In this document: in pieces, positions 1 through 59,576 of the stretch
How the letters are laid out: each line of letters opens with the position of its first letter
How positions within the stretch are numbered: the first letter of the stretch is position 1
From: Actinomycetota bacterium
GTDB lineage: Bacteria; Actinomycetota; Acidimicrobiia; Acidimicrobiales; JAJPHE01
DNA length: 59,576 nucleotides
Assembly: GCA_021325435.1 (NCBI GenBank)
Contig: JAJPHE010000042.1
Location: 1 to 59,576, forward strand
Direction: 5' to 3'
Notes under the pieces: generated by a model
The model's input: only the letters and a program-made list of their open reading frames with translations
Databases searched by the model: none
What the model was told of the DNA's origin: nothing
Program-made: the position numbers and the translations under genes

Positions 1-16
1 AGAGCACCGACTACCG

Positions 17-781
17 ATGAGACCAGAGTTGTTCGACCTCGTTGGCAAGGTGGCGGTGGTGACCGGCGGCAGCCGCGGCATCGGCCGGGCCGTGGCCGAG
101 GGTTTAGCCGCCGCCGGGGCCGACGTGGTGGTGGCCAGCCGCAAGCTCGAAGCGTGCGAGGCCGCCGCCCGCCAGATCGCCCAGAGCACCGGCCGGCGGG
201 TGCTGCCTGTCGCCTGCCACGTCGGACGCTGGGACGACTGCGATCGGCTGGTCGACGCGGTGTACCGGGAATTCGGCCACTGCGAGGTGCTGGTGAACAA
301 CGCCGGCATGTCGCCGCTCTACCCCGACCTCCAGTCGGTGACCGAAGAGCTCTACGACAAGGTCCACGCCGTCAACGCCCGGGGCCCCTTCCGCTTGGCC
401 GCCCTCTTCGGCGCCCGCATGAGCGGCGACAACGGCGGATCGATCATCAACGTCTCGACGGCGGGGGCGCTGCGGCCAACCGCCGGTGATCTCCCCTACG
501 CCATGGCCAAAGCCGGCCTGAACGCCCTCACCCTCGGGCTGGCCGGAGCTTGGGCCCCCAAGGTCCGGGCCAACGTGGTCCTGCCCGGCGCCTTCGACAC
601 CGACATCGCCCGGGCGTGGCCGGCTGAGCAAAGGGAGCTGGCGGCCCGGCACAACCCGATGGGCCGCATCGGGATGCCCGGCGACCTGGTGGGGCTGTGT
701 GTGTTCCTGGCCAGCGAGGCCTCGGCCTACGTCAACGGGGCCCAGGTGCTGGTCGACGGGGGCGCCTTCCGCAGCCTCTGA
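17..781 (+). CDS. SDR family NAD(P)-dependent oxidoreductase
   Basis: Classical short-chain dehydrogenase/reductase of 254 residues, the usual length of the family. The cofactor-binding motif TGGSRGIG lies at residues 16-23, the NNAG motif near residue 94, and the catalytic Tyr-x3-Lys is Y161/K165 in YAMAKAG. The C-terminal segment with VNGAQVLVDGG is typical of the FabG-like branch, so it probably oxidises or reduces a hydroxyl/keto group in the cytoplasm with NAD(P). The substrate cannot be read from sequence. It starts at an ATG only 16 bases from the window edge, so upstream operon partners are not visible. A small ORF follows on the same strand after about 115 bases. Confidence 0.93.
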   Translation: MRPELFDLVGKVAVVTGGSRGIGRAVAEGLAAAGADVVVASRKLEACEAAARQIAQSTGRRVLPVACHVGRWDDCDRLVDAVYREFGHCEVLVNNAGMSPLYPDLQSVTEELYDKVHAVNARGPFRLAALFGARMSGDNGGSIINVSTAGALRPTAGDLPYAMAKAGLNALTLGLAGAWAPKVRANVVLPGAFDTDIARAWPAEQRELAARHNPMGRIGMPGDLVGLCVFLASEASAYVNGAQVLVDGGAFRSL

Positions 782-852
782 GGGCGCCGGACCGGGCCGA
801 CGGGCCTTTCGACCCTGGCCGGACGTGCCCCCAGCGCTGTACCCACGACATA

Positions 853-870
853 GCCACTCGGAGAAGTGGC
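853..870. promoter_or_regulatory. 6-bp inverted repeat upstream of the small ORF
   Basis: GCCACT and AGTGGC flank a 6-base loop between the SDR stop and the small ORF at 896. It could be a weak hairpin or an operator half-site pair. No U-tract follows, so a terminator is not supported. Confidence 0.2.
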
Positions 871-895
871 ACCAGGGGGAGGACAGGCGACCGAG

Positions 896-1081
896 ATGAC
901 GCGAGACGAGTTCATTGGCCGGATAATCGTTTTCGTCGAGCTCGCCTGCGATCGACCCGACCTGGCCGTCGAGGCCCGCTATCTGGCCTCGGACCTCTGG
1001 GACCAGCTCGGCGCCGGCGACCTGATCGACCTGCGACACCGCGCCCAGGCGGAGTTGGCGGCCCGAACCCGGAAGGCCTGA
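896..1081 (+). CDS. small hypothetical protein
   Basis: A 61-residue ORF beginning MTRDEFIGRIIVF. I do not recognise a family. It looks helical and acidic/amphipathic, with no signal peptide and no cysteines beyond one near the N-terminus. The ATG at 896 is chosen over an in-frame GTG-type start at 866 because a purine-rich GGGGGAGGA lies about 12 bases upstream. It is convergent with the GMC oxidoreductase gene, whose stop is 20 bases away. Codon composition resembles the neighbours, so it is plausibly real, but its short length keeps confidence moderate. Confidence 0.5.
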   Translation: MTRDEFIGRIIVFVELACDRPDLAVEARYLASDLWDQLGAGDLIDLRHRAQAELAARTRKA

Positions 1082-1100
1082 ATCGGAGCCCGGCGGTAGC

Positions 1101-3068
1101 TCAGACGGCCCGGGCGGCCATGGTGTCCCCGTCGAGCTTCTTGAGGACGCCGATCTGGCGGGCCCAGCCGTGGTCGATGTCGGCGTGGGTGTAGGCCCGC
1201 TGGCCGCCGACTCCGGCGAGGACGGCGGCCGCCAGCCAGTACGACAGGGCGTAGATGGTGACCGTCGGGTTGAACCCGCCTGAGGTCGGAAAGAGGCCGC
1301 CCCCGGCGTGGTACAGGTTGTCGAAGGCCCAGTACCGGCCGTAGGGGTCACACGGCCCCCCCGCCGGTTCGAGGGCCATGCGGTGGGTGCCCATGATGTG
1401 CTTGTCCTGGGGGATCTCGCTGAACGGCGTGGCCGAGGTGATCGGCGAGAGGCCGCTGTCCGCCGCCCCGGGCAGGACCGCCGGGGTGGTGGTGTTGATG
1501 GCGGCGGTGAACAGGGGACGCACGTCCGAATAGCGCGAGCCGGGCCCTCCGATGCTGTCGAGGAGCTCAAGAAGCTTGGGCGTGTAGTAGGCGGACGCCG
1601 CCAGCTCGTAGGGGTGGTTCTTGTAGGTGATGCGCGGCACCGGCTGGCCGTAGACGTCGACGATGTCGGGGTCGAGGTCCACGTAGTTGGTGAGCTGGGG
1701 CATGTCCTGGCCCTGCAGGGTGAATGCGGCCAGGTGGTTGCGGAACGGCCCTACGTGCATGAACGACTTGTGGCGCTCGCCCCAGAAGCCGAAGGACAGC
1801 TCGGTCGCCTCCTGGATGGGGTTGAGGTTGCCGCCCATCTCGAGGATTCCGCCCATCGGCACCGTCGGGTCGAACTGGGCGGGCGAGGGCCCCGACCCCA
1901 CGAAGGCGTCGAGGGTGTGGGTGCTGGTCCGGCCCCGGTAGGAGTGGACGTTCTTGTTGAGAATGGCCAGCGCCGTGGTCTGCAGGTGCAGCATCAGGTT
2001 GCGACCGAGCAGCCCGCTCGGCTCGGTGGGGCTGGTCTTCAGCGAGCTGAGGTTGCTCTCGTCCGGCCGGGGCGCGATCCCCGACAGGTAGCTGAGGCGG
2101 GTGGCTTCGATGGGAGTGTTGGCCAGCACCACCAGGTCGGCGGCCAGCGTCTGGGGTCGGCCGGAGGAGTCGATGTAGCGCACGCCCCGCGCCCGGTGCC
2201 GGCGCCCCGGTGAACGGGGCGGGTCCCAGAGCACCTCGATGACGTTGGCCTCGGAGATGAGCGTGGCCCCGGCGGCCAGGGCGTCGTTCAGCTGCCAGAT
2301 GCCCCCTGACTTGGCGTTGTTGGGGCAACCGAAGTCGAGGCAGAACCCGCAGTCCACACAGGGCGGCCGGCCCCGGTAGGGACGGGAGAGGACGGCCGTC
2401 GGCACGGGGGCCGGGTGGTAGCCCAGCCGTTGGGCGGCGTCGGCCAGCAGGAGGCTGTTCAGCTGGGGCACCCCGGGGGGGAGCGGGTACGGCGTGGACC
2501 GGGGCGACTCGTAGGGGTTGGGATTGACCACCCGACCGGAGCGGTCGCGGTGGGCCGGCCCCTGGATGCCGACCACCTCCTCGGTGACGGCGTAGAAGAT
2601 CTCGATGTGCCGGTAGGCCATCGGCCAGTCGGTGTAGGTCGTCCCCGGGATGGCCGGCCGGTTGGCCGGCGCCCCACTTCCCGCGTTCATCAGCTGGTTG
2701 GTGATGAAGTCGACCTCGCGCCAGCGCCGGGCCTTGACGTCGGCATGGGTGTAGGTGCCGCCGACCGTTACCGCCAGGTTGTCGACGTCGCCGACGAAGG
2801 TGCGGGGACCGGCCGACGGGTCGGTGCGGAAGGTGCGGGGCTCGAGGAGGGGGTCCTGGTCGAACGGCGCCACGGCATGGGACTCGTAGGCCACCTCGTC
2901 GTTGGCGAACACGTTGGTGACCTGGGCCGGGTCCCCCCCGAGGCCGACCCAGTAGTTGCGGCCCTTCTCGAGAACGATGACGTCGTAGGCGCCGCTCTTG
3001 GCCAGCAGCCGGGCCACGGTGGACCCGGCCGGGCCGCTGCCGACGATCACCGCCCGGGGCCTGCTCAC
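1101..3068 (-). CDS. GMC family oxidoreductase (gluconate 2-dehydrogenase large-subunit-like)
   Basis: FAD-dependent glucose-methanol-choline oxidoreductase of 655 residues. The N-terminal Rossmann motif GSGPAGSTVARLL lies at about residues 11-23 with the acidic ribose-binding VLEKG after it. A Cys-rich CVDCGFCLDFGCPNNAK segment sits mid-protein. The C-terminal GMC domain carries MGTHRMALEP and the GGFNPTVTIYAL segment, where the family's catalytic His/Asn pair lies. It probably oxidises a sugar, polyol or alcohol. The GTG start overlaps the stop of the upstream Tat-signal gene by 4 nt (GTGA), so the two are translationally coupled and likely form a complex, as in flavin-dependent gluconate/fructose-type dehydrogenases. 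No cytochrome c subunit is nearby, so the electron acceptor is unclear. Confidence 0.9.
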   Translation of the reverse strand: MSRPRAVIVGSGPAGSTVARLLAKSGAYDVIVLEKGRNYWVGLGGDPAQVTNVFANDEVAYESHAVAPFDQDPLLEPRTFRTDPSAGPRTFVGDVDNLAVTVGGTYTHADVKARRWREVDFITNQLMNAGSGAPANRPAIPGTTYTDWPMAYRHIEIFYAVTEEVVGIQGPAHRDRSGRVVNPNPYESPRSTPYPLPPGVPQLNSLLLADAAQRLGYHPAPVPTAVLSRPYRGRPPCVDCGFCLDFGCPNNAKSGGIWQLNDALAAGATLISEANVIEVLWDPPRSPGRRHRARGVRYIDSSGRPQTLAADLVVLANTPIEATRLSYLSGIAPRPDESNLSSLKTSPTEPSGLLGRNLMLHLQTTALAILNKNVHSYRGRTSTHTLDAFVGSGPSPAQFDPTVPMGGILEMGGNLNPIQEATELSFGFWGERHKSFMHVGPFRNHLAAFTLQGQDMPQLTNYVDLDPDIVDVYGQPVPRITYKNHPYELAASAYYTPKLLELLDSIGGPGSRYSDVRPLFTAAINTTTPAVLPGAADSGLSPITSATPFSEIPQDKHIMGTHRMALEPAGGPCDPYGRYWAFDNLYHAGGGLFPTSGGFNPTVTIYALSYWLAAAVLAGVGGQRAYTHADIDHGWARQIGVLKKLDGDTMAARAV

Positions 3069-4171
3069 GGTGCCACCCCAATCTGCTTGATGGCGCCGCG
3101 GGCCCGCAGGGCCTCGACCAGCGGAGCGACGTCGGTAGCTCCCAGGTCCGGGGTGGGCAGGCCGTTGTCGTCGAAGGTCGACACCGGGCGGTGCTCCACG
3201 TAGTAACCGCTCGGCTGGTACACGCCGGCTTGGCCGAACCCGGCGTTGGACATCTGCCCGGCCGGGGGAACGGTGAGGTGCTCGTCCCAGATGCTGCTGC
3301 CGAGCGGCTGGGTGTCACCTTCCCACCCGATGTCGTGCCACACCGGGTTCACGTGCTGGCCCCGGTACTCCGGGAGCCCGTAGGTGCCCTGGAACGTGTT
3401 GATCACGAGAGTGGGAAACAGGGCACGGGCCGCAGCGGGGGCCACCGGAAGCTGGCCCACGATCACGTTGCCGGCTGTTTCGATCATCAGGTCCTGCTGT
3501 TCGGTAGAGGCCTTGGCGAACGGAGTGGCGAACAGCGACTCCGAGTAGCTGTTGAAGGCGTCGAGGCCCTGGTCGTAGAGGGCCTGCAGGCCGCCGGGGC
3601 CAGGGGCCGGAATCAGCCCGTCCGCAACCTGCTTGGCCCAGACCCGAGAGACCCCCGGCGGCGCCGCCTTCAGGGCGTTGTCCGGCCCCTCGATGGCCGC
3701 CTGCCAGGACAGTTGTTGGAGCGGGTTGAGCGGCAAGTAGTGACCCTGAGACCCGGTGAGGAACGAGTCGGGCGGATAGGACGACGAAGCGGCACCGGTC
3801 TGGTAGTCGGGGTAGGCGTTGCGCCCGCTGAAGGGGCCGCGTAGGTAGATGGCGGGGTTGTCGGCCACCGCCGGGGGAAGTGAGAAAGCGCCCAGGAGGC
3901 GGTCGATGAAGACGTAGGCCAGGGCCTCGGCCGCGCCCGGCGAGGTAACTGTGCCCGGGGCCGACCGGTCGGTGGGGACGATCCGGGCGCAGAGGGCCTG
4001 AAGCGTCGCCAGCCGGGCGGATCCCGCCTTGAGGTAGTAGGTGGTGGGCGGCGCGCCGGCGCCCGAGGCGATGGCCTGGGCCGTTCTCAACAGGTCGAGG
4101 GGCAGGGCCACCGCCGCCCCAGTGCCGAGCGCGGCGGCGAGAAACCGCCGGCGCGAAAGCCTGCTGCTCAC
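3065..4171 (-). CDS. Tat-exported gluconate 2-dehydrogenase subunit 3 family protein
   Basis: A 368-residue protein with an N-terminal twin-arginine signal (SRRRFLAAALGTG followed by a hydrophobic run) and then a domain resembling gluconate 2-dehydrogenase subunit 3 (ARIVPTDRSAPG near the start, DRLLGAF later). In known systems this small subunit escorts the folded flavin subunit through Tat and helps stability. The GTG at 4171 is preferred because GGAGG lies 5 bases upstream; an in-frame GTG at 4195 would add eight residues. It overlaps the GMC gene by 4 nt, supporting export of a two-subunit complex. It is larger than the roughly 200-250 residues usual for subunit 3, with a C-terminal extension of unknown role. 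Confidence 0.8.
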   Translation of the reverse strand: MSSRLSRRRFLAAALGTGAAVALPLDLLRTAQAIASGAGAPPTTYYLKAGSARLATLQALCARIVPTDRSAPGTVTSPGAAEALAYVFIDRLLGAFSLPPAVADNPAIYLRGPFSGRNAYPDYQTGAASSSYPPDSFLTGSQGHYLPLNPLQQLSWQAAIEGPDNALKAAPPGVSRVWAKQVADGLIPAPGPGGLQALYDQGLDAFNSYSESLFATPFAKASTEQQDLMIETAGNVIVGQLPVAPAAARALFPTLVINTFQGTYGLPEYRGQHVNPVWHDIGWEGDTQPLGSSIWDEHLTVPPAGQMSNAGFGQAGVYQPSGYYVEHRPVSTFDDNGLPTPDLGATDVAPLVEALRARGAIKQIGVAP

Positions 4172-4228
4172 CACCACCTCCGCGTACCGAGCCACAGCAC
4201 CTTCGCTGCCGGACCACGAAAGTCCTGC

Positions 4229-4555
4229 CTAACGCGACTGTCGGCCCACGTGGACGGCCAGCCAGCTCGTCCCCGGGACGGTCCGGACCAGACGGTGAGG
4301 GGTGTTCGCTGGCAGCATCACCCACTCCCCCGCCTCCAGTTCGAGCTCGTGACCAGCGGCCTCGAGGACGGCCCCGCCGGCCAGCACCACCACCCACTCG
4401 TCGTGTTCCTGGAGGTAGTCGACGGGACCGTCGAGAGTCCCGCTGAGGATCTGTTCGATCTCGACCTCTCCCACCCGCGCGACCAGCTCAGACCGCTCAC
4501 CGGTCGAAGGGGCGGCCCGGTGGTGGGCGAGCCGGCCCCGGCGGATAGGAGCCAC
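4229..4555 (-). CDS. cupin domain-containing protein
   Basis: Small single-domain cupin of 108 residues. The two cupin motifs are recognisable: DEWVVVLAGGAVLE around residues 51-64 and GEWVMLPANTPHRL around residues 76-89. Metal-binding residues are partly replaced (one clear His in TPHRL), so enzymatic activity is uncertain. It lies about 57 bases upstream of the Tat-signal subunit on the same strand and may be the first gene of that operon. It is divergent from the subtilase operon. A GTG start is assumed. It could be a sugar-binding or regulatory cupin; the sequence does not say which. Confidence 0.75.
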   Translation of the reverse strand: MAPIRRGRLAHHRAAPSTGERSELVARVGEVEIEQILSGTLDGPVDYLQEHDEWVVVLAGGAVLEAAGHELELEAGEWVMLPANTPHRLVRTVPGTSWLAVHVGRQSR

Positions 4556-4626
4556 GGCCGGCCGAGGTTAGGCGAGGCCCCGACAGGATTGCGGTCGTCG
4601 GGTGGCGAAATCCCGTCGGACCGGAA

Positions 4627-4635
4627 CCCCCCCCC
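4627..4635. repeat. C9 homopolymer tract in a divergent promoter region
   Basis: Nine consecutive cytosines 16 bases before the GTG start of the subtilase gene, inside the 96-base divergent intergenic region. Such tracts can slip, and this one sits close to the likely ribosome-binding segment GGGAGA. Confidence 0.5.
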
Positions 4636-4651
4636 GTTCGGGAGATCATTG

Positions 4652-7600
4652 GTGCCAACGATTACCGGGGCCTTCGCTGCCCGCCGCCGGCTGGCGGTCG
4701 GCGCTGCCGTCGCAGGCCTGTTGACCAGTTCAATCGCCGCCCAGGCGCTGCAAGGCCGGGGGGCGACACCTAGCGTGGCTCCTGCTCCGGGCATCGGTGG
4801 CCCGGCGGCCCCTGTCCCCTCCGGCAGCCCGAGTCGGGCGAGCTGTCCTCCGGTGCCCTCCAACCAGGGGGGTCCGGGTCAGGAGGCCCAGACGGCGACC
4901 GGCACGTTCCCCTGGCCGTCGCGGCCCCAGACGGTGGCCAATCCCGAGGACTACTCCGCCTACGACCACACCCCGCCGGCTGACCCCCCGGTCCGTCCGG
5001 CCAACTGGTCGAACGGGGGCGGCGACTGGAAGCTGACCAGCGCCCGCTCCACCGACCCCCGCGTCGACATGAACCCTCAGGAGCTCTGCGGGGTGGAGGG
5101 CAACAGCGTCGACGCGGCGTGGAAGGTCACGACCGGTCGGCCTGACACGGTGATCGCCGTGACCGACTCGGGCATCGAGTGGTGCGCCCCGGCGGTGGTG
5201 AACAAGATCTACCTGAACCGTCAGGCGTTGCCCTATCCCGAGAACAGCGCGGGGCTCACCAAGCCCCAGCTCGAGGCGGCCGGGGTCACCTTCGCCGACA
5301 GCGACCCCTACGACCTGAACAACAGCGGTGTCTTCAATGTCGCCCAGTACGCCAACGATCCGCGTATCTCCAGTCACTTCTGCGCCGGCAGCGGGTATGC
5401 CGGAGTGTCGCCCGAGGACCTGATCCGGGCTTTCGGGCAGCCGTCGTCGCCCTTCTACTACGGCCACTCCGGGCCGGCCGGGTTCACCGAGGCCATCGCC
5501 GGGTGGAACTTCGTGGACGACACCAACGACCCCTACGACGACGTGCACTACGACCACGGCACCGGGGAAGCGACCGACTCGACCGGAGCAGCCGACGCCC
5601 TGGGCCAGGAGGTCGGAACCTGCCCCAACTGCATGGTGCTGCCGATCCGCGTCGGGGACAGCTTCATCGCCACCGGCAGCGACTTCGCCCAGGGAGTCGC
5701 CTTCGCCGTCGACAGCGGCGCCAACGTGGTCCAGGAGGCACTGGGGACGCTCGACGAGACCACCAGCGCCCGCCAGGCCATCCAGTACGCCAACGCTCAC
5801 GGCGTGCCCGTCATCGCCAGCGCGGCCGACGAGGAGGCCGAGCACCACAACGAGCCGGCGAACCTGCCCGGGACCATCGTGGTCAACAGCATCACCAGGG
5901 CACCCGACGTCAACGGCAATTCGCTGTACAGCCCGCCCAGCTATCTCTACCTCAACGGCTGCACCAACTACGGGGCCAACATCTCGGTGAGCGTGGAGAG
6001 CGCCAGCTGCTCCTCGGAGGCGACCGGCAAGACGGGAGGGGTGGTTGGCCTGATCGAGTCGGCCGCCCGCGATCTGTACGACGCCGGCAAGCTTGCTGCC
6101 TATCCCAACACCAGTAGCGCCACCGGCCAGCCGGTGGTGCTGTCGGCCACCGAGGTCCGCGAGCTCATCACCATGGCGGCCGACGACGTCGACTTCCAGA
6201 CGGCCGCGCCCCCCTTCGGCCCCCCGGACAACTACGCGGTGGTTGCTCCGGTGCCGACCACCCGCTACCCGACCCAGCCCGGCTTCGACATGTACACCGG
6301 CTACGGGCGGCTCAACGCCGGCCGCATCCTCTCCATGCTCCAGCAGGGGCAGATCCCGCCCGAGGCGTCGTTCGGGTCCATGGACTGGTTCCAGACCTAC
6401 GACCCGACCTCGTCGACCATGCAGGTGCCGCTGTCGGCCGCGGCGGTGCGGACCAAGACGGGCCGGTTCACCTGGCATCTCCAGTACGGGATCGGCACCC
6501 AACCCGAGCCCGGCGCCTGGTACGACATCAAGTCCGGCGACCAGAAGAACCTGCCCCAGAGCGTGGCCTTGAAGCCGGACGACCTGGCCAAGATCGCCGC
6601 CCATTTGCCGCCCACCACCGACTCTTCCGGGGGAACAGGGCCCGGTGGGCGGCCCAACCCGGACGCCTTCGCCTTCACCCTCCGCCTGGTCGTGACGGAC
6701 GCCCACGGACTGGTGGGCATGGACCGCAGGACAGAGTTCCTGCACCACGACCAGACCCTGCTCACCGCGGCCAGCGACCAGAACGGTGACACGGCCCCGG
6801 GAGCGGTGGGCTTCCGGCCGGGGGGATCGGTGGACGCCCCGCCCACCCTGGCGCCCATCGCCACCGGAAAAAACGGAAAGGCGCTCAACGCCCTCATCGT
6901 CGCCACCGCCGACGGTGACATCCACGCCTACCAAGCGAATCCCGGGGGCGGCGGCGTCTCGTTGCAGGAGTTGAGCGGTTGGCCCGTCCACACCGCCGCC
7001 CTCGACAGCCACGCCGGCGAACCGGCGTACGCCACCGGGGCGGTGACGATCCCCCGTTCCAGCATCGTCGGGGGCGTCGCCGTCGGGGCCCTCGGCGGCC
7101 CGGGGACGGGCGTCGACGTCGTCGCCACCGACGTGACCGGCCACATCTACGCGTGGAACGGGGCGGGCACCCTGCTGTGGGAGGCGACGACCAACCCGGC
7201 CTACTCGGGACCGGCGGTGCGTGACCCGCACAACCGGGTGTTGAAGGGGATCATCGGGGCGCCGGCCCTGGCCCACCTGGAGAGCTCCAGCCAACTCGAC
7301 GTGGTCGTCTCGTCGATGGACCGTCACGTCTACGCCTTCCGCCCGGACGGAAGCCCCGTGCCCGGTTGGCCGGTGCTGGTGGTCGACCCCGCCCAGGTGA
7401 AGTCGGTCGATCCCACCACCCACAAGGTCACCTTCGCGGCGGGCTCCGCCGTGGAGCAGGGCACCAAGCTCCTCGACACTCCGGCCATCGGGGATCTCAA
7501 CGGCAACCTGGCCGGCCTGCAGGACGTGGTGGTGGGGAGCAACGAGGAGTACGGCGGCCAGCCCAACGTCAGCGTGGTGGACCCCATCAACTGGGCCGTC

Positions 7601-8680
7601 GGGCAGGCCCCGCTGCTCAACCCGGCCAACAGCCGGGTCTACGCCATCGACCCCCACGGCTCCAAGGCGGGCCAACCGAATCCGGGTGCGGCCCAGCCCG
7701 ACGCCAACGCGTTCCTACCCGGCTGGCCGGTCCCCATCGGCGACTTCGACGCCGGCTTGTTGCCCGACGTCGGTGACGGCACCAGCGCCAGCCCGACGCT
7801 GGCCGACCTCGGCAGCGACGGGCATCTCGAGACCGGCGCCATGACCACCGTCGGGCCGGGCTACGTGCTCAAGCCCGACGGCTCGTCCTACCTCGGAACC
7901 GGGCCGGACGGACGCCCTCGCGTCCTGTCCACCCAGCCGACTGGGCCGCTGTCCAACTCCCCCGAGTACCCCAGCCTGCCTTCCCTCGGCATGCCGGTGT
8001 TCGCGCCGCTCGGCGCCACCGCGCCCGGCATCAGCATGATCGCCCCCGCCACCAGCGTCGGCAAGGCCCTGGATGCGGCTCTTCCCGCCGAACAGCAGCC
8101 CAACGACAACCAGGTCGACGCCTGGAGCACGACGGGCCACTTCCAGGCCGCCTTCCCCCAAGTGATGAACGACCTCCAGTTCATCGTGCAGCCGATCGTC
8201 GCCAATGTCGGAGGTGACGGCGCCGGCCCCTATGTAGTCGAGGGCAGCGCCACCTACGACATCCGGGCGATCAACGCCTCGGGCCAGGAGGCCCCGAGCT
8301 TTCCCAAGTTCACCGGCGGCTGGATGGTGAACAGCCCCTCGTTCGGCCCCCTCGGCGACCTCGACCATCAGATCCTGGCCGCCGGTACCCGGGAGGGCAA
8401 CCTTTTGATCTGGGAGACGTCCACCTCGGCCTGCGCCGACAGCGGCCCGTGGCCCCGAGAGCACCACGATCTCTGGAACACCGGGAACCTCCAGACCACC
8501 GGCGGGGCGGCCCAGCCTGCCGGCCAACAGTGCGCCGGCGCGTCTACCGGGCCGCTGCCCGGGGGCGCCCTCCCCGGGCCGGGAGTGCCGGCCCTACCGC
8601 CGGCGCCACCCGCCTTGCCGTCGACGCCCCCGGGTTTCCTGTCCGGCGCCGTCCGCCAGCTCTCCGGGGGCCGACTGTGA
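4652..8680 (+). CDS. secreted S8-like subtilase with C-terminal FG-GAP-type beta-propeller
   Basis: A 1342-residue protein from a GTG at 4652, preceded by GGGAGA. The upstream reading-frame extension is antisense to the cupin gene and is rejected. The N-terminus has a basic-plus-hydrophobic signal peptide (AARRRLAVGAAVAGLLTSS). The subtilase triad can be placed: D172 in AVTDSG, H302 in YDHGTG and S455 in CSSEATGKTGG. The usual GTSMAAP around the Ser is altered to SEATGK, and the oxyanion Asn region reads SAADEEAEHHN, so it is a divergent member. From about residue 730 to 1260, repeats such as DVVVSSMDRHVYAF and DVVATDVTGHIYAW indicate an FG-GAP/VCBS-like propeller, followed by a Pro-rich tail. 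It overlaps the ceramidase-like gene by 4 nt, so the two are co-expressed. Confidence 0.85.
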   Translation: MPTITGAFAARRRLAVGAAVAGLLTSSIAAQALQGRGATPSVAPAPGIGGPAAPVPSGSPSRASCPPVPSNQGGPGQEAQTATGTFPWPSRPQTVANPEDYSAYDHTPPADPPVRPANWSNGGGDWKLTSARSTDPRVDMNPQELCGVEGNSVDAAWKVTTGRPDTVIAVTDSGIEWCAPAVVNKIYLNRQALPYPENSAGLTKPQLEAAGVTFADSDPYDLNNSGVFNVAQYANDPRISSHFCAGSGYAGVSPEDLIRAFGQPSSPFYYGHSGPAGFTEAIAGWNFVDDTNDPYDDVHYDHGTGEATDSTGAADALGQEVGTCPNCMVLPIRVGDSFIATGSDFAQGVAFAVDSGANVVQEALGTLDETTSARQAIQYANAHGVPVIASAADEEAEHHNEPANLPGTIVVNSITRAPDVNGNSLYSPPSYLYLNGCTNYGANISVSVESASCSSEATGKTGGVVGLIESAARDLYDAGKLAAYPNTSSATGQPVVLSATEVRELITMAADDVDFQTAAPPFGPPDNYAVVAPVPTTRYPTQPGFDMYTGYGRLNAGRILSMLQQGQIPPEASFGSMDWFQTYDPTSSTMQVPLSAAAVRTKTGRFTWHLQYGIGTQPEPGAWYDIKSGDQKNLPQSVALKPDDLAKIAAHLPPTTDSSGGTGPGGRPNPDAFAFTLRLVVTDAHGLVGMDRRTEFLHHDQTLLTAASDQNGDTAPGAVGFRPGGSVDAPPTLAPIATGKNGKALNALIVATADGDIHAYQANPGGGGVSLQELSGWPVHTAALDSHAGEPAYATGAVTIPRSSIVGGVAVGALGGPGTGVDVVATDVTGHIYAWNGAGTLLWEATTNPAYSGPAVRDPHNRVLKGIIGAPALAHLESSSQLDVVVSSMDRHVYAFRPDGSPVPGWPVLVVDPAQVKSVDPTTHKVTFAAGSAVEQGTKLLDTPAIGDLNGNLAGLQDVVVGSNEEYGGQPNVSVVDPINWAVGQAPLLNPANSRVYAIDPHGSKAGQPNPGAAQPDANAFLPGWPVPIGDFDAGLLPDVGDGTSASPTLADLGSDGHLETGAMTTVGPGYVLKPDGSSYLGTGPDGRPRVLSTQPTGPLSNSPEYPSLPSLGMPVFAPLGATAPGISMIAPATSVGKALDAALPAEQQPNDNQVDAWSTTGHFQAAFPQVMNDLQFIVQPIVANVGGDGAGPYVVEGSATYDIRAINASGQEAPSFPKFTGGWMVNSPSFGPLGDLDHQILAAGTREGNLLIWETSTSACADSGPWPREHHDLWNTGNLQTTGGAAQPAGQQCAGASTGPLPGGALPGPGVPALPPAPPALPSTPPGFLSGAVRQLSGGRL

Positions 8681-10932
8681 GACGGGCCGGGCGAACCCGC
8701 ATCACGACGACCGTCTCCGTCCTCGTCGGAGTCACTCTTCTGACGACCGGGCCGGCCATGGCCAGATCGGCGCTCACCCGCCCCGTCCCCGTCACCGCCA
8801 CCCTGACGGCCTCGGCGACCGCTGGGGTCGACGGGCTGATGGCGGGGGCGGCCACGGCCGACATCACCCCTCCGGCGTTCAGCCCCACCGAGGACGCGGC
8901 CGAGTTCGTGCCGGCCTGTGGTCCGTCGGAGCAGCAGATCGCCGCGGTGTGGACCGGAAAACGCCTCTTCGCCTTCGAGAAGCCCTACGTGGACCTGTAC
9001 GGGCTCGGTCGCTACGCGCCCGGCGACCCCTACTGCGACGCGGACCACTCAGGCCGCTACGAGGCGCCCTACCTGGCCGGCGGGTCGGGGCAGAATCGCT
9101 GGCCCCAGTCGGCGGATCCGGCCTCGCCCGTGCAAGCCGAGGCGGTCGTCCTGTCCGACGGCAACAGCCGGGTCGCCCTCGTGGTGGTGGATTCGATCGG
9201 GCTGTTCAACGTGACCATGGACCAGATCCGGGCCGAGGTCAGGGCGAAGGATCCGGCCATCGGCTCGGTCTTCGTGTCTTCCACCCACGACGAGTCCGCC
9301 CCTGATCCCATCGGTCTCTGGGGCCCCGACACCAGCGACCTTCCCGGCAATCCCGCCACCCCGGCAGCCGTGTCCTCCGGCGTGGACGAGGCGTACATGC
9401 GCTTCCTCACCGACCGGGTGGCCGGGGTGGTGGTGGCAGCCGACCACCTCCAGCCGGTCCAGCTCAGGGTGGCCATGGCCCGGCAGCCAGCCAACACCCA
9501 GAGCTGCTGGTCGTCGTATCCCTACATCGACGACCAGCTGATGCCGGTCCTGCAGGCCGCCAACCCGACGACAGGCCAGGTGGTCTTCACCTTGGTGAAC
9601 GCCAGCACCCACGTCGAGAGCTTGGCCTTCTCGGGGGTGAAGAAGTACACGTCGATGCTGAGCGGGGACTGGCCAGCCCGGATGCGGGCCCACCTCGAGG
9701 CGCAGTGGCCGGGCAGCACCGCCGTCGAGCTCACCGGGCTGGTGGGCAGCGTCGAGACGCCGACGGTCTACGAGCCGGAGTCGACTCAGGTGCAGAACGT
9801 GCCGGGGGCATTCCACTCGGTAGCCGGCAACCCCGACGGCTGCTCCAGCGTCTACCCCCAGCCGTCGGGCGCCACGCCGGTGACCGACGCCTATGCCTTC
9901 CTCGACGCCTACGGCAAGAGCGTGGCCGACACTGCTGTCGCCGCCCTGTCCGGAGCTCAGGTGGTGCCGGGCAGCACCCGGATCAGGGCCGAGCACCAGT
10001 CGCTGTGCGTGCAGCTCGAGAACAACCTGTTCGCCGCGGCCTTCGCCGCCGGCCTCTTCCCTGACCGCCCCGCCTTCGCCGACCCCGGTTGCACGGTCGG
10101 CGTGAGCACCGCCGGCAGGACGGCCGCCCCCAACGGGGCATCGGCCACCACCCCTCAGCCGGCCACACCGGCGTATCTGCGCACCGACGTCGCCGCCGTG
10201 AGCGTCGGGCCGGTGAGCATCGCCTACTCCCCCGGCGAGGTCTTCCCGTTCACCGAGACCCGAGGGGCACTGGACAACGCCCAGATGCCGTTTCCGACCG
10301 ACTGCTACGACCCGGCGACGGACGACTACTACTGCGGCAACCCGCTTCCCATGACGCCGTGGATCTCGGCCGACATGCCTGGCAGCTACCGCCTCATGGC
10401 CGGCCTCGGCGAGGACATGATCGGCTACCTGTTCCCGCCGGGGAACTTCGTCGGCACCCAAGGTGAGACCGACGAGACCCCGTGGTCCACCTACGAGGAG
10501 AGCAAGGGCGGCAACGACCGGTTCGGCAACGGCCACGCCGATGACGCCGAGTCGATCGGGCCCCACGCCGGCTTGGCCGTCACCCAGGCCCTGGCCGGGT
10601 TGCTCACCAAGCTGGGCGGCCCCCGCCCCACCGTGACGCCCGGGCTGTTCGTGGACAGCGCCCAGCGCATGTCGGACAGCCCCTTCCCATCCTCCTCCTT
10701 CTCGGGGGCGGTGGGGGTGGTGGCCCGCGGCTCCAACGGTGCCTGGCAGACGTACCTGGTGGGCCAGGGGCACACCTCGGGCTGGGCCACCTACGACGGC
10801 ACCACGGATCCGGGCACGGCGGGTACCGCCTACCCGTACTCGGTCGCCACCGCCGGGGTCATGGTGAACGGTTCGCCGCTGCTCATCGACGTCTTCACCG
10901 GCGCCCACGACCTGGGCGTGAAAGGAGCATGA
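8677..10932 (+). CDS. secreted neutral/alkaline ceramidase-like protein
   Basis: A 751-residue protein from a GTG overlapping the preceding TGA (GTGA), with a Sec-type signal at residues 1-30. Residues 56-66 (AGAATADITPP) match the characteristic N-terminal motif of neutral ceramidase family proteins, and FVSSTHDESAPD (H204) occupies the place of the family's THTHSGP zinc segment, followed by GLWGP. Family members are secreted zinc amidases acting on N-acyl lipids. Here the second His and Gly of the motif are changed to Glu and Ala, so ceramidase activity is not assured. A non-lipid amide or ester substrate is possible. The next gene overlaps by 4 nt. Confidence 0.75.
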   Translation: MRRAGRTRITTTVSVLVGVTLLTTGPAMARSALTRPVPVTATLTASATAGVDGLMAGAATADITPPAFSPTEDAAEFVPACGPSEQQIAAVWTGKRLFAFEKPYVDLYGLGRYAPGDPYCDADHSGRYEAPYLAGGSGQNRWPQSADPASPVQAEAVVLSDGNSRVALVVVDSIGLFNVTMDQIRAEVRAKDPAIGSVFVSSTHDESAPDPIGLWGPDTSDLPGNPATPAAVSSGVDEAYMRFLTDRVAGVVVAADHLQPVQLRVAMARQPANTQSCWSSYPYIDDQLMPVLQAANPTTGQVVFTLVNASTHVESLAFSGVKKYTSMLSGDWPARMRAHLEAQWPGSTAVELTGLVGSVETPTVYEPESTQVQNVPGAFHSVAGNPDGCSSVYPQPSGATPVTDAYAFLDAYGKSVADTAVAALSGAQVVPGSTRIRAEHQSLCVQLENNLFAAAFAAGLFPDRPAFADPGCTVGVSTAGRTAAPNGASATTPQPATPAYLRTDVAAVSVGPVSIAYSPGEVFPFTETRGALDNAQMPFPTDCYDPATDDYYCGNPLPMTPWISADMPGSYRLMAGLGEDMIGYLFPPGNFVGTQGETDETPWSTYEESKGGNDRFGNGHADDAESIGPHAGLAVTQALAGLLTKLGGPRPTVTPGLFVDSAQRMSDSPFPSSSFSGAVGVVARGSNGAWQTYLVGQGHTSGWATYDGTTDPGTAGTAYPYSVATAGVMVNGSPLLIDVFTGAHDLGVKGA

Positions 10933-13598
10933 CCGTGCGCACCCGGCGTCTCATGACCGCGGTCACCGCCGGCCTGGCCATCGTCGCCGGGTCGGGCTGG
11001 ACGGTGGCGTCCTCGGCGGCCAGCCAGGCGAACCAGGCCGGGCTCGCCGGCGACCCGGTCCGCAGCACCGAACCGGTGGTCCTGACCGGCTCTCAGTTCC
11101 CCGACTGGTCCGCCGGGCCGGAGCTCACCGCCCGGGCGCCCGAGCCGCCGACCGACTACTCGGTCTATGACGACCAGGGGATGATGCCCAAGCCCCTGCA
11201 GAGCGACTGCTACCAGTCGAACCCACCGGCGGACGTGAACGGCTGGACGGACCCGTCCCACGGGGACCACAACTGCTACCAGTCCTCCCAGCTTCCGGTG
11301 CGGACCCTCGCCCACGGCGTCGACCCCGCCAGCCTGCGCGGCTACCGGTGGAACGCCAAGGCCGGCAAGTTCGTCCAGATCCCCTTCCAGGTCGACACCA
11401 AGTGGACCCACTACATCTCCAACAACGCGTCCGGGTTCGCCTTCTACTCAGGCATCGACCAGGAGGTCACCTACACCTTCGACCGCGAAGGCTTCCGGTA
11501 CACGACCAACGCGCCGTTCGACCCGTCCAATCCCGCCGGCGTCTGCCAGGCCCTGCCCGTCGGCGGGATCAAGGCGGCGCCCGACCCGAACCCGGGCCTC
11601 ACCAACACCGACGAGATGGCGTTCATGGCCCGTGACGCAGGCGGGCAGGCCCCCGCCGGCACCGCCCTCCCCAAGGGGATCCTCGACGCCCACCAGGTCG
11701 CGATCGTCGACCCGCTCACCGGCAACACCGGCTACGTGTACGTCATGCGCTCGGCGCCCAATCCGCCCGGCGACCCCGACGGCCCGTACCAGGTGCCCAT
11801 GGCGTACACGGCGGCGAACTCCCCGTATGTCCGCTACGCCAGGGACCCCAACGCCGACACCTTCGTCTACTCGCAGAGCTCGTACTCCGACTACGGCAAC
11901 GCCCCCAAAGGCCCGGTCTGCACGCCGGACGGACAGCCGGTCATCGGTCAGGGGTTCAAGATCGACCCCGCCACCAACAGCGTCGTCCTCGACCCCTCTA
12001 CTTACGTCCAGCGCCGACCCCTCGATACGGCGACGGTGACCACCCCGCGGTACCGGTTCCGTTTCGACGGGCGATGGCTGATGGACTCCCTGCAGGTGTC
12101 CCCGGACGACCAGGGCATGGCCAAGGGTGACTACGGTCCCAGCATCATCGACCGGTTCAAGGGCCGGGCCTTTCAGCAGACCCCGGGCGGGAACACCCCC
12201 TGCTGCGGCTACGAGGACGAGCAGAACAACTGGGGGGGCTCCTCCCAACTGATGGGCGAGAAGGTCGGCCCGGTACGGGCCATCCGGGTCACATGGGGAG
12301 CCGACTCGGGGACCAACGTCGTGCGCACTGACATCTTCTACGCCGACCAGATCGACCACGACTACGAGCTGCGCGTCCATCCGATCCCGCCGCTGGACGG
12401 CATCTACACCCAGTGGGACATGGCCGCAGGCCAGGTCACCAAGTACTACAACCCCTACAACCCGAACGGCGTGCCCGTCCTCGGCATCAACCCGGAGACC
12501 TACGGCAACGTCCACGCCTACGTCGGCCCCTCGGGCGTCTCCTACGACAGCGCCGACAAGGTCGGCCAGGCCGTCCGCCAGGCCAACGGGGGCAACCCCG
12601 TGTCCGTGGGGAACCCGTCGCCCTCCAACTGTGGCTCCACCTGCATCGACGGCAACTTCGACGTGCCCGACGTGACCTTCTCCGGGCTCGCTTCCGAGGC
12701 GCTGTCGTGGGACGAGTTCACCGGCCCCAGCGGCACCATGGTCGAGAAATGGGGCGTCCACCAGGTGAGCCCGGTCGGCACCGCCGCCGCCGCGGCGGCC
12801 GCCGTCCCCTACTACCGCGACGACGCCTGCTTCGACGACGGAACCGGCGCCGACCCCGGACCCCATCTGGCCCTGCGCAGCGCCGACGAGCCCCGCTACT
12901 GGTGGTACTCGAACAACGACCCGTCGACGGGAGTGCCCACCAGCGGGTCCAATCCCCCCGCCGGCTACCAGCTGTACCCGCGCCGCTGCTGGAACCACAA
13001 CGCCGACGGGTCGCCCTACAACATCCCCGGCACCGCCTCCTACGACCCCAACAAGCCGGCCCAGCAGTCGGACCCGCCGCCCGATCCTTCGTTCTCGCCG
13101 CAGGGCGACGTGCGCTACTTCCAGGGTGACATCGGGACCCACGGTCTTCACATCGAGTTCATCGCCGACGCCGACAACGCCCAGGCCACCGTCCCCGTCG
13201 ACGAGATCGACTCGGACCAGCACCAAGTGGTGCTGCCCCCCGCTCAGGGCAACGTCGGCCAGGCCTACGCCAACGGAATCCAGGTGCCGGTCGAGACCCT
13301 GGTGACGGCGTGGTCGGCGCCGGCCGCGGCCCAGAGCCTGGCTGGCGGCGCCGGAGTGGCCGCCCCGCTGGCCCGCTCACTGGCCCCGGCCGGTTCCGCC
13401 TCGTCAGTGGCGGACGCCGCCCGGGCGCCGGCGCACACGGGACGGAGTCCGTCGGCCACCCGCAGGGCGATCCTGGTAGGCGCAGTGGTGATGCAAGGGG
13501 CGGTGCTGGCGGCGGCCACCAGGTGGGGCCCTTCGGCCTGGGCACTGGCCGGGGGCCCCGCCGGCTGGTTGCGGAGGCGACGCCGGCGGGGCCGCTGA
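10929..13598 (+). CDS. secreted, C-terminally anchored protein of unknown function
   Basis: An 889-residue protein whose family I do not recognise. It has a signal peptide (TRRLMTAVTAGLAIVAGSGW), a long Asn/Tyr/Asp-rich extracellular part with several Cys-containing segments (NTPCCGYED, NCGSTCIDGNF), and a Gly/Ala-rich linker. It ends in one hydrophobic segment (about residues 847-863) followed by the very basic tail RRRRRRGR. This architecture implies export with a C-terminal membrane anchor and a cytoplasmic Arg tail. The ATG overlaps the ceramidase-like stop (ATGA), so the three genes from 4652 form one operon. It may display or scaffold the two upstream hydrolases; this is inference from context only. 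Confidence 0.8.
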   Translation: MTVRTRRLMTAVTAGLAIVAGSGWTVASSAASQANQAGLAGDPVRSTEPVVLTGSQFPDWSAGPELTARAPEPPTDYSVYDDQGMMPKPLQSDCYQSNPPADVNGWTDPSHGDHNCYQSSQLPVRTLAHGVDPASLRGYRWNAKAGKFVQIPFQVDTKWTHYISNNASGFAFYSGIDQEVTYTFDREGFRYTTNAPFDPSNPAGVCQALPVGGIKAAPDPNPGLTNTDEMAFMARDAGGQAPAGTALPKGILDAHQVAIVDPLTGNTGYVYVMRSAPNPPGDPDGPYQVPMAYTAANSPYVRYARDPNADTFVYSQSSYSDYGNAPKGPVCTPDGQPVIGQGFKIDPATNSVVLDPSTYVQRRPLDTATVTTPRYRFRFDGRWLMDSLQVSPDDQGMAKGDYGPSIIDRFKGRAFQQTPGGNTPCCGYEDEQNNWGGSSQLMGEKVGPVRAIRVTWGADSGTNVVRTDIFYADQIDHDYELRVHPIPPLDGIYTQWDMAAGQVTKYYNPYNPNGVPVLGINPETYGNVHAYVGPSGVSYDSADKVGQAVRQANGGNPVSVGNPSPSNCGSTCIDGNFDVPDVTFSGLASEALSWDEFTGPSGTMVEKWGVHQVSPVGTAAAAAAAVPYYRDDACFDDGTGADPGPHLALRSADEPRYWWYSNNDPSTGVPTSGSNPPAGYQLYPRRCWNHNADGSPYNIPGTASYDPNKPAQQSDPPPDPSFSPQGDVRYFQGDIGTHGLHIEFIADADNAQATVPVDEIDSDQHQVVLPPAQGNVGQAYANGIQVPVETLVTAWSAPAAAQSLAGGAGVAAPLARSLAPAGSASSVADAARAPAHTGRSPSATRRAILVGAVVMQGAVLAAATRWGPSAWALAGGPAGWLRRRRRRGR

Positions 13599-13613
13599 AC
13601 CCGGCGCGAGGGT

Positions 13614-14171
13614 CTAGCGCGAGCTCAGGGCGGAGATCAGCTCCTGCTTGGTCATGTCCGAACGACCGGGGATGTTCTTCTCCTGGGCCAGCTCGTAGAG
13701 CTTTTCCTTGGTGAGGTCGATCAGCGGACCGGCAGTCTCCGCCTCACCCATCAGCTCCTGCTTGAGGGCGGCGGTCTCCTGCGCCAGCTCGTCTAGGCGG
13801 GCCTGGCCCATCTGGCGGCGCATCTGGGGGAAGATTTCGCCCTCCTCTTCCTGCACGTGCTCGGTGACACCCGTGATGATCTTCTCCATGTACTGGTCGA
13901 CGTCCGGGCGGGAATAGCCGAGGCGCTCGATCTGGAAGATGGCGTCCTTGACCTCCTGGTGCTCCTGTTCGGAGTGTCGGCGCATGCCCTTGCCGCCGTC
14001 CACCGACCCAGCCAGGGCCGGATACACGACCTTCTCCTCGATGGCGGCGTGCACCGTCAGCTCGGTACAGATCTCTCGCACCACTGCGCTGCTGCGAGTC
14101 TGTCGGTACTGCTCGAACAGCTGCTCCACCCGGCGGTGGTCGGCAGCCAGCATCTCGGTCACGTCGGGCAT
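13614..14171 (-). CDS. hemerythrin domain protein with C-terminal Rho_N/SAP-like segment
   Basis: A 185-residue protein with hemerythrin-type di-iron ligand spacing: DHRRVEQLF near residue 12, HAAIEEKVVYP, HSEQEHQEV and HVQEEEGEIFP. Residues beyond about 155 (LYELAQEKNIPGRSDM, TKQELISAL) resemble the Rho N-terminal/SAP helix-extended-helix that often trails actinobacterial hemerythrins. Likely role: oxygen, NO or iron sensing or handling in the cytoplasm. The ATG at 14171 is preferred because GGGAGGG lies about 8 bases upstream; a longer in-frame start at 14207 lacks this. It is convergent with the 889-residue gene (15-base gap). Confidence 0.88.
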   Translation of the reverse strand: MPDVTEMLAADHRRVEQLFEQYRQTRSSAVVREICTELTVHAAIEEKVVYPALAGSVDGGKGMRRHSEQEHQEVKDAIFQIERLGYSRPDVDQYMEKIITGVTEHVQEEEGEIFPQMRRQMGQARLDELAQETAALKQELMGEAETAGPLIDLTKEKLYELAQEKNIPGRSDMTKQELISALSSR

Positions 14172-14256
14172 ATCAGCATCCCTCCCAGGAAGTCCTTGCC
14201 GTTTCACCGCGTGTACCCGGGCCCGAGCTCGGTCAAAGCCGGCTTAGGGTGAGCAC

Positions 14257-14709
14257 ATGAGTCTCACCGGCGAGTACGAGCCCAGCACCTGGCAGTGGGT
14301 CCGCGACCAGGTCGACGCCTATGAGCGCTCCGGCGGCCGAGAGGCCAACACCCTGCGCGACACCGGCCTCCCCGTCATCATCGTGACCAGCCGTGGGCAC
14401 CGGAGTGGCAAGATCAGGAAGACCCCGCTGATGCGGGTCGAGCATCAGGGTCGCTACGCACTGGTGGCGTCGAAGGGCGGCGCCCCCACCCATCCCGAGT
14501 GGTACTACAACCTGAAGGCCGACCCTCGGGCGGTGATGATCCAGGACGGGCCCGCCCCGTTCGACGTTGAGGTCCACGAGGCCGACGGCGCCGAGCGCGA
14601 GGACTGGTGGCGGCGGGCGGTGGAGGCCTACCCGCCCTATGCCGAGTACCAGGCCAAGGCCGGACGGGTCATCCCCGTGTTCGTGGCCGTCCGGCGCCAG
14701 GTCGGGTGA
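14257..14709 (+). CDS. deazaflavin (F420)-dependent nitroreductase family protein
   Basis: A 150-residue protein of the Ddn-like F420H2-dependent reductase family. The diagnostic central segment is present (SRGHRSGKIRKTPLMRV, then VASKGGAPTHPEWYYNL, then ADP). These split-barrel proteins use F420H2 to reduce quinones, nitro compounds or other electrophiles at the membrane or in the cytosol. The length matches the family. The ATG start is preceded by an AGGGTG-like element. It is divergent from the hemerythrin gene and ends directly against the stop of the convergent methyltransferase. Its presence implies an F420-making organism, consistent with an actinobacterium. Confidence 0.9.
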   Translation: MSLTGEYEPSTWQWVRDQVDAYERSGGREANTLRDTGLPVIIVTSRGHRSGKIRKTPLMRVEHQGRYALVASKGGAPTHPEWYYNLKADPRAVMIQDGPAPFDVEVHEADGAEREDWWRRAVEAYPPYAEYQAKAGRVIPVFVAVRRQVG

Positions 14710-15273
14710 TCAGGCCCGGGCGAAGGCCAGCAGCCGGTCCCGCGGCCCGTCGAGAACCTCGACGGCCGCGAACCCGGCCCCCCACAGCACCCCGGCCAGC
14801 TCGTCGGGACGCCAGCAGGAGAAGTACCGCCCGGGGAAGTCGTCCTGAGGAAGCCGGTCACCCTCGTAGTCACCGGCGATGAGAGTGAGCCAGGCGATGC
14901 CCCCCGGTCTCAGGACGCGCCGCAGCTCGGCCATGGCCGCCGGCATCCGGGCCTTCGGAACGTGGAGATAGGAATGGCGGGCGAAAGCGCCGGCGAGCAC
15001 GCCGTCACCGAGCGGCAGGGACTCGAGGTCGGCCCCGACGAGCGGGTGGCCCTTGGGCCGGGCCCGCTCGAGCATGGACGCAGTCGCGTCGAGGCCGACG
15101 GCTGGCGACCCGAGCTCGGGGAGGTAGCGGCCGCTGCCACAGCCCAGGTCGGCCACCAGGCCGGGCCCGGCGGCCTGACGGAACCGCCGCCCGAGGCCGT
15201 CGCCCTCATCGCCCCGTCGCCTCACCCACTCCGCCGCCTGGGCCTCGTAGACGGCGACCGTGCCCCTGTCCAC
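14710..15273 (-). CDS. class I SAM-dependent methyltransferase
   Basis: A 187-residue Rossmann-fold methyltransferase of the Methyltransf_11 type. Motif I reads VADLGCGSGRYLPEL near residue 38, an acidic motif II region (AVGLDATASML) follows, and the post-I strand with LRRVLRPGGIAWL is typical. The C-terminal half is short, so substrate cannot be inferred; small-molecule or tRNA wobble methylation are both possible. The gene starts at a GTG at 15273 and is divergent from another methyltransferase, sharing a very short intergenic region. Confidence 0.85.
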   Translation of the reverse strand: MDRGTVAVYEAQAAEWVRRRGDEGDGLGRRFRQAAGPGLVADLGCGSGRYLPELGSPAVGLDATASMLERARPKGHPLVGADLESLPLGDGVLAGAFARHSYLHVPKARMPAAMAELRRVLRPGGIAWLTLIAGDYEGDRLPQDDFPGRYFSCWRPDELAGVLWGAGFAAVEVLDGPRDRLLAFARA

Positions 15274-15304
15274 CCGCCCCAGTATTCCCGGCCCGGGTGA
15301 CGAG

Positions 15305-15931
15305 GTGACAGCGGACGCCGGCCCCTTTCCGCCGGGATTCTTCGAGCGGGCCGATCCGTCCCCCGACCGGGACTTCTACGGTCCTACGAGGCTGGTCACC
15401 CACATCGACGAACGGGCCATCGACGCGGTGGGCAGCCTCTACGCCGAGTTGGGGATCAGGGGCCGGGTCCTCGACCTGATGGCCTCCTGGGTGTCGCACT
15501 TCCGCTCGGCACCCGAGACGCTGGTTCTGCTGGGCCTGAACCCCGAGGAGCTGTCCGTCAACCGCCAGGCGAGAGGCGCGGTGGTGGCCGACCTCAACGC
15601 CGGTGCCGGTCTCCCGTTCCGGTCGGAGACCTACGACGCCGCCACCTGCTGCGTGTCGGTCGACTACCTCACCGACCCCCTCCACGTGTTCTCCGAGGTG
15701 CGCCGCGTCCTCCGGGGCGGAGCGCCGTTCGTGTGCACCTTCTCCAACCGGTGCTTCCCGACCAAGGCCATCCGCGGCTGGCTGTACTCCACCGACGCCG
15801 AGCACTGCGCCATCGTGGCCCGCTACTTCGAGCTTTCGGGTGGCTGGGAGCGCCCGGTAGTCCAGCAGCGCACACCGGTCGGCCAACCCGGTGACCCGCT
15901 GTTCGCCGTCTGGGCCCGAAAGCGACGGTGA
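15305..15931 (+). CDS. methyltransferase domain protein (degenerate motif I)
   Basis: About 208 residues. The region VLDLMASWVSHF takes the place of the usual glycine-rich SAM motif I, followed by VVADLNAGAGLPF and the methyltransferase-like FSEVRRVLRGGAPFVCTFS segment. The overall order of elements matches SAM-dependent methyltransferases of the Methyltransf_11 type, although the glycine loop is unusual (DLMASW instead of DxGxGxG). SAM binding is therefore plausible but not certain. The GTG at 15305 avoids overlap with the divergent methyltransferase; an in-frame GTG at 15260 is the alternative start and would overlap it by 14 bases. Confidence 0.75.
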   Translation: MTADAGPFPPGFFERADPSPDRDFYGPTRLVTHIDERAIDAVGSLYAELGIRGRVLDLMASWVSHFRSAPETLVLLGLNPEELSVNRQARGAVVADLNAGAGLPFRSETYDAATCCVSVDYLTDPLHVFSEVRRVLRGGAPFVCTFSNRCFPTKAIRGWLYSTDAEHCAIVARYFELSGGWERPVVQQRTPVGQPGDPLFAVWARKRR

Positions 15932-15938
15932 CGCTCGC

Positions 15939-16355
15939 TCAGTCCGGAGACTGGTCGTAGGCCTCGGCGAGGTAGGCCTTCAGCTCCTGGTCGAAGTCAG
16001 CCGGCCCCTTGAGGTTGGCGACGTGCCAGTAGCGCCCGTGGTAGGCGACCACCTTGCGGGTGATCGTGCGGTGGCCGACCTTGCGGGGCAGCGAGAAGGA
16101 AAGGGCCTCCCACTTCTGCATGGGGCGCAACTCGGCGAAGCGTCCGGTGCGCTTCAGGAAGACCCCGACGGACACCGGCTCGATGTGGAGAGGGCCGAGG
16201 GTGCGGGCGTAGGCCAGCACCGCCTCGACGATGGGGCCCTCATGGGGAGGCCCGGTCGCCAGGTACTCCTCCAGCGACATGGCCGGGGCGCACTCGTGGG
16301 ACTGCCGGCTGCGGCGGAACAGACGGCCGCAGTCTGGGCAGGTCCAGCCCGGCAC
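15939..16355 (-). CDS. DUF5655 domain protein with N-terminal zinc-finger-like motif
   Basis: A 138-residue protein. The first 22 residues contain C6-x2-C9 and H20-x-C22 (TCPDCGRLF then SHEC), resembling a small zinc ribbon. The rest (VEAVLAYARTLGPLHIEPV, then FLKRTGRFAELRPM, then GRYWHVANLKGPADFD) resembles the DUF5655 family, a compact domain of unknown function often found in DNA- or nucleic-acid-related contexts. A GTG start is preceded by GGGAG at about 6 bases. It lies 19 bases downstream of the propeller gene on the same strand and may be the last gene of that operon. Confidence 0.75.
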   Translation of the reverse strand: MPGWTCPDCGRLFRRSRQSHECAPAMSLEEYLATGPPHEGPIVEAVLAYARTLGPLHIEPVSVGVFLKRTGRFAELRPMQKWEALSFSLPRKVGHRTITRKVVAYHGRYWHVANLKGPADFDQELKAYLAEAYDQSPD

Positions 16356-16374
16356 GTGAGGCTCCCTGCTTTCC

Positions 16375-18078
16375 TTAGCCGCTCACCGCCTGGAAGGACC
16401 ACACCCCGTTAACTCCGGGCACCGACTGGCCGCCCTCGTAGATGCCGGTGCCGAGGTAGATGGAGGACCCAACCACGGCAGTCCCTGAGGCGACGGCCGC
16501 GCCCAGGGGGAACGACCACAACGGCGTGCCCGTGTCCGCGTCGTAGGCGACGATCGAGAAACCGGTGGTGGACGGGGCGAACACCACTCCGCCTCCGGCC
16601 GGCCCTCCGACATAGGACACGGCGGCGTAGCTCGGCAGCGAGATCGGCGCCTGCCAGAGAACCTTTCCGGTCGACGCGTCCACGGCGTGGAGCGAGGCGG
16701 CCCGCAACGGGTCACAGGCTGAGGTTCCTGCCGTCGAAGTGCCCGAGGTGGTGTCCACGCACGCCAGGCTGGTGTCGACACTCGGTATGCCGGCTCCGGT
16801 GAAGGGTGCCGGAATGGCGGTCGCCCCGAACCACGCCGGCGAGGCGGCTGCGGTGGGGGGTGCCGCGCTACCGAGGGCGGCGCCCCCGATGAAGCCGCCG
16901 ATGGCTCCCGGCCCCGATCCGAGCTCGCCGGGCTGGGCGGCCTGGATGCCCCAGATCTTGGTGCCGGTGCTCTCGGCCACGGCATAGACGTAGCCCGACT
17001 TGCTGCCTTCGATGACCGCATGAGTGCCAGCCACGCTGGTGATTATGGGCGAGGATCCGAAGTCAGTGTCTCCGCCGTCGGGGTACTGGCTGCCGGTGTA
17101 CAGGTTGCCCGGCTCCTGGAACCTCCAGGCCGGCTCACCGTTGTTGGCGTAGACGGCGGTGATTCCCTCCACCGTGGTGCCCGTCGCGGGGCTGGGAGGA
17201 CAGTTGCCGGTGGCGAACACGACCAAGCCTTGCCCGCCCGTGCCGGAGAAGGCCGGGTCCACCGCCGGCGATGTCCACACATCGCCACAGCCGTCGGTGA
17301 GCCGGGTGGACGCCAGGGAGTCGACCGTCTGCTGGCCGGTCGGCATCTCGGGCTCGAACTTCCAGAGAAGGGCTCCGGACCGGGCGTTGAACGCCTGCAC
17401 CCCAGGTGGCCCTGACGCCGGGGAGTTGCCCTCGTTCGAGTCACTTCCGACGATCACCTCGGGCACCCCGCCGATCGTGGCTACGACCGGGGAGGACTCG
17501 ACCTCCATGGCGCTGGTCGGGTGAGAAGGGTCGAGATCCTGAGCCCACAGGCACGCCCCGGTTGCGGCGTCGGCCGCGTACAGGGTGCCGCCGCCGCCGA
17601 AGAACACCACCGGATCGACGTCATGTCCGATCCCCGAGACGGCAGCGGTGGAGGTGAAGGGCCCGTAGGACACGGCGTGGTGATCCGGTCCGATCGTGTT
17701 CCCATGGCATACGTGGCTGGCGTTGATGCTGAATGACCACACGGTCGACCCGCTGGCCTGATCAAAGGCGTTGAACGTCCCACTGTCGTCCCCGACGAAC
17801 ACCTTCCCGTCAGCCACGGTCGGCGTGGCGGTCACCGGTCCCGCCGTCGGCGTGAACCAGGCCGGGTGCAGTGTCGCCGCGTTCTGCGGCGTGATGTTGG
17901 TGTCGCAGGCGGCGCCGGTCCGCGAAATGTTCTGCTGGTACATGGGCCATGAGCAGCCCGAGTCGGCCTTGGCGCCACTGATGGCGAGGGGGCTGGCCAG
18001 ACCACCGACCACGAGGGCGGAGACGGCCGCCCACCGGACCCGGCGGCCCGGATGGCGGGCGTTGAAAGTTCCCCTCAC
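16375..18078 (-). CDS. secreted PQQ-binding-like beta-propeller protein
   Basis: A 567-residue exported propeller. The N-terminus has a signal (RRVRWAAVSALVVGGLASPL) followed by the entry segment typical of PQQ-like repeats (WPMYQQNISRTG, then LHPAWF). Repeats such as GKVFVGDDSGTFNAFD, GGTLYAADAATGACLW, GYVYAVAESTGTKIWG and LHAVDASTGKVLW define several blades. Such proteins are either quinoprotein dehydrogenases or BamB-like non-enzymatic scaffolds; I see no clear catalytic Asp/Cys-Cys signature, so a structural role is equally likely. The GTG at 18078 follows the upstream gene's stop by 8 bases. A longer reading frame up to 18531 lies out of frame inside that upstream gene and is rejected. 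Confidence 0.85.
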   Translation of the reverse strand: MRGTFNARHPGRRVRWAAVSALVVGGLASPLAISGAKADSGCSWPMYQQNISRTGAACDTNITPQNAATLHPAWFTPTAGPVTATPTVADGKVFVGDDSGTFNAFDQASGSTVWSFSINASHVCHGNTIGPDHHAVSYGPFTSTAAVSGIGHDVDPVVFFGGGGTLYAADAATGACLWAQDLDPSHPTSAMEVESSPVVATIGGVPEVIVGSDSNEGNSPASGPPGVQAFNARSGALLWKFEPEMPTGQQTVDSLASTRLTDGCGDVWTSPAVDPAFSGTGGQGLVVFATGNCPPSPATGTTVEGITAVYANNGEPAWRFQEPGNLYTGSQYPDGGDTDFGSSPIITSVAGTHAVIEGSKSGYVYAVAESTGTKIWGIQAAQPGELGSGPGAIGGFIGGAALGSAAPPTAAASPAWFGATAIPAPFTGAGIPSVDTSLACVDTTSGTSTAGTSACDPLRAASLHAVDASTGKVLWQAPISLPSYAAVSYVGGPAGGGVVFAPSTTGFSIVAYDADTGTPLWSFPLGAAVASGTAVVGSSIYLGTGIYEGGQSVPGVNGVWSFQAVSG

Positions 18079-18086
18079 CGCTCGCC

Positions 18087-19391
18087 TTAGCAGCCGGTGT
18101 TGACCGCGAGGACCTGATGGTCCTGGGCGTTGTAACCGGGCAGGTTGCTGGTGAGGGGCGAGAGCGGGTCGGTGGCCTGGGAGAGGAAGCCGGGGTTGAC
18201 GCTCACCCCGCAGGTGCCGGCGTAGATGCCGGGCGTGGGCCAAGGGGCGGCCGGAGACCGCTGCGGGTCCGGGTCGGCATAGGTCTGCACCCCGGGCTCG
18301 GCGTTCACGTTCTGAGCCGTGCCCTGCCGGTAGGCGTCCATGCCGCCCGGGTTGGAGCTGCCGTCGGCGTTCGTGTAGCACGCCTGCTGGCTGTTGTAGT
18401 CGCCGCTGTTGCAGTTCGGGGACTCGGAGTTGACGCTCGGGTTGTTGCTGTAGTCGTAGACGTTCTTGTTCTTCGGGGCGGTCGATGTGCACTTGTCCTG
18501 AGAGGCCTGCTCCCCGGTGTTGGCGTTGCACCCGTGGTACACCGTCTGCTGCTGAGTGGTCGCCTCACCGCAGATCCCGTCGGCGCACATTCCCGCGGAC
18601 AGGTTGGCCAGCCCTTCAGGGTTGGTAAGGCTGCCGATCTGGGCCGCCTCCTGTGGCGTGATGCTGAGGAGGACACCGCCGCCGTCGGACGGGCCGTTCA
18701 CCGCACCGGAGGTGTTCTGCTTGCCGTTGATTCCGTCGTGCTCGCCGGCGTCGTTGTTGTCATCCATGTTGAAGGCGACGACCAGGCCGTTGGTGGGGTC
18801 GATGGCGATGGTGTCACCGGTGTTGGGAGTGACGGTGGTCTTGCCGTAGCTCTGGTCCTCGCACGGGTTCTGCAGCAAGGCAGCGATCGGGCAGTAGAAC
18901 TCGTAGTAGTCGAAGTTGACCACCCCGCCGGCGCCCTGCTTGTTGCCGTTGCCGCAGCCCTGTCCACCGGGGCCTCCGCCCGTGCCGGCGGTGTTCACGG
19001 CTACGCAGCCGGCATGGGGAGACGCCTTGTAACCGGGCAACCCGACGTTGAGGACGAATCCCACAGTCTGGGTGTTGGGATCGATCGGCTGCTGGTTCAT
19101 GCCGACCTCGGCGATGCGGGTGTTGTTGGGGTTGGCGTTGCCCTGGGTCGTGCCGCCGTTCTCAACAAGTAAGGACATGTCGTGGCAACCAGGTTCCTGA
19201 CCGGGCTGGATGGTGGGGTCGGAGGAGCCGTAGTTGCCGTTCCAGGCCTCCGCCGTCGGCTGGCAGTCCTGGTTCGACGGCTGGTAGCCGCCGCCGCTGG
19301 TCGCGGCAGCGACGCCGGCGAGGCCAAGCGACACCGCCACAGCAACCCCTCCGCTGAGCGCGGCTGCAGCGAACTTGCGACCGATCTTCAT
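18087..19391 (-). CDS. Cys-rich secreted protein of unknown function
   Basis: A 434-residue exported protein whose family I do not recognise. The signal peptide is MKIGRKFAAAALSGG plus a hydrophobic stretch ending in VAAATSGG. The mature part has 14 cysteines, an even number suggesting disulfides, is rich in Asn, Gln, Gly and Thr, and ends with a Cys as its last residue. Segments such as VGFVLNVGLPGYKAS and GLVVAFNMDDNNDAGEHDG may be beta strands with an acidic, possibly Ca-binding loop. The ATG at 19391 is preceded by GAGGGTGGA. It is the first gene of an operon with the propeller protein and may be its partner outside the cell. Confidence 0.78.
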   Translation of the reverse strand: MKIGRKFAAAALSGGVAVAVSLGLAGVAAATSGGGYQPSNQDCQPTAEAWNGNYGSSDPTIQPGQEPGCHDMSLLVENGGTTQGNANPNNTRIAEVGMNQQPIDPNTQTVGFVLNVGLPGYKASPHAGCVAVNTAGTGGGPGGQGCGNGNKQGAGGVVNFDYYEFYCPIAALLQNPCEDQSYGKTTVTPNTGDTIAIDPTNGLVVAFNMDDNNDAGEHDGINGKQNTSGAVNGPSDGGGVLLSITPQEAAQIGSLTNPEGLANLSAGMCADGICGEATTQQQTVYHGCNANTGEQASQDKCTSTAPKNKNVYDYSNNPSVNSESPNCNSGDYNSQQACYTNADGSSNPGGMDAYRQGTAQNVNAEPGVQTYADPDPQRSPAAPWPTPGIYAGTCGVSVNPGFLSQATDPLSPLTSNLPGYNAQDHQVLAVNTGC

Positions 19392-19449
19392 TCCACCCTC
19401 GCTGTCCCCAGAAGGGCCGCCCCGAACCCGGTCGGCCGCCAATGGGCAA

Positions 19450-19479
19450 ATTGTACAGATCTGACGAAATATGTTCCAA
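19450..19479 (-). promoter_or_regulatory. putative sigma70-type promoter for the Cys-rich protein operon
   Basis: On the minus strand, TTGGAA and TACAAT are separated by 18 bases in an AT-rich island that stands out from the surrounding GC-rich sequence. The predicted transcript would begin about 50 bases before the ATG at 19391. Confidence 0.4.
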
Positions 19480-19567
19480 GGGGCGCTCGGCCCTGCACAG
19501 TTATTCGCTTCCAATCTGCTGATTCCTGCGCCGGTTCCCCCGGCTGCGGGCGGTACCGTCCGGTTGG

Positions 19568-20605
19568 ATGGAGTCGCTTGCCCCGGCCGACGCCCTGGAC
19601 CTGGTGGGCGGTGGCTTGGATCCGGAGGCGCTGGGGACGCTGGCTGGACGGCCGGTAATCGTCGTGTCGGTCGATGACACGCCGGCGACGGCCCGGTGCG
19701 CCCAGCTTCTGGTTCGGATCCCCTGCGTGACGATCGGGGTGGACTTCCCCGGCTCCGTCCCCCTGTCGGCGGAGGGCTTCGACATCCTTCTGACGACCAG
19801 ACCTGAGCCTCCGGCCCCGTGGCTCGGATCCGGCCCGCAGGCAATGCTGGCGGACCTCGAACTCGCAGTCAGCCGCTCCCCCGAAGCGTCGGTCGCTCTC
19901 GTGCAGCTGCTTCGCCTCGGGACGGCCCTCGACACGGGCTCTGCTCTCGTCGCCGAGTCACTCGCCTATGGCCTTCTTCAGAGCGGGTCGGGATTCGGGC
20001 GCTGGCTCGCCGAGCGGACGGCGCCGGCAAGACCAGCCGAGGACCACGGCCCTGCGGTCCTGGCCGACCGCTCCGGCGCCACCCTGAGACTGACCCTCAA
20101 CCGCCCGTCGGTCCACAACGCCTACTCGGCGGCGATGCGGGACGCCCTCGTCGAAGGGCTGGCCCTGGCCGCCGCTGACCTCACGATCAAATCGGTCGAG
20201 CTGTCCGGCGCCGGCCCCAGCTTCTGCAGCGGCGGGGACCTGACCGAGTTCGGCGCCACCCCCGACCCGGTCACCGGGCACCTGGTCCGCTCGACCCGCC
20301 ACCCGGCCTGGTGGCTGGCCGAACTGGGGCCCAAGACGAGCGCTTTCGTCCACGGCAGCTGCGTCGGCGCCGGAGTGGAGCTCCCCGCCTTCGCCGGCCG
20401 GGTGGTGGCTCACCCCGACACGACCTTCCGGCTGCCCGAGGTGGAGATGGGCCTGATCCCCGGGGCGGGTGGCACGGCGAGCCTGCCCCGTCGCATCGGC
20501 CGCCACCGCACGGCCTACCTGGCCCTCACCGGAAAGGCCATCGACGCGGCCACCGCCCTGTCCTGGGGACTGGTGGACGAGATCGGCTCGGGGTCGCCGG
20601 ACTGA
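19568..20605 (+). CDS. enoyl-CoA hydratase/isomerase family protein with N-terminal extension
   Basis: A 345-residue crotonase-superfamily protein. The crotonase core occupies roughly the last 195 residues: LRLTLNRPSVHNAYSAAM, the oxyanion-hole segments FCSGGDLTEFG and GSCVGAGVEL, and the catalytic-region PEVEMGLIPGAGGTASLPR. The first 150 residues are an extension ending in SLAYGLLQSGSGFGRWL; I suspect a degenerate crotonase or partner domain but cannot prove it. It likely hydrates or isomerises an acyl-CoA. It starts the plus-strand run enoyl hydratase, SDR, VOC protein, and is divergent from the Cys-rich protein operon. Confidence 0.82.
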   Translation: MESLAPADALDLVGGGLDPEALGTLAGRPVIVVSVDDTPATARCAQLLVRIPCVTIGVDFPGSVPLSAEGFDILLTTRPEPPAPWLGSGPQAMLADLELAVSRSPEASVALVQLLRLGTALDTGSALVAESLAYGLLQSGSGFGRWLAERTAPARPAEDHGPAVLADRSGATLRLTLNRPSVHNAYSAAMRDALVEGLALAAADLTIKSVELSGAGPSFCSGGDLTEFGATPDPVTGHLVRSTRHPAWWLAELGPKTSAFVHGSCVGAGVELPAFAGRVVAHPDTTFRLPEVEMGLIPGAGGTASLPRRIGRHRTAYLALTGKAIDAATALSWGLVDEIGSGSPD

Positions 20606-20629
20606 GCCCCGATAGGTTGGGCGCCTCCG

Positions 20630-20635
20630 AAGGAG
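20630..20635 (+). promoter_or_regulatory. ribosome-binding site supporting a TTG start
   Basis: AAGGAG lies 6 bases before the TTG at 20642. It is one of the strongest Shine-Dalgarno sites in the window and is the reason this TTG is accepted as the SDR start. Confidence 0.75.
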
Positions 20636-20641
20636 AACGAG

Positions 20642-21409
20642 TTGGCCGTCGATCGCAGCGTGGAGGAGAAGGTCAGCGGACGGGCCCGGACCGCGGTGAT
20701 CACCGGGGGAAGCAGCGGCATCGGCCTGGCCTGCGGCCGGTTGCTGTCCGAGCGCGGTTACGATGTCGTCCTCTCGGCCCGTCGCCCGGGACCACTCGAA
20801 GAGGCAGCCGGTGCGATCGGTGGCCGCTGGGTGGCCGCCGACAGCACCGACGAGACCTCCTTCGCCGCCGTGGTGCAGGAGGCCGGGCGGGTGGACCTGC
20901 TCGTTCACTGCGCCGGGGTGATGCGGGGCACATTCGTGCGCAAGGAGACGGCCGAGGTGTTCGACGACGTCATCCGCACCAATCTGCGATCGGCGTTCGT
21001 GGCGTCCTCGGGCGTGCTTCCGGTCATGGGCCCGGGCGGCCGGATGGTGTTCGTCTCCTCGTCGTCGTCCTACGCCCCGCAACCGGGTAAGGCCGCCTAT
21101 TCCGCGTCCAAGGCCGGGCTGAACGCCTTCGCCGCCGCCCTGGCCGGGGAAGTGGATCGCGACGGCATCGCCGTCCACGTGGTGACACCGGCCCCCGTGG
21201 ACACCCCGATGCTCGACGACGTGCACTTCCCGATGGTCCCGTTGGCGGCGGAGGACGTGGCCGAGGCGATCGTGTGGCTCGACACCCTGCCGCCGCGGGT
21301 GGTGCTACCGGAGCTGCGGATGAAGGCGGTGGAGCGGGGACCGTTCGCCCCCGAACTCGTGGTGCCACCGGCGGCCAAGGCACGGGGCCGCACCGGGCCG
21401 GCGTCGTAG
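20642..21409 (+). CDS. SDR family oxidoreductase
   Basis: A 255-residue short-chain dehydrogenase. The nucleotide-binding TGGSSGIG is at residues 21-28, HCAGVM replaces the NNAG motif, and the catalytic pair is Y153/K157 in AYSASKAG. It starts at TTG with a strong AAGGAG ribosome-binding site. It follows the enoyl-CoA hydratase gene by 36 bases and precedes the VOC protein by 9 bases, so it probably acts in the same pathway, for example on a 3-hydroxyacyl-CoA or another alcohol intermediate. The basic/Arg in SARRPG after the second strand suggests a preference for NADP, but that is only an inference. Confidence 0.9.
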   Translation: MAVDRSVEEKVSGRARTAVITGGSSGIGLACGRLLSERGYDVVLSARRPGPLEEAAGAIGGRWVAADSTDETSFAAVVQEAGRVDLLVHCAGVMRGTFVRKETAEVFDDVIRTNLRSAFVASSGVLPVMGPGGRMVFVSSSSSYAPQPGKAAYSASKAGLNAFAAALAGEVDRDGIAVHVVTPAPVDTPMLDDVHFPMVPLAAEDVAEAIVWLDTLPPRVVLPELRMKAVERGPFAPELVVPPAAKARGRTGPAS

Positions 21410-21418
21410 AGTCGCCCG

Positions 21419-21859
21419 ATGCCCGCGACGTTCAACCACGTGGCTCACTGCGTCACCGACCTCGACCGGTCGCGCCGCTTCTACCAGGAGCTGTTGGGCT
21501 TCGAGATGGTCCTCGAGCTGCGGCCTCCGGACCAACCGACCGACCGGCTGCTGCGCCTCGATGCACCGCTCGGTATGACGGCGGTCTATCTACGCCGCGA
21601 CGGGCTCATGCTCGAGCTGATGAGCTTCGACCGTCCGGGCAACCCGCCCGTCCCCGATCGGGTGGTCAACGAGCCCGGCCTGACCCACCTCTCGTTCAGC
21701 GTGGATGACATCGACGCCACTGCGGCGCGGGCGGCCGAGCTCGGAGGCGAGGTGCTGGCCGACACCCACGTCGGCGGGGCGGTCTTCGTCCGCGACCCGG
21801 ACGGCCAGCTGATCGAGCTGCTGCCGATGAGCTTCCGGAAGCTGTTCGAGGGACGCTGA
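21419..21859 (+). CDS. VOC (glyoxalase/dioxygenase superfamily) protein
   Basis: A 146-residue protein with the paired beta-alpha-beta-beta-beta modules of the vicinal oxygen chelate fold. NHVAHCVTDLDRSRRFYQEL opens module 1 and LTHLSFSVDDIDATAARAAEL opens module 2; the end FVRDPDGQLIELLPM provides a Glu in the usual metal-ligand position. Likely metal-binding residues are the His of NHVAH, Glu in MLELM, His of LTHLSF and Glu in IELLP. Members include methylmalonyl-CoA epimerases, glyoxalases and extradiol dioxygenases; the acyl-CoA context makes an epimerase-like or isomerase role attractive, but this is unproven. Confidence 0.87.
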   Translation: MPATFNHVAHCVTDLDRSRRFYQELLGFEMVLELRPPDQPTDRLLRLDAPLGMTAVYLRRDGLMLELMSFDRPGNPPVPDRVVNEPGLTHLSFSVDDIDATAARAAELGGEVLADTHVGGAVFVRDPDGQLIELLPMSFRKLFEGR

Positions 21860-21869
21860 GCCCGGACGG

Positions 21870-23048
21870 TCAGGCCGCGGCCGTGGCCCGGGCCTCGGGC
21901 GGCAGCGGATGGCGGAACAACGAGGCGGCGTTCTCGTAGGCGATCTTGCGGACCACGTCGTCGGGGAGGTGCCCGAAGTTGGACCGGAAGGCATCGAGGG
22001 TGGTCGGCCAGGTCGAGTCGGCGTGGGGATAGTCGCTCTCCACCATGACGTGGTCGGGGCCGATCTTGGCCAGGACGCCGTCGACGCTGCCGGGGTCGTC
22101 GATGGTGCAGAACCAGAAGTTGCGGGCGAGCACCTCGCTCGGGCGCAGGTCGCCCTTCCATCGGGTGCTTTCCTTGCCCGACGCCGAGTGGTCGAGGACG
22201 TAGTCGGCCCGGTCGGCCAGCATGACCACCCAGCCGATGCCGCCCTCGGACCAGGCGATCTTCAGGTCCGGGTAGCGGGTGCATACCCCTGACCACAGCC
22301 AGTCGGTGGCCGCCACCAGGCTGCTGGCCGGGAAGAGGGTCGGGAAGACCTCGAACGGCGGGTCGGGCGACGGGATCGGCGCCCATCCGGAGGACCCGGT
22401 GTGCAGGCAGAGCACGGTGCCGGTCTCCTCGCACGCCTGCAGGAAGGGCGCCCAGTGCTTGCGGTGGATCGACGGGAAGCCCAGCTGAGCCGGGATCTCG
22501 GCGAAGCTCACCGCCTTGAAGCCCCGCTCGGCGTTGCGGCGGACGTCGTCGGCGGCGATCTCCGGATCGGCAAGCCAGGCCAGCTGAAGGGGGATGATCC
22601 GGTCGGGGGCGCTGCCGGCCCACGCCTCGAGGTGCCAGTCGTTCCACGCCCGCAGGCAGGCCAGGCCCAGCTCGGGGTCCTTACTGCGAGAGAAGACCGC
22701 CCCGCAGAACCCGGCGATGAGGGACGGGAAGCACACCGACGCCCAGATTCCGCCGGCGTCCATGTCCTTCACCCGCTCGGCGATGTCGAAGCAGCCGGGC
22801 CGCATCTCCTCGAAGCGGGCCGGCTCCATGCTCCACTCCTCCTTGGGTCGGCCCACGACGGCGTTGAGGCCGACGTTGGCGAAGAGCTGGTCCTCGTACA
22901 CCCAGGCTTGGCGCCCGTCCTCGAACTCGACGATGCGCGGGGCACGGTCCACCAGATACGACGGCATGCGGCCCTCGAACAGGTCCGGCGGTTCGATGAG
23001 GTGGTCGTCGACGGAGATGATCGACGCGACAGGCAGGGGCTCTGACAT
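21870..23048 (-). CDS. amidohydrolase family protein (PF04909-type)
   Basis: A 392-residue TIM-barrel metal-dependent hydrolase or decarboxylase-like protein. It begins with ISVDDHLIEPPDLFEGRMP, the diagnostic opening of a large actinobacterial group. It carries VKDMDAGGIWASVCFPS, LHTGSSGW and the terminal metal region ESDYPHADSTWP. Related ACMSD-type enzymes decarboxylate or hydrolyse ring-derived acids; the substrate here is unknown. The ATG at 23048 replaces a longer reading frame that runs into the promoter of the divergent ligase. A TGAC-N6-GTCG palindrome lies 38 bases upstream. A paralogue lies at 54873-56144 and another begins at 59233. Confidence 0.85.
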   Translation of the reverse strand: MSEPLPVASIISVDDHLIEPPDLFEGRMPSYLVDRAPRIVEFEDGRQAWVYEDQLFANVGLNAVVGRPKEEWSMEPARFEEMRPGCFDIAERVKDMDAGGIWASVCFPSLIAGFCGAVFSRSKDPELGLACLRAWNDWHLEAWAGSAPDRIIPLQLAWLADPEIAADDVRRNAERGFKAVSFAEIPAQLGFPSIHRKHWAPFLQACEETGTVLCLHTGSSGWAPIPSPDPPFEVFPTLFPASSLVAATDWLWSGVCTRYPDLKIAWSEGGIGWVVMLADRADYVLDHSASGKESTRWKGDLRPSEVLARNFWFCTIDDPGSVDGVLAKIGPDHVMVESDYPHADSTWPTTLDAFRSNFGHLPDDVVRKIAYENAASLFRHPLPPEARATAAA

Positions 23049-23086
23049 CGGCGAGATGCTATCGGGGGCCGCTCGGGCCGAGGCCG

Positions 23087-23100
23087 TGACGCCGATGTCG
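23087..23100. promoter_or_regulatory. operator-like palindrome, copy 1 (TGACGCCGATGTCG)
   Basis: Copy of the TGAC-N6-GTCA element found in seven divergent or upstream regions of this window, with one mismatch at the last base. It lies between the amidohydrolase start (38 bases) and the ligase start (16 bases), just before a CTATGCT that could be a -10 element of the plus-strand gene. Confidence 0.55.
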
Positions 23101-23116
23101 GCCCTATGCTGAACCG

Positions 23117-24784
23117 GTGGCGGAGGGCACCCAGGGTTCCGGCCACGACACCATCGCCGCTCACCTGCGGTCGCGGGCCGGGGACGACCACCCGGCCCTG
23201 CTCTTCGAAGGTGAGACATGGACGTGGGCCGAGGTCGTGTCCGAGGCGGAGGCGCGGGCCCGCCTGTTGGAGGACATACGCGCCGAGCCCTTCCACGTCG
23301 GGGTGCTGCTCGAGAACGTGCCGGAGTACGTGTTCCTCCTGTTCGGCGCGGCCCTGGCCGGAGCCACGGTGGTGGGGGTGAACTCGACCCGGCGGGGCGC
23401 CGAGCTCGAACGCGACATCCGTCACACCGACTGCCAGGCCGTCTTCACCGACTCTGCCCTCGCCCCCATGCTGGACGGTCTCGACCTCGGCCCCGCCGAG
23501 CCGGTCGTGGTTGACTCGAGCGCGTACACCTCACGGGTCGACGCCCACCGCCACGGGCCGCCGGTCTCGGCGTCCCCCGACCCTGGGACCCTCTACCTGC
23601 TGGTGTTCACCGCCGGGTCCACCGGCGCCCCCAAGGCGGTACGCATGTCCCAGGGACGGGCGGCCCGGACGGCGAGCGACACCGCCCGGGCCTTCGGGCC
23701 CGATGACGTCCTGTACTGCTCGATGCCGCTGTTCCACGGCAACGCCCTCGTCGCCAACCTCTTCCCCGCCTTGATCGCCGGGGCGGGGGTGGTCCTGCGC
23801 CGACGCTTCTCGGCCTCGGCCTTCCTCGACGACGTCCGCCGGCACCGCTGCACCTACTTCAACTATGTGGGGCGGGCCCTCTCCTACATCGTGTCGGTGC
23901 CGGAGTCCCCCGCCGAGCGCGACACCGCCCTCAAATGGGCGCTGGGCTCGGAAGCCTCGCCCCAGAACATCGCCGAGTTCACCCGCCGCTTCGGGGTGCC
24001 GGTGTTCGAGGGATACGGATCGAGCGAGAACGCGGTGGTGATCGCCCCGGCGCCGGGCGCTCCTCCCGGCGCCTTGGGCCGCCCGAAGCCCGGCATCGAC
24101 GTGGCCGTGGTCAACCCGGAGACGGGCGAGGAGTGCCCGCCCGCCCGGCTCGACGCCGACGGCCGGCTGGCCAACCCGGACGAGGCCATCGGGGAGATAG
24201 TCGGGCGCAACAGCGCCGATCGGTTCGAGGGCTACTACAACAACCCGGAGGCCGAGGCGCAGCGGCTACGCAACGGCTGGTACTGGACCGGCGACCTCGG
24301 CTACCGCGACGCAGACGGGTTCTTCTACTTCGCCGGCCGCACGGCGGACTGGATCCGGGTTGACGGCGAGAACTTCTCCGCCGGCGCCGTGGAGCGGATC
24401 CTGAACCGGCTGCCGGGCACCGCTGGCGTTGCCGTCTACGGCGTGCCCGATCCCCGCACCGGCGATCAGGTCATGGCCGCGGTCGAGATGGAGGACCCCG
24501 CGGCGTTCGACCCGGCCGCGTTCAGCCACTTCCTCGGGTCGCAGCCCGACCTCGGCACCAAGTGGGCGCCCCGTTTCGTCCGGCTGCTCGGGGCCCTGCC
24601 CGTCACCGGCACCGGCAAGGTGGACAAGGCTCCCCTGCGCTCGCAGTCCTGGGAGACGAGCGACCCCGTCTGGTGGCGGCCCGGGAGAGACCTCACCTTT
24701 CGGCTGATGACCACGGAGGACCGCAGCGATCTGCGGGCCCAGTTCGAACGGAGCGGTCGGGGTCAGCTGCTGCCGTCGGGCTGA
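23117..24784 (+). CDS. acyl-CoA synthetase, FadD17-like AMP-forming ligase
   Basis: A 555-residue ANL-superfamily ligase that activates a carboxylic acid to its CoA thioester through an acyl-adenylate. The P-loop is LVFTAGSTGAPKAVRMSQ, the adenine-binding motif GYGSSENAV, the WYWTGDLGYRDADGFFYFAGR hinge-side segment and the C-terminal catalytic Lys region PVTGTGKVDKAPLR are all present. Its length and segment order recall mycobacterial FadD17-type steroid/fatty-acid ligases, a similarity recalled and not searched. A GTG start is used. It is divergent from the amidohydrolase and convergent with the TetR gene, and has an operator-like palindrome 16 bases upstream of its start. Confidence 0.9.
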   Translation: MAEGTQGSGHDTIAAHLRSRAGDDHPALLFEGETWTWAEVVSEAEARARLLEDIRAEPFHVGVLLENVPEYVFLLFGAALAGATVVGVNSTRRGAELERDIRHTDCQAVFTDSALAPMLDGLDLGPAEPVVVDSSAYTSRVDAHRHGPPVSASPDPGTLYLLVFTAGSTGAPKAVRMSQGRAARTASDTARAFGPDDVLYCSMPLFHGNALVANLFPALIAGAGVVLRRRFSASAFLDDVRRHRCTYFNYVGRALSYIVSVPESPAERDTALKWALGSEASPQNIAEFTRRFGVPVFEGYGSSENAVVIAPAPGAPPGALGRPKPGIDVAVVNPETGEECPPARLDADGRLANPDEAIGEIVGRNSADRFEGYYNNPEAEAQRLRNGWYWTGDLGYRDADGFFYFAGRTADWIRVDGENFSAGAVERILNRLPGTAGVAVYGVPDPRTGDQVMAAVEMEDPAAFDPAAFSHFLGSQPDLGTKWAPRFVRLLGALPVTGTGKVDKAPLRSQSWETSDPVWWRPGRDLTFRLMTTEDRSDLRAQFERSGRGQLLPSG

Positions 24785-24788
24785 ACGC

Positions 24789-25517
24789 TCACCGCCGCCG
24801 GCGGCCGCCGAACAGCCCGACGTGGAGGATCGCCGCCAGGTTGTCGACCAGGGCCTCACGCTCGACGGGCACCATGCCCACCACCGCGTAGAACGTCGCC
24901 CGCTCCACCATCGACACCATGGCCAGGGCGGCGACCTCGGGGGCGGCCACCGGTGGCGGGTCGATCTCGCCTACTCGCCGGACCAGCTGGTCGATGAACC
25001 GGCGCAGGACCTGGGCGCCCAACCGGGCCATGTCGCCGTTCTGGGCGTTGGCCTCGGTCCAGGCCCGGATGACCGGGTGGTAGTGGTGGTAGATGTCGTA
25101 GAACCGGCCCAGCCAACCGCGCAGCTCGTCGTAGCCCGACCGGGTGGGCCCGACCGGCGGAAGTGATTCGGCCAGCTCGCGCATCTCCTCAGTCACGTCG
25201 GCGACCAGGGCCCGGAAGAGGTCTTCCTTGTTGGAGAAGTACAGGTAGAAGGTGCCGTGCGAGGCCCGGGCCGTCTTGACGATGTCGTCCACCCGTGCGC
25301 CGTGGTAGCCCCGCCGGTCGAGCACCACGATGGCGGCCTCGGTCAGCTTCCGCAGCGTCTCCTTGCCCTGGGCCCGCAGCTGGCGCGACTGGGCCGGGGC
25401 GCCGCCGACCGCCGAGGGGGAAAGGGTCCGCCGGGTCAGGGCTCGTCGAGCCCGCTGGTCATCTTCTCGGCCAGGACGGCGAGCGCCCTCCGGTCGGCCT
25501 TCTGACTGGCCAGCCAC
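24789..25517 (-). CDS. TetR family transcriptional regulator
   Basis: A 242-residue one-component repressor. The N-terminal helix-turn-helix is clear (LTEAAIVVLDRRGYHGARVD, then DIVKTARASHGTFYLYFSNK), with EDLFRALVADV opening the ligand-binding helices, which are variable as usual. The only conventional start is a GTG at 25517, which overlaps the ligase gene by 82 bases and gives an unusually long, Arg-rich tail before the DNA-binding domain. A CTG at 25439 overlapping the ligase stop (CTGA) is the alternative. It is last in the P450-ligase-TetR operon, whose promoter carries a 22-bp perfect palindrome, so autoregulation and control of the neighbouring catabolic genes are likely. Ligand unknown, possibly an acyl-CoA. 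Confidence 0.88.
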   Translation of the reverse strand: MAGQSEGRPEGARRPGREDDQRARRALTRRTLSPSAVGGAPAQSRQLRAQGKETLRKLTEAAIVVLDRRGYHGARVDDIVKTARASHGTFYLYFSNKEDLFRALVADVTEEMRELAESLPPVGPTRSGYDELRGWLGRFYDIYHHYHPVIRAWTEANAQNGDMARLGAQVLRRFIDQLVRRVGEIDPPPVAAPEVAALAMVSMVERATFYAVVGMVPVEREALVDNLAAILHVGLFGGRRRR

Positions 25518-27124
25518 GGGACGTCGTCGTCCGAGATGATCACCACCCGGCGGGGGACCTTGTAGGAGGAGAGCTCCTGGCGCAGCCGCTCACGCAGCTC
25601 GGCGGGGTCGGGCGGCAGGCACTCGCTGCCGTCGGGGCGGACCCGGAACGGCACCACCAGGGCGACCACGTCCTGCTCGCGGTCGGGATGGGGGACGCCG
25701 AGGACAAAGGCCAGCTTCACCTCGTCGTAGGAGAGCAGGGCCGCCTCCACCTCGGCCGGGGCCACGTTGGAGCCTGCCGTCTTGATGAGGTCGGACTGGC
25801 GGCCGGTGAAGAAGAACCAGCCGTCACGGAAGTAGCCCCGGTCGCCGGTGTGGTACCAGCCGTCGGCGTCGAACACCTCCGACCGCTCGCGCTTGTAGAG
25901 GCCGAGCATCAGGCTGTAGCCCCGCACCAGCACCTCGCCTTCCTGGCCCTCGGGGAGGTCGGCGCCGGTGTCAGGGTCGACGATGCGGTGCTCGGTGCCG
26001 GGCACCTCGTGGCCGAAGTTGCCCCGGTACTCCTCGGGTGCGCCCGTCACCTCCTCCCCCGCCGTCCAGAAGGTGTGGGGCCCGCACGTCTCCGACATGC
26101 CCAGCGAGCCGATGGTCAGGCCGGGATCGGGAGGCCGCCGGTCGGGCGGCAGGGCGTCGTAGAACGAGCCGTGACGCACGGAGCTGAGGTCGGTCGAGGC
26201 GTATTCCGGATGCTCGGTCAGCGCCTTCGACACCGCCGGCCAGGCCGACACATGGGTGACCCGCTCACGCTCCATGAGCTGGAGGGCGGCGCCCGGCTCG
26301 AGGACCTCCTGGGTGATGAAGGCGGCGCCCACCGTCATGGCCCGCAGCAGGCTGAAGGCGAAGCCGCCGACCCAGCACAACGGCATGGGCGTCCAGATAC
26401 GCGCCGTCTGGTCGACCCCCGACAAGGCGGCCAGGTTGCCGGCATGGCGGACCAGGGCCCCGTGGCTGTGGACCACGCCCTTGGGTTCGCCGGTCGAGCC
26501 CGAGGTGTAGGTCACGAGCATGACGTCGCCGGGGCTGACGTCCTCACCCAGCAGGTCGACCAGCTCCTCGCGGCCAGGATCGGCCGGCTCCGTCAGCAGC
26601 TCGCCGAACCCTCCTTCGGCCCACCGCCGGCTCGAAGGTCCCCACAGCAGGACCCGGCGGAGCTGGGGGAGGCTCGGCAGGAAGAGCGGCCCGGCGCCAT
26701 GGTCGGCCAGCTCGGGCGCCACTGCCTCCAGCCGCTCGAGGTAGTCGTGCTGGATGAACGAGTCGACGCCGAGGAGGTACTGGACGTCGGAGTGGCGGAG
26801 GAACTTGGCCAGCTCCGGGGTCTTGTAGAAGGTGTTGACCGGCAGGACGACCGCCCCGATCCGGGCGGCGGCGGCCCAGGCGACGACCCAGTCGACCCCG
26901 TTGGGGAACAGCACGCCGACACGCGAGCCCTTTCCGACACCGACCTGGGCCAGGCGGGCGGCCAGCCGGCGCGACCGGTCGTCGAGCTCGGCAAAAGTGA
27001 GTCGGGCGTCCGGCGTCACGACACAGTCGTTGTCGCCGAAGCGCTGTCGCCCGGCTCGCAGCAGCTCCGGCACCGTCGGGTCGAAATCGGGGAACACGGG
27101 CTCGACCACCGGACCTCCGGACAT
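25436..27124 (-). CDS. AMP-forming acyl-CoA ligase
   Basis: A 562-residue ANL ligase. The P-loop is VTYTSGSTGEPKGVVHSHG, the A5-type motif is SLGMSETCGPHTF, and the hinge segment is GWYHTGDRGYFRDGWFFFTG with RQSDLIKTAGSNVAPAEVE. The C-terminal lysine region reads SQKADRRAL instead of the usual GK motif, so the catalytic lysine is shifted or replaced by K in SQK; this resembles several actinobacterial FadD proteins. The ATG at 27124 overlaps the P450 stop by one base (TGATG), so the gene is coupled to the P450, whose oxidised product may be its substrate. The longer frame to 27664 lies inside the P450 gene. Confidence 0.9.
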   Translation of the reverse strand: MSGGPVVEPVFPDFDPTVPELLRAGRQRFGDNDCVVTPDARLTFAELDDRSRRLAARLAQVGVGKGSRVGVLFPNGVDWVVAWAAAARIGAVVLPVNTFYKTPELAKFLRHSDVQYLLGVDSFIQHDYLERLEAVAPELADHGAGPLFLPSLPQLRRVLLWGPSSRRWAEGGFGELLTEPADPGREELVDLLGEDVSPGDVMLVTYTSGSTGEPKGVVHSHGALVRHAGNLAALSGVDQTARIWTPMPLCWVGGFAFSLLRAMTVGAAFITQEVLEPGAALQLMERERVTHVSAWPAVSKALTEHPEYASTDLSSVRHGSFYDALPPDRRPPDPGLTIGSLGMSETCGPHTFWTAGEEVTGAPEEYRGNFGHEVPGTEHRIVDPDTGADLPEGQEGEVLVRGYSLMLGLYKRERSEVFDADGWYHTGDRGYFRDGWFFFTGRQSDLIKTAGSNVAPAEVEAALLSYDEVKLAFVLGVPHPDREQDVVALVVPFRVRPDGSECLPPDPAELRERLRQELSSYKVPRRVVIISDDDVPWLASQKADRRALAVLAEKMTSGLDEP

Positions 27125-28374
27125 CAGAACGGCCGCTCGGCGGGCCCCTCGAGGGGGCCGGGCGTGAAGGTGGCGGGCATGCTGACTACGCCGGCGAGCA
27201 TGGGGTTGCCCTCGTAGAACCGGGTGGCCTGCTCGTCGATCCGGTAGTCCGGCAGCCGGCGCAGGACGGCGCTCGCCACGATCTGGAACATGGTCCGGGC
27301 CAGGTGCATGCCGATGCAGCGGTGGGCGCCGACGCCGAAGGCGAGGTGGCGGTTGGGCGACCGGTCCAGCACGACCTCGCCGGGTCGGTCGAACTCGGCC
27401 TCGTCGTGGTTGGCGGACAGCCAGCTGATCAAGACCACGTCGCCCCGCTTGAGCTGTTGGCCGCCGAGCTCCACGTCCTGGGTGACGGTCCGGGTGAGGG
27501 TCTCGTTGACCGAGAAGTAGCGGAGGAACTCCTCGGTCGCCGGAACCATCAGCTCCGGGTGGTCGATCAGACGTTGGCGCTTCTCGGGGTGGCCGCCGAG
27601 GTGGTGGAGGGCAAGCGATGTCAGCGAGGTGGTGGTGTCGAGGCCCCCGCCGACCAGGTTCCACAGCACGGCGCTGATCTCCTGATCGTCGAGGCGGCGG
27701 CCGTCGACCTCAACCTCCACCAACCGGGTCAGCAGGTCGTCGCGGGGGGAGCGGCGGCGGGCCTTGGCCTCGTCCAGCAGCTCGGACACGATCTCGGGCA
27801 CCCGCCCGATGGCCTGCTGGTACTCGGGCGAGCCGGGCCGGTAGGCGACGGTCCCGTGGAACAGCTTGGCGTAGTGCTCCCAGCTCTCACCGGCGAGCCC
27901 GATGATGCGCATGGTGACCACGGCCGGAACCGGGTTGGTCAGGTCCAGGACCAGGTCCATGTGGCCGGACTCGATCTTGCGGTCGATGAACCAGTTGGTC
28001 AGGTCCTCCATGAACGGCTTCAGCTCGGCGACCGCCGGAGGCAGCATGAAGGGGTTGATGACCCGGCGGAGAGCCTGGTGGAGGGGCCCCTCGACCTCGG
28101 CGATGCCGGCGGGCGGTATCCCCTTGGCCCGGGGCACGCCGGCGATTCCGTGATAGTCGATGCCGTCGGGGGCGCCGGGACGGTAGAGGCTGGAGAAGGT
28201 CTCCCCGTCGCGCGACACCCGGGTTACGGCCTCGTGGCCGCTCACCACCCAGAAGCCGCCGTGGTTGGGGCTGTAGGCGACCGGGCACTGGCGCATGCGG
28301 GCCCAGTGGGCGTGGCGGTCGTCCAGGAATTCGCGGGAGTGGTGGTCGAAGTCCACCACCTGCGGTTCGCCCAT
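27124..28374 (-). CDS. cytochrome P450
   Basis: A 416-residue soluble bacterial P450. The heme-binding loop FGVGAHRCIG gives the thiolate C353; the I-helix reads LVGGGLDTTTSL with the oxygen-activating Thr, and the K-helix ExxR is in TEEFLRY. Such enzymes hydroxylate lipids, terpenes or steroid side chains using ferredoxin partners, which are not in this window. It is the first gene of the operon P450-ligase-TetR. A hydroxylated then carboxylated product passed to the ligase would fit omega-oxidation of a side chain, but the actual substrate is unknown. It is divergent from another ligase across the 22-bp palindrome. Confidence 0.93.
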   Translation of the reverse strand: MGEPQVVDFDHHSREFLDDRHAHWARMRQCPVAYSPNHGGFWVVSGHEAVTRVSRDGETFSSLYRPGAPDGIDYHGIAGVPRAKGIPPAGIAEVEGPLHQALRRVINPFMLPPAVAELKPFMEDLTNWFIDRKIESGHMDLVLDLTNPVPAVVTMRIIGLAGESWEHYAKLFHGTVAYRPGSPEYQQAIGRVPEIVSELLDEAKARRRSPRDDLLTRLVEVEVDGRRLDDQEISAVLWNLVGGGLDTTTSLTSLALHHLGGHPEKRQRLIDHPELMVPATEEFLRYFSVNETLTRTVTQDVELGGQQLKRGDVVLISWLSANHDEAEFDRPGEVVLDRSPNRHLAFGVGAHRCIGMHLARTMFQIVASAVLRRLPDYRIDEQATRFYEGNPMLAGVVSMPATFTPGPLEGPAERPF

Positions 28375-28423
28375 TCAGCTCCCCCAGCCGGTCCAGTCGT
28401 CTCCGGCGGTCGTCGGTCACTCT

Positions 28424-28445
28424 ACCCTGACGCCGGCGTCAGGGT
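28424..28445. promoter_or_regulatory. 22-bp perfect palindrome, operator copy 2 (core TGACGCCGGCGTCA)
   Basis: The core TGACGCCGGCGTCA is flanked by ACCC on the left and GGGT on the right, making a perfect 22-bp palindrome midway between the P450 (about 50 bases) and the divergent ligase (about 50 bases). It is the best-scoring copy of the repeated motif and a strong candidate for a dimeric TetR-type operator. Confidence 0.7.
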
Positions 28446-28495
28446 CCGGCCGGCCCCGGTTGACCCGCAGGTGGCGCCGGTAACACACTGCGGAC

Positions 28496-30019
28496 GTGAC
28501 GGAGTTGCTCACCGACCAGCTGCGGTTGATGGCCGAGCACTTCCCCGAGGAGACCGCCTACATCGACGTCACCACGGACGAAGGGATCACCTTCGCCGAT
28601 TGGGACCGCGAATCAGACCGCCTGGCCCATGGCCTGATCGACGCCGGCGTGACCAAGGGCGATCGGGTCGCCGTCTTCCTACCGGCGGAGGAGGCCCTCC
28701 GCTGGATCGTCGCCTATGCCGCCGTCCACAAGGCGGGGGCGGTGGCGGTGCCTACCAACACCCGGCTCGCCCCCCGCGAGCTCGAGTACGTCCTGGCCCA
28801 CGCCGGCGCCGTCGTGGCCTTCACCGGCGGCGCCGCCTCCGAGGCCCTGGCCCGGCTGCGTGGTTCCCTGCCCGACCTGCGGCTGGCCGTGGTCACCGAC
28901 ACCGGCGAGGCCAAAGAGGGCTGCGTCAGCTGGGGAGAGTTCGGTGAGGCCGGCGCGTCGGTCCAGGTCCCCCTGGACGGCGAGGACATCGCCGACATCA
29001 TGTACACGTCGGGCACCACCGGGCGCCCGAAGGGGGTCGTCGTACGCCACTGCAACGTGGCCATGATGCCCAACGGGCTGCCCCAGTGGTCGGGGGACGG
29101 ATGGCTGCATGCCTCGCCGATGTTCACCTTCGCCGGCATCGCCTCGGTCTACAACCCGATGAAGCTCGGCATGACCGGCCTTTACCAGCCCCGCTTTGAC
29201 GCCGCCCAGTGGATCGAGGTGGTGGAGAAGCGGCGTCCGGCCGCGGTGTTCCTGGTGCCGGCCATGGCCCAGCTCCTGATCTCCCATGCCCGCTTCGCCG
29301 ATTCCGACCTGTCGAGCATCCGGTTGGCCTCGCTGGGCAGTGCGCCGCTCCCCCCTGACACCCTGCGCCGGCTGCAGGACAAGATGGCCGGCGCCTGGGT
29401 TTCGAACAACTGGGGGATGACGGAGGCGGGCTCCTCTTTCTGCGTCATGCCTCCGGAGGAGGCGACCAAACGGGTGGGATCGGTGGGCAAGCCGGTGCCG
29501 CCGGTCGAGTTCCGCATCGTCGACGACAGCGGCGATCAGCTGCCCGCCGGCCAGGTCGGCGAGCTGCTCGTCTCCCAGCCCGGCCGCCACCGCGAGTACT
29601 TCAACGACCCGGAGGCCACGGCCGAGACGTGGCGCGACGGGTGGCTCCACACCGGGGACCTCGCCTATCTCGACGAGGACGGGTTCTTGTACATCGTGGG
29701 CCGCAAGAAGGAGATGATCATCCGCGGCGGCAACAACATCTACACCGCCGACATCGAGGCGGTCATCTACGAGCACGCCGACGTCCAGGAAGCGGCAGTG
29801 GCGGGCATCCCCCACACCGTGCTGGGTGAAGACGTCGCCGCCTGGGTGGTGACGGTGCCGGGCTCCAAGCTGGACGCCGAGCAACTGCGGGCGTTCCTCG
29901 GCGAGCGACTGGCCGACTACAAGGTGCCCCGCACAATCGTCTTCGTCGACGAGCTACCCCGCAACGCCACGGGCAAGGTCGTCAAGCACGAGCTGGTCGC
30001 CTCCTACCAGAAGGGCTGA
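28496..30019 (+). CDS. acyl-CoA synthetase (AMP-forming)
   Basis: A 507-residue ANL ligase from a GTG start. It has P-loop MYTSGTTGRPKGVVVRH, the A5 motif NWGMTEAGSSF, the hinge segment GWLHTGDLAYLDEDGFLYI with GRKKEMIIRGGNNIYTADIE, and the catalytic Lys region LPRNATGKVVKHEL. All core motifs are intact, so it should be active. Its shorter length (about 500 residues) is typical of medium-chain or aromatic acid ligases. It is divergent from the P450 operon across the perfect palindrome and convergent with an acyl-CoA dehydrogenase, so it likely activates a substrate of this island for beta-oxidation. Confidence 0.92.
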   Translation: MTELLTDQLRLMAEHFPEETAYIDVTTDEGITFADWDRESDRLAHGLIDAGVTKGDRVAVFLPAEEALRWIVAYAAVHKAGAVAVPTNTRLAPRELEYVLAHAGAVVAFTGGAASEALARLRGSLPDLRLAVVTDTGEAKEGCVSWGEFGEAGASVQVPLDGEDIADIMYTSGTTGRPKGVVVRHCNVAMMPNGLPQWSGDGWLHASPMFTFAGIASVYNPMKLGMTGLYQPRFDAAQWIEVVEKRRPAAVFLVPAMAQLLISHARFADSDLSSIRLASLGSAPLPPDTLRRLQDKMAGAWVSNNWGMTEAGSSFCVMPPEEATKRVGSVGKPVPPVEFRIVDDSGDQLPAGQVGELLVSQPGRHREYFNDPEATAETWRDGWLHTGDLAYLDEDGFLYIVGRKKEMIIRGGNNIYTADIEAVIYEHADVQEAAVAGIPHTVLGEDVAAWVVTVPGSKLDAEQLRAFLGERLADYKVPRTIVFVDELPRNATGKVVKHELVASYQKG

Positions 30020-30037
30020 CCCCGGTCCGCCGGTGGC

Positions 30038-31129
30038 TCAGCCGGTGCCGATGACCAGGTCAGCCAGCCGGGCCCGCTGCCAGCCCTGACGACCGAACAG
30101 CACGTCGTTCTGCTTGACCCGGCGAAAGAGCAGGTGGCAGTCGACGTCCCAGGTGAACCCCACTCCCCCGTGGACCTGGATGTTCTCGCCGGCGATCATG
30201 TTGGCCGCCTCGGCCACGAAGCCCTTGCACATGGCGGCCGCCTCCTGGCGGAGGGGATCTTCGACCTCACTGGTCCATGCCGCCCAGTGCGTGCCCACCC
30301 GGGCCAGCTCCAGCTGGTGGAGCATGTCGACGATCTTGTGCCGGATGGCCTGGAAGCTGCCGATGGGGCGGTCGAACTGGACGCGGACCTTGGAGTACTC
30401 GGTCGCCATCTGCAGGGCCCGCTCCGCCGCTCCGACCGTTTCGGCGCTGAGCGCCACCCCCACGTCGTCACCCACCCGGGCCAGGATCGACCGTTGGTCA
30501 CCGGGTGGCCCGATGCGACGGGCCGGCCTGGCGTTCATCTCCAGGCGGCCCACCTTGCGGGTGACGTCGAGCGTCGGCACCCTGGCCGCCTCCGGCCTGT
30601 CAACCACGAAGGCGGCCAGCCCGTCGTCGGTGCGGGCGACGACCACGGCGAAGTCGGCGGTGTGACCGTCGAGAACGACAGGCTTGGTGCCGGTCAGCTC
30701 CCAGCCGTCGCCCGCGGGGCGGGCGGAGACGGTGACGGTGTCCAGCGGGTCGGCCGAGCCGACCTCCTCGATGGCGAGGGTCCCCCGCCGCCCCGAGGCC
30801 AGATCGGCCAGCAGGCCCTCCTCGCCCAGCTGCCGTGCGGCCAGGGTGGCGCACACCGCCGAGGAGAAGAACGGTCCGGGCAGCGGCAGCTTGCCCATCT
30901 CCTCCTGCAGGACCACCAGGTCGATCAGGCCCAGGCCGGCGCCGCCCAACTCCTCGGGCACGAGAAGCCCGGGCCAGCCCAGGTCGGTGACCGCCGACCA
31001 CCAGGAGTCGGTGAAGCCTCTCTCGTCGTCGATCATCGCCCGGACGTACTCCGAGGGGGTCTCCTTGGCGAGGAAGGAGCGAACGGTGTCGCGCAGCGCC
31101 TCCTGCTCGGGGCTGAAGGTGAAGTCCAC
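30038..31129 (-). CDS. acyl-CoA dehydrogenase (small-subunit type)
   Basis: A 363-residue acyl-CoA dehydrogenase fold protein. It has FGRQGWQR-type and FRRVKQNDVLF C-terminal segments, a flavin-contact region VRVQFDRPIGSFQAIRHKIV and IQVHGGVGFTWD, and an N-terminal EEMGKLPLPGPF. This order matches the shorter subunit of mycobacterial heteromeric acyl-CoA dehydrogenases, which pair with a second, longer subunit. A GTG at 31129 is used. It is divergent from the longer dehydrogenase at 31202, with the palindrome between them. An upstream in-frame extension to 32200 is antisense to that gene and rejected. Confidence 0.88.
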   Translation of the reverse strand: MDFTFSPEQEALRDTVRSFLAKETPSEYVRAMIDDERGFTDSWWSAVTDLGWPGLLVPEELGGAGLGLIDLVVLQEEMGKLPLPGPFFSSAVCATLAARQLGEEGLLADLASGRRGTLAIEEVGSADPLDTVTVSARPAGDGWELTGTKPVVLDGHTADFAVVVARTDDGLAAFVVDRPEAARVPTLDVTRKVGRLEMNARPARRIGPPGDQRSILARVGDDVGVALSAETVGAAERALQMATEYSKVRVQFDRPIGSFQAIRHKIVDMLHQLELARVGTHWAAWTSEVEDPLRQEAAAMCKGFVAEAANMIAGENIQVHGGVGFTWDVDCHLLFRRVKQNDVLFGRQGWQRARLADLVIGTG

Positions 31130-31145
31130 GGCCGGATGGTAACTC

Positions 31146-31159
31146 TGACGCTCGTGTCG
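31146..31159. promoter_or_regulatory. operator-like palindrome, copy 3 (TGACGCTCGTGTCG)
   Basis: Copy of the repeated element between two divergent acyl-CoA dehydrogenases, 16 bases from the minus-strand start and about 42 bases from the plus-strand start. The left half is the same as in copy 4, TGACGCTCGTGTCA. Confidence 0.55.
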
Positions 31160-31201
31160 GAGAACGGGACCCGGCCGCCAAGGGCGCGTTAGCTTTCGCC
31201 C

Positions 31202-32401
31202 ATGGACTTCTCCTACGCCCCGGAAGACGAGGAGTTCCGGGCCGAGCTGCGCTCGTGGCTCGACGCCAACCTGCCGGACTTCCTCGACCAGGGGGAGATC
31301 GGCCCGCCGCAGTCCGACACCACCCTGCGCACCATGCAGCGTCGGCAGGCCTGGCAGCGTCGCTTGAACGAGGGCGGCTGGGCGGCGATCAACTGGCCCC
31401 GGCAGTGGGGCGGCCGCGAAGCGACGATCATGCAGAACGTCATCTACTCGCAGGAGATGGCGGCGGCCAAGGCGCCCGGCATATACAACGCCAACGGCAT
31501 CTGGCAGATCGGCCCCATGATCATCCGCTGGGGGACCGAGGAGCAGCAGGAGCGCTGGCTGCCCGACATCATCAACGCCGACCACCACTGGTGCCAGGGC
31601 TTCAGCGAGCCGCAGGCCGGCAGCGACCTGGCCAACCTGCGCACCACCGCCGTCCGGGACGGCGAGGAGTACATCCTGAACGGCCAGAAGATCTGGATCT
31701 CCACGGCCCACCTGGCCAAGTGGGGCCTGTTCCTGGTGCGCACCGACCCCGAGGCGATCAGCCGCGGGGCGAAGCACGAGGGGATCACCGCCCTGATCGT
31801 CGACATGGAGGCGCCCGGCATCGAATGCCGGCCCATCCGCGACCTCACCGGCGAGTGCCTGTTCAACGAGGTGATCTTCACCGACGCCCCCGTGCCGGTC
31901 GGCCACCGCCTGGGCGACGAGGGCAACGGATGGGTCGTCGCCATGGGGACGCTCGGCCACGAGCGGGTGGGGACCGCCGGGCTGTCCATCGGCCTCAAGT
32001 CGGAACTGGAGCAGATGATCGCTGCCGCCCGCCAGCACAACCCGGGGGCGCTGCACGACCCCGACATCCGCGAGAGGATCGCCCGGGCCTGGACCCAGAT
32101 CGAGCTGACCCGGCTGCTCAACCAGCGGGCCCTGTCCAAGGTGCTGAAGGGCGAGAAGAACTGGCCGGAGGTGCCGCTGGCCAAGCTCCAGTGGAGCCAC
32201 CTGTCCCAGACCCTCGCCGAGCTCAACCTAGACATCCTCGGGCCGGTCGGCGTCCTGGCCAAGGGAGCCCCCGACGCGGTGGACGGCGGGCACGCCGCCC
32301 ACAACTACCCGTGGCAGCGCTACACGTCCATCGGCGCCGGGGCCACCGAGGTGCAGAAGAACATCATCGCCGACCGGGCGATCCAGCTCCCGCGCCGCTG
32401 A
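31202..32401 (+). CDS. acyl-CoA dehydrogenase (large-subunit type)
   Basis: A 399-residue acyl-CoA dehydrogenase beginning MDFSYAPEDEEFRAEL. FAD/substrate segments are intact: WCQGFSEPQAGSDLANLRTT, NGQKIWISTAHLAKWGLF and the C-terminal IGAGATEVQKNIIADRAI. It is typical of the longer partner of two-gene FadE heterotetramers and is divergently paired with the shorter dehydrogenase at 30038. It starts the operon with an SDR and a zinc alcohol dehydrogenase, so it probably introduces the 2,3-double bond in an acyl-CoA whose further oxidation uses those enzymes. Confidence 0.92.
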   Translation: MDFSYAPEDEEFRAELRSWLDANLPDFLDQGEIGPPQSDTTLRTMQRRQAWQRRLNEGGWAAINWPRQWGGREATIMQNVIYSQEMAAAKAPGIYNANGIWQIGPMIIRWGTEEQQERWLPDIINADHHWCQGFSEPQAGSDLANLRTTAVRDGEEYILNGQKIWISTAHLAKWGLFLVRTDPEAISRGAKHEGITALIVDMEAPGIECRPIRDLTGECLFNEVIFTDAPVPVGHRLGDEGNGWVVAMGTLGHERVGTAGLSIGLKSELEQMIAAARQHNPGALHDPDIRERIARAWTQIELTRLLNQRALSKVLKGEKNWPEVPLAKLQWSHLSQTLAELNLDILGPVGVLAKGAPDAVDGGHAAHNYPWQRYTSIGAGATEVQKNIIADRAIQLPRR

Positions 32402-32407
32402 ACGAAG

Positions 32408-33199
32408 GTGAGCACGCCCGGCGTCGAGCGGGTCCTCATCACCGGCGCCTCATCGGGCATCGGCGCCGCCACGGCCCGCCTGCTCGCCCGGGGTGGAGCG
32501 ACGGTCGGCCTGGTCGGCCGGCGGCCCGACCGGCTGCGGGAGGTCCTCGACGAGTGCGCCGCCCACTCCCCCGACAGTCGCATGTGGGTGGACGACCTCG
32601 GCGATCTCGACCGGGCCGCGGCCATCGCCGTCGAGGCGTGGGACGCCTTCGGTGCTCTCGACGCCCTCATCAACAACGCCGCCGCCCCGATGGTGCGCCA
32701 CGTGACCCGACTGACCCCCGAGGAGGTGGAGCGGACCGTCAGGGTCAACTTCCTGTCGCCGGTGCGCATGACCCTCGCCGTGCTTCCCCGCATGCTCGCC
32801 CGTGGTCGGGGTGTGATCGTGAACGTGGGCAGCATGGGCGCCCGGCTCGGCATCGCCCGCGAGGCGGCCTACTGCGCCAGCAAGTTCGCCCTCGCCGGGT
32901 GGAGTGAGGCCATGGCCGTCGACCTGGCCGACACCGGGGTGAGGGTCCGGCTCGTTCAGCCCGGGCCGATCGACACCGACATCTGGGACCGTCCGGGCGA
33001 GGAGCGGGCGGTCTACGACGGGCCGAAGGAGCCGCCGGCGACGGTGGCGCAGGGGATCCTGGCCGCCATGGGCTCAGATCGCTTCGAGCACTACGTGCCC
33101 GACCTCAAGGCGGTGGTCACCGGCAAGGAGGCCGACGTCGACGCCTACCTGGCGGCGGCGGCGGAGATGGCCCGCGTGGCGGGCGGTTCGCTTCCGTGA
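32408..33199 (+). CDS. SDR family oxidoreductase
   Basis: A 263-residue short-chain dehydrogenase. TGASSGIG occupies residues 12-19, NNAAAPM the NNAG position, and the catalytic pair is Y155/K159 in AYCASKFAL. It begins at a GTG six bases after the dehydrogenase stop, and its stop overlaps the next gene's GTG (GTGA). It is likely translationally coupled and acts on a hydroxyl group formed in the pathway; the substrate is not known. The downstream C-terminal part is longer than in minimal SDRs, with a final helix EADVDAYLAAAAEMARV. Confidence 0.9.
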   Translation: MSTPGVERVLITGASSGIGAATARLLARGGATVGLVGRRPDRLREVLDECAAHSPDSRMWVDDLGDLDRAAAIAVEAWDAFGALDALINNAAAPMVRHVTRLTPEEVERTVRVNFLSPVRMTLAVLPRMLARGRGVIVNVGSMGARLGIAREAAYCASKFALAGWSEAMAVDLADTGVRVRLVQPGPIDTDIWDRPGEERAVYDGPKEPPATVAQGILAAMGSDRFEHYVPDLKAVVTGKEADVDAYLAAAAEMARVAGGSLP

Positions 33200-34425
33200 A
33201 GGCCCTCGTCTTCGGGGTGGAGGGCGAACCCTGGGATCCTCCCGAAGGCGCCAACCGCCTGGTGCGCCACCTGGCCGTGACCCCCATGCGGCTCATGGAC
33301 GTGGACGACGCCCGGCCCCTGCTGCCCGACTGGGTGGTGGTCCGCCCGCGGCTGGCCGGCGTCTGCGGCTCGGACGCCAAGCAGGCCCTGCTCGACTTCG
33401 GCGAGGAGGACGCCGACAACGCCATGGCCGCCCTGTGCTCGTTTCCTCAGGTGATGGGGCACGAGGTGGTGGGGGAGGTCGTGGAGCTCGGCCCCCGCGC
33501 CGAGGGCGTGGAGGTCGGCGCCCGGGTGGTGCTCAACCCGTGGCTGTCGTGCGCGCCGCGGGGGGTGTCGCCCCCGTGTCCTTCCTGCCAGGCGGGCGCC
33601 TACAGCCTGTGCCACAACTTCGCCGCCGGGCCGATCAGCGCCGGCATCCACACCGGCGTCTCCGCCGACGCCACCGGCGGCTACGCCGAGCTCATGCCGG
33701 CCCACCCGTCGATGCTCATCCCCGCCCCCGCCGGCGTGCCCGACGAGCTCGCCGTGTTGGCCGACCCGTTCGCCGTGTCCCTGCACGCCGTCACCCGCCA
33801 CCCTCCGGCGCCCGGCGGCCGGGTCGTCGTCTACGGCGCCGGATCCCTGGGGTCGACGGCCGTGGCGGCCCTGCGCGTCCTTCACCCCGACGTGGAGGTG
33901 GCCGTCGTCGCCCGCTTCCCCGCCCAGGCCGAACTGGCGCGCTCGCTGGGTGCGGCCCTGGTCGTCGGCTCCGACGACCAGCGGGCCACCCTCGAGGCGC
34001 TGGCCGACTGGTCAGGAGGGCGGCTGGTCGGCGCCGGCGCCCTGCCCATGTGCCACCCCGGCGGCGTGGACACGGTGTACGACACCGTCGGCAAACCCGG
34101 GACCTTCGAGGTCGGCGTGCGCGTCCTGCGCCAGCGGGGGACGCTGGTGAAGCTCGGCTACCACGGCCCCGGTCGCTGGGAGTGGAGCCCGCTCTACTTC
34201 AAGGAGATCTCCTGGGTGGGCTCGAACGCCTTCGGCATCGAGGAGGTCGAGGGCCGGCGCCTGCACGGCATTCAGCACTACCTCGAGATGGTCGACGCCG
34301 GACGGGTCGACCTCTCGGGCATGCTGACCCACACCTTCCGGTTATCCGAGTGGCGCCAAGCCTTCGCCGCCCTGGCCGACCAGGGCGCCTCGGGCGCGGT
34401 CAAGGTCGCCATCGACCACCGCTGA
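33196..34425 (+). CDS. zinc-dependent alcohol dehydrogenase (MDR family)
   Basis: A 409-residue medium-chain dehydrogenase/reductase. Catalytic zinc ligands are C57 (GVCGSD) and H89/E90 (MGHEVVGEV); the structural zinc has C119, C128, C131 and C139. The Rossmann motif is VYGAGSLGSTAVAAL. The C-terminal catalytic fold has KEISWVGSNAFG. It oxidises an alcohol or reduces an aldehyde with NAD(P). The GTG overlaps the SDR stop, so the trio dehydrogenase-SDR-MDR is one operon. A lipid-derived alcohol or hydroxyacyl intermediate fits the context. It is convergent with the thiolase gene. Confidence 0.92.
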   Translation: MKALVFGVEGEPWDPPEGANRLVRHLAVTPMRLMDVDDARPLLPDWVVVRPRLAGVCGSDAKQALLDFGEEDADNAMAALCSFPQVMGHEVVGEVVELGPRAEGVEVGARVVLNPWLSCAPRGVSPPCPSCQAGAYSLCHNFAAGPISAGIHTGVSADATGGYAELMPAHPSMLIPAPAGVPDELAVLADPFAVSLHAVTRHPPAPGGRVVVYGAGSLGSTAVAALRVLHPDVEVAVVARFPAQAELARSLGAALVVGSDDQRATLEALADWSGGRLVGAGALPMCHPGGVDTVYDTVGKPGTFEVGVRVLRQRGTLVKLGYHGPGRWEWSPLYFKEISWVGSNAFGIEEVEGRRLHGIQHYLEMVDAGRVDLSGMLTHTFRLSEWRQAFAALADQGASGAVKVAIDHR

Positions 34426-34430
34426 TCGCC

Positions 34431-34449
34431 GCGGCCGGAGCTCGGCCGC
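34431..34449. terminator. GC hairpin between convergent genes
   Basis: GCGGCCG and CGGCCGC (7-bp perfect stem) flank a 5-base loop between the alcohol dehydrogenase and the thiolase. There is no T-run, so it may be a bidirectional attenuator or simply a GC palindrome. Confidence 0.35.
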
Positions 34450-34462
34450 CCCTCGGTCCAGC

Positions 34463-35650
34463 TCAGTCCAGGCGCTCGATCACCGTGCAGTTGGCCTGGC
34501 CGCCGCCCTCGCACATCGTCTGCAGCCCGAGGCGACCGCCCGTCGCCTCCAGATGGTTGAGGAGGGTCGCGGTCATGCGCACGCCGGTGGCTCCCAGGGG
34601 GTGCCCGATGGCGATGGCCCCGCCCCGGGGGTTGAACTTGTCCGGCTCGGGCTCGAACTCGCGAGCCCAGCGCAGGGCGATGGCGGCGAAGGCCTCGTTG
34701 CACTCGATGGCGTCGAAGTCGCCGACCTTCATGCCCGTCCGCTCGAGCAGCCGGCGGGTCACCCGGTTCGGGGCGGAGAGCACGAGCACGGGGTCCTCGG
34801 CCCCCACCGCGAAGTGGAGCAGGCGGGCCCGGATCGGAATCCCCAGCCGCTCGGCCGTGGACCGGTCGGCGATGAGCATGGCGGCGGCGCCGTCGGTCAT
34901 CTGGGAGGAGTTGCCGGCCGTGATGTCCGGGGCGGTGTCGGGCTCCCAGGACTGCGCCGGACCCAGGGCGCCCAGGGCCTCGAGGCTGGCGTCATAGCGG
35001 ATCCCTTCGTCGGCCGACAGAGTGTCGCCGGTGAGGTTGCCCTCCTCGTCCTTGATGGGCACGGGCAGGATCTCACGCGAGAAGTGACCGCTCCTGGTCG
35101 CCTCGGCCGCCCGCTGATGGCTCTGGAGGGCGTAGGCGTCCATGTCCTGGCGGGTGACGCCCGCTTGCTGGGCCAGGACCTGGGCCACCCGGAACTGCGC
35201 CCACAGCCGCTGGTCGATCACGTCCATGAACGCCGGGGAGAACGGCCCGGTGCCGCCCCGGGCGTTGGATGCCATCGGCGCCCTCGTCATCGACTCGACG
35301 CCGCAGGCGATTACCAGGTCGTACAAACCGCTCATCACGCTGGCGGCGGCGAAGTGCATGGCTTGCTGCGAAGACCCGCACTGGCGGTCGACGGTCGTGG
35401 CCGACAGCGTCCACGGCAGGCCTCCGGCCACCACCGCGTTGCGAGCCACGTTGCACCCCTGCTCCCCGGACTGGGTGACGCACCCGCAGACGACGTCGTC
35501 GAGCAGCTCGGGGTCCACGCCCGTCCGGTCGACCAGGCCCCGCAGGGTGAACCCGAGCAGGTCCGTCGGGTGCCAACCGGCCAGCGCCCCCTTGCGCTTG
35601 CCGAAGGCGGTGCGCACGACGTCGACGACGACGGCCTCGCGGATGTCCAT
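34463..35650 (-). CDS. acetyl-CoA acetyltransferase (thiolase)
   Basis: A 395-residue degradative-type thiolase. The catalytic residues are visible: nucleophile C91 in DRQCGSS, H350 in GHPLGATG and C380 in MCEGGGQ. It cleaves a 3-ketoacyl-CoA with CoA or condenses two acyl-CoAs. The ATG at 35650 is preferred because GGGAGG lies 5 bases upstream; the longer frame from 35689 would translate the operator. It has its own palindrome 25 bases before the start and is followed on the same strand after the operon ending at 35723. It probably completes beta-oxidation in this island. Confidence 0.93.
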   Translation of the reverse strand: MDIREAVVVDVVRTAFGKRKGALAGWHPTDLLGFTLRGLVDRTGVDPELLDDVVCGCVTQSGEQGCNVARNAVVAGGLPWTLSATTVDRQCGSSQQAMHFAAASVMSGLYDLVIACGVESMTRAPMASNARGGTGPFSPAFMDVIDQRLWAQFRVAQVLAQQAGVTRQDMDAYALQSHQRAAEATRSGHFSREILPVPIKDEEGNLTGDTLSADEGIRYDASLEALGALGPAQSWEPDTAPDITAGNSSQMTDGAAAMLIADRSTAERLGIPIRARLLHFAVGAEDPVLVLSAPNRVTRRLLERTGMKVGDFDAIECNEAFAAIALRWAREFEPEPDKFNPRGGAIAIGHPLGATGVRMTATLLNHLEATGGRLGLQTMCEGGGQANCTVIERLD

Positions 35651-35655
35651 GCCGA

Positions 35656-35661
35656 CCTCCC
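35656..35661 (-). promoter_or_regulatory. ribosome-binding site fixing the thiolase start
   Basis: GGGAGG on the minus strand, 5 bases before the ATG at 35650. It decides against the upstream in-frame ATG at 35689, which overlaps the palindrome. Confidence 0.7.
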
Positions 35662-35674
35662 TGGCGCCAAACCC

Positions 35675-35688
35675 TGACGCTCGTGTCA
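35675..35688. promoter_or_regulatory. operator-like palindrome, copy 4 (TGACGCTCGTGTCA)
   Basis: Both TGAC and GTCA ends are intact. It is 25 bases from the thiolase ATG on the minus strand and 35 bases beyond the thiolase-like gene's stop, so it most plausibly controls the thiolase. ACCC on the left is shared with copy 2. Confidence 0.6.
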
Positions 35689-35722
35689 TAGTTTACGTGC
35701 GGCCCCGGGGTCGCCCCCCCGG

Positions 35723-37210
35723 CTAACCGACTATCAGGTTGATCCCGTCGGGCCCGGGCTCGGCCTTTACCTCGGCCCCGACCCACTCGGTCTCTTCGGC
35801 CGCCTCGAGCAGGCCACGGTCCTCGATCCGGCCGTACCCTCGTTCCCCGCCGGGGAGGTCGCACACCGCCAGTCCCCACTCGGGCTCGCCCGCCCGGTCA
35901 TGGACGACGGTGTAGGCGGCGACCGTCGCCCGTCCGTCCCAGCGGTCGCGGATGGCGCGGCTGGCCTCTGGTCCGGCGGCGGGATCGGCGGGAGCGGGCC
36001 GGCTCTCGGGCGGACGGGTCGAGTAGAGGCCGAAGGCGTGCTTGGTCATGTGCATCCCGACCCCGCTGACCAGGCCGAGGCTGCCGGGGTCGCCTCGCAG
36101 CCGCTCCACCATGGAAGCGGTGCTGTGCAGCATGTAGCCGCTGCCGGGGCCGCCGGCGAAGGGCAGCCCTCCGGTGACGGTGACCCCGCGCCGGTCGTCC
36201 TCGGCCAGGCCCAGGGCGTCGCACGCCATGCCGATCGAGCTGGCGAAACAGCTGTACAGGTCGAGATGGGCGACGTCGTCGATGCCGGCGCCGGCGCCAC
36301 CGAGGGCCCGGCGGGCGGCGACCTTCATGGCCGGCGAAGCCCACATCGGCTCGTGCTCGGCGACGTAGACCGGGTCGTGGGCCTCTCCTGCCCCCCGCAG
36401 GTAGACCCGTCGCTCCGGGGGCACCCCGAGGGCGTCGGCCGCCTCGTGGGTGGCCACCACCAAGGCGGCGGCCATGTCGACATCCATGATGGCCACCATG
36501 GTCTTGGTGTACGGGTAGGCGATCATCCGGTTGGCCGGGGTCGGCTCGATCAGCTCCTCGGCCGTCCGGGGCGTCCGAAACCAGGCATGGGGGTTGGCCA
36601 CCGCCACCTCGGTCATGGGAGCCAGCAGCCGGCCGAGCGACTGGCGGTACTCGGTGGGGGCCACCCCCAGGTGGGCCCGGCGGGCCACATCGAACACGGC
36701 GAAGGTCAACCACGCCTGGAAGACGCTGTGGGCGATCTCGGCCGGGTGGAAGGGGGCCTCGAAGGGGAAGGGCTGCTTTTCCTTCTGCCGGTAGGACCAG
36801 GGCAGGCGTTCGCCGGCCTTCTTGGCCCGCCGCACCGTGTCGAGCGCCTCTGCTCCCACGATGAGGGCGACGTCGAGGTCGCCGGCGAGCATGGCCCGGG
36901 CCGCCCCGGTCACCAGCGTGTGGGGTGTGGTCCCTCCGATGCCGGAGTAGCGCCGGCTGGCTGGCTGGATGCCGAGCCGCTCGGCGAGCCGGCCTGCCGG
37001 GTCGTCGTAGGGCCAGCTCTGGCAGTACAGGACATCGAGGCTGCCGGCCGCGCCCAGCACCTTCTCGGGTGGCGCGCCGGTGTCCGACACCGCCGCCCGG
37101 CACGCCTCGTCCCAGAGCAGGAGCGGCTCGGGACTGGGGCCCTCCTCGGGGCGGATGGTCCGCTGGGCGACGCCGATGAGGCAGGGCGCCCGCCCGTCGA
37201 CCGGGCTCAC
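35723..37210 (-). CDS. thiolase-like protein (type 1, SCP2-thiolase-like) lacking the nucleophilic Cys
   Basis: A 495-residue thiolase-fold protein. Recognisable parts are DVALIVGAEALDT, HLDLYSCFASSIGMACDALG, the SVERLRGDP-type region SMVERLRGDPGSLGL, and GMHMTKHAFGLYS near the end. The last 75 residues (TVAAYTVVHDRAGEPEWG onward) resemble the extra C-terminal domain of type 1 thiolase-like proteins. The position of the catalytic Cys reads SGIGGTTPH, so no nucleophile is seen; it may bind or carry an acyl-CoA or act with a modified mechanism. A GTG overlaps the enoyl hydratase stop (GTGA). It is the last gene of a five-gene minus-strand run. Confidence 0.82.
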   Translation of the reverse strand: MSPVDGRAPCLIGVAQRTIRPEEGPSPEPLLLWDEACRAAVSDTGAPPEKVLGAAGSLDVLYCQSWPYDDPAGRLAERLGIQPASRRYSGIGGTTPHTLVTGAARAMLAGDLDVALIVGAEALDTVRRAKKAGERLPWSYRQKEKQPFPFEAPFHPAEIAHSVFQAWLTFAVFDVARRAHLGVAPTEYRQSLGRLLAPMTEVAVANPHAWFRTPRTAEELIEPTPANRMIAYPYTKTMVAIMDVDMAAALVVATHEAADALGVPPERRVYLRGAGEAHDPVYVAEHEPMWASPAMKVAARRALGGAGAGIDDVAHLDLYSCFASSIGMACDALGLAEDDRRGVTVTGGLPFAGGPGSGYMLHSTASMVERLRGDPGSLGLVSGVGMHMTKHAFGLYSTRPPESRPAPADPAAGPEASRAIRDRWDGRATVAAYTVVHDRAGEPEWGLAVCDLPGGERGYGRIEDRGLLEAAEETEWVGAEVKAEPGPDGINLIVG

Positions 37211-38016
37211 CGCCCCTTCCAGACCGGCGGGCGCTTCTCGGCGAAGGCGGCCGGCCCCTCCTTGGCGTCCTCGGACGAGAAGACCTTCTGGGCCAGCTCG
37301 TTCTCGATCTTGAACGCCTCGCGCAGGTCCACCGCCAGGCCCCGCAGCACGCTCTCCTTGGTCGCCTGCACCGCCAGCGGTGCGTTGGCGCTGATGCGGG
37401 CCGCCCACTGGCGGGCCCGGTCGAGCACGTCCTCCTCGGGCACGATCTCGTTGAGGAGCCCGAGCTCGAGGGCGCGCCGGGCGGGGAACGCCTCGGCGGT
37501 CAGGAGGAACTCCATGGCCGCCGGAAAGGCGACCTGGCGGGGAAGCCGGGCGGTGGTGCCGCCGCCGGCGAACAGCCCCCGCTTGGGCTCCATGACCCCG
37601 AAGGTGGCGTGCTCCGTGGCCAGTCTGATGTCGATCCCACCCAGCATCTCCATGCCGCCGGCGACGCACGGTCCGTTGACGGCGGCGATGATCGGCTTGT
37701 ACACGTGGAGGCTGCGCAGCACGGCGTCGGTTCCGTCGCGCAGCTGGCAGCCGTCGACCTCGGTCACCTCGCCGCTGGCGATCTGCTTCTGCAGGTTGGT
37801 GATCTGGGGGATGTAGCTCTTGAGGTCGGCGCCGGCCATGAAGTTGCGCTCGACGCCGGTGATGATCGCCACCCAGGCCTCGTCCTCGTCGCGGAAGCGC
37901 CGCCAGGCGTTGGCCAGGTCGCGGAAGTGGTAGATGTCGAGGGCGTTGCGGGCCTCGGGTCGGTCGATGGTGATCAGCGCGACGTGGTCGTCGCCCAGCT
38001 CGTAGTGGATCGCCAT
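37207..38016 (-). CDS. enoyl-CoA hydratase/isomerase family protein
   Basis: A 269-residue crotonase of standard length. The oxyanion-hole segments FMAGADLKSYI and GPCVAGGMEMLGG and the PKRGLFAGGGTTARLPRQV active-site loop are present. Family members hydrate 2-enoyl-CoA or isomerise double bonds; the Glu positions of classical hydratases are partly replaced here, so isomerase or another crotonase activity is possible. It lies 2 bases after the aldolase stop and is coupled by a 4-nt overlap to the thiolase-like gene, which suggests consecutive steps. Confidence 0.9.
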   Translation of the reverse strand: MAIHYELGDDHVALITIDRPEARNALDIYHFRDLANAWRRFRDEDEAWVAIITGVERNFMAGADLKSYIPQITNLQKQIASGEVTEVDGCQLRDGTDAVLRSLHVYKPIIAAVNGPCVAGGMEMLGGIDIRLATEHATFGVMEPKRGLFAGGGTTARLPRQVAFPAAMEFLLTAEAFPARRALELGLLNEIVPEEDVLDRARQWAARISANAPLAVQATKESVLRGLAVDLREAFKIENELAQKVFSSEDAKEGPAAFAEKRPPVWKGR

Positions 38017-38018
38017 GG

Positions 38019-38675
38019 CTACATCGGGTTCTGGCGCAGGAAGCCGTAGATGCCAGCAAAGCCCTGGTTGACCTCGTCAGGCAGGGGGCGGGGGCCGCCC
38101 AACGACTCGGCGCCCCAGACGATGTGGGCGCTGCGCTCGACGAGGGCGGTGATGTGCAGGACAGTCGACGGCTTGGGGCCTACGGCCACCATGCCGTGGT
38201 TGGCCAACAGCGCCGCTCCCCTACCCTCCAGCGCCTTGACCGCCTCGGCCCCGACATCGGCGGTGCCGCTGGCGCCGTAGGCGGTGCAGCGCACGTCTCC
38301 GCCCACGTAGATGCTGAACTCGTCGATGCAGGCGGGGATGCCCCGGTGGGCGACGGCGAACATGGTGGCGTGCACCGGGTGGGAGTGGATGACCGACCCG
38401 ATGTCGTCGAAGGCCTTGTAGCAGGCGAGGTGAAGCAGCTTCTCCGACGAGGGGGACCGGCCCTCTTTGGCCGAGATCGGCTCTCCGTCCAGATCGATCA
38501 CCACCAGGTCGTCGAGCGCCATGTCGGCGTAGTCGACCGACGACGGGGTGATGACGATGCTTCCGTCCTCCTGCCGGGCGGAGATGTTGCCGGCGGTCCC
38601 TTCCACCAGACCGCGGCGCAGCATGTCCTTGGCGGCGGCGAGCACCGCGGCCGGCGCGTCGTCCACGTATCTCAT
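38019..38675 (-). CDS. class II aldolase/adducin family protein (L-fuculose-phosphate aldolase-like)
   Basis: A 218-residue zinc-dependent class II aldolase. The residues correspond well to FucA-type enzymes: E78 in SSEKLLH and zinc ligands H97, H99 (IHSHPVH) and H160 (ANHGMV), with GNISAR before them. Family reactions are aldol cleavage of sugar phosphates or decarboxylation. The ATG overlaps the upstream dehydrogenase stop (ATGA). Its place between a 2-hydroxyacid dehydrogenase and crotonases is unusual, and the substrate (perhaps a phosphorylated sugar acid or tetrose, given the FGGY kinase nearby) is inferred only. A longer frame to 39416 is out of frame in the dehydrogenase and rejected. 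Confidence 0.88.
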   Translation of the reverse strand: MRYVDDAPAAVLAAAKDMLRRGLVEGTAGNISARQEDGSIVITPSSVDYADMALDDLVVIDLDGEPISAKEGRSPSSEKLLHLACYKAFDDIGSVIHSHPVHATMFAVAHRGIPACIDEFSIYVGGDVRCTAYGASGTADVGAEAVKALEGRGAALLANHGMVAVGPKPSTVLHITALVERSAHIVWGAESLGGPRPLPDEVNQGFAGIYGFLRQNPM

Positions 38676-39667
38676 CGGAGCACCTCGGGGTTGGCGATTC
38701 GGGTGGGGGCCTGCCCCGACAGTACGCGGGCCAGGTCGTTGGCGACCATGGAGGACTGACGGGCTTCGGTGTCCCAGGTCGCCCCCCCGATGTGGGGGGT
38801 CAGGACGACGTTGGGCATCGACACCAACGGGTGGTCGACGGCCAGGTTCTCCCCCACGAAGTGGTCGAGGCCGGCGCCCCCCAGGTGACCGGACTGCAGG
38901 GCCTCGACCAGGGCGTCGGTGTCGTGAAGCTGGGCCCGGGCGGTGTTGACGAACAGGGCGCCGGCGCGCATGGCGCCGAACTCCTCGGCCCCGATCATGC
39001 CGGTGGTGTCGGGAGTGACCGGAGCGTGCATGGAGACCACGTCGGAGGTGGCCAGCAGCTCGTCCAGCGACGCCTTGGCCTCGTCGCTGTAGGGGTCGTA
39101 GGCGACCACCGTCATGCCCAGCGCCTCCAACCGCCACCGCAGCGCCCGCCCCACCGCCCCCAGACCCACCAGGCCGGCCGTGCGCCCCGCCAGCTCCCAG
39201 GACCGGAAGCGCTGGTACGGGATGGTCCCGTCCCGGTAGATCTGGCCGGCCCGCACGTCGGCGTCGGCGGCCAGCACCTGGCGCCCCAGGGTGAAGATGA
39301 GGGCCACGGCCAGCTCGGCCACGGCGTCGGCGTTGCGGCCGGGGCAGTGGACGACCGGCACCCCGGCGGCGGTGGCCGCCTGCAGGTCGACGTTGTTGGG
39401 GTCCCCCCTGGTGCAACCGACGAACCGCAGCGGTCGCTCGAACACCTCACCTTTGACCGAGTCCGTCTCCACGATCAGCACGTCGGCGCCCTCGGCGTCG
39501 ATCCGCTCGGCCAGCTGGGACGAGCTGTACATGCGCAACGGGGTCTGGTCGATCCACGGCTCATAGACGACGTCGACGAGCTGGCGGATCCGATCGAACC
39601 CCTCTCCCCGCAGCGGCGACGTGACCAGGGCCCGGGGCCGGTCGCTACCTTCCACGTTGGACATCAT
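38672..39667 (-). CDS. D-isomer-specific 2-hydroxyacid dehydrogenase
   Basis: A 331-residue NAD-dependent dehydrogenase with GLGAVG at residues 168-173 and the catalytic trio R244 (NTARA), E273 (VGENLAVDHP) and H292 (TPHIGGAT). It likely interconverts a 2-hydroxy and 2-keto acid (or a phosphoglycerate-like compound). It starts at ATG 39667 (an alternative ATG lies three bases in), 10 bases from the operator-like palindrome, and is the first gene of the minus-strand operon with aldolase, crotonase and thiolase-like genes. It is divergent from the FGGY kinase, a classic arrangement for sugar or polyol use. Confidence 0.91.
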   Translation of the reverse strand: MMSNVEGSDRPRALVTSPLRGEGFDRIRQLVDVVYEPWIDQTPLRMYSSSQLAERIDAEGADVLIVETDSVKGEVFERPLRFVGCTRGDPNNVDLQAATAAGVPVVHCPGRNADAVAELAVALIFTLGRQVLAADADVRAGQIYRDGTIPYQRFRSWELAGRTAGLVGLGAVGRALRWRLEALGMTVVAYDPYSDEAKASLDELLATSDVVSMHAPVTPDTTGMIGAEEFGAMRAGALFVNTARAQLHDTDALVEALQSGHLGGAGLDHFVGENLAVDHPLVSMPNVVLTPHIGGATWDTEARQSSMVANDLARVLSGQAPTRIANPEVLR

Positions 39668-39677
39668 TGCCGTAAGT

Positions 39678-39691
39678 TGACTCGCGTGTCC
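39678..39691. promoter_or_regulatory. operator-like palindrome, copy 5 (TGACTCGCGTGTCC)
   Basis: A weaker copy (TGAC-N6-GTCC) in the 44-base gap between the 2-hydroxyacid dehydrogenase and the FGGY kinase, followed by CTATCG. Its position equals that of the other copies, which supports function. Confidence 0.45.
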
Positions 39692-39711
39692 TATCGGAAG
39701 GGGGGGCCGGC

Positions 39712-41052
39712 GTGGCCCGGGTGACGGTCGGGCTCGACATCGGAACGACCTCGGTAAAGGCCGCCGCCGTGGACGACGACGGCAACATCGTGGCCCGGGC
39801 CCGGGTCCCCCATCGCCTGGTGGTACCGGCCCCCGACCGGTTCGAGCACGACGCCGATCAGGCCTGGCGGCGAGGCCCGCGCCGGGCCCTGGCGGCGCTG
39901 GGGGACCTGGACATCGAGGCGGTGTCGGTGTCCGCCATGGTGCCCTCGCTCACCGCGGTGAACCGGCGGGGAAGGCCGGTGACACCCGGCCTGCTCTACG
40001 GGGACGCCCGCGGCCGCACCGGAGCCCCGCCGGGCCCGGCGGCGGAAGGCGAGGTGGTCGAGTTCCTCCGTTGGACGGCGCGGGAGGCTCCCGACGCCTC
40101 CGGGTTCTGGCCGGCCCCGGCGGTCGCCAACCGGTCCCTCGGAGGGCCGGCGGTGATCGACTACGCCACCGCCTTCACCTGCGTGCCCCTGTTCGGGGCC
40201 GAAGGATGGGACCAGGCCATCTGCTCCGACTGTGGGGTGCGACCGGACCAGCTCCCCGGCCTCGAGGAGGCCGGAGTCGCCATCGGCCGGGTGGACGGTG
40301 ACGGGCCGATTCTCGGGTGCGGCGCCATCGACGTGATGTGTGAGCAGGCGGTCGCCGGGGCCGACCGGGTTGGCGACGTTCATGTCCTGTGCGGCACCAC
40401 CCTCATCGTGTGGGCCCTGACCGACCACTGGCGCGAGGCGCCGGGGCTGTGGACCGTGGGCCGGGCCGATCCGGGCACATTCCTGATCGGCGGGGCCAGC
40501 AACGCCGGCGGGCTGTTCATGGACTGGGCCGGCCGCCTGGCCGGCAAGGTGAAGCACCGCGACACCGTCGACCCCGAGCGGGTGCCGGTGTGGCTCCCCT
40601 ACCCGCGAGGTGAGCGCACCCCCTACCACGACCCGGGCCGGCGGGCCGCCCTGGTCGGCCTGGACCTGACCCATGGGCCGGCCGCCGTGCAACGGGCGGC
40701 GTGGGAGGCGTCGGGCTTCGTGGTGCGACATCACATCGAACGGGCGGGGGTGGCGGCCCAGCGGGTGGTGGCCACTGGCGGAGGGACGAGAGTCGCCGGC
40801 TGGATGCAGGCCCTGGCCGACACCACCGGCCTGCCGGTGCACGTGTCCGCCTTCCCCGAGGGGGCCGCAGTGGGGGCGGCCTTCATCGCCAGGGTGGCCG
40901 CCGGGCTCGAGAACTCGCCCGAAGACGCCGGCCGGTGGGCCCGCAGCGGGCGGGTGATCGAACCCGACCCCAGGTGGGCGGCGGCCGCCTCCGGTCGGTA
41001 CGCCCGCTTCCGGCAGCTGTCCGACTCCCCTCCCGACGGGCCTGCTCGGTAG
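39712..41052 (+). CDS. FGGY family carbohydrate kinase
   Basis: A 446-residue ATP-dependent sugar kinase, shorter than the roughly 480-530 of xylulokinase or glycerol kinase. The N-terminal phosphate loop is GLDIGTTSVKAAAVD with D9; the mid motif LLYGDARG has D98; the GCGAIDVM region holds the likely catalytic Asp; and the C-terminal adenosine segment is VVATGGGTRVAGWMQALAD. It phosphorylates a sugar, polyol or sugar acid. A GTG start is preceded by GGGGG. The neighbouring dehydrogenase and class II aldolase suggest a degradation pathway of a phosphorylated hydroxy acid or pentulose-like compound. Confidence 0.9.
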   Translation: MARVTVGLDIGTTSVKAAAVDDDGNIVARARVPHRLVVPAPDRFEHDADQAWRRGPRRALAALGDLDIEAVSVSAMVPSLTAVNRRGRPVTPGLLYGDARGRTGAPPGPAAEGEVVEFLRWTAREAPDASGFWPAPAVANRSLGGPAVIDYATAFTCVPLFGAEGWDQAICSDCGVRPDQLPGLEEAGVAIGRVDGDGPILGCGAIDVMCEQAVAGADRVGDVHVLCGTTLIVWALTDHWREAPGLWTVGRADPGTFLIGGASNAGGLFMDWAGRLAGKVKHRDTVDPERVPVWLPYPRGERTPYHDPGRRAALVGLDLTHGPAAVQRAAWEASGFVVRHHIERAGVAAQRVVATGGGTRVAGWMQALADTTGLPVHVSAFPEGAAVGAAFIARVAAGLENSPEDAGRWARSGRVIEPDPRWAAAASGRYARFRQLSDSPPDGPAR

Positions 41053-41054
41053 CC

Positions 41055-41068
41055 TGACGCCGGCGTCA
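41055..41068. promoter_or_regulatory. operator-like palindrome, copy 6 (TGACGCCGGCGTCA)
   Basis: A perfect 14-bp palindrome identical to the core of copy 2. It begins 2 bases after the FGGY kinase stop and ends 18 bases before the GTG of the fused acyl-CoA dehydrogenase, so it should control that gene. Confidence 0.65.
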
Positions 41069-41086
41069 CAGAACCGAGGGGAACGG

Positions 41087-43300
41087 GTGAGCATCGCCAT
41101 CGCCGAGGAGCACGCAGCCCTCGCCGCCGCCGTGCGGCGCTTCCTCGAGACGCGCTGTCCTCCCCAGGTCGCCCGGGTGGGGCTGGACGCCGAGCGCGAG
41201 GAGATGCCGGCGTTCTGGGGGGAGTTCGCCGCCCTCGGGTGGCTCGGCCTCCACCTGCCGGAGGCGGACGGCGGGCAGGGCTTCGGCCTGCTCGAAGCGG
41301 CGGTCGTGGCCGAGGAGCTGGGCCGGGTGGGCGCGCCGGGCCCCTTCCTGCCCACCATGGTCGCGTCCGCCCTGATCGCGCTGGCCGCCGGCGCCGAGGC
41401 GCGCCCGACCCTGCTGCCGGCCCTGGCGACCGGACAGGCGGTGGCGGCCGTGGCCTTTCCGGCCTCGGGCGCCCTGGCCGGGTCGGTGCCGGACGCCGAC
41501 GGCGCCATCGTGGTGTCGGGCACGGTCCGGCCGGTGCCGGCCGCCGCCCTGGCCGACTGGCTCTTGGTCCGAGCCGAGTGCCCCGACGGCGACCGCTGGT
41601 GCGTGCTCGAGGCGGCCGAGGTGACCGTCAGCGAGCTGTCCAGCCTCGACCCGACCCGCCGCTCGGCATCGGTCACCGCCGAGGCGGTGACGGTGCCGGC
41701 GCAGCGGCAGCTGGCCGGGCTGGACCGACGCGACGCCGAGGCGGTGGCCGCCACCCTGGTGGCATCGGAATGCGCGGGCGGGGCCGGCTGGTGCGTGGAC
41801 ACCGCCGCCGCCCACGCCAAGGTGCGCGAGCAGTTCGGCCGCCCCATCGGCCAGTTCCAGGCGGTGAAGCACCGGTGCGCCGACATGCTGGTGGCGGCGG
41901 AGCAGGTCCGGGCCGTGGCGTGGGACGCGGCCGTCGCCGCCGACCAGGCCCGTCGTTCCGGCGCCCCCCAGGAGCTGCGCCTGGCGGCCTCGGTGGCGGG
42001 CGCCGTCGCCAGCGAGGCCTTCCTGCGCGTGGCCAAGGACTGCATCCAGGTCCTCGGCGGCATCGGCTTCACCTGGGAGCACGACGCCCACCGCTACCTG
42101 CGCCGGGCCACGACGCTGGTGCGGCTCATGGGGGGCGCCGCCTCCTGGCGCGCCGAGCTGGCCTCCATCGCTCTGCAGGGCGGGCGGCGCCACCTCGGTA
42201 TCGACCTCCCCGAGGGCAGCGAGGCCGCCCGCCAGGAGGTGCGGGCTTTCTGCGAGTCGGTCGCCGGCCTCGATCCCACCGAGCAACGGGCCCGGCTGGT
42301 GGACAGCGGCTACTTCGTGCCCCACTGGGCCTCCCCGTGGGGACGGGGGGCCGGACCGGTCGAGCAGCTGGTCATCGACGACGAGCTCCGCCGGGCGAAG
42401 CTGCGACGGCCGACGCTCGCCGTGGGGGCCTGGGCGGCGCCGACCATCGCCAGCCACGGCACGGTGGAGCAGCAGGAGCGCTGGGTGGGGCCCACCCTGC
42501 GCGGCGAGATCACCTGGTGCCAGCTGTTCAGCGAGCCGGGAGCCGGCTCCGACCTGGCCAGTCTCACCACCAAGGCGGTGGCCACCGAGGGCGGGTGGCT
42601 CCTCACCGGCCAGAAGGTCTGGACGTCGCTGGCCACCGAAGCGGACTGGGGCATCTGCCTGGCTCGCACCGACCCGTCCGCCCCGAAGCATCTGGGCATC
42701 ACCTACTTCGTGGTCGACATGGGGGCGGCGGGGATCGACATCCGCCCGCTGCGCGAGATGACCGGCCTGTCGATGTTCAACGAGGTCTTCCTGTCCGACG
42801 TCTTCGTGCCCGACGACTGCGTGATCGGCGAGGTCAACGGCGGCTGGTCGCTGGCCCGCACGACCCTCGCCAACGAGCGGGTGGCAATGGGCAGCGGCGC
42901 CTCCTTCGGCGGTGGGGTGGAGACGCTGCTCGGCCTGGCCGCCGGGCTCGACCTCGACGCTCTCGCCCGCGACGCCCTCGGTGCCCTGCTCGCCGAGGCC
43001 CAGTGCGTGACGCTCCTCGGTCACCGGGCCACCCACCGGGCGGTGGCGGGAGGCGGCCACGGGGCGGAGGCCAGCGTGCGAAAGCTGCTCAGCGCCGAGC
43101 ACGACCAGCGGGTGCAGGAGTTCGGCCTGGCCCTGCTCGGCGGCGAGGGCGCCACCACCGAGGGGGCGGCGGCCCAGTGGAGCTTCGGGTTCCTCGCCAA
43201 CCGCTGCCTGACCATCGCCGGGGGCACCAGCGAGGTCCAGCGCAACGTGATCGCCGAGCGGTTGCTCGGTCTGCCCCGCGACCCCGAGCCCGGCGGCTGA
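41087..43300 (+). CDS. fused double-domain acyl-CoA dehydrogenase (FadE34-like)
   Basis: A 737-residue protein with two acyl-CoA dehydrogenase domains in one chain. The first (about residues 1-360) resembles the short subunit (VREQFGRPIGQFQAVKHRCA, VLGGIGFTWEHD). The second (about 375-737) resembles the long one (WCQLFSEPGAGSDLASLTT, TGQKVWTSLATEADWG, TIAGGTSEVQRNVIAERLL). Mycobacterial FadE34/ChsE3 has this fused layout, with heterodimer-like pseudo-symmetry. It probably oxidises a bulky acyl-CoA such as a steroid or branched side chain; this is inference from architecture. GTG start with an AGGGGAAC ribosome-binding site. It is convergent with the deacylase gene (2-base gap). Confidence 0.9.
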   Translation: MSIAIAEEHAALAAAVRRFLETRCPPQVARVGLDAEREEMPAFWGEFAALGWLGLHLPEADGGQGFGLLEAAVVAEELGRVGAPGPFLPTMVASALIALAAGAEARPTLLPALATGQAVAAVAFPASGALAGSVPDADGAIVVSGTVRPVPAAALADWLLVRAECPDGDRWCVLEAAEVTVSELSSLDPTRRSASVTAEAVTVPAQRQLAGLDRRDAEAVAATLVASECAGGAGWCVDTAAAHAKVREQFGRPIGQFQAVKHRCADMLVAAEQVRAVAWDAAVAADQARRSGAPQELRLAASVAGAVASEAFLRVAKDCIQVLGGIGFTWEHDAHRYLRRATTLVRLMGGAASWRAELASIALQGGRRHLGIDLPEGSEAARQEVRAFCESVAGLDPTEQRARLVDSGYFVPHWASPWGRGAGPVEQLVIDDELRRAKLRRPTLAVGAWAAPTIASHGTVEQQERWVGPTLRGEITWCQLFSEPGAGSDLASLTTKAVATEGGWLLTGQKVWTSLATEADWGICLARTDPSAPKHLGITYFVVDMGAAGIDIRPLREMTGLSMFNEVFLSDVFVPDDCVIGEVNGGWSLARTTLANERVAMGSGASFGGGVETLLGLAAGLDLDALARDALGALLAEAQCVTLLGHRATHRAVAGGGHGAEASVRKLLSAEHDQRVQEFGLALLGGEGATTEGAAAQWSFGFLANRCLTIAGGTSEVQRNVIAERLLGLPRDPEPGG

Positions 43301-43302
43301 TT

Positions 43303-45027
43303 TCAGGCGCCGGGCACGGCGACGGTGTCGGTGTCGCGCCCGGACCGCAGCAGCGTGCCCGGAGTGGCGCCGGTCAGGCGCCCCTGGCTGACGACTGCCA
43401 CCCCGTTGACGTACACGTGCTCGACGCCCTCGGACCCGGCGTAGATGCGACTGGCGCCTCCCGGCAGGTCGTCGACCGTCCGCTCGGGCCCGTAGCCCAC
43501 CCGCTCGGGGTCGAACAGCACCAGATCGGCCGAGTAGCCCTCGGCGATCCGCCCCCGGTGGCGCAGACCGTAGAGGCGGGCGGGCACGTCGGAGAGTTGT
43601 TGGGCCGCTTCCTCCCAGGAGAGGGTGCCGTGCTCGCGCACGCTGGCCAGAAGGGCGGTGCTGTAGATGGCGCCACACATCATGTCGAGGTGGGCCCCGG
43701 CGTCACTGCCCCCCACCACCGTGCGCGGGTCGCGCCAGACGTCAGCCTTCAGCTTCCAGTCCTCGGCGGTCTGGCGCATCGCCGGCGGACGGATGCCGGT
43801 GCGCAGCCCGTCGGCGATGACCACGTCGAGCAGGGCGTCGAACGGATCCTGGCCCCTTTCGGCGGCGATGTCGCCGACGGTGCGACCGGCCAGACCCGAC
43901 GTCTCCGGGGCGAAGGTCTCGGCGATCTCCAGCCGGTGCCAGGTGGCGAGGAAGCGCAGCATCCCCGCCTCCTCCGAGGTGGCGCCGGCGGCCAGGCGCC
44001 GGCGCACGTCCGGATCGGACAGGGCCTTCATCCGCTCGGGGACCGGCAGACCCAGCACGGCCCCCCACCCCGGCATCCCGTCGAGGATGGCCCCGGTGAG
44101 GAACGAGAGCCGGATGCTCATGGCGTGCGGGAGGGTGAGGGCGACCACCTTGGCGCCCCGCCGCTCCGCCCGGGTGGACGCCTCCAGCTGTCTCTCGTGC
44201 CCGGTGGGGTTGAGGGACGAGACGCCGAGGACGTTCCAGTTGGCGGGCCGGCCGGCAGCGAGGGACAGGTCGGTCATGAGCTCGACCTCGGCGTCGGTGA
44301 AGCCGTTGATGCAGCCGGGCAGGATCAGCTCCAGGGTCGTGCCGGCGTGGCGCCTGACGGCGCCGGCGAGGGCCAGAAGCTCGTCGGGTGCGGCGGCCCG
44401 TGAGGGCACCGGCCTGCCGTCACCGTCGTTGTGGGTGGGGGCCTGGGAGGTCGACAGACCGAGCCCGCCGGCGGAGAGGGCTTCTTCGAGGAGCCTCACC
44501 ATCTCGGCCACCGCCCCCGGGGAGGCCGCCTCCCCCACGGCGTCGTCGCCCATGGCCACCCGGCGCAGAGCGGAATGGCCGACGAGGAAGCCGGCGTTGG
44601 GACCGATGCAGCCCTCGAGGGTGTCGAGCCACTCGCCGTACGACGTCCAGTCCCACCCGAGCCCGGATGACAGGGCGGCCAGCGGCATCCCTTCCACCCG
44701 GGCCATCAGCCGCATCAGGTAGTCGGCGTGGTCGGGGCCGGCCGGGGCCAGGGTGAACCCGCAGTTGCCCCCGAACACGGTGGTGACGCCGTGTAGGGGT
44801 GACGGACTGGCCGACGGATCCCACGCCAGCTGGGCGTCGTAGTGGGTGTGCAGGTCGACGAATCCGGGGGCGAGCATGAGCCCGGTGGCGTCAAGCCTGG
44901 CTTGGGCCGGCTCGTCGGTGGGGCCGACCGACGCCACCCGCCCGTGGCTCAGACCCACGTCGGCGGTCCGGGCCGGCGCCCCGGTGCCGTCCAGCACGGT
45001 CGCCCCGGTGACGAGCAGGTCAAGCAT
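43303..45027 (-). CDS. D-aminoacylase / N-acyl-D-amino-acid deacylase-like amidohydrolase
   Basis: A 574-residue amidohydrolase (Amidohydro_3 type). The metal ligands H60 and H62 are in FVDLHTHYDAQ, the active-site region contains LVGHSALRRV and GGSDAGAHLD, and the C-terminal HRGRIAEGYSADLVLFDP closes the barrel as usual. These enzymes hydrolyse N-acyl-D-amino acids or related cyclic amides with zinc. The ATG at 45027 overlaps the end of the M24-like gene by 8 bases. It sits at the end of the operon M24 peptidase, M24-like protein, deacylase, so the trio may process an N-acylated or amide-linked compound. Confidence 0.9.
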   Translation of the reverse strand: MLDLLVTGATVLDGTGAPARTADVGLSHGRVASVGPTDEPAQARLDATGLMLAPGFVDLHTHYDAQLAWDPSASPSPLHGVTTVFGGNCGFTLAPAGPDHADYLMRLMARVEGMPLAALSSGLGWDWTSYGEWLDTLEGCIGPNAGFLVGHSALRRVAMGDDAVGEAASPGAVAEMVRLLEEALSAGGLGLSTSQAPTHNDGDGRPVPSRAAAPDELLALAGAVRRHAGTTLELILPGCINGFTDAEVELMTDLSLAAGRPANWNVLGVSSLNPTGHERQLEASTRAERRGAKVVALTLPHAMSIRLSFLTGAILDGMPGWGAVLGLPVPERMKALSDPDVRRRLAAGATSEEAGMLRFLATWHRLEIAETFAPETSGLAGRTVGDIAAERGQDPFDALLDVVIADGLRTGIRPPAMRQTAEDWKLKADVWRDPRTVVGGSDAGAHLDMMCGAIYSTALLASVREHGTLSWEEAAQQLSDVPARLYGLRHRGRIAEGYSADLVLFDPERVGYGPERTVDDLPGGASRIYAGSEGVEHVYVNGVAVVSQGRLTGATPGTLLRSGRDTDTVAVPGA

Positions 45028-46177
45028 CGTCGCCTCCCACCGGGCCAGACGAGAAGCGGGTCAGGACCCGCGGTCCTTCCGTCGTGACGTGAACCAGGTC
45101 CTTCTGGAGGAACCCGCCGCCTCTCGCCCCCGCCACCCACGACTGCACGGCCACGACGGTGTCGGGGGCCAGGACGGCGCCGGCTCCGACCCCGTCGCCG
45201 ATCAGCGGTGGCTCGACCCCGAGCCCGACCCCGTGCACCGTCAGCCCCGCCGACGCAGCGGATCCGGTCGCCTTCTCCCACCGCTGGAGGAGGTCGGCGC
45301 CGGTCGTCCCCGGCCGGCAGGCCTCCACCACGGCGTCGAGGCCGCCACGGCAGCGGCGGGCCATGTCTCGTTGGTCGGGGCTCGGATGCGAGCCCGCCGG
45401 CAGCCAGGTCCGCGACAGCGAACCCTCGTAGCCGGCGAAGCTGGCGGCCGGCGTCAGCGCCACCAGCTCCCCGGGCCCGACCGCTCGGTCGGTGAGGGTG
45501 CGCCGCAGGCGACCGTGGAGGGCGCAGGCGGCCGCCTGGCTGGGGAGCACCGGCGCCCCGAGGGAGGCGAGACGCTGGGCGGCCACGGCCAGCAGTTGGC
45601 GCTCGCTGATGCCGGGGCGCAGCACGTCGACCATGGCGCTCAGGGCCGCCTCCGCCGCCGCCGCCGCCGTCACCAGGCACGCCACCTCGTCAGCCGTCTT
45701 GTGGCTGCGGGCCTCACCGACGACCGGCGCCCCGTCCACCAGCTCGGCGGTGGGCGCCAGGGCGGCCACCAGTTGACGGGTGCCGACGCTGAGCCCGTCG
45801 GTGCCGATCCGGTGCGCTTCGGAGAGCCCGGGGATCGCTTTCAGGTTGGCCGTGGTCTTGGCCGGGTTCCAGGAGAGCCCGAACAGGTCGGAGCGGGGGA
45901 TCTCGGCCGGCACGCCCTCGTCCCACGTCGACATGAGGTGGACTCGGCCGGTGCCGGCCACCACCACGCACCCCGGTCCCCACGGCCGGGCGCCCGCGGT
46001 CCACAGCTGCCTGACACCGGCGGCGTAGATGAGGTTGGCGGGCCGACCAAGCAGGAGGACGTCTACCTGACGGGCCCGCATGGCGTCGACCAGGCGCCGG
46101 CGGCGCTCGGCCCGGAGACGGTCGAAGTCGACCCGTCCCCCCTCGGGCAGGGTGCCGAGACCCGGGGAGATCGTCAC
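45020..46177 (-). CDS. M24 (creatinase-fold) protein with lost metal ligands
   Basis: A 385-residue pita-bread-fold protein, paralogous to the neighbouring M24 gene. Aligning by eye to the gene at 46174, the five metal ligands D, D, H, E, E correspond to T242, S253, H315, Q345 and K359 here, so only the His (TVHGVGLG) is kept. Metal-dependent peptidase activity is therefore unlikely. It may be a non-metal enzyme like creatinase, a substrate-binding subunit, or a pseudoenzyme. Its GTG overlaps the M24 stop by 4 nt, consistent with co-translation and possible heteromer formation. Confidence 0.85.
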   Translation of the reverse strand: MTISPGLGTLPEGGRVDFDRLRAERRRRLVDAMRARQVDVLLLGRPANLIYAAGVRQLWTAGARPWGPGCVVVAGTGRVHLMSTWDEGVPAEIPRSDLFGLSWNPAKTTANLKAIPGLSEAHRIGTDGLSVGTRQLVAALAPTAELVDGAPVVGEARSHKTADEVACLVTAAAAAEAALSAMVDVLRPGISERQLLAVAAQRLASLGAPVLPSQAAACALHGRLRRTLTDRAVGPGELVALTPAASFAGYEGSLSRTWLPAGSHPSPDQRDMARRCRGGLDAVVEACRPGTTGADLLQRWEKATGSAASAGLTVHGVGLGVEPPLIGDGVGAGAVLAPDTVVAVQSWVAGARGGGFLQKDLVHVTTEGPRVLTRFSSGPVGGDDA

Positions 46178-47394
46178 CGGTCCTCGAAGGGGTCGTAGGG
46201 GTAGTCGCTGAGGGCCACCCACCCGTCGTCGGTAACAGCGACGATGTCCTCGGAGCGGTAGCCGGCCGCCCCGTCGTCCCAGATGACGGGCTCGAGCACC
46301 AGCACCATGCCGGGTTGCATCACCATGCGCTCGTCGAAGGCCTCGCCGAGGTCGGTGCCGATCAGCGGCATCTCGGCGCTGTCGGTCCCCACCCCGTGGG
46401 CCAGGTAGAAATGCTCGATCCACGGCTTGGTGCCACCGTTGGCATCGACGGCCGCCCGGCCCAACTCGAGCGCCGTCACCCCCGGCTTGCACCGTTCGAG
46501 GACGGCGTCGACCACCGTGCGCCACCGTTGGTACTGGGCCCGCTGACGGGCGGAGGGGCGGGGCGTTTCCGAGACGATCCAGGTGCGGCCGAAGTCCGAG
46601 GCGTAGCCGTGGAAGTCGATCCCGGTGTCGACCCACACGACGTCGCCGTCGCGCAGGAACCGGTCGGTCGTGGGCGTGGGGAAGGCGACGTCGCCATGGG
46701 TGGTCCAGGGTCCCTCTCCCCGAGTGGCGGGCATCACCTGCCAGATGGGGTCGATGCAGCTGCCCGTGGCCCCCAGCTCGAAGACCCGCCGAAGGAAGCG
46801 TGCGGACAGGTCAGTCTGGCGCACACCGGGACGCAGGGTGGGCTGGACGTCGGCCATGGCCAGCTCGTTGATCCGCTGCGCCGCTCGGATGCAGGCCAGC
46901 TCGTCGGGCGTCTTGCACAGCTTGGCCGCGCCCACCGCCGCTGACGCGCTCACCACCTCCCAGTCCGACAACGCCTCGGCCAACGGATGGGTGAGCTCGT
47001 CCACGCCCAACCGGGCCCCGGCGCCAACAAGGCGTCCGACCGCCTCGGCGATCACCGGGGCCGACTCCTCCAGCTCGGAGTAGAGGGCCGGGTGCACCCA
47101 CTCGTCGGTCAGCTCGGGCGGGGCGCCCTCGCGGTAGGGAGTGAACAGATGGGGGGACGGCGCCCCCCGGCCCAGCAACGCCATCGGGCGGAAGAGGTAG
47201 GCCCGGCCGCTGTCCGAGGTCGGCGACCCGGCGCCGGTGGCGTAGGCGACGTTGCTGGAGCCAATGAGGAGGAGCCCGTCCAGTCCGTGAGCCTCCATCT
47301 GCTCCTGCAGCTTGGCGTGGCGCTCGGCGCGCATGCGCGCCAGATCGGGGGCGTCGGGTATCGGCGCTCCTCGGATCAAATTCGGCTCCCCCAC
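46174..47394 (-). CDS. M24 family metallopeptidase (Xaa-Pro dipeptidase-like)
   Basis: A 406-residue protein with an N-terminal creatinase-like domain and a C-terminal pita-bread domain. All five dinuclear metal ligands are visible: D256 (VDTGIDFHG), D267 (SDFGRTW), H333 (LAHGVGTD), E368 (LVLEPVIWDD) and E382 (YRSEDIVAV). It probably removes proline-containing N-termini or hydrolyses a related C-N bond. A GTG start lies 8 bases from the palindrome at 47403, so expression may follow the local regulon. It is coupled to the M24-like gene (4-nt overlap) and then to a deacylase. Confidence 0.92.
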   Translation of the reverse strand: MGEPNLIRGAPIPDAPDLARMRAERHAKLQEQMEAHGLDGLLLIGSSNVAYATGAGSPTSDSGRAYLFRPMALLGRGAPSPHLFTPYREGAPPELTDEWVHPALYSELEESAPVIAEAVGRLVGAGARLGVDELTHPLAEALSDWEVVSASAAVGAAKLCKTPDELACIRAAQRINELAMADVQPTLRPGVRQTDLSARFLRRVFELGATGSCIDPIWQVMPATRGEGPWTTHGDVAFPTPTTDRFLRDGDVVWVDTGIDFHGYASDFGRTWIVSETPRPSARQRAQYQRWRTVVDAVLERCKPGVTALELGRAAVDANGGTKPWIEHFYLAHGVGTDSAEMPLIGTDLGEAFDERMVMQPGMVLVLEPVIWDDGAAGYRSEDIVAVTDDGWVALSDYPYDPFEDR

Positions 47395-47402
47395 CGCAAC
47401 TG

Positions 47403-47416
47403 TGACGTGGGCGTCA
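47403..47416. promoter_or_regulatory. operator-like palindrome, copy 7 (TGACGTGGGCGTCA)
   Basis: Both TGAC and GTCA ends are intact. It lies between the M24 operon (8 bases) and the divergent SDR (40 bases), followed by TAGTAG. It is the last copy I see in the window. Confidence 0.55.
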
Positions 47417-47456
47417 TAGTAGGGCTGGGTCGTCGGGCCGGCGCTACCTTGCCCGG

Positions 47457-48251
47457 GTGGAGCTGGGCCTGGCCGGGCGGGTGGCGGTGGTGACCGGCGC
47501 CAGCCGCGGCATCGGCCGCGCCGTGGCGGCCCGGCTGGTGGATGAGGGCTGCCGGGTGGTGATGTGCGCCCGCTCCGCCGATGCCCTCGAGGCGGCCCGC
47601 TCCGAGCTGTCCGCCTACCTCGGGGACGTGGTGGCCGTGCCGGTGGACCTCACCTCCCCCGATGGCGCCAGCCGGGTGGTCGAGGCGACCGAGCAGGCTT
47701 TCGGCCCTGTCGAGATCCTCGTCAACAACGCGGGGGGAAGCGAGGCCAAGCGGCTCGAGGCCCTCGAAGACTCCGACTGGCGCCAGGGCTTCGAGATCAA
47801 CTTCTTCGCCGCCGTCAGCATGACCCGTGCCTGCCTACCCGCCATGCGGACCCGGGGATGGGGCCGGATCGTCCACGTGGCCTCGACCTACGGCGCGGAG
47901 CCGGACCCCTGGTTCGGTCCGTACTCGGCGGCCAAGGCTGCGCTCATCAACTTCTCCAAGAACCTCGCCCTCGCCCATTCGGCCGAGGGAGTGCTCAGCA
48001 ACTGCGTCATCCCCGGGGTGACGCTGACCGAGCTGGTAGAGGGCAACGCCACCGCCGCGGCCGAAGCGTCCGATACGACCGCCGAACGGGTCATGGAGCG
48101 GATGATGCAACGCCACCCCGTCGCCGCCGGTCGGTTCGGGGACCCCGGCGAGATCGCCGACGCCATCGCCTTCCTCGTCTCCGAGCGGGCGGGCTGGATC
48201 ACCGGTGCCTGCCTCGCCGTCGACGGGGGGACGCTGCGGTCGTCCCGTTAG
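47457..48251 (+). CDS. SDR family oxidoreductase
   Basis: A 264-residue short-chain dehydrogenase. TGASRGIG is at residues 13-20, NNAGGSEA follows later, and Y156/K160 in PYSAAKAAL is the catalytic pair. FabG-like overall, it likely acts on a 3-oxo/3-hydroxy or alcohol substrate with NAD(P). It begins at a GTG with no strong ribosome-binding site and is preceded by the palindrome at 47403, so it probably shares regulation with the divergent M24 operon. It overlaps the convergent ligase stop by 4 bases at its 3' end. Confidence 0.91.
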   Translation: MELGLAGRVAVVTGASRGIGRAVAARLVDEGCRVVMCARSADALEAARSELSAYLGDVVAVPVDLTSPDGASRVVEATEQAFGPVEILVNNAGGSEAKRLEALEDSDWRQGFEINFFAAVSMTRACLPAMRTRGWGRIVHVASTYGAEPDPWFGPYSAAKAALINFSKNLALAHSAEGVLSNCVIPGVTLTELVEGNATAAAEASDTTAERVMERMMQRHPVAAGRFGDPGEIADAIAFLVSERAGWITGACLAVDGGTLRSSR

Positions 48252-49807
48252 GAGTCGGCCTCGAAGAGGGAGCCCAGACGGCGACGGTCGATCTTCCCCA
48301 TCGAATTGCGGTCGAAGCCGTCGACGAAGACGATCCGTTCCGGCGTCTTGTACCGGGCCAGGTTCTCCAAGCAGTGCCGGGTGAGGTCGTCGGCCGACAA
48401 CTGGGCTTCGGGCATCAGCTCGACCGCGGCCGCCACCCGCTCGCCCAGGCGCTCGTCGGGGACGCCCACGACGGCGCAGGCGGCGACACCAGGTGCGGCT
48501 TGGATGACCCGCTCGACTTCGGCCGGGTACACGTTGGCCCCGCCCCGGATGATCACCTGGTTCTTGCGGTCGCGGACGAAGAGAAAACCACCCTCGTCCA
48601 GAAAACCGACGTCCCCGGTGTGCAGCACCCCGCCCCGGAGGACGGCCTCGGTGGCGTCCGGCCGGCCCCAGTAGCCGAGAACAGTCCGGTAGGCGCCCGC
48701 CCAGGGGCCGTCGAGCTTGGGCCCGACACAGATCTCGCCGGTCTGCCCCCGCTCGAGACGCTCCCCGTCCTCGCCGACGATGCTGACCTCGAGATGAGGT
48801 AGCGGACGCCCGCTCGCCCCCGGCCGGTGACTTCCGTCGCGGCCGTCGATGGCCACCACCGTGGGCGCCTCGGTCAGCCCGTAGGTCGCCAGCACCGGCT
48901 GGCCGAACTTGGCCTGGAAGGACTGGCGCATTGTCTCCGGGCAGTCGGCTCCTCCCGTCCACACCTCGTCCAGTGACGCCAGCTGCTCGGAGCGCACCGA
49001 GGCGAGATTGGTGAGGCTGTGGATCAGGGCCGGCGGTCCGTTCCAGGTGGTGACGGCCTCCGAGTCGATCCACTCGGCCACACCTTCGGCGTCGATGCGG
49101 TCCATGATCACCGAGCACGCCCCGGCCTGGGACGCCAGCAGGGTGGTCAGCACCAGCATGTTGAGGATCGTCAAGGGCAGGCAGTCGCCCTTGCGGAGGC
49201 TCGGGCCGTACCGGCGGCTGGCCACCAGGGCCGCTCCGGGCAGCAGGAGGTTGTGCTGGCTGTGCACCGCGCCCTTGGGGAACCCGGTCGTGCCGCTGGT
49301 GTAGGCGATGGCGGCGGGGGCCAACGGGTCCACCGGGGACGGCCGCTCGCCGTCGGGGACCGAGGCCAGCGCCGCGGGCCAGTCGCCGGTCCGGTCGGCC
49401 GTCTCCACCACGACGGTCCGGCGCAAGCCCGGAAGCTCTGCCGACGCCGACGCCAGCTGGTCGGCGGTCCCCTGGTCGCACAGCAGGAGGGATGCCCCGC
49501 TGTCGGAGAGGATGAAGGACTTCTCCGGGGCGGCCAAGGCCCGGTTGACGCCCACCCAGACTGCCCCGAGGCGCATGGCGCCGTGAAAGGCGACGACGAT
49601 GTCGACCTCGTTGGGCAGGGCGGCGGCGACCCGGTCACCCGGCGCCACCCCCAGGCGGGCCAGGGCGCCGGCGGCCCGGTCGGCGAGGCGGTCGAGCTCC
49701 GCATAGGTCCACCGGCCCGACCTGGTCACCAAGGCCGGCCGTCCAGGATCGTCGGCGAGAACCGGGGCGAAGACTTCGGAGATGGCGCGGGGGGCTGCGG
49801 GGCTCAT
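48248..49807 (-). CDS. AMP-forming acyl-CoA ligase
   Basis: A 519-residue ANL ligase with P-loop AYTSGTTGFPKGAVHSQ, A5 motif YGLTEAPTVV, hinge segment LHTGDVGFLDEGGFLFVRD with RKNQVIIRGGANVYPAEVE, and the catalytic Lys region FDRNSMGKIDRRRL. All essential elements are present, so it is an active-looking carboxylate-CoA ligase. It starts at ATG 49807 in a short divergent region with the acyl-CoA dehydrogenase operon, which has a 6-bp inverted repeat but no TGAC-N6-GTCA element. It is convergent with the SDR and overlaps it by 4 bases. Confidence 0.92.
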   Translation of the reverse strand: MSPAAPRAISEVFAPVLADDPGRPALVTRSGRWTYAELDRLADRAAGALARLGVAPGDRVAAALPNEVDIVVAFHGAMRLGAVWVGVNRALAAPEKSFILSDSGASLLLCDQGTADQLASASAELPGLRRTVVVETADRTGDWPAALASVPDGERPSPVDPLAPAAIAYTSGTTGFPKGAVHSQHNLLLPGAALVASRRYGPSLRKGDCLPLTILNMLVLTTLLASQAGACSVIMDRIDAEGVAEWIDSEAVTTWNGPPALIHSLTNLASVRSEQLASLDEVWTGGADCPETMRQSFQAKFGQPVLATYGLTEAPTVVAIDGRDGSHRPGASGRPLPHLEVSIVGEDGERLERGQTGEICVGPKLDGPWAGAYRTVLGYWGRPDATEAVLRGGVLHTGDVGFLDEGGFLFVRDRKNQVIIRGGANVYPAEVERVIQAAPGVAACAVVGVPDERLGERVAAAVELMPEAQLSADDLTRHCLENLARYKTPERIVFVDGFDRNSMGKIDRRRLGSLFEADS

Positions 49808-49835
49808 CGGCCGACGACCCTATGATCTGGGCGCC

Positions 49836-49853
49836 GTCGTCCGCACAGACGAC
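49836..49853. promoter_or_regulatory. inverted repeat GTCGTC-N6-GACGAC
   Basis: Six-base arms with a 6-base spacer in the gap between the divergent ligase and acyl-CoA dehydrogenase operons. It is a possible operator of a regulator other than the one recognising TGAC-N6-GTCA. Short arms, so moderate to low weight. Confidence 0.3.
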
Positions 49854-49856
49854 CTC

Positions 49857-49864
49857 GGGGGAAA
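49857..49864 (+). promoter_or_regulatory. ribosome-binding segment supporting a TTG start
   Basis: GGGGGAAA ends 5-6 bases before the TTG at 49870. It is a weak Shine-Dalgarno, but better than anything before the in-frame ATG at 49822. Confidence 0.4.
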
Positions 49865-49869
49865 GCGAC

Positions 49870-51009
49870 TTGGATTACGACTTCGGCGACCGGGCGGCCG
49901 AGCTGCGGGGCCGCTTGCGCCAGCTGATCGCCGACGAGATCCCCCCCGGCTACCTGGGCGCCTTCACCGACGACCCGGCCGACCTCGAGGTCGCCCAGCG
50001 GTTCTGCCACCGCCTGGCCGACGAGGGCCTCCTGACGGTGGCGTGGCCGAAGGAGTACGGGGGCGCCGGCGGGTCGGTTTGGGAGCAGACCGTCGTGCGC
50101 GAGGAGATGTGGGCCCACCACGAACCCCGCGGCGCCCAGTACATGGGGCTCAACTGGGTCGGTCCCGCCATCATGGCCTTCGGCACCGACGAGCAGAAGC
50201 AGCGCTTCCTTCCGCCGATTGCGGCCGGGGACGTGATCTGGTGCCAGGGCTTCAGCGAGCCCGATGCCGGTTCCGACCTGGCCTCCCTCACCACCCGGGC
50301 CGAGCCCGACGGCGACGGATGGCGTATAACCGGTCAGAAGATCTGGACCAGCTACGCCGAGATGGCGCAGTGGTGCGTCCTGGCCGCCCGGGTGGGCACG
50401 GCCACCGCCAAGAAGCACGAGGGCATCACCATGTTCCTCGTACCCATGGACCGCGAGGGCATCAGCGTGCGACCCATCCGCAGCATGCTGGGCCGCCACC
50501 ACCTGAACGAGTGCTTCTTCGACGACGTGTGGGCCGGCCCCGACGAGGTCCTCGGAGGTGTCGGGAACGGGTGGTCGGTGATCCGCCGGGCCCTCGCCCA
50601 CGAACGGGTCGGCATCGTCCGCTACGCCCGCTGCGACCGGCTGCTGTCGGCCTTCGCCGAGGAGGAGGGCGTCCCCGAGCTCCTGCGAGCCCGCTGGGCC
50701 CGAGCCCTGGTCGACGTCCGGGTGGCCCGACTGCTCGCCTACCGGGCGGTGCGCGAGCAGGAAGCGGGTGAGCCGCGGGACGCCACCGCCAGCATCGCCC
50801 GCCTGGCGGTGACCCAGTGCGACCAGCAGGTCGCCGAGGTGTTGTTCCAGGCCCAGGAGGACCGCAGCCTCGAGGCCGGAGCCGACGCTCCCGTGGCCGG
50901 GGCGGTGGAGGACCACTGGCGTTACGCCCAGGCCGCCACCGTGGCGTCGGGGACCATCGAGATCCAGCGGATGATCGTTTCTCGCCATCTGCTGGGCGGC
51001 CGGAAATGA
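49870..51009 (+). CDS. acyl-CoA dehydrogenase
   Basis: A 379-residue acyl-CoA dehydrogenase. Key segments are WCQGFSEPDAGSDLASLTT, TGQKIWTSYAEMAQWCVL, GMGNGWSV-like VGNGWSVIRRALAHERVG, and the terminal VASGTIEIQRMIVSRHLL. The TTG at 49870 is preferred because GGGGGAAAG lies about 8 bases upstream and homologues usually begin with a short DYDFG-like sequence; the alternative ATG at 49822 lacks a ribosome-binding site and would include the inverted repeat. It overlaps the next gene by 4 nt (ATGA), so it is probably the larger subunit of a heteromeric dehydrogenase. Confidence 0.9.
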   Translation: MDYDFGDRAAELRGRLRQLIADEIPPGYLGAFTDDPADLEVAQRFCHRLADEGLLTVAWPKEYGGAGGSVWEQTVVREEMWAHHEPRGAQYMGLNWVGPAIMAFGTDEQKQRFLPPIAAGDVIWCQGFSEPDAGSDLASLTTRAEPDGDGWRITGQKIWTSYAEMAQWCVLAARVGTATAKKHEGITMFLVPMDREGISVRPIRSMLGRHHLNECFFDDVWAGPDEVLGGVGNGWSVIRRALAHERVGIVRYARCDRLLSAFAEEEGVPELLRARWARALVDVRVARLLAYRAVREQEAGEPRDATASIARLAVTQCDQQVAEVLFQAQEDRSLEAGADAPVAGAVEDHWRYAQAATVASGTIEIQRMIVSRHLLGGRK

Positions 51010-51953
51010 ACCCGGACCTTCCCTCCGAGGCGGCCGAGTACGGGGCCGGCGCCGCCCGGGCCTTCGCCTCCTTGGGCGGCCTCGACGCCGCCCGCCGGGC
51101 GGAGGTAGACCCGGCCGAACGGGGTCGGTCGGTCGCCCGGGCCCTCGAGGCGCTGGGAGCCGACCAGCTCGATCCCCGGGCCGACCCAGACGCGGCCGCC
51201 GCCGCCGGCGAGCTGTGCCGGGCCGCGGGCCGGGTCATGCTGCCCTACCCCGTCGTGCCGCTCCTGCTGCGAACCGGCGGCGCCCCCTTGGCGGTCGTCG
51301 GCGAGGGGCGGCTGCGCGTGGACCACGGCGACCTCTTCGACGAATGGAGGGTTGCCACCGTCGATGGCCGAGCCCAGGCGGCCAAGCCCGCTTCGAGCCG
51401 GCTGGCCACCAAGCTGGGGCCGTTCGTGGTCGACCTGTCGCCCGGAGGACCGCAGGCCGAACCAGCCCACCGCGATGTGGCCTTCCACCTGACCTTGTCC
51501 GCCTGGCTGGTCCTCGGTGTGATCGAGCGGGCCGTCGAGCTCGCCGTCGAACACGTGAGCGGCAGGGTCCAGTTCGGTCAGGCCCTGTCGTCCTTCCAGG
51601 CGGTCCAGTTCCAGCTGGCCGACGCCGCCGTGGGTGTCGAGGGCCTGCGCGAGCTGTGCCGGTTCACCCTGTGGAGGCTGTTCGCCGACCCTGAGCGTTG
51701 CCAGCCCGACGCTCTCGCCGTGCGCCTCCACGCCCTCGAGACGGCCCGGACCGTGCTGCGCACCACCCAGCAGCTTCACGGTGCCGCCGGGCTGTGCGAC
51801 GAGTACGACATCTCGATCCTGTGCCGGCATGTCCAACCGTGCCTGCGCCTTCCCTTCGGCTCCGAGCGGACCGCCCTCGAGCTCGCCGGCGCGGTGGAGC
51901 GGATGGGATTCGATTCGCTGTTTCCGCACGGCGCCCGGTCCGCCGTCGGATGA
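51006..51953 (+). CDS. degenerate acyl-CoA dehydrogenase partner subunit
   Basis: A 315-residue acyl-CoA dehydrogenase-fold protein, shorter than the usual 370-400. The C-terminal half has VQFGQALSSFQAVQFQLADA and helices typical of the family, but the N-terminal flavin-contact elements and the terminal GG-T-E-IQ segment are missing. It is therefore likely a non-catalytic or half-site partner, as in two-subunit FadE complexes. Its ATG overlaps the upstream dehydrogenase stop (ATGA) and its stop overlaps the ligase start (ATGA), a tightly coupled arrangement that supports an obligate complex. Confidence 0.82.
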   Translation: MNPDLPSEAAEYGAGAARAFASLGGLDAARRAEVDPAERGRSVARALEALGADQLDPRADPDAAAAAGELCRAAGRVMLPYPVVPLLLRTGGAPLAVVGEGRLRVDHGDLFDEWRVATVDGRAQAAKPASSRLATKLGPFVVDLSPGGPQAEPAHRDVAFHLTLSAWLVLGVIERAVELAVEHVSGRVQFGQALSSFQAVQFQLADAAVGVEGLRELCRFTLWRLFADPERCQPDALAVRLHALETARTVLRTTQQLHGAAGLCDEYDISILCRHVQPCLRLPFGSERTALELAGAVERMGFDSLFPHGARSAVG

Positions 51954-53638
51954 GCACTCTCCACGGCCCCCCGCTGGAGGAAGCCGAGGGGGTCGGAGCT
52001 CTCACCCTGCCCGGCTTCCTGGACGAGGTGAGCCGCCGTCACGCCGGTAACGAGGCGCTGGTGTTCGACGATCCGCTGCTCGACGGGGCGACCGTGCGGT
52101 GGACCTATGCCGACCTCGCCGGCCACGCCCGGCAGGTGGCCAAGGCTCTGATCCGGTTTGGGGTGTCCAAAGGAGCTCGGGTCGGCATCCTGATGGGGAG
52201 CCGCCCCGAGGCGGTGGCCGCCTTCTTCGGGGCGAGCCTGGCCGGCGGGGTGGCCGTGCCGCTGTCGACCTTCTCCCCCGCGCCGGAGCTCGACTACCTG
52301 CTCCGCCACGCGGATATCTCGGTGCTGCTGACCCAGGACCGTCTGCTCCGTCGGCGCTTCGTCGACGACATCGTCGGGTTGTGCCCCGAGGCCGATGTCC
52401 CCGGCGACGGGCCCATCCGCTCGTCCCGCTTCCCGTTCCTGACTGCGGTGGCGGCGGTCGGCCTGGAGGCGCGACGGGGGCGGGTGGCGGGGTGGGAGCA
52501 GTTCCTCCGCGCCGGGGGGGATGTGGCGGACGAGCTGCTGGACGCCCGGGCCTCTGAGGTCTCTCCGGCGGACGAAGGGGTGATCAGCTACAGCTCGGGC
52601 ACCACCGACCGTCCGAAGGGGATGCTGCACTCCCAGCGCGCTCCCAGCGTGCAGTTCTGGATCCAGGCCCGGGTCTTCGCCCGCCATGACCGCACCCGTC
52701 TGTGGACCGCCCTGCCGCTGTTCTGGACGGCCGGCATGAACACGGCGATGGGGGCGACCCTGGCCGCCGGCGGCTGCTGGGTGATGCAGGAGACGTTCGA
52801 GCCGGGCGAGGCCCTGCGGCTGATGGCCCGCGAGAAGGTCACCGAGCCCTACACCCTGCCCCACCAGACCGCCGCCCTCGAGGAGCACCCCGACTGGCCC
52901 GCCGCCGACCTGTCATCACTGCGCAGCGTGTTCGGCAAGTCCGCCTTCGCCCGGCATCCGAGCGTCACGGGGGACACCGGCTGGAACATGCCGGTCGCCT
53001 ACGGCCTGTCCGAGACCTGCGCCAGCTTCATCAGCCACTACTCGGACACCCCCCGCGAGCTCCTCGGCCGCAGCATGGGGCGGCTCCTGCCCGGCAACCG
53101 CCTGCGGGTCGTCGACCCTGACACCGGCCGAGTGCTGGGCCCCGGCGAGGACGGGGAGCTCGCCGTCGCCGGACCCACGCTCATGGAGCACTACGTCAAG
53201 CGGACCCGCGAGGAGTGCTTCGACGAGGACGGGTTCTTCCACACCGGCGACGTCGGCTTCTACGACGAGGACGACTACGTCCACTGGACCGGGCGGCGGA
53301 CCGAGATGATCAAGACGGTCGGGGCCAACGTGTCCCCCGCCGAGCTGGAGGTGCAGCTGCGGGCCTGTCAGCCGGTGAAGCTGAGCCGGGTCGTCGGCGT
53401 GCCCGACGCCCGGTTGGGCCAGGTGGTGGTGCTGTGCGTCGTGCTCAAGGAAGGGGCGGCGGCCACCCCCGAGGAGATCCAGGATTTCCTCCGCCAGCGG
53501 GTGGCCGGCTACAAGGTGCCCCGACACGTCCTTTTCTTCGATGATGGTGAGATACCGATGACCAGGAGCGAGACCAAGGTGCGCGACGCCGAGCTGGTGA
53601 GGCTGGTGGAAGCCAGGCTGGCCGGCGCCGACGCGTGA
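51950..53638 (+). CDS. AMP-dependent acyl-CoA synthetase
   Basis: A 562-residue ANL ligase. P-loop SYSSGTTDRPKGMLHSQ, A5 motif YGLSETCASF, hinge segment FFHTGDVGFYDEDDYVHWTG with RRTEMIKTVGANVSPAELE. The final region GEIPMTRSETKVRDAEL carries the probable catalytic lysine (TK) in place of a GK motif, similar to the ligase at 25436. The ATG overlaps the partner-subunit stop by 4 nt. The order acyl-CoA dehydrogenase, partner, ligase, dehydratase suggests a complete activation-and-oxidation cassette for one acid. Confidence 0.91.
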   Translation: MSTLHGPPLEEAEGVGALTLPGFLDEVSRRHAGNEALVFDDPLLDGATVRWTYADLAGHARQVAKALIRFGVSKGARVGILMGSRPEAVAAFFGASLAGGVAVPLSTFSPAPELDYLLRHADISVLLTQDRLLRRRFVDDIVGLCPEADVPGDGPIRSSRFPFLTAVAAVGLEARRGRVAGWEQFLRAGGDVADELLDARASEVSPADEGVISYSSGTTDRPKGMLHSQRAPSVQFWIQARVFARHDRTRLWTALPLFWTAGMNTAMGATLAAGGCWVMQETFEPGEALRLMAREKVTEPYTLPHQTAALEEHPDWPAADLSSLRSVFGKSAFARHPSVTGDTGWNMPVAYGLSETCASFISHYSDTPRELLGRSMGRLLPGNRLRVVDPDTGRVLGPGEDGELAVAGPTLMEHYVKRTREECFDEDGFFHTGDVGFYDEDDYVHWTGRRTEMIKTVGANVSPAELEVQLRACQPVKLSRVVGVPDARLGQVVVLCVVLKEGAAATPEEIQDFLRQRVAGYKVPRHVLFFDDGEIPMTRSETKVRDAELVRLVEARLAGADA

Positions 53639-53654
53639 GAGAGCGGGAGACACC

Positions 53655-54857
53655 GTGACCACGACCCCCGACCAGCACGACCTCGAGGCGCCCGAGGAGG
53701 CGTTCGACACGTCGGACCTCGACCGGTACATGGGCGTGCCCATGGAGCCCGGCGAGCTCAAGGAGCCGGTCGCCATCAACGACATCCGCCGGTGGGTCCA
53801 GGCCATGCACTACCCCAACCCCCTCCACTACGACGAGGACTGGGCGGCCGAGAGCCGCTTCGGCCGGATCGTCGCACCGCAGTCCTTCACCGTCACCTGC
53901 GACACGAGCCACGGGGCCTCCCCGGCCCAGGTGGGGCGGATCCCCAACTCGCACCTGATCTTCGGCGGCGACGAGTGGTGGTTCTTCGGACCCCGGATCG
54001 AGCCGGGCGACAAGCTCATCTGCCACCGCATGCCGTTCGACTACAAGGTGACCGACACCAAGTTCGCCGGCCCCACCTGCTTCCAGCGGGGCGACACCCT
54101 CTACATCAACCAGCGGGGCGAGCGGGTGGCCCAGCAGCGATCCACTTCGATCCGCTACCAGGTCCGCCAGGCCCGCGAGAAGGGCATGTTCGAGGAGCCG
54201 GCCGAGCCGGAGTGGAGCGACGAGCAGCTGCTCGAGCTGGAGGAGATCAAGGCCGGCTTCATCGCCCAGATCCAGGACCTGCGCCACGACAAGCGCCTTT
54301 TCGACTCGGTGAAGGTGGGAGACGAGTTGGCGACCAACGTCCTAGGGCCCCACAGCCTGGCCAGCTTCACCACCGAATGGCGGGCCTATCCCATGACGAT
54401 CTGGGGCGCCACGGCCAAGGGACCCACGACCGTGCGGGCCGAGGCGCTGGGCTACACCAAGGAGATGGCCGGCTTCGAGGGTGACCGGCGGATGGAACGG
54501 GTGAACCCGGAACTCACCGACGGCGCCTACTACGGGCCGTCGCGGGGCCACCTGCAGCCCCGCTGGGCCCGCCACGTCGGTATGGCCCGCGGCTACGGGT
54601 ACGGGGCGTCGATGGGAGCGTGGATCCTCGACTACGTGGCGGCCTGGGCCGGTGAGTGGGGTTTCATCACCCACGCCGATGCCCAGTACCGCAACCCCGC
54701 CTTCACCGGCGACGCCACCTACATCCGGGGCCGGGTCACTGACACCCGGGTGGAGCGCAAACGCCGCCACATCGCCACCGTGGCGGTGGAGCTGACCAAC
54801 CAGCACGACGCCGTCATGGCCAAGGGCCAGGTCGACGTGGCCCTGCCCGCCGACTGA
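53655..54857 (+). CDS. FAS1-like/MaoC-type double hot-dog dehydratase
   Basis: A 400-residue protein with an N-terminal FAS1-like dehydratase (MaoC_dehydrat_N) domain containing AMHYPNPLHYDEDWAAESRF with RIVAPQSF, and a C-terminal hot-dog half ending in QYRNPAFTGDATYIRGRVT and ELTNQHDAVMAKGQ. This layout fits an enoyl-CoA hydratase 2-type enzyme. It follows the ligase by 16 bases with GGGAG before the GTG start, so it is the last gene of the four-gene operon and would hydrate the enoyl-CoA made by the acyl-CoA dehydrogenase. It is convergent with the amidohydrolase gene. A mid-protein linker with a coiled-coil-like Glu-rich stretch is unusual. Confidence 0.86.
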   Translation: MTTTPDQHDLEAPEEAFDTSDLDRYMGVPMEPGELKEPVAINDIRRWVQAMHYPNPLHYDEDWAAESRFGRIVAPQSFTVTCDTSHGASPAQVGRIPNSHLIFGGDEWWFFGPRIEPGDKLICHRMPFDYKVTDTKFAGPTCFQRGDTLYINQRGERVAQQRSTSIRYQVRQAREKGMFEEPAEPEWSDEQLLELEEIKAGFIAQIQDLRHDKRLFDSVKVGDELATNVLGPHSLASFTTEWRAYPMTIWGATAKGPTTVRAEALGYTKEMAGFEGDRRMERVNPELTDGAYYGPSRGHLQPRWARHVGMARGYGYGASMGAWILDYVAAWAGEWGFITHADAQYRNPAFTGDATYIRGRVTDTRVERKRRHIATVAVELTNQHDAVMAKGQVDVALPAD

Positions 54858-54872
54858 CGCCGGCGCCGAAGG

Positions 54873-56144
54873 TCAGCGGGCCCGGGCCCCCAGCTGGCTG
54901 GCCAGGGTCTTGTGGCCCCCGCCCCGGACTCCCCTGGCCCGGATGGAGATGTCGTGGCCGGCGGCCCGGCGGCGCAGGGCCCCGACCGTGCACTCCTCGC
55001 GCGCCGCGGCGCTGAAGGGGTCGAAGCTGAAGTGACGCATGGCGTTGAGATGGGTCATCCGGTTGATGTCCTCGTCCGAAACGCCGTCCATCTGCTTCAT
55101 GAACGTCTCCGGCGACGTCGGCCAGGTGGAGTCCGAATGGGGGTAGTCGCACTCCCAGCACACGTTGTCCATGTCGAGGAACTGGCGGCTGGCCACCCCG
55201 AAGTGGTCGTCGATGAAGCAGGTGATGACGTGCTCGTTGAACACCTGGCTGGGCAGCTTGTCGCCGAAGTCCTGCCCGGTCCACAGGTGATGGCGCTGGT
55301 AGTTGTAGTCAATGCGCTCGAGGAAGTAGGGGATCCAGCCGATTCCGCCCTCCGACAGGGCGATCTTCAGCTGCGGGAACTTGCGGAGCACGGGTGACCA
55401 CACCAGGTCGGCGGCGGCCTGGACGATGTTCATCGGGGTCAGGGTGATGAGCACGTCCATCGGGGCGTCGGGGGCGGTGATCACCAGCTGGGAGGACGAG
55501 CCGATGTGCATGCAGACGACCACGTTCTCGTCGCTGCAGGCCGTCCAGAACGGGTCCCAGTGGTCGGAGTGCAGGCTGGGCCACCCCAGCTTGGCCGGAT
55601 TCTCCGAGAAGGTGACGGCGTGGGCGCCCTTGGCCGCCGTGCGGCGGACCTCGGCGGCCAACACCTCGGCGTCCCAGATGGCCGGCAGGGAGCAGGGGAT
55701 GAAGCGGCCCGGGTAGGTGCCGCACCACTCGTCGATGTGCCAGTCGTTGTAGGCCCGGACCATGGCCAGGGCCACGTCCTTGTCCTCGGTGCGGGCGAAG
55801 AGCTGCCCGCAAAACTGGGGGAACGAGGGGAAGCACAACGAGCCCAGGATCCCGTTGGCGTCCATGTCCTTGACCCGCTGGTGGATGTCGTAGGTGCCGG
55901 GCCGGAGCTCGTCGAAGCTGGTCGGCTCGATGCCGTACTCCTCCGGCGGCCGGCCGGCCACGGCGTTGAGGGCGACGTTGCTGATCTCCTGGCCCTCGTA
56001 GGACCAGGCGTTGGTGCCGTCCTCGCGGGTGATGAAGCGCGGGGCGAGATCGCGGTACTTGGCCGGCAGGCGACCCTCGAACAGGTGGGGCGGCTCGACC
56101 ACGTGGTCGTCCACGCTCACCATGATGAGATCGTCTAGCTGCAT
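54873..56144 (-). CDS. amidohydrolase family protein (PF04909-type)
   Basis: A 423-residue TIM-barrel amidohydrolase close in sequence to the 392-residue one at 21870. It opens with MVSVDDHVVEPPHLFEGRLP, has VKDMDANGILGSLCFPS, MHIGSSSQLV and the metal region CDYPHSDSTWPTS. The last 30 residues are a basic tail absent in the paralogue. The function is uncertain; relatives act on amides or as decarboxylases of cyclic acids. It follows a crotonase on the same strand with a 63-base gap, so the two may be one operon. Start ATG at 56144. Confidence 0.85.
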   Translation of the reverse strand: MQLDDLIMVSVDDHVVEPPHLFEGRLPAKYRDLAPRFITREDGTNAWSYEGQEISNVALNAVAGRPPEEYGIEPTSFDELRPGTYDIHQRVKDMDANGILGSLCFPSFPQFCGQLFARTEDKDVALAMVRAYNDWHIDEWCGTYPGRFIPCSLPAIWDAEVLAAEVRRTAAKGAHAVTFSENPAKLGWPSLHSDHWDPFWTACSDENVVVCMHIGSSSQLVITAPDAPMDVLITLTPMNIVQAAADLVWSPVLRKFPQLKIALSEGGIGWIPYFLERIDYNYQRHHLWTGQDFGDKLPSQVFNEHVITCFIDDHFGVASRQFLDMDNVCWECDYPHSDSTWPTSPETFMKQMDGVSDEDINRMTHLNAMRHFSFDPFSAAAREECTVGALRRRAAGHDISIRARGVRGGGHKTLASQLGARAR

Positions 56145-56207
56145 GGCAGGACCCCCTCAGCGGCTCGGCCGTCACCGGCCCACCTGAGCGGTCCAGAGTA
56201 GTACCCG

Positions 56208-57041
56208 CTAGGAGGCGGGCTCCTTGGCGGGGGCGCCGTCGGACTTCTTGATCTGCTGCTTCATGTCGTCGAGCAGCATCAGGACCGGGAACCCCGACTC
56301 GCTGATGGCGTGGCCGTGGCCGGTCTGGTGGATGTCGAACACGGACTGGATGGCGGCGTAGAAGCCCTGCACGTCGAGGGTCTGGTTGACGGCCCGCTTG
56401 GCCTGGCGCAGGGCGAAGGGATGCTTGCTGGCGATGAGGGTCGCCAGCTCCATCGTCTCCTCCTGGAGGCGGTCCAGGGGCACGACCTTGTTCACCATCC
56501 CGACCCGCTCGGCCTCCTCGGCGGTCATCGACCGGCCGGTGAAGAGCAGCTCCTTGGCCTTGCGGGCGCCCCATTCCCACGTGTGGCCGTGGTACTCGAC
56601 CCCGCCGATGCCCATGTTCACCACCGGATCGGAGAACTTGGCGTTGTCGGCGGCGACGATGAGGTCGCAGGGCCAGCACAAGAGGAGCCCGCCGGCGATG
56701 CAGACCCCCTGGACAGCGGCGATCGACGGCTTGGGGACGTTGCGCCACCGCAGGGAGTACTCGAGGAAGCGGCGGGCCTCGTTCTTGTAGATGCCCTCTA
56801 GCGTCCACTTGGTGGGCCCCGCGCCCGGCTCCGCCCCCCGCAGGTCGTGGCCGGACGAGAAGTGCTTGCCGTTGGCCCGCAGGACGATGACCCGGACGTC
56901 GTCGTCGTCGGCGGCCATCCCCCACGCCTCGTCCAGGTCGTCCAACAGCGGCATGTTCTGGGCGTTGGCTGCCTCGGGACGGTTCAGGGTGATGGTGGCG
57001 ATGCGATCCTTCGCCTCGTACAGGATGAACTCCGTCTGCAT
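56208..57041 (-). CDS. enoyl-CoA hydratase/isomerase family protein
   Basis: A 277-residue crotonase with a typical start (MQTEFILYEAKDRIATITLN). The oxyanion-hole pieces HFSSGHDLRGAE and GVCIAGGLLLCWPCDL are present, and the rest follows the family. It may be a hydratase or an isomerase; the acidic catalytic position reads NMGIGGVEYHGH, unlike the classical Glu pair, so function is uncertain. The ATG at 57041 is preceded by GGAGGG, and the upstream frame to 58343 is antisense to the acyl-CoA dehydrogenase. It precedes the amidohydrolase on the same strand. Confidence 0.9.
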   Translation of the reverse strand: MQTEFILYEAKDRIATITLNRPEAANAQNMPLLDDLDEAWGMAADDDDVRVIVLRANGKHFSSGHDLRGAEPGAGPTKWTLEGIYKNEARRFLEYSLRWRNVPKPSIAAVQGVCIAGGLLLCWPCDLIVAADNAKFSDPVVNMGIGGVEYHGHTWEWGARKAKELLFTGRSMTAEEAERVGMVNKVVPLDRLQEETMELATLIASKHPFALRQAKRAVNQTLDVQGFYAAIQSVFDIHQTGHGHAISESGFPVLMLLDDMKQQIKKSDGAPAKEPAS

Positions 57042-57110
57042 GCTGGCCCTCCGTGGCTCGGACAACCCCCGGGCGTCCGCCGGAGGAACCCTACGTGGGC
57101 CGGCCGGCCA

Positions 57111-57126
57111 CCGCCCAGCTGGGCGG
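57111..57126. promoter_or_regulatory. 16-bp perfect palindrome CCGCCCAGCTGGGCGG
   Basis: A perfect dyad in the 144-base divergent region between the crotonase and the acyl-CoA dehydrogenase. It differs from the TGAC-N6-GTCA element and may be an operator of another regulator, or a GC-rich chance hit; the position between divergent starts favours the former. Confidence 0.35.
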
Positions 57127-57185
57127 AGCTTTTGCCCGGCCCCCGCCGGGTGACAAGCTGACCCGCCAGCGCAGGGGGTCATCCG

Positions 57186-58385
57186 ATGAGACTTAGCTAC
57201 GACGAGGCGACCGAGGCCTTCCGGGCCGAGTTCGTCGACTGGGTGGAGCACAACCTGCCCCCGGCGGAGGAGCGCACCGAGCCGGTGCTGTCCAGCGCCC
57301 ACCTGCCGGACTGGGCCCGGGCCTGGCAGCGGCGGATGTTCGACGCCGGGTGGCTGGTGCCGGGTTGGCCGCCGGAGTACGGGGGCCGCAACGCCACCCC
57401 GGTGCAGCAGCTCGTCTACTTCGAGGAGATCGCCCGCCGCCAGATTCCGAGGGGCTTCAACCCCCAGGGCCTTTCGATCATCACCCCGTCGATTCTCGAT
57501 TTTGGCACGGACGAGCAGAAGCAGCGCTACGCCCTGCCCACCCTGCGGGGGGAGATCTCCTTCTGCCTCGGCATGAGCGAGCCCGACGCCGGCAGCGACC
57601 TGGCCGGTCTGCGGACCAGGGCCGAGCTCCAGGGCGACCAGTTCGTCGTCAACGGCCAGAAGGTCTGGACGTCGGGTGCCCACCACGCCGACTACTGCTT
57701 CTGCTTCGTGCGCACCAACCCCGATGTGCCCAAGCACCAGGGCATCAGCGTGCTCATCATCGACATGTCGACCCCGGGGATCTCGGTCCGGCCCCTCGCC
57801 ATGCTCACCGACCCGAACGAGGCCGACTTCAACGAGGTCTTCTTCACCGACGTCGTGGTGCCGGCCGAGAACCTGGTGGGTGAGCTGAACCACGGATGGA
57901 GCATCGCCGGGGGCTCTCTGGCCCACGAACGGGGGATGCTGTGGATCTCCTCGGCGACGGCGCTCGAGCGCGACATCGACCAGCTCATCCAGACGGCCAT
58001 CCGGCCGGGCGCCGACGGGCGCCGCCTGGCCGACGACCCCGTGTTCAGCTCGGGCCTGGCCCGGGCCTACATGGAGGCCCAGGCCATGAAGTTCATGGGC
58101 TACCGGGGCTTCGCCAAGTTCGCCAGGGGGATGGAGTCCCCCGAGCACTCGATCCTGAAGCTCTACGGCAGCGAGCTGGGCCGCCGGCTGGCCCTCGAGA
58201 CAACCGAGGCCCTGTGGCCCCTGTCGCTCGACCTCGACGCCGCCCCCCTGACCGTGCACGGGGACGACCCCACGCCCTGGCCGACCAAGTACCTGATCAG
58301 CTTCGCCAACACCATCGCCGGCGGCACCTCGGAGATCCAGCACAACATCATCGCCGAGCGGATCCTCGGCCTGCCCCGACGGTGA
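57186..58385 (+). CDS. acyl-CoA dehydrogenase
   Basis: A 399-residue acyl-CoA dehydrogenase with EQKQRYALPTLRGEISFCLG, MSEPDAGSDLAGLRTRA, NGQKVWTSGAHHADYCFC, and TIAGGTSEIQHNIIAERIL at the end. The full family core appears intact. It begins at ATG 57186. It overlaps the following SDR by 4 nt (GTGA), so an oxidation and a hydroxyl-dehydrogenase step are coupled. The crotonase on the opposite strand across the palindrome probably works in the same pathway. Confidence 0.92.
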   Translation: MRLSYDEATEAFRAEFVDWVEHNLPPAEERTEPVLSSAHLPDWARAWQRRMFDAGWLVPGWPPEYGGRNATPVQQLVYFEEIARRQIPRGFNPQGLSIITPSILDFGTDEQKQRYALPTLRGEISFCLGMSEPDAGSDLAGLRTRAELQGDQFVVNGQKVWTSGAHHADYCFCFVRTNPDVPKHQGISVLIIDMSTPGISVRPLAMLTDPNEADFNEVFFTDVVVPAENLVGELNHGWSIAGGSLAHERGMLWISSATALERDIDQLIQTAIRPGADGRRLADDPVFSSGLARAYMEAQAMKFMGYRGFAKFARGMESPEHSILKLYGSELGRRLALETTEALWPLSLDLDAAPLTVHGDDPTPWPTKYLISFANTIAGGTSEIQHNIIAERILGLPRR

Positions 58386-59125
58386 CCGCCGCCGCCCTCA
58401 GCGGCCGGCGGGTACTCGTGGTCGGGGCGTCGTCGGGCATCGGCCGGGCCGTGGGGGTGGCCGCCGCCTCGGCGGGGGCCCGGGTGGTCATGGCGGCGCG
58501 CCGGGTGGACCGTCTGGAGGACGCCGTGGCCGAGACAGGTGGCGCCGCCTTCGCCCTCCCCTGTGACGTGCTGGAACCCACCGACTGCGCCCTGGTCGTC
58601 GAGCGGGCGGCCGACCAGCTCGGGGGCCTGGATGCCGTGGTCTACAGCGCGGGCGTCTCGCCGTTGCGCCGCGTGGCCGAGTCCGACAGCGAGCTCTGGC
58701 GCCGGGTGGTGGGCACCAACCTGATCGGCGCCGCCCTCGTCGCCGCCGCCGCCCTCCCCCACCTGCTCGCCGGGCGGGGCCGGCTGGTCCTGCTCGGGTC
58801 GTCGTCGGAAGGGCGGCCGTTTCCGGGGCTGGTGGCCTACGGGGCGAGCAAGGCCGGGCTGCGCGAGCTGGCCCGCGGCCTGCGCAACGAGCATCCCGGG
58901 CTGTGGGTGACCACCGTCGTCGTCGGCCCCACCCTCTCGGAGCTGGCGTCGGGCTGGGACGAGGGTCTGGCCGCCGAGATGTTCGCCCGCTGGGAGAAGG
59001 AGGGATACCTCCCCACCTTGTCGGTCCTTCCGGTCGAGGAGACCGCCGCCCAGGTCATCCACGTCCTGGCCACCGCGGCCCGCGTAGACGAGGTCCATGT
59101 CATGCCCCCGGAGCACCGCCCCTGA
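58382..59125 (+). CDS. SDR family oxidoreductase
   Basis: A 247-residue short-chain dehydrogenase. The nucleotide-binding VGASSGIG is at residues 14-21, YSAGVSP takes the NNAG position, and the catalytic Y153/K157 is in AYGASKAGL. A GTG overlaps the acyl-CoA dehydrogenase stop by 4 nt. The longer frame to 57896 is inside the upstream gene and rejected. It probably oxidises the alcohol formed after hydration; the substrate is not identifiable. Confidence 0.9.
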   Translation: MTAAALSGRRVLVVGASSGIGRAVGVAAASAGARVVMAARRVDRLEDAVAETGGAAFALPCDVLEPTDCALVVERAADQLGGLDAVVYSAGVSPLRRVAESDSELWRRVVGTNLIGAALVAAAALPHLLAGRGRLVLLGSSSEGRPFPGLVAYGASKAGLRELARGLRNEHPGLWVTTVVVGPTLSELASGWDEGLAAEMFARWEKEGYLPTLSVLPVEETAAQVIHVLATAARVDEVHVMPPEHRP

Positions 59126-59232
59126 CCTGGGCCGATGGGCGTCCGAAGCCCTGCCGGTGCTACTTTTTCGGCCCCGGGAGGTGACCGTTCGCCCCCCGCA
59201 GACGCCAACTGCAGTTGCAGGAGGGGGATCCT

Positions 59233-59576
59233 GTGTCGCCACGCTCGCTCGGTTCGCTCGGCTTTCCGATCTTCGATGCCGACAACCACATGTACGAGAC
59301 CCAGGAGGCGCTGACCAAGCATCTCCCCGACAAGTACAAGGGGGCCATCGACTACGTCGACGTCCGGGGCCGGACCAAGATCGTGGTAAGGGGCCAGATC
59401 AGCGACTACATCCCCAACCCCACCTTCGACGTGGTGGCCGCCCCCGGCGCCCAGGAGGAGTACTTCCGCCACGGGAACCCCGACAACAAGTCGTACCGCG
59501 AGATCATGGGCGAGCCCATGCGCTGCATCCCGGCCTTCCGCGAGCCGGCCCCCCGCCTCGAGCTGATGAACGAGCT
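59233..59576 (+). CDS. amidohydrolase family protein, 3' end cut by the window
   Basis: The visible 114 residues, from a GTG preceded by GGAGGGGGA, contain FPIFDADNHMYETQEALTKH, then KYKGAIDYVDVRGR, then GEPMRCIPAFREPAPRLE. The opening D-A-D-N-H matches the N-terminal metal segment of PF04909 amidohydrolases, and the layout resembles a third paralogue of those at 21870 and 54873. No stop codon is reached before position 59576, so the gene is incomplete. A possible AACTGCAGTT palindrome lies about 25 bases upstream, in a 107-base intergenic region after the SDR. Confidence 0.8.
   Translation, partial: MSPRSLGSLGFPIFDADNHMYETQEALTKHLPDKYKGAIDYVDVRGRTKIVVRGQISDYIPNPTFDVVAAPGAQEEYFRHGNPDNKSYREIMGEPMRCIPAFREPAPRLELMNE

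What the first reader, a model, noticed from the sequence alone, without database searches (positions are those of the whole stretch)
4652..13598. Three-gene coupled secretion operon: divergent subtilase-propeller, ceramidase-like protein and an anchored unknown
All three genes have signal peptides and 4-nt overlaps at both junctions. The first has an S8 triad and a propeller tail, the second a neutral-ceramidase fold, the third an unknown 889-residue ectodomain with a C-terminal hydrophobic segment and an Arg-rich tail. Together they look like a cell-surface complex for breaking down a lipid- or protein-linked substrate. I know of no named system with this order.
Basis: partly seen in the sequence, partly recalled or inferred. 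Interest (0 to 1): 0.58.

Follow-up and report, generated by a model that had tools for sequence, protein, structure and literature searches.

The report
Secreted protease–amidase operon with unknown partner
A soil bacterium makes, from three tightly linked genes, an exported protease, an exported enzyme shaped like the lipid-cutting neutral ceramidases, and an exported protein of an unrecognised family; the first two travel together in several other bacteria, the third only sometimes, so this looks like a variant of a secreted digestive operon rather than a new kind of machine.

Summary
Three collinear exported genes (4652-8680, 8677-10932, 10929-13598) are coupled by GTGA and ATGA overlaps. 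Gene 1 is an S8 subtilase whose triad is kept, except that an invariant Asp stands where the oxyanion Asn belongs; relatives carry FG-GAP propeller repeats. Gene 2 matches no Pfam model, but its predicted core matches neutral ceramidases far above everything else (Foldseek E 2.5e-11, next unrelated 0.08; VIA Z 23.0 and 22.3, next 8.1), and all four zinc-ligand equivalents are invariant in 18 of 18 relatives. Gene 3 belongs to an uncharacterised family.

The genes 1-2 pair is conserved: intact and same order in the window and four other loci, 4-nt overlap in the window and two of those. The full triad recurs in one other genome. In other pairs the third slot holds an esterase or a second subtilase. 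Most gene-1 and gene-3 relatives stand alone, and gene 3's membrane tail is unique to the window.

So the "three-gene coupled secretion operon" is confirmed, while "cell-surface complex" is not. Best reading: an exported hydrolase operon pairing a protease with a zinc amidase that removes N-acyl groups from peptides or amide lipids, with an exchangeable third gene. Substrate untested.

The parts
4652..8680 (+). Gene 1: exported S8 subtilase, 1342 aa, with probable FG-GAP-type propeller tail
   Evidence: Shine-Dalgarno-like GGGAG shortly before GTG 4652
5144..6187 (+). Peptidase_S8 domain (residues 165-512)
   Evidence: PF00082, 59.2 bits, cut-off 21.8
5165..5167 (+). Catalytic Asp equivalent D172
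   Evidence: 14 of 15 family members have D, one E; aligned to AK.1 protease
5555..5557 (+). Catalytic His equivalent H302
   Evidence: 15 of 15
5828..5830 (+). D393 at the place of the oxyanion-hole Asn
   Evidence: D in 15 of 15; aligned to the N of AAGN in AK.1 protease
6014..6016 (+). Catalytic Ser equivalent S455
   Evidence: 15 of 15
6869..8491 (+). Repeat tail (residues about 740-1280), probable beta-propeller
   Evidence: repeats read; FG-GAP_3 in 8 of 15 family members, not in this member
8677..8680 (+). GTGA overlap, gene 1 stop and gene 2 start
   Evidence: same GTGA in G365 and in G537 (gene 2 degraded there), ATGA in FK3.bin72
8677..10932 (+). Gene 2: exported protein with neutral-ceramidase fold, 751 aa
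9286..9288 (+). Zn-ligand equivalent H204 (motif THDES)
   Evidence: 18 of 18; aligned with THTH of 2zws via relatives
9610..9612 (+). Zn-ligand equivalent H312
   Evidence: 18 of 18
10237..10239 (+). Zn-ligand equivalent E521 (motif PGE)
   Evidence: 18 of 18; mapped by the PGE motif shared with human enzyme, MAFFT misplaced it
10426..10428 (+). Zn-ligand equivalent Y584 (motif GY)
   Evidence: 18 of 18
10929..10932 (+). ATGA overlap, gene 2 stop and gene 3 start (alternative start GTG 10935)
   Evidence: CTGA at the same place in G560
10929..13598 (+). Gene 3: exported protein of an uncharacterised family, 889 aa
   Evidence: no Pfam/NCBIfam match, no convincing PDB match
13455..13595 (+). 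C-terminal hydrophobic segment and Arg-rich tail of gene 3, found in this member only
   Evidence: 1 of 34 family members

Best explanation
A translationally coupled operon for extracellular hydrolysis. Shown by sequence and model: three products with export signals; a subtilase with intact triad; a zinc-site protein with the neutral-ceramidase fold; a third protein of an unrecognised family; conserved coupling of genes 1 and 2. Inferred: the subtilase cuts peptide or lipopeptide material outside the cell, the ceramidase-fold protein hydrolyses N-acyl (amide) bonds of acylated peptides or amide lipids through its zinc, and the released fatty acids and peptides are taken up. The third gene is an accessory position that can be filled by different exported proteins. 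In the window it is a protein that may have gained a membrane tail.
For: Overlapping genes. S8 domain and triad. Ceramidase fold: Foldseek 2zws E 2.5e-11, human 4wgk 4.1e-11, first unrelated 0.08; VIA Z 23.0 and 22.3 against 8.1. PF04734 reached by 5 of 18 family members. H204, H312, E521 and Y584 invariant in 18 of 18. Pair intact and in the same order in the window, G560, G365, FK3.bin72 (same contig place as G321) and, with a distant gene 1, Solirubrobacterales RYN_243. In the 397-genome order sample, all 4 genomes with an intact close gene 2 have a close gene 1, which is found in 22 of 397 (hypergeometric 7e-6; 1e-4 without the own genome), and in all 4 the two are adjacent. Exchangeable third slot: esterase PF00756 E 3.9e-38 with ATGA overlap in G365; second S8-like gene (28% to gene 1) after the FK3.bin72 pair.
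Against: No substrate evidence at all; the fatty-acid reading leans on the fold and on unscanned neighbours. The second His of the THTH motif of known ceramidases is Glu in 17 of 18 family members, so chemistry or substrate may differ. Most relatives stand alone: none of 42 loci fetched around the first hits held two of the three genes, and 0 of 16 further close gene-1 loci held gene 2 or 3. On the gene-1 tree the pairing label is not clustered (5 changes, 500 of 500 shuffles as low), so pairing was gained or lost repeatedly. The gene 2 model has mean pLDDT 44.3, so only its core was compared with confidence. The gene 1 model failed.
Confidence: 0.42

Rival explanations
1. A co-expression operon only: unrelated exported hydrolases share a transcript because they are needed at the same time, without a common substrate.
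For: Each gene is mostly found alone. Gene 3 relatives couple to other genes: TTGA overlap with a Tat-signal gene in G009. The third slot is variable. The pairing label is not clustered on the gene-1 tree.
Against: The gene 1 - gene 2 pair recurs with the same order, and in the window, G365, FK3.bin72 and (degraded gene 2) G537 with the same 4-nt junction; in the order sample close gene 2 never occurs intact without an adjacent close gene 1.
Confidence: 0.33
2. The subtilase is the maturation protease of its operon partners: it cleaves propeptides of genes 2 and 3 after export.
For: Coupled synthesis with an S8 protease; weak matches of gene 1 to dedicated processing proteases (PatA family 4.6e-6, QhpE 3.8e-6, both far below their cut-offs). 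Gene 2 has a variable N-terminal stretch before the fold.
Against: Many gene 2 and gene 3 relatives have no gene 1 beside them, and most gene 1 relatives have neither. No conserved cleavage site was sought.
Confidence: 0.13
3. A contact or lytic system against other microbes whose surfaces carry sphingolipids or acyl-amides, rather than scavenging.
For: Known ceramidases attack sphingolipids; a P. aeruginosa ceramidase enhances phospholipase C haemolysis (start of the abstract of PMC5150637, seen in the listings). Gene 3 in the window may be membrane anchored.
Against: No delivery system seen; simple signal-peptide export; anchor unique to the window; second His of the ceramidase motif replaced.
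Confidence: 0.07

Closest known systems
Neutral ceramidase (PF04734; P. aeruginosa 2zws/2zxc, human 4wgk)
   Same: Core fold; equivalents of the four zinc ligands (ligand identity recalled); export signal
   Different: Not recognised by PF04734; second His of THTH is Glu; 13-18% identity in the fold alignments; substrate unknown; coupled to a subtilase
S8 subtilases (AK.1 protease 1dbi, thermitase 1thm)
   Same: Domain above Pfam cut-off, D/H/S triad
   Different: Asp instead of the oxyanion Asn in 15 of 15 family members; long repeat tail
T9SS-dependent M6-like inactivated metalloprotease (NF052323)
   Same: Gene 1 tail residues 1151-1268 match at 6.5e-8, presumably the shared propeller-type repeat
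   Different: 31 bits against a cut-off of 600; not the same protein
Putative esterase PF00756 (third gene in G365)
   Same: Occupies the third position of the same coupled operon
   Different: Unrelated in sequence to gene 3

Membership tests
Peptidase S8 (subtilases) | Profile match above the curated cut-off | tested here: met
   59.2 bits against 21.8
Peptidase S8 (subtilases) | Asp-His-Ser catalytic triad | tested here: met
   D172 14/15, H302 15/15, S455 15/15; alignment to 1dbi
Peptidase S8 (subtilases) | Oxyanion-hole Asn (present in most, not all, known active members; recalled) | tested here: not met
   Asp in 15 of 15. Not a strict requirement: PC2 is recalled to have Asp there, so this does not exclude an active S8
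Neutral ceramidase superfamily | Neutral-ceramidase core fold | tested here: met
   confident core only
Neutral ceramidase superfamily | Four zinc ligands (His, His, Glu, Tyr; recalled) | tested here: met
   18 of 18 in H204, H312, E521, Y584; mapping; E521 mapped by motif
PF04734 as modelled | Score above the family cut-off | tested here: not met
   No hit for gene 2 at E 1; 5 of 18 relatives match at E 0.1. Gene 2 is therefore filed with the fold superfamily, not as a ceramidase
Ceramidase (enzyme) | Hydrolysis of ceramide | not testable with these tools
   needs assay
Ceramidase (enzyme) | C-terminal Ig-like domain (recalled) | tested here: inconclusive
   Residues 575-751 have pLDDT under 50
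FG-GAP/beta-propeller | Profile match in the tail of gene 1 | tested here: inconclusive
   8 of 15 family members match FG-GAP_3, gene 1 itself does not; model failed
Any described family for gene 3 | Profile match of gene 3 or its relatives | tested here: not met
   Among 34 members each hit occurs in one member only, 0.015 or weaker; no PDB match of the family profile or consensus; the consensus matched K319L-like PKD over 31 residues at 4.3e-5, below its cut-off

The most novel reading that the evidence does not exclude
An undescribed exported de-acylation module: an Asp-oxyanion subtilase with a propeller and a zinc amidase of a separate clade of the neutral-ceramidase fold jointly break down acylated peptides or amide lipids, and gene 3 founds a new family of exported enzymes that work on the same material.
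Probability: 0.2. Interest if true: 0.62.

Novelty: new variant of a known kind. Interest (0 to 1): 0.42.

Why it matters
It adds a clade of the neutral-ceramidase fold that current profiles miss, coupled to a protease, and points to a widespread uncharacterised exported family (gene 3 type found in 31 of 397 order genomes and 20 of 296 class genomes). If the amidase reading is right, it would show how these bacteria obtain fatty acids from acylated peptides or amide lipids. The invariant Asp at the oxyanion position of a large bacterial subtilase family is testable on its own.

Tried and rejected
Rejected: that the operon is unique to the window. My first sample suggested it (0 of 42 loci with two genes), but the wider search of the order and of named genomes found pairs and one triad. 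Rejected: that gene 3's tail defines the family (1 of 34). Rejected: G358 as clear support. Its gene 2 fragment (45 residues) lies upstream of gene 1, the other order. The 6-of-6 figure includes it and G537's degraded copy, so I quote only the intact 4 of 4.

Led nowhere: structure of gene 1 (pLDDT 33.9, not searched further); profile of gene 2 family against PDB sequences; gene 3 in viral contigs; a consensus of the gene-3 family against Pfam and PDB. No structure was predicted for gene 3: its relatives come from sources the predictor does not accept, and I judged a single-sequence model unlikely to be useful. Absence of a family from the VIA list is not taken as evidence. The five paper searches found no description of this operon; searches for the ceramidase ligand numbers and for Asp oxyanion holes gave nothing useful, and two ceramidase structure papers are not held, so ligand numbers are recalled and checked only against the 2zws sequence shown.

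Full report
What is there. Three genes on the + strand follow each other with no gap. Gene 1 (4652-8680, 1342 aa) ends in TGA, which overlaps the GTG of gene 2 (8677-10932, 751 aa), and the stop of gene 2 overlaps the ATG of gene 3 (10929-13598, 889 aa). Start codon choice matters for the second junction: a better spaced in-frame GTG lies at 10935. All three begin with a basic stretch and a hydrophobic stretch as in export signals; I used hydropathy and inspection only.

Gene 1. The S8 domain scores 59.2 bits against a cut-off of 21.8 and aligns with AK.1 protease and thermitase. In 15 aligned family members the triad His and Ser are invariant and the Asp is kept in 14. At the place of the oxyanion-hole Asn all 15 have Asp. 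The tail carries repeats of a propeller type; 8 of 15 family members match FG-GAP_3 and 5 of 15 FG-GAP, though this member does not. The structure job on residues 130-1280 gave pLDDT 33.9 and is not used.

Gene 2. No profile matches it convincingly, but 5 of 18 family members reach PF04734 at E 0.1, best 1.5e-6. A model from 7 sequences has low mean pLDDT (44.3) with a confident core. That core finds four neutral-ceramidase chains at E 2.5e-11 to 1.3e-10 and then nothing below 0.08. VIA-align gives Z 23.0 (293 residues, 3.5 A) and 22.3 (278 residues, 3.2 A) to the human and Pseudomonas enzymes, and 8.1 to the next entry. A PF04734 protein from genome G007 aligns to 2zws through the THTH motif (H97/H99 as counted in the printed alignment), H204, E411 and Y448. 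Through it and L062 these correspond to H204, H312, E521 and Y584 of gene 2, each invariant in 18 of 18 family members; E521 was placed by its PGE motif because the multiple alignment misplaced that stretch. The second His of THTH is Glu in 17 of 18. The zinc-ligand roles are recalled. So the fold and the zinc site are supported, and the substrate is open.

Gene 3. It matches no Pfam or NCBIfam family and no PDB sequence convincingly (best PDB E 0.041). Relatives exist in 31 of 397 sampled genomes of the order and 20 of 296 of the class. A core of about 480 residues is shared by 34 aligned members, with invariant or nearly invariant residues including Q154, D156, D228, E229, R450, R453, R482, H484, D631 and D749. 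Some relatives look like lipoproteins by eye. None of the other 33 has the hydrophobic tail, so anchoring is a feature of the window protein alone.

Conservation of the neighbourhood. The first sample found no linked copies: 0 of 42 loci held two of the three genes. Wider searches changed this. Of 15 further loci (with for part of what was cut), seven hold more than one: L125 (G560) has all three in order; L123 (G365), L121 and its duplicate L124 (FK3.bin72/G321), and L119 (RYN_243) have genes 1 and 2 adjacent; L120 has a distant gene 1 about 4 kb away on the other strand; L129 (G537) has gene 1 followed by a degraded gene 2. Junctions: GTGA in G365 and G537, ATGA in FK3.bin72, 7 nt gap in G560, 63 nt gap in RYN_243; gene 2 to gene 3 in G560 is CTGA. 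Thus the window and four other loci have an intact pair, two of those four with a 4-nt overlap. In the 397-genome sample the four genomes with an intact close gene 2 (own genome included) all have it next to a close gene 1. Conversely, 0 of the 16 further loci with a close gene 1 that I fetched contain gene 2 or gene 3. Of 16 genomes with the long gene-3 subfamily, 3 have gene 1 and gene 2, 2 of them linked. On a gene-1 tree the window, G365, G537, G560 and G502 form a fully supported clade in which G502 lacks the partner; FK3.bin72 and RYN_243 branch elsewhere, and the pairing label is not clustered beyond chance. Repeated gain and repeated loss both fit.

The third position. In G365 it is an esterase (PF00756, E 3.9e-38) with an ATGA overlap, while the gene 3 relative of that genome (69%) lies on another contig. 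In FK3.bin72 a second subtilase-like gene follows (its fetched piece has no Pfam hit at 0.001). Gene 3 relatives can also be coupled to other exported genes, as in G009. This fits an operon of exported hydrolases with an exchangeable third gene better than a fixed complex.

Mechanism. My reading is that the subtilase and the zinc amidase act outside the cell on acylated peptides or amide lipids, and products are taken up. Shown: export signals by inspection, S8 triad, zinc-site conservation, fold, coupling. Inferred: activity, substrate, cooperation, role of gene 3. The main rival, co-expression without a common substrate, is nearly as likely.

Known or new. No paper found by five searches (listings seen, and passages of one review, PMC6952831) describes such an operon; the library lacks most subscription papers. 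I rate it a new variant of a known kind.

Noticed in passing
G000:C21:39817-40413 (own genome, locus L206): The same genome has a second member of the ceramidase family that does pass PF04734 (47.6 bits) with a THTH motif in its reading frame, so gene 2 is not its only protein of this fold.
   Followed up: no
L017:6277-7581 and 7578-9758 (G009): A gene-3 relative overlaps by TTGA a gene with a Tat signal match (9.7e-4, below cut-off) whose sequence holds a DFHVHTTYSHD stretch resembling PHP metallohydrolases (recalled, no Pfam hit).
   Followed up: partly
L120:7566-9770: Between a distant gene 1 and gene 2 in MAG AC_42 lies a tannase-like DUF6351 protein (PF19878, 5.4e-214), another possible exported-hydrolase type beside gene 2.
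   Followed up: partly
L129:7472-7909 (G537): Gene 2 downstream of a well kept gene 1 is decaying: only residues 42-149 and 646-747 are recognisable, with an internal stop.
   Followed up: partly
L125 (G560), gene-3 relative: The only start at the -4 position is CTG (CTGA overlap); the gene also contains a run of N in the held sequence.
   Followed up: partly
window 1101-4195: Divergent upstream pair of overlapping genes that look by eye like a GMC-type oxidoreductase and a Tat-exported small subunit; not scanned.
   Followed up: no
window 16375-19844: Two further long reading frames with repeat or Asn/Gly-rich sequence and export-signal-like stretches downstream of the operon; not scanned.
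   Followed up: no
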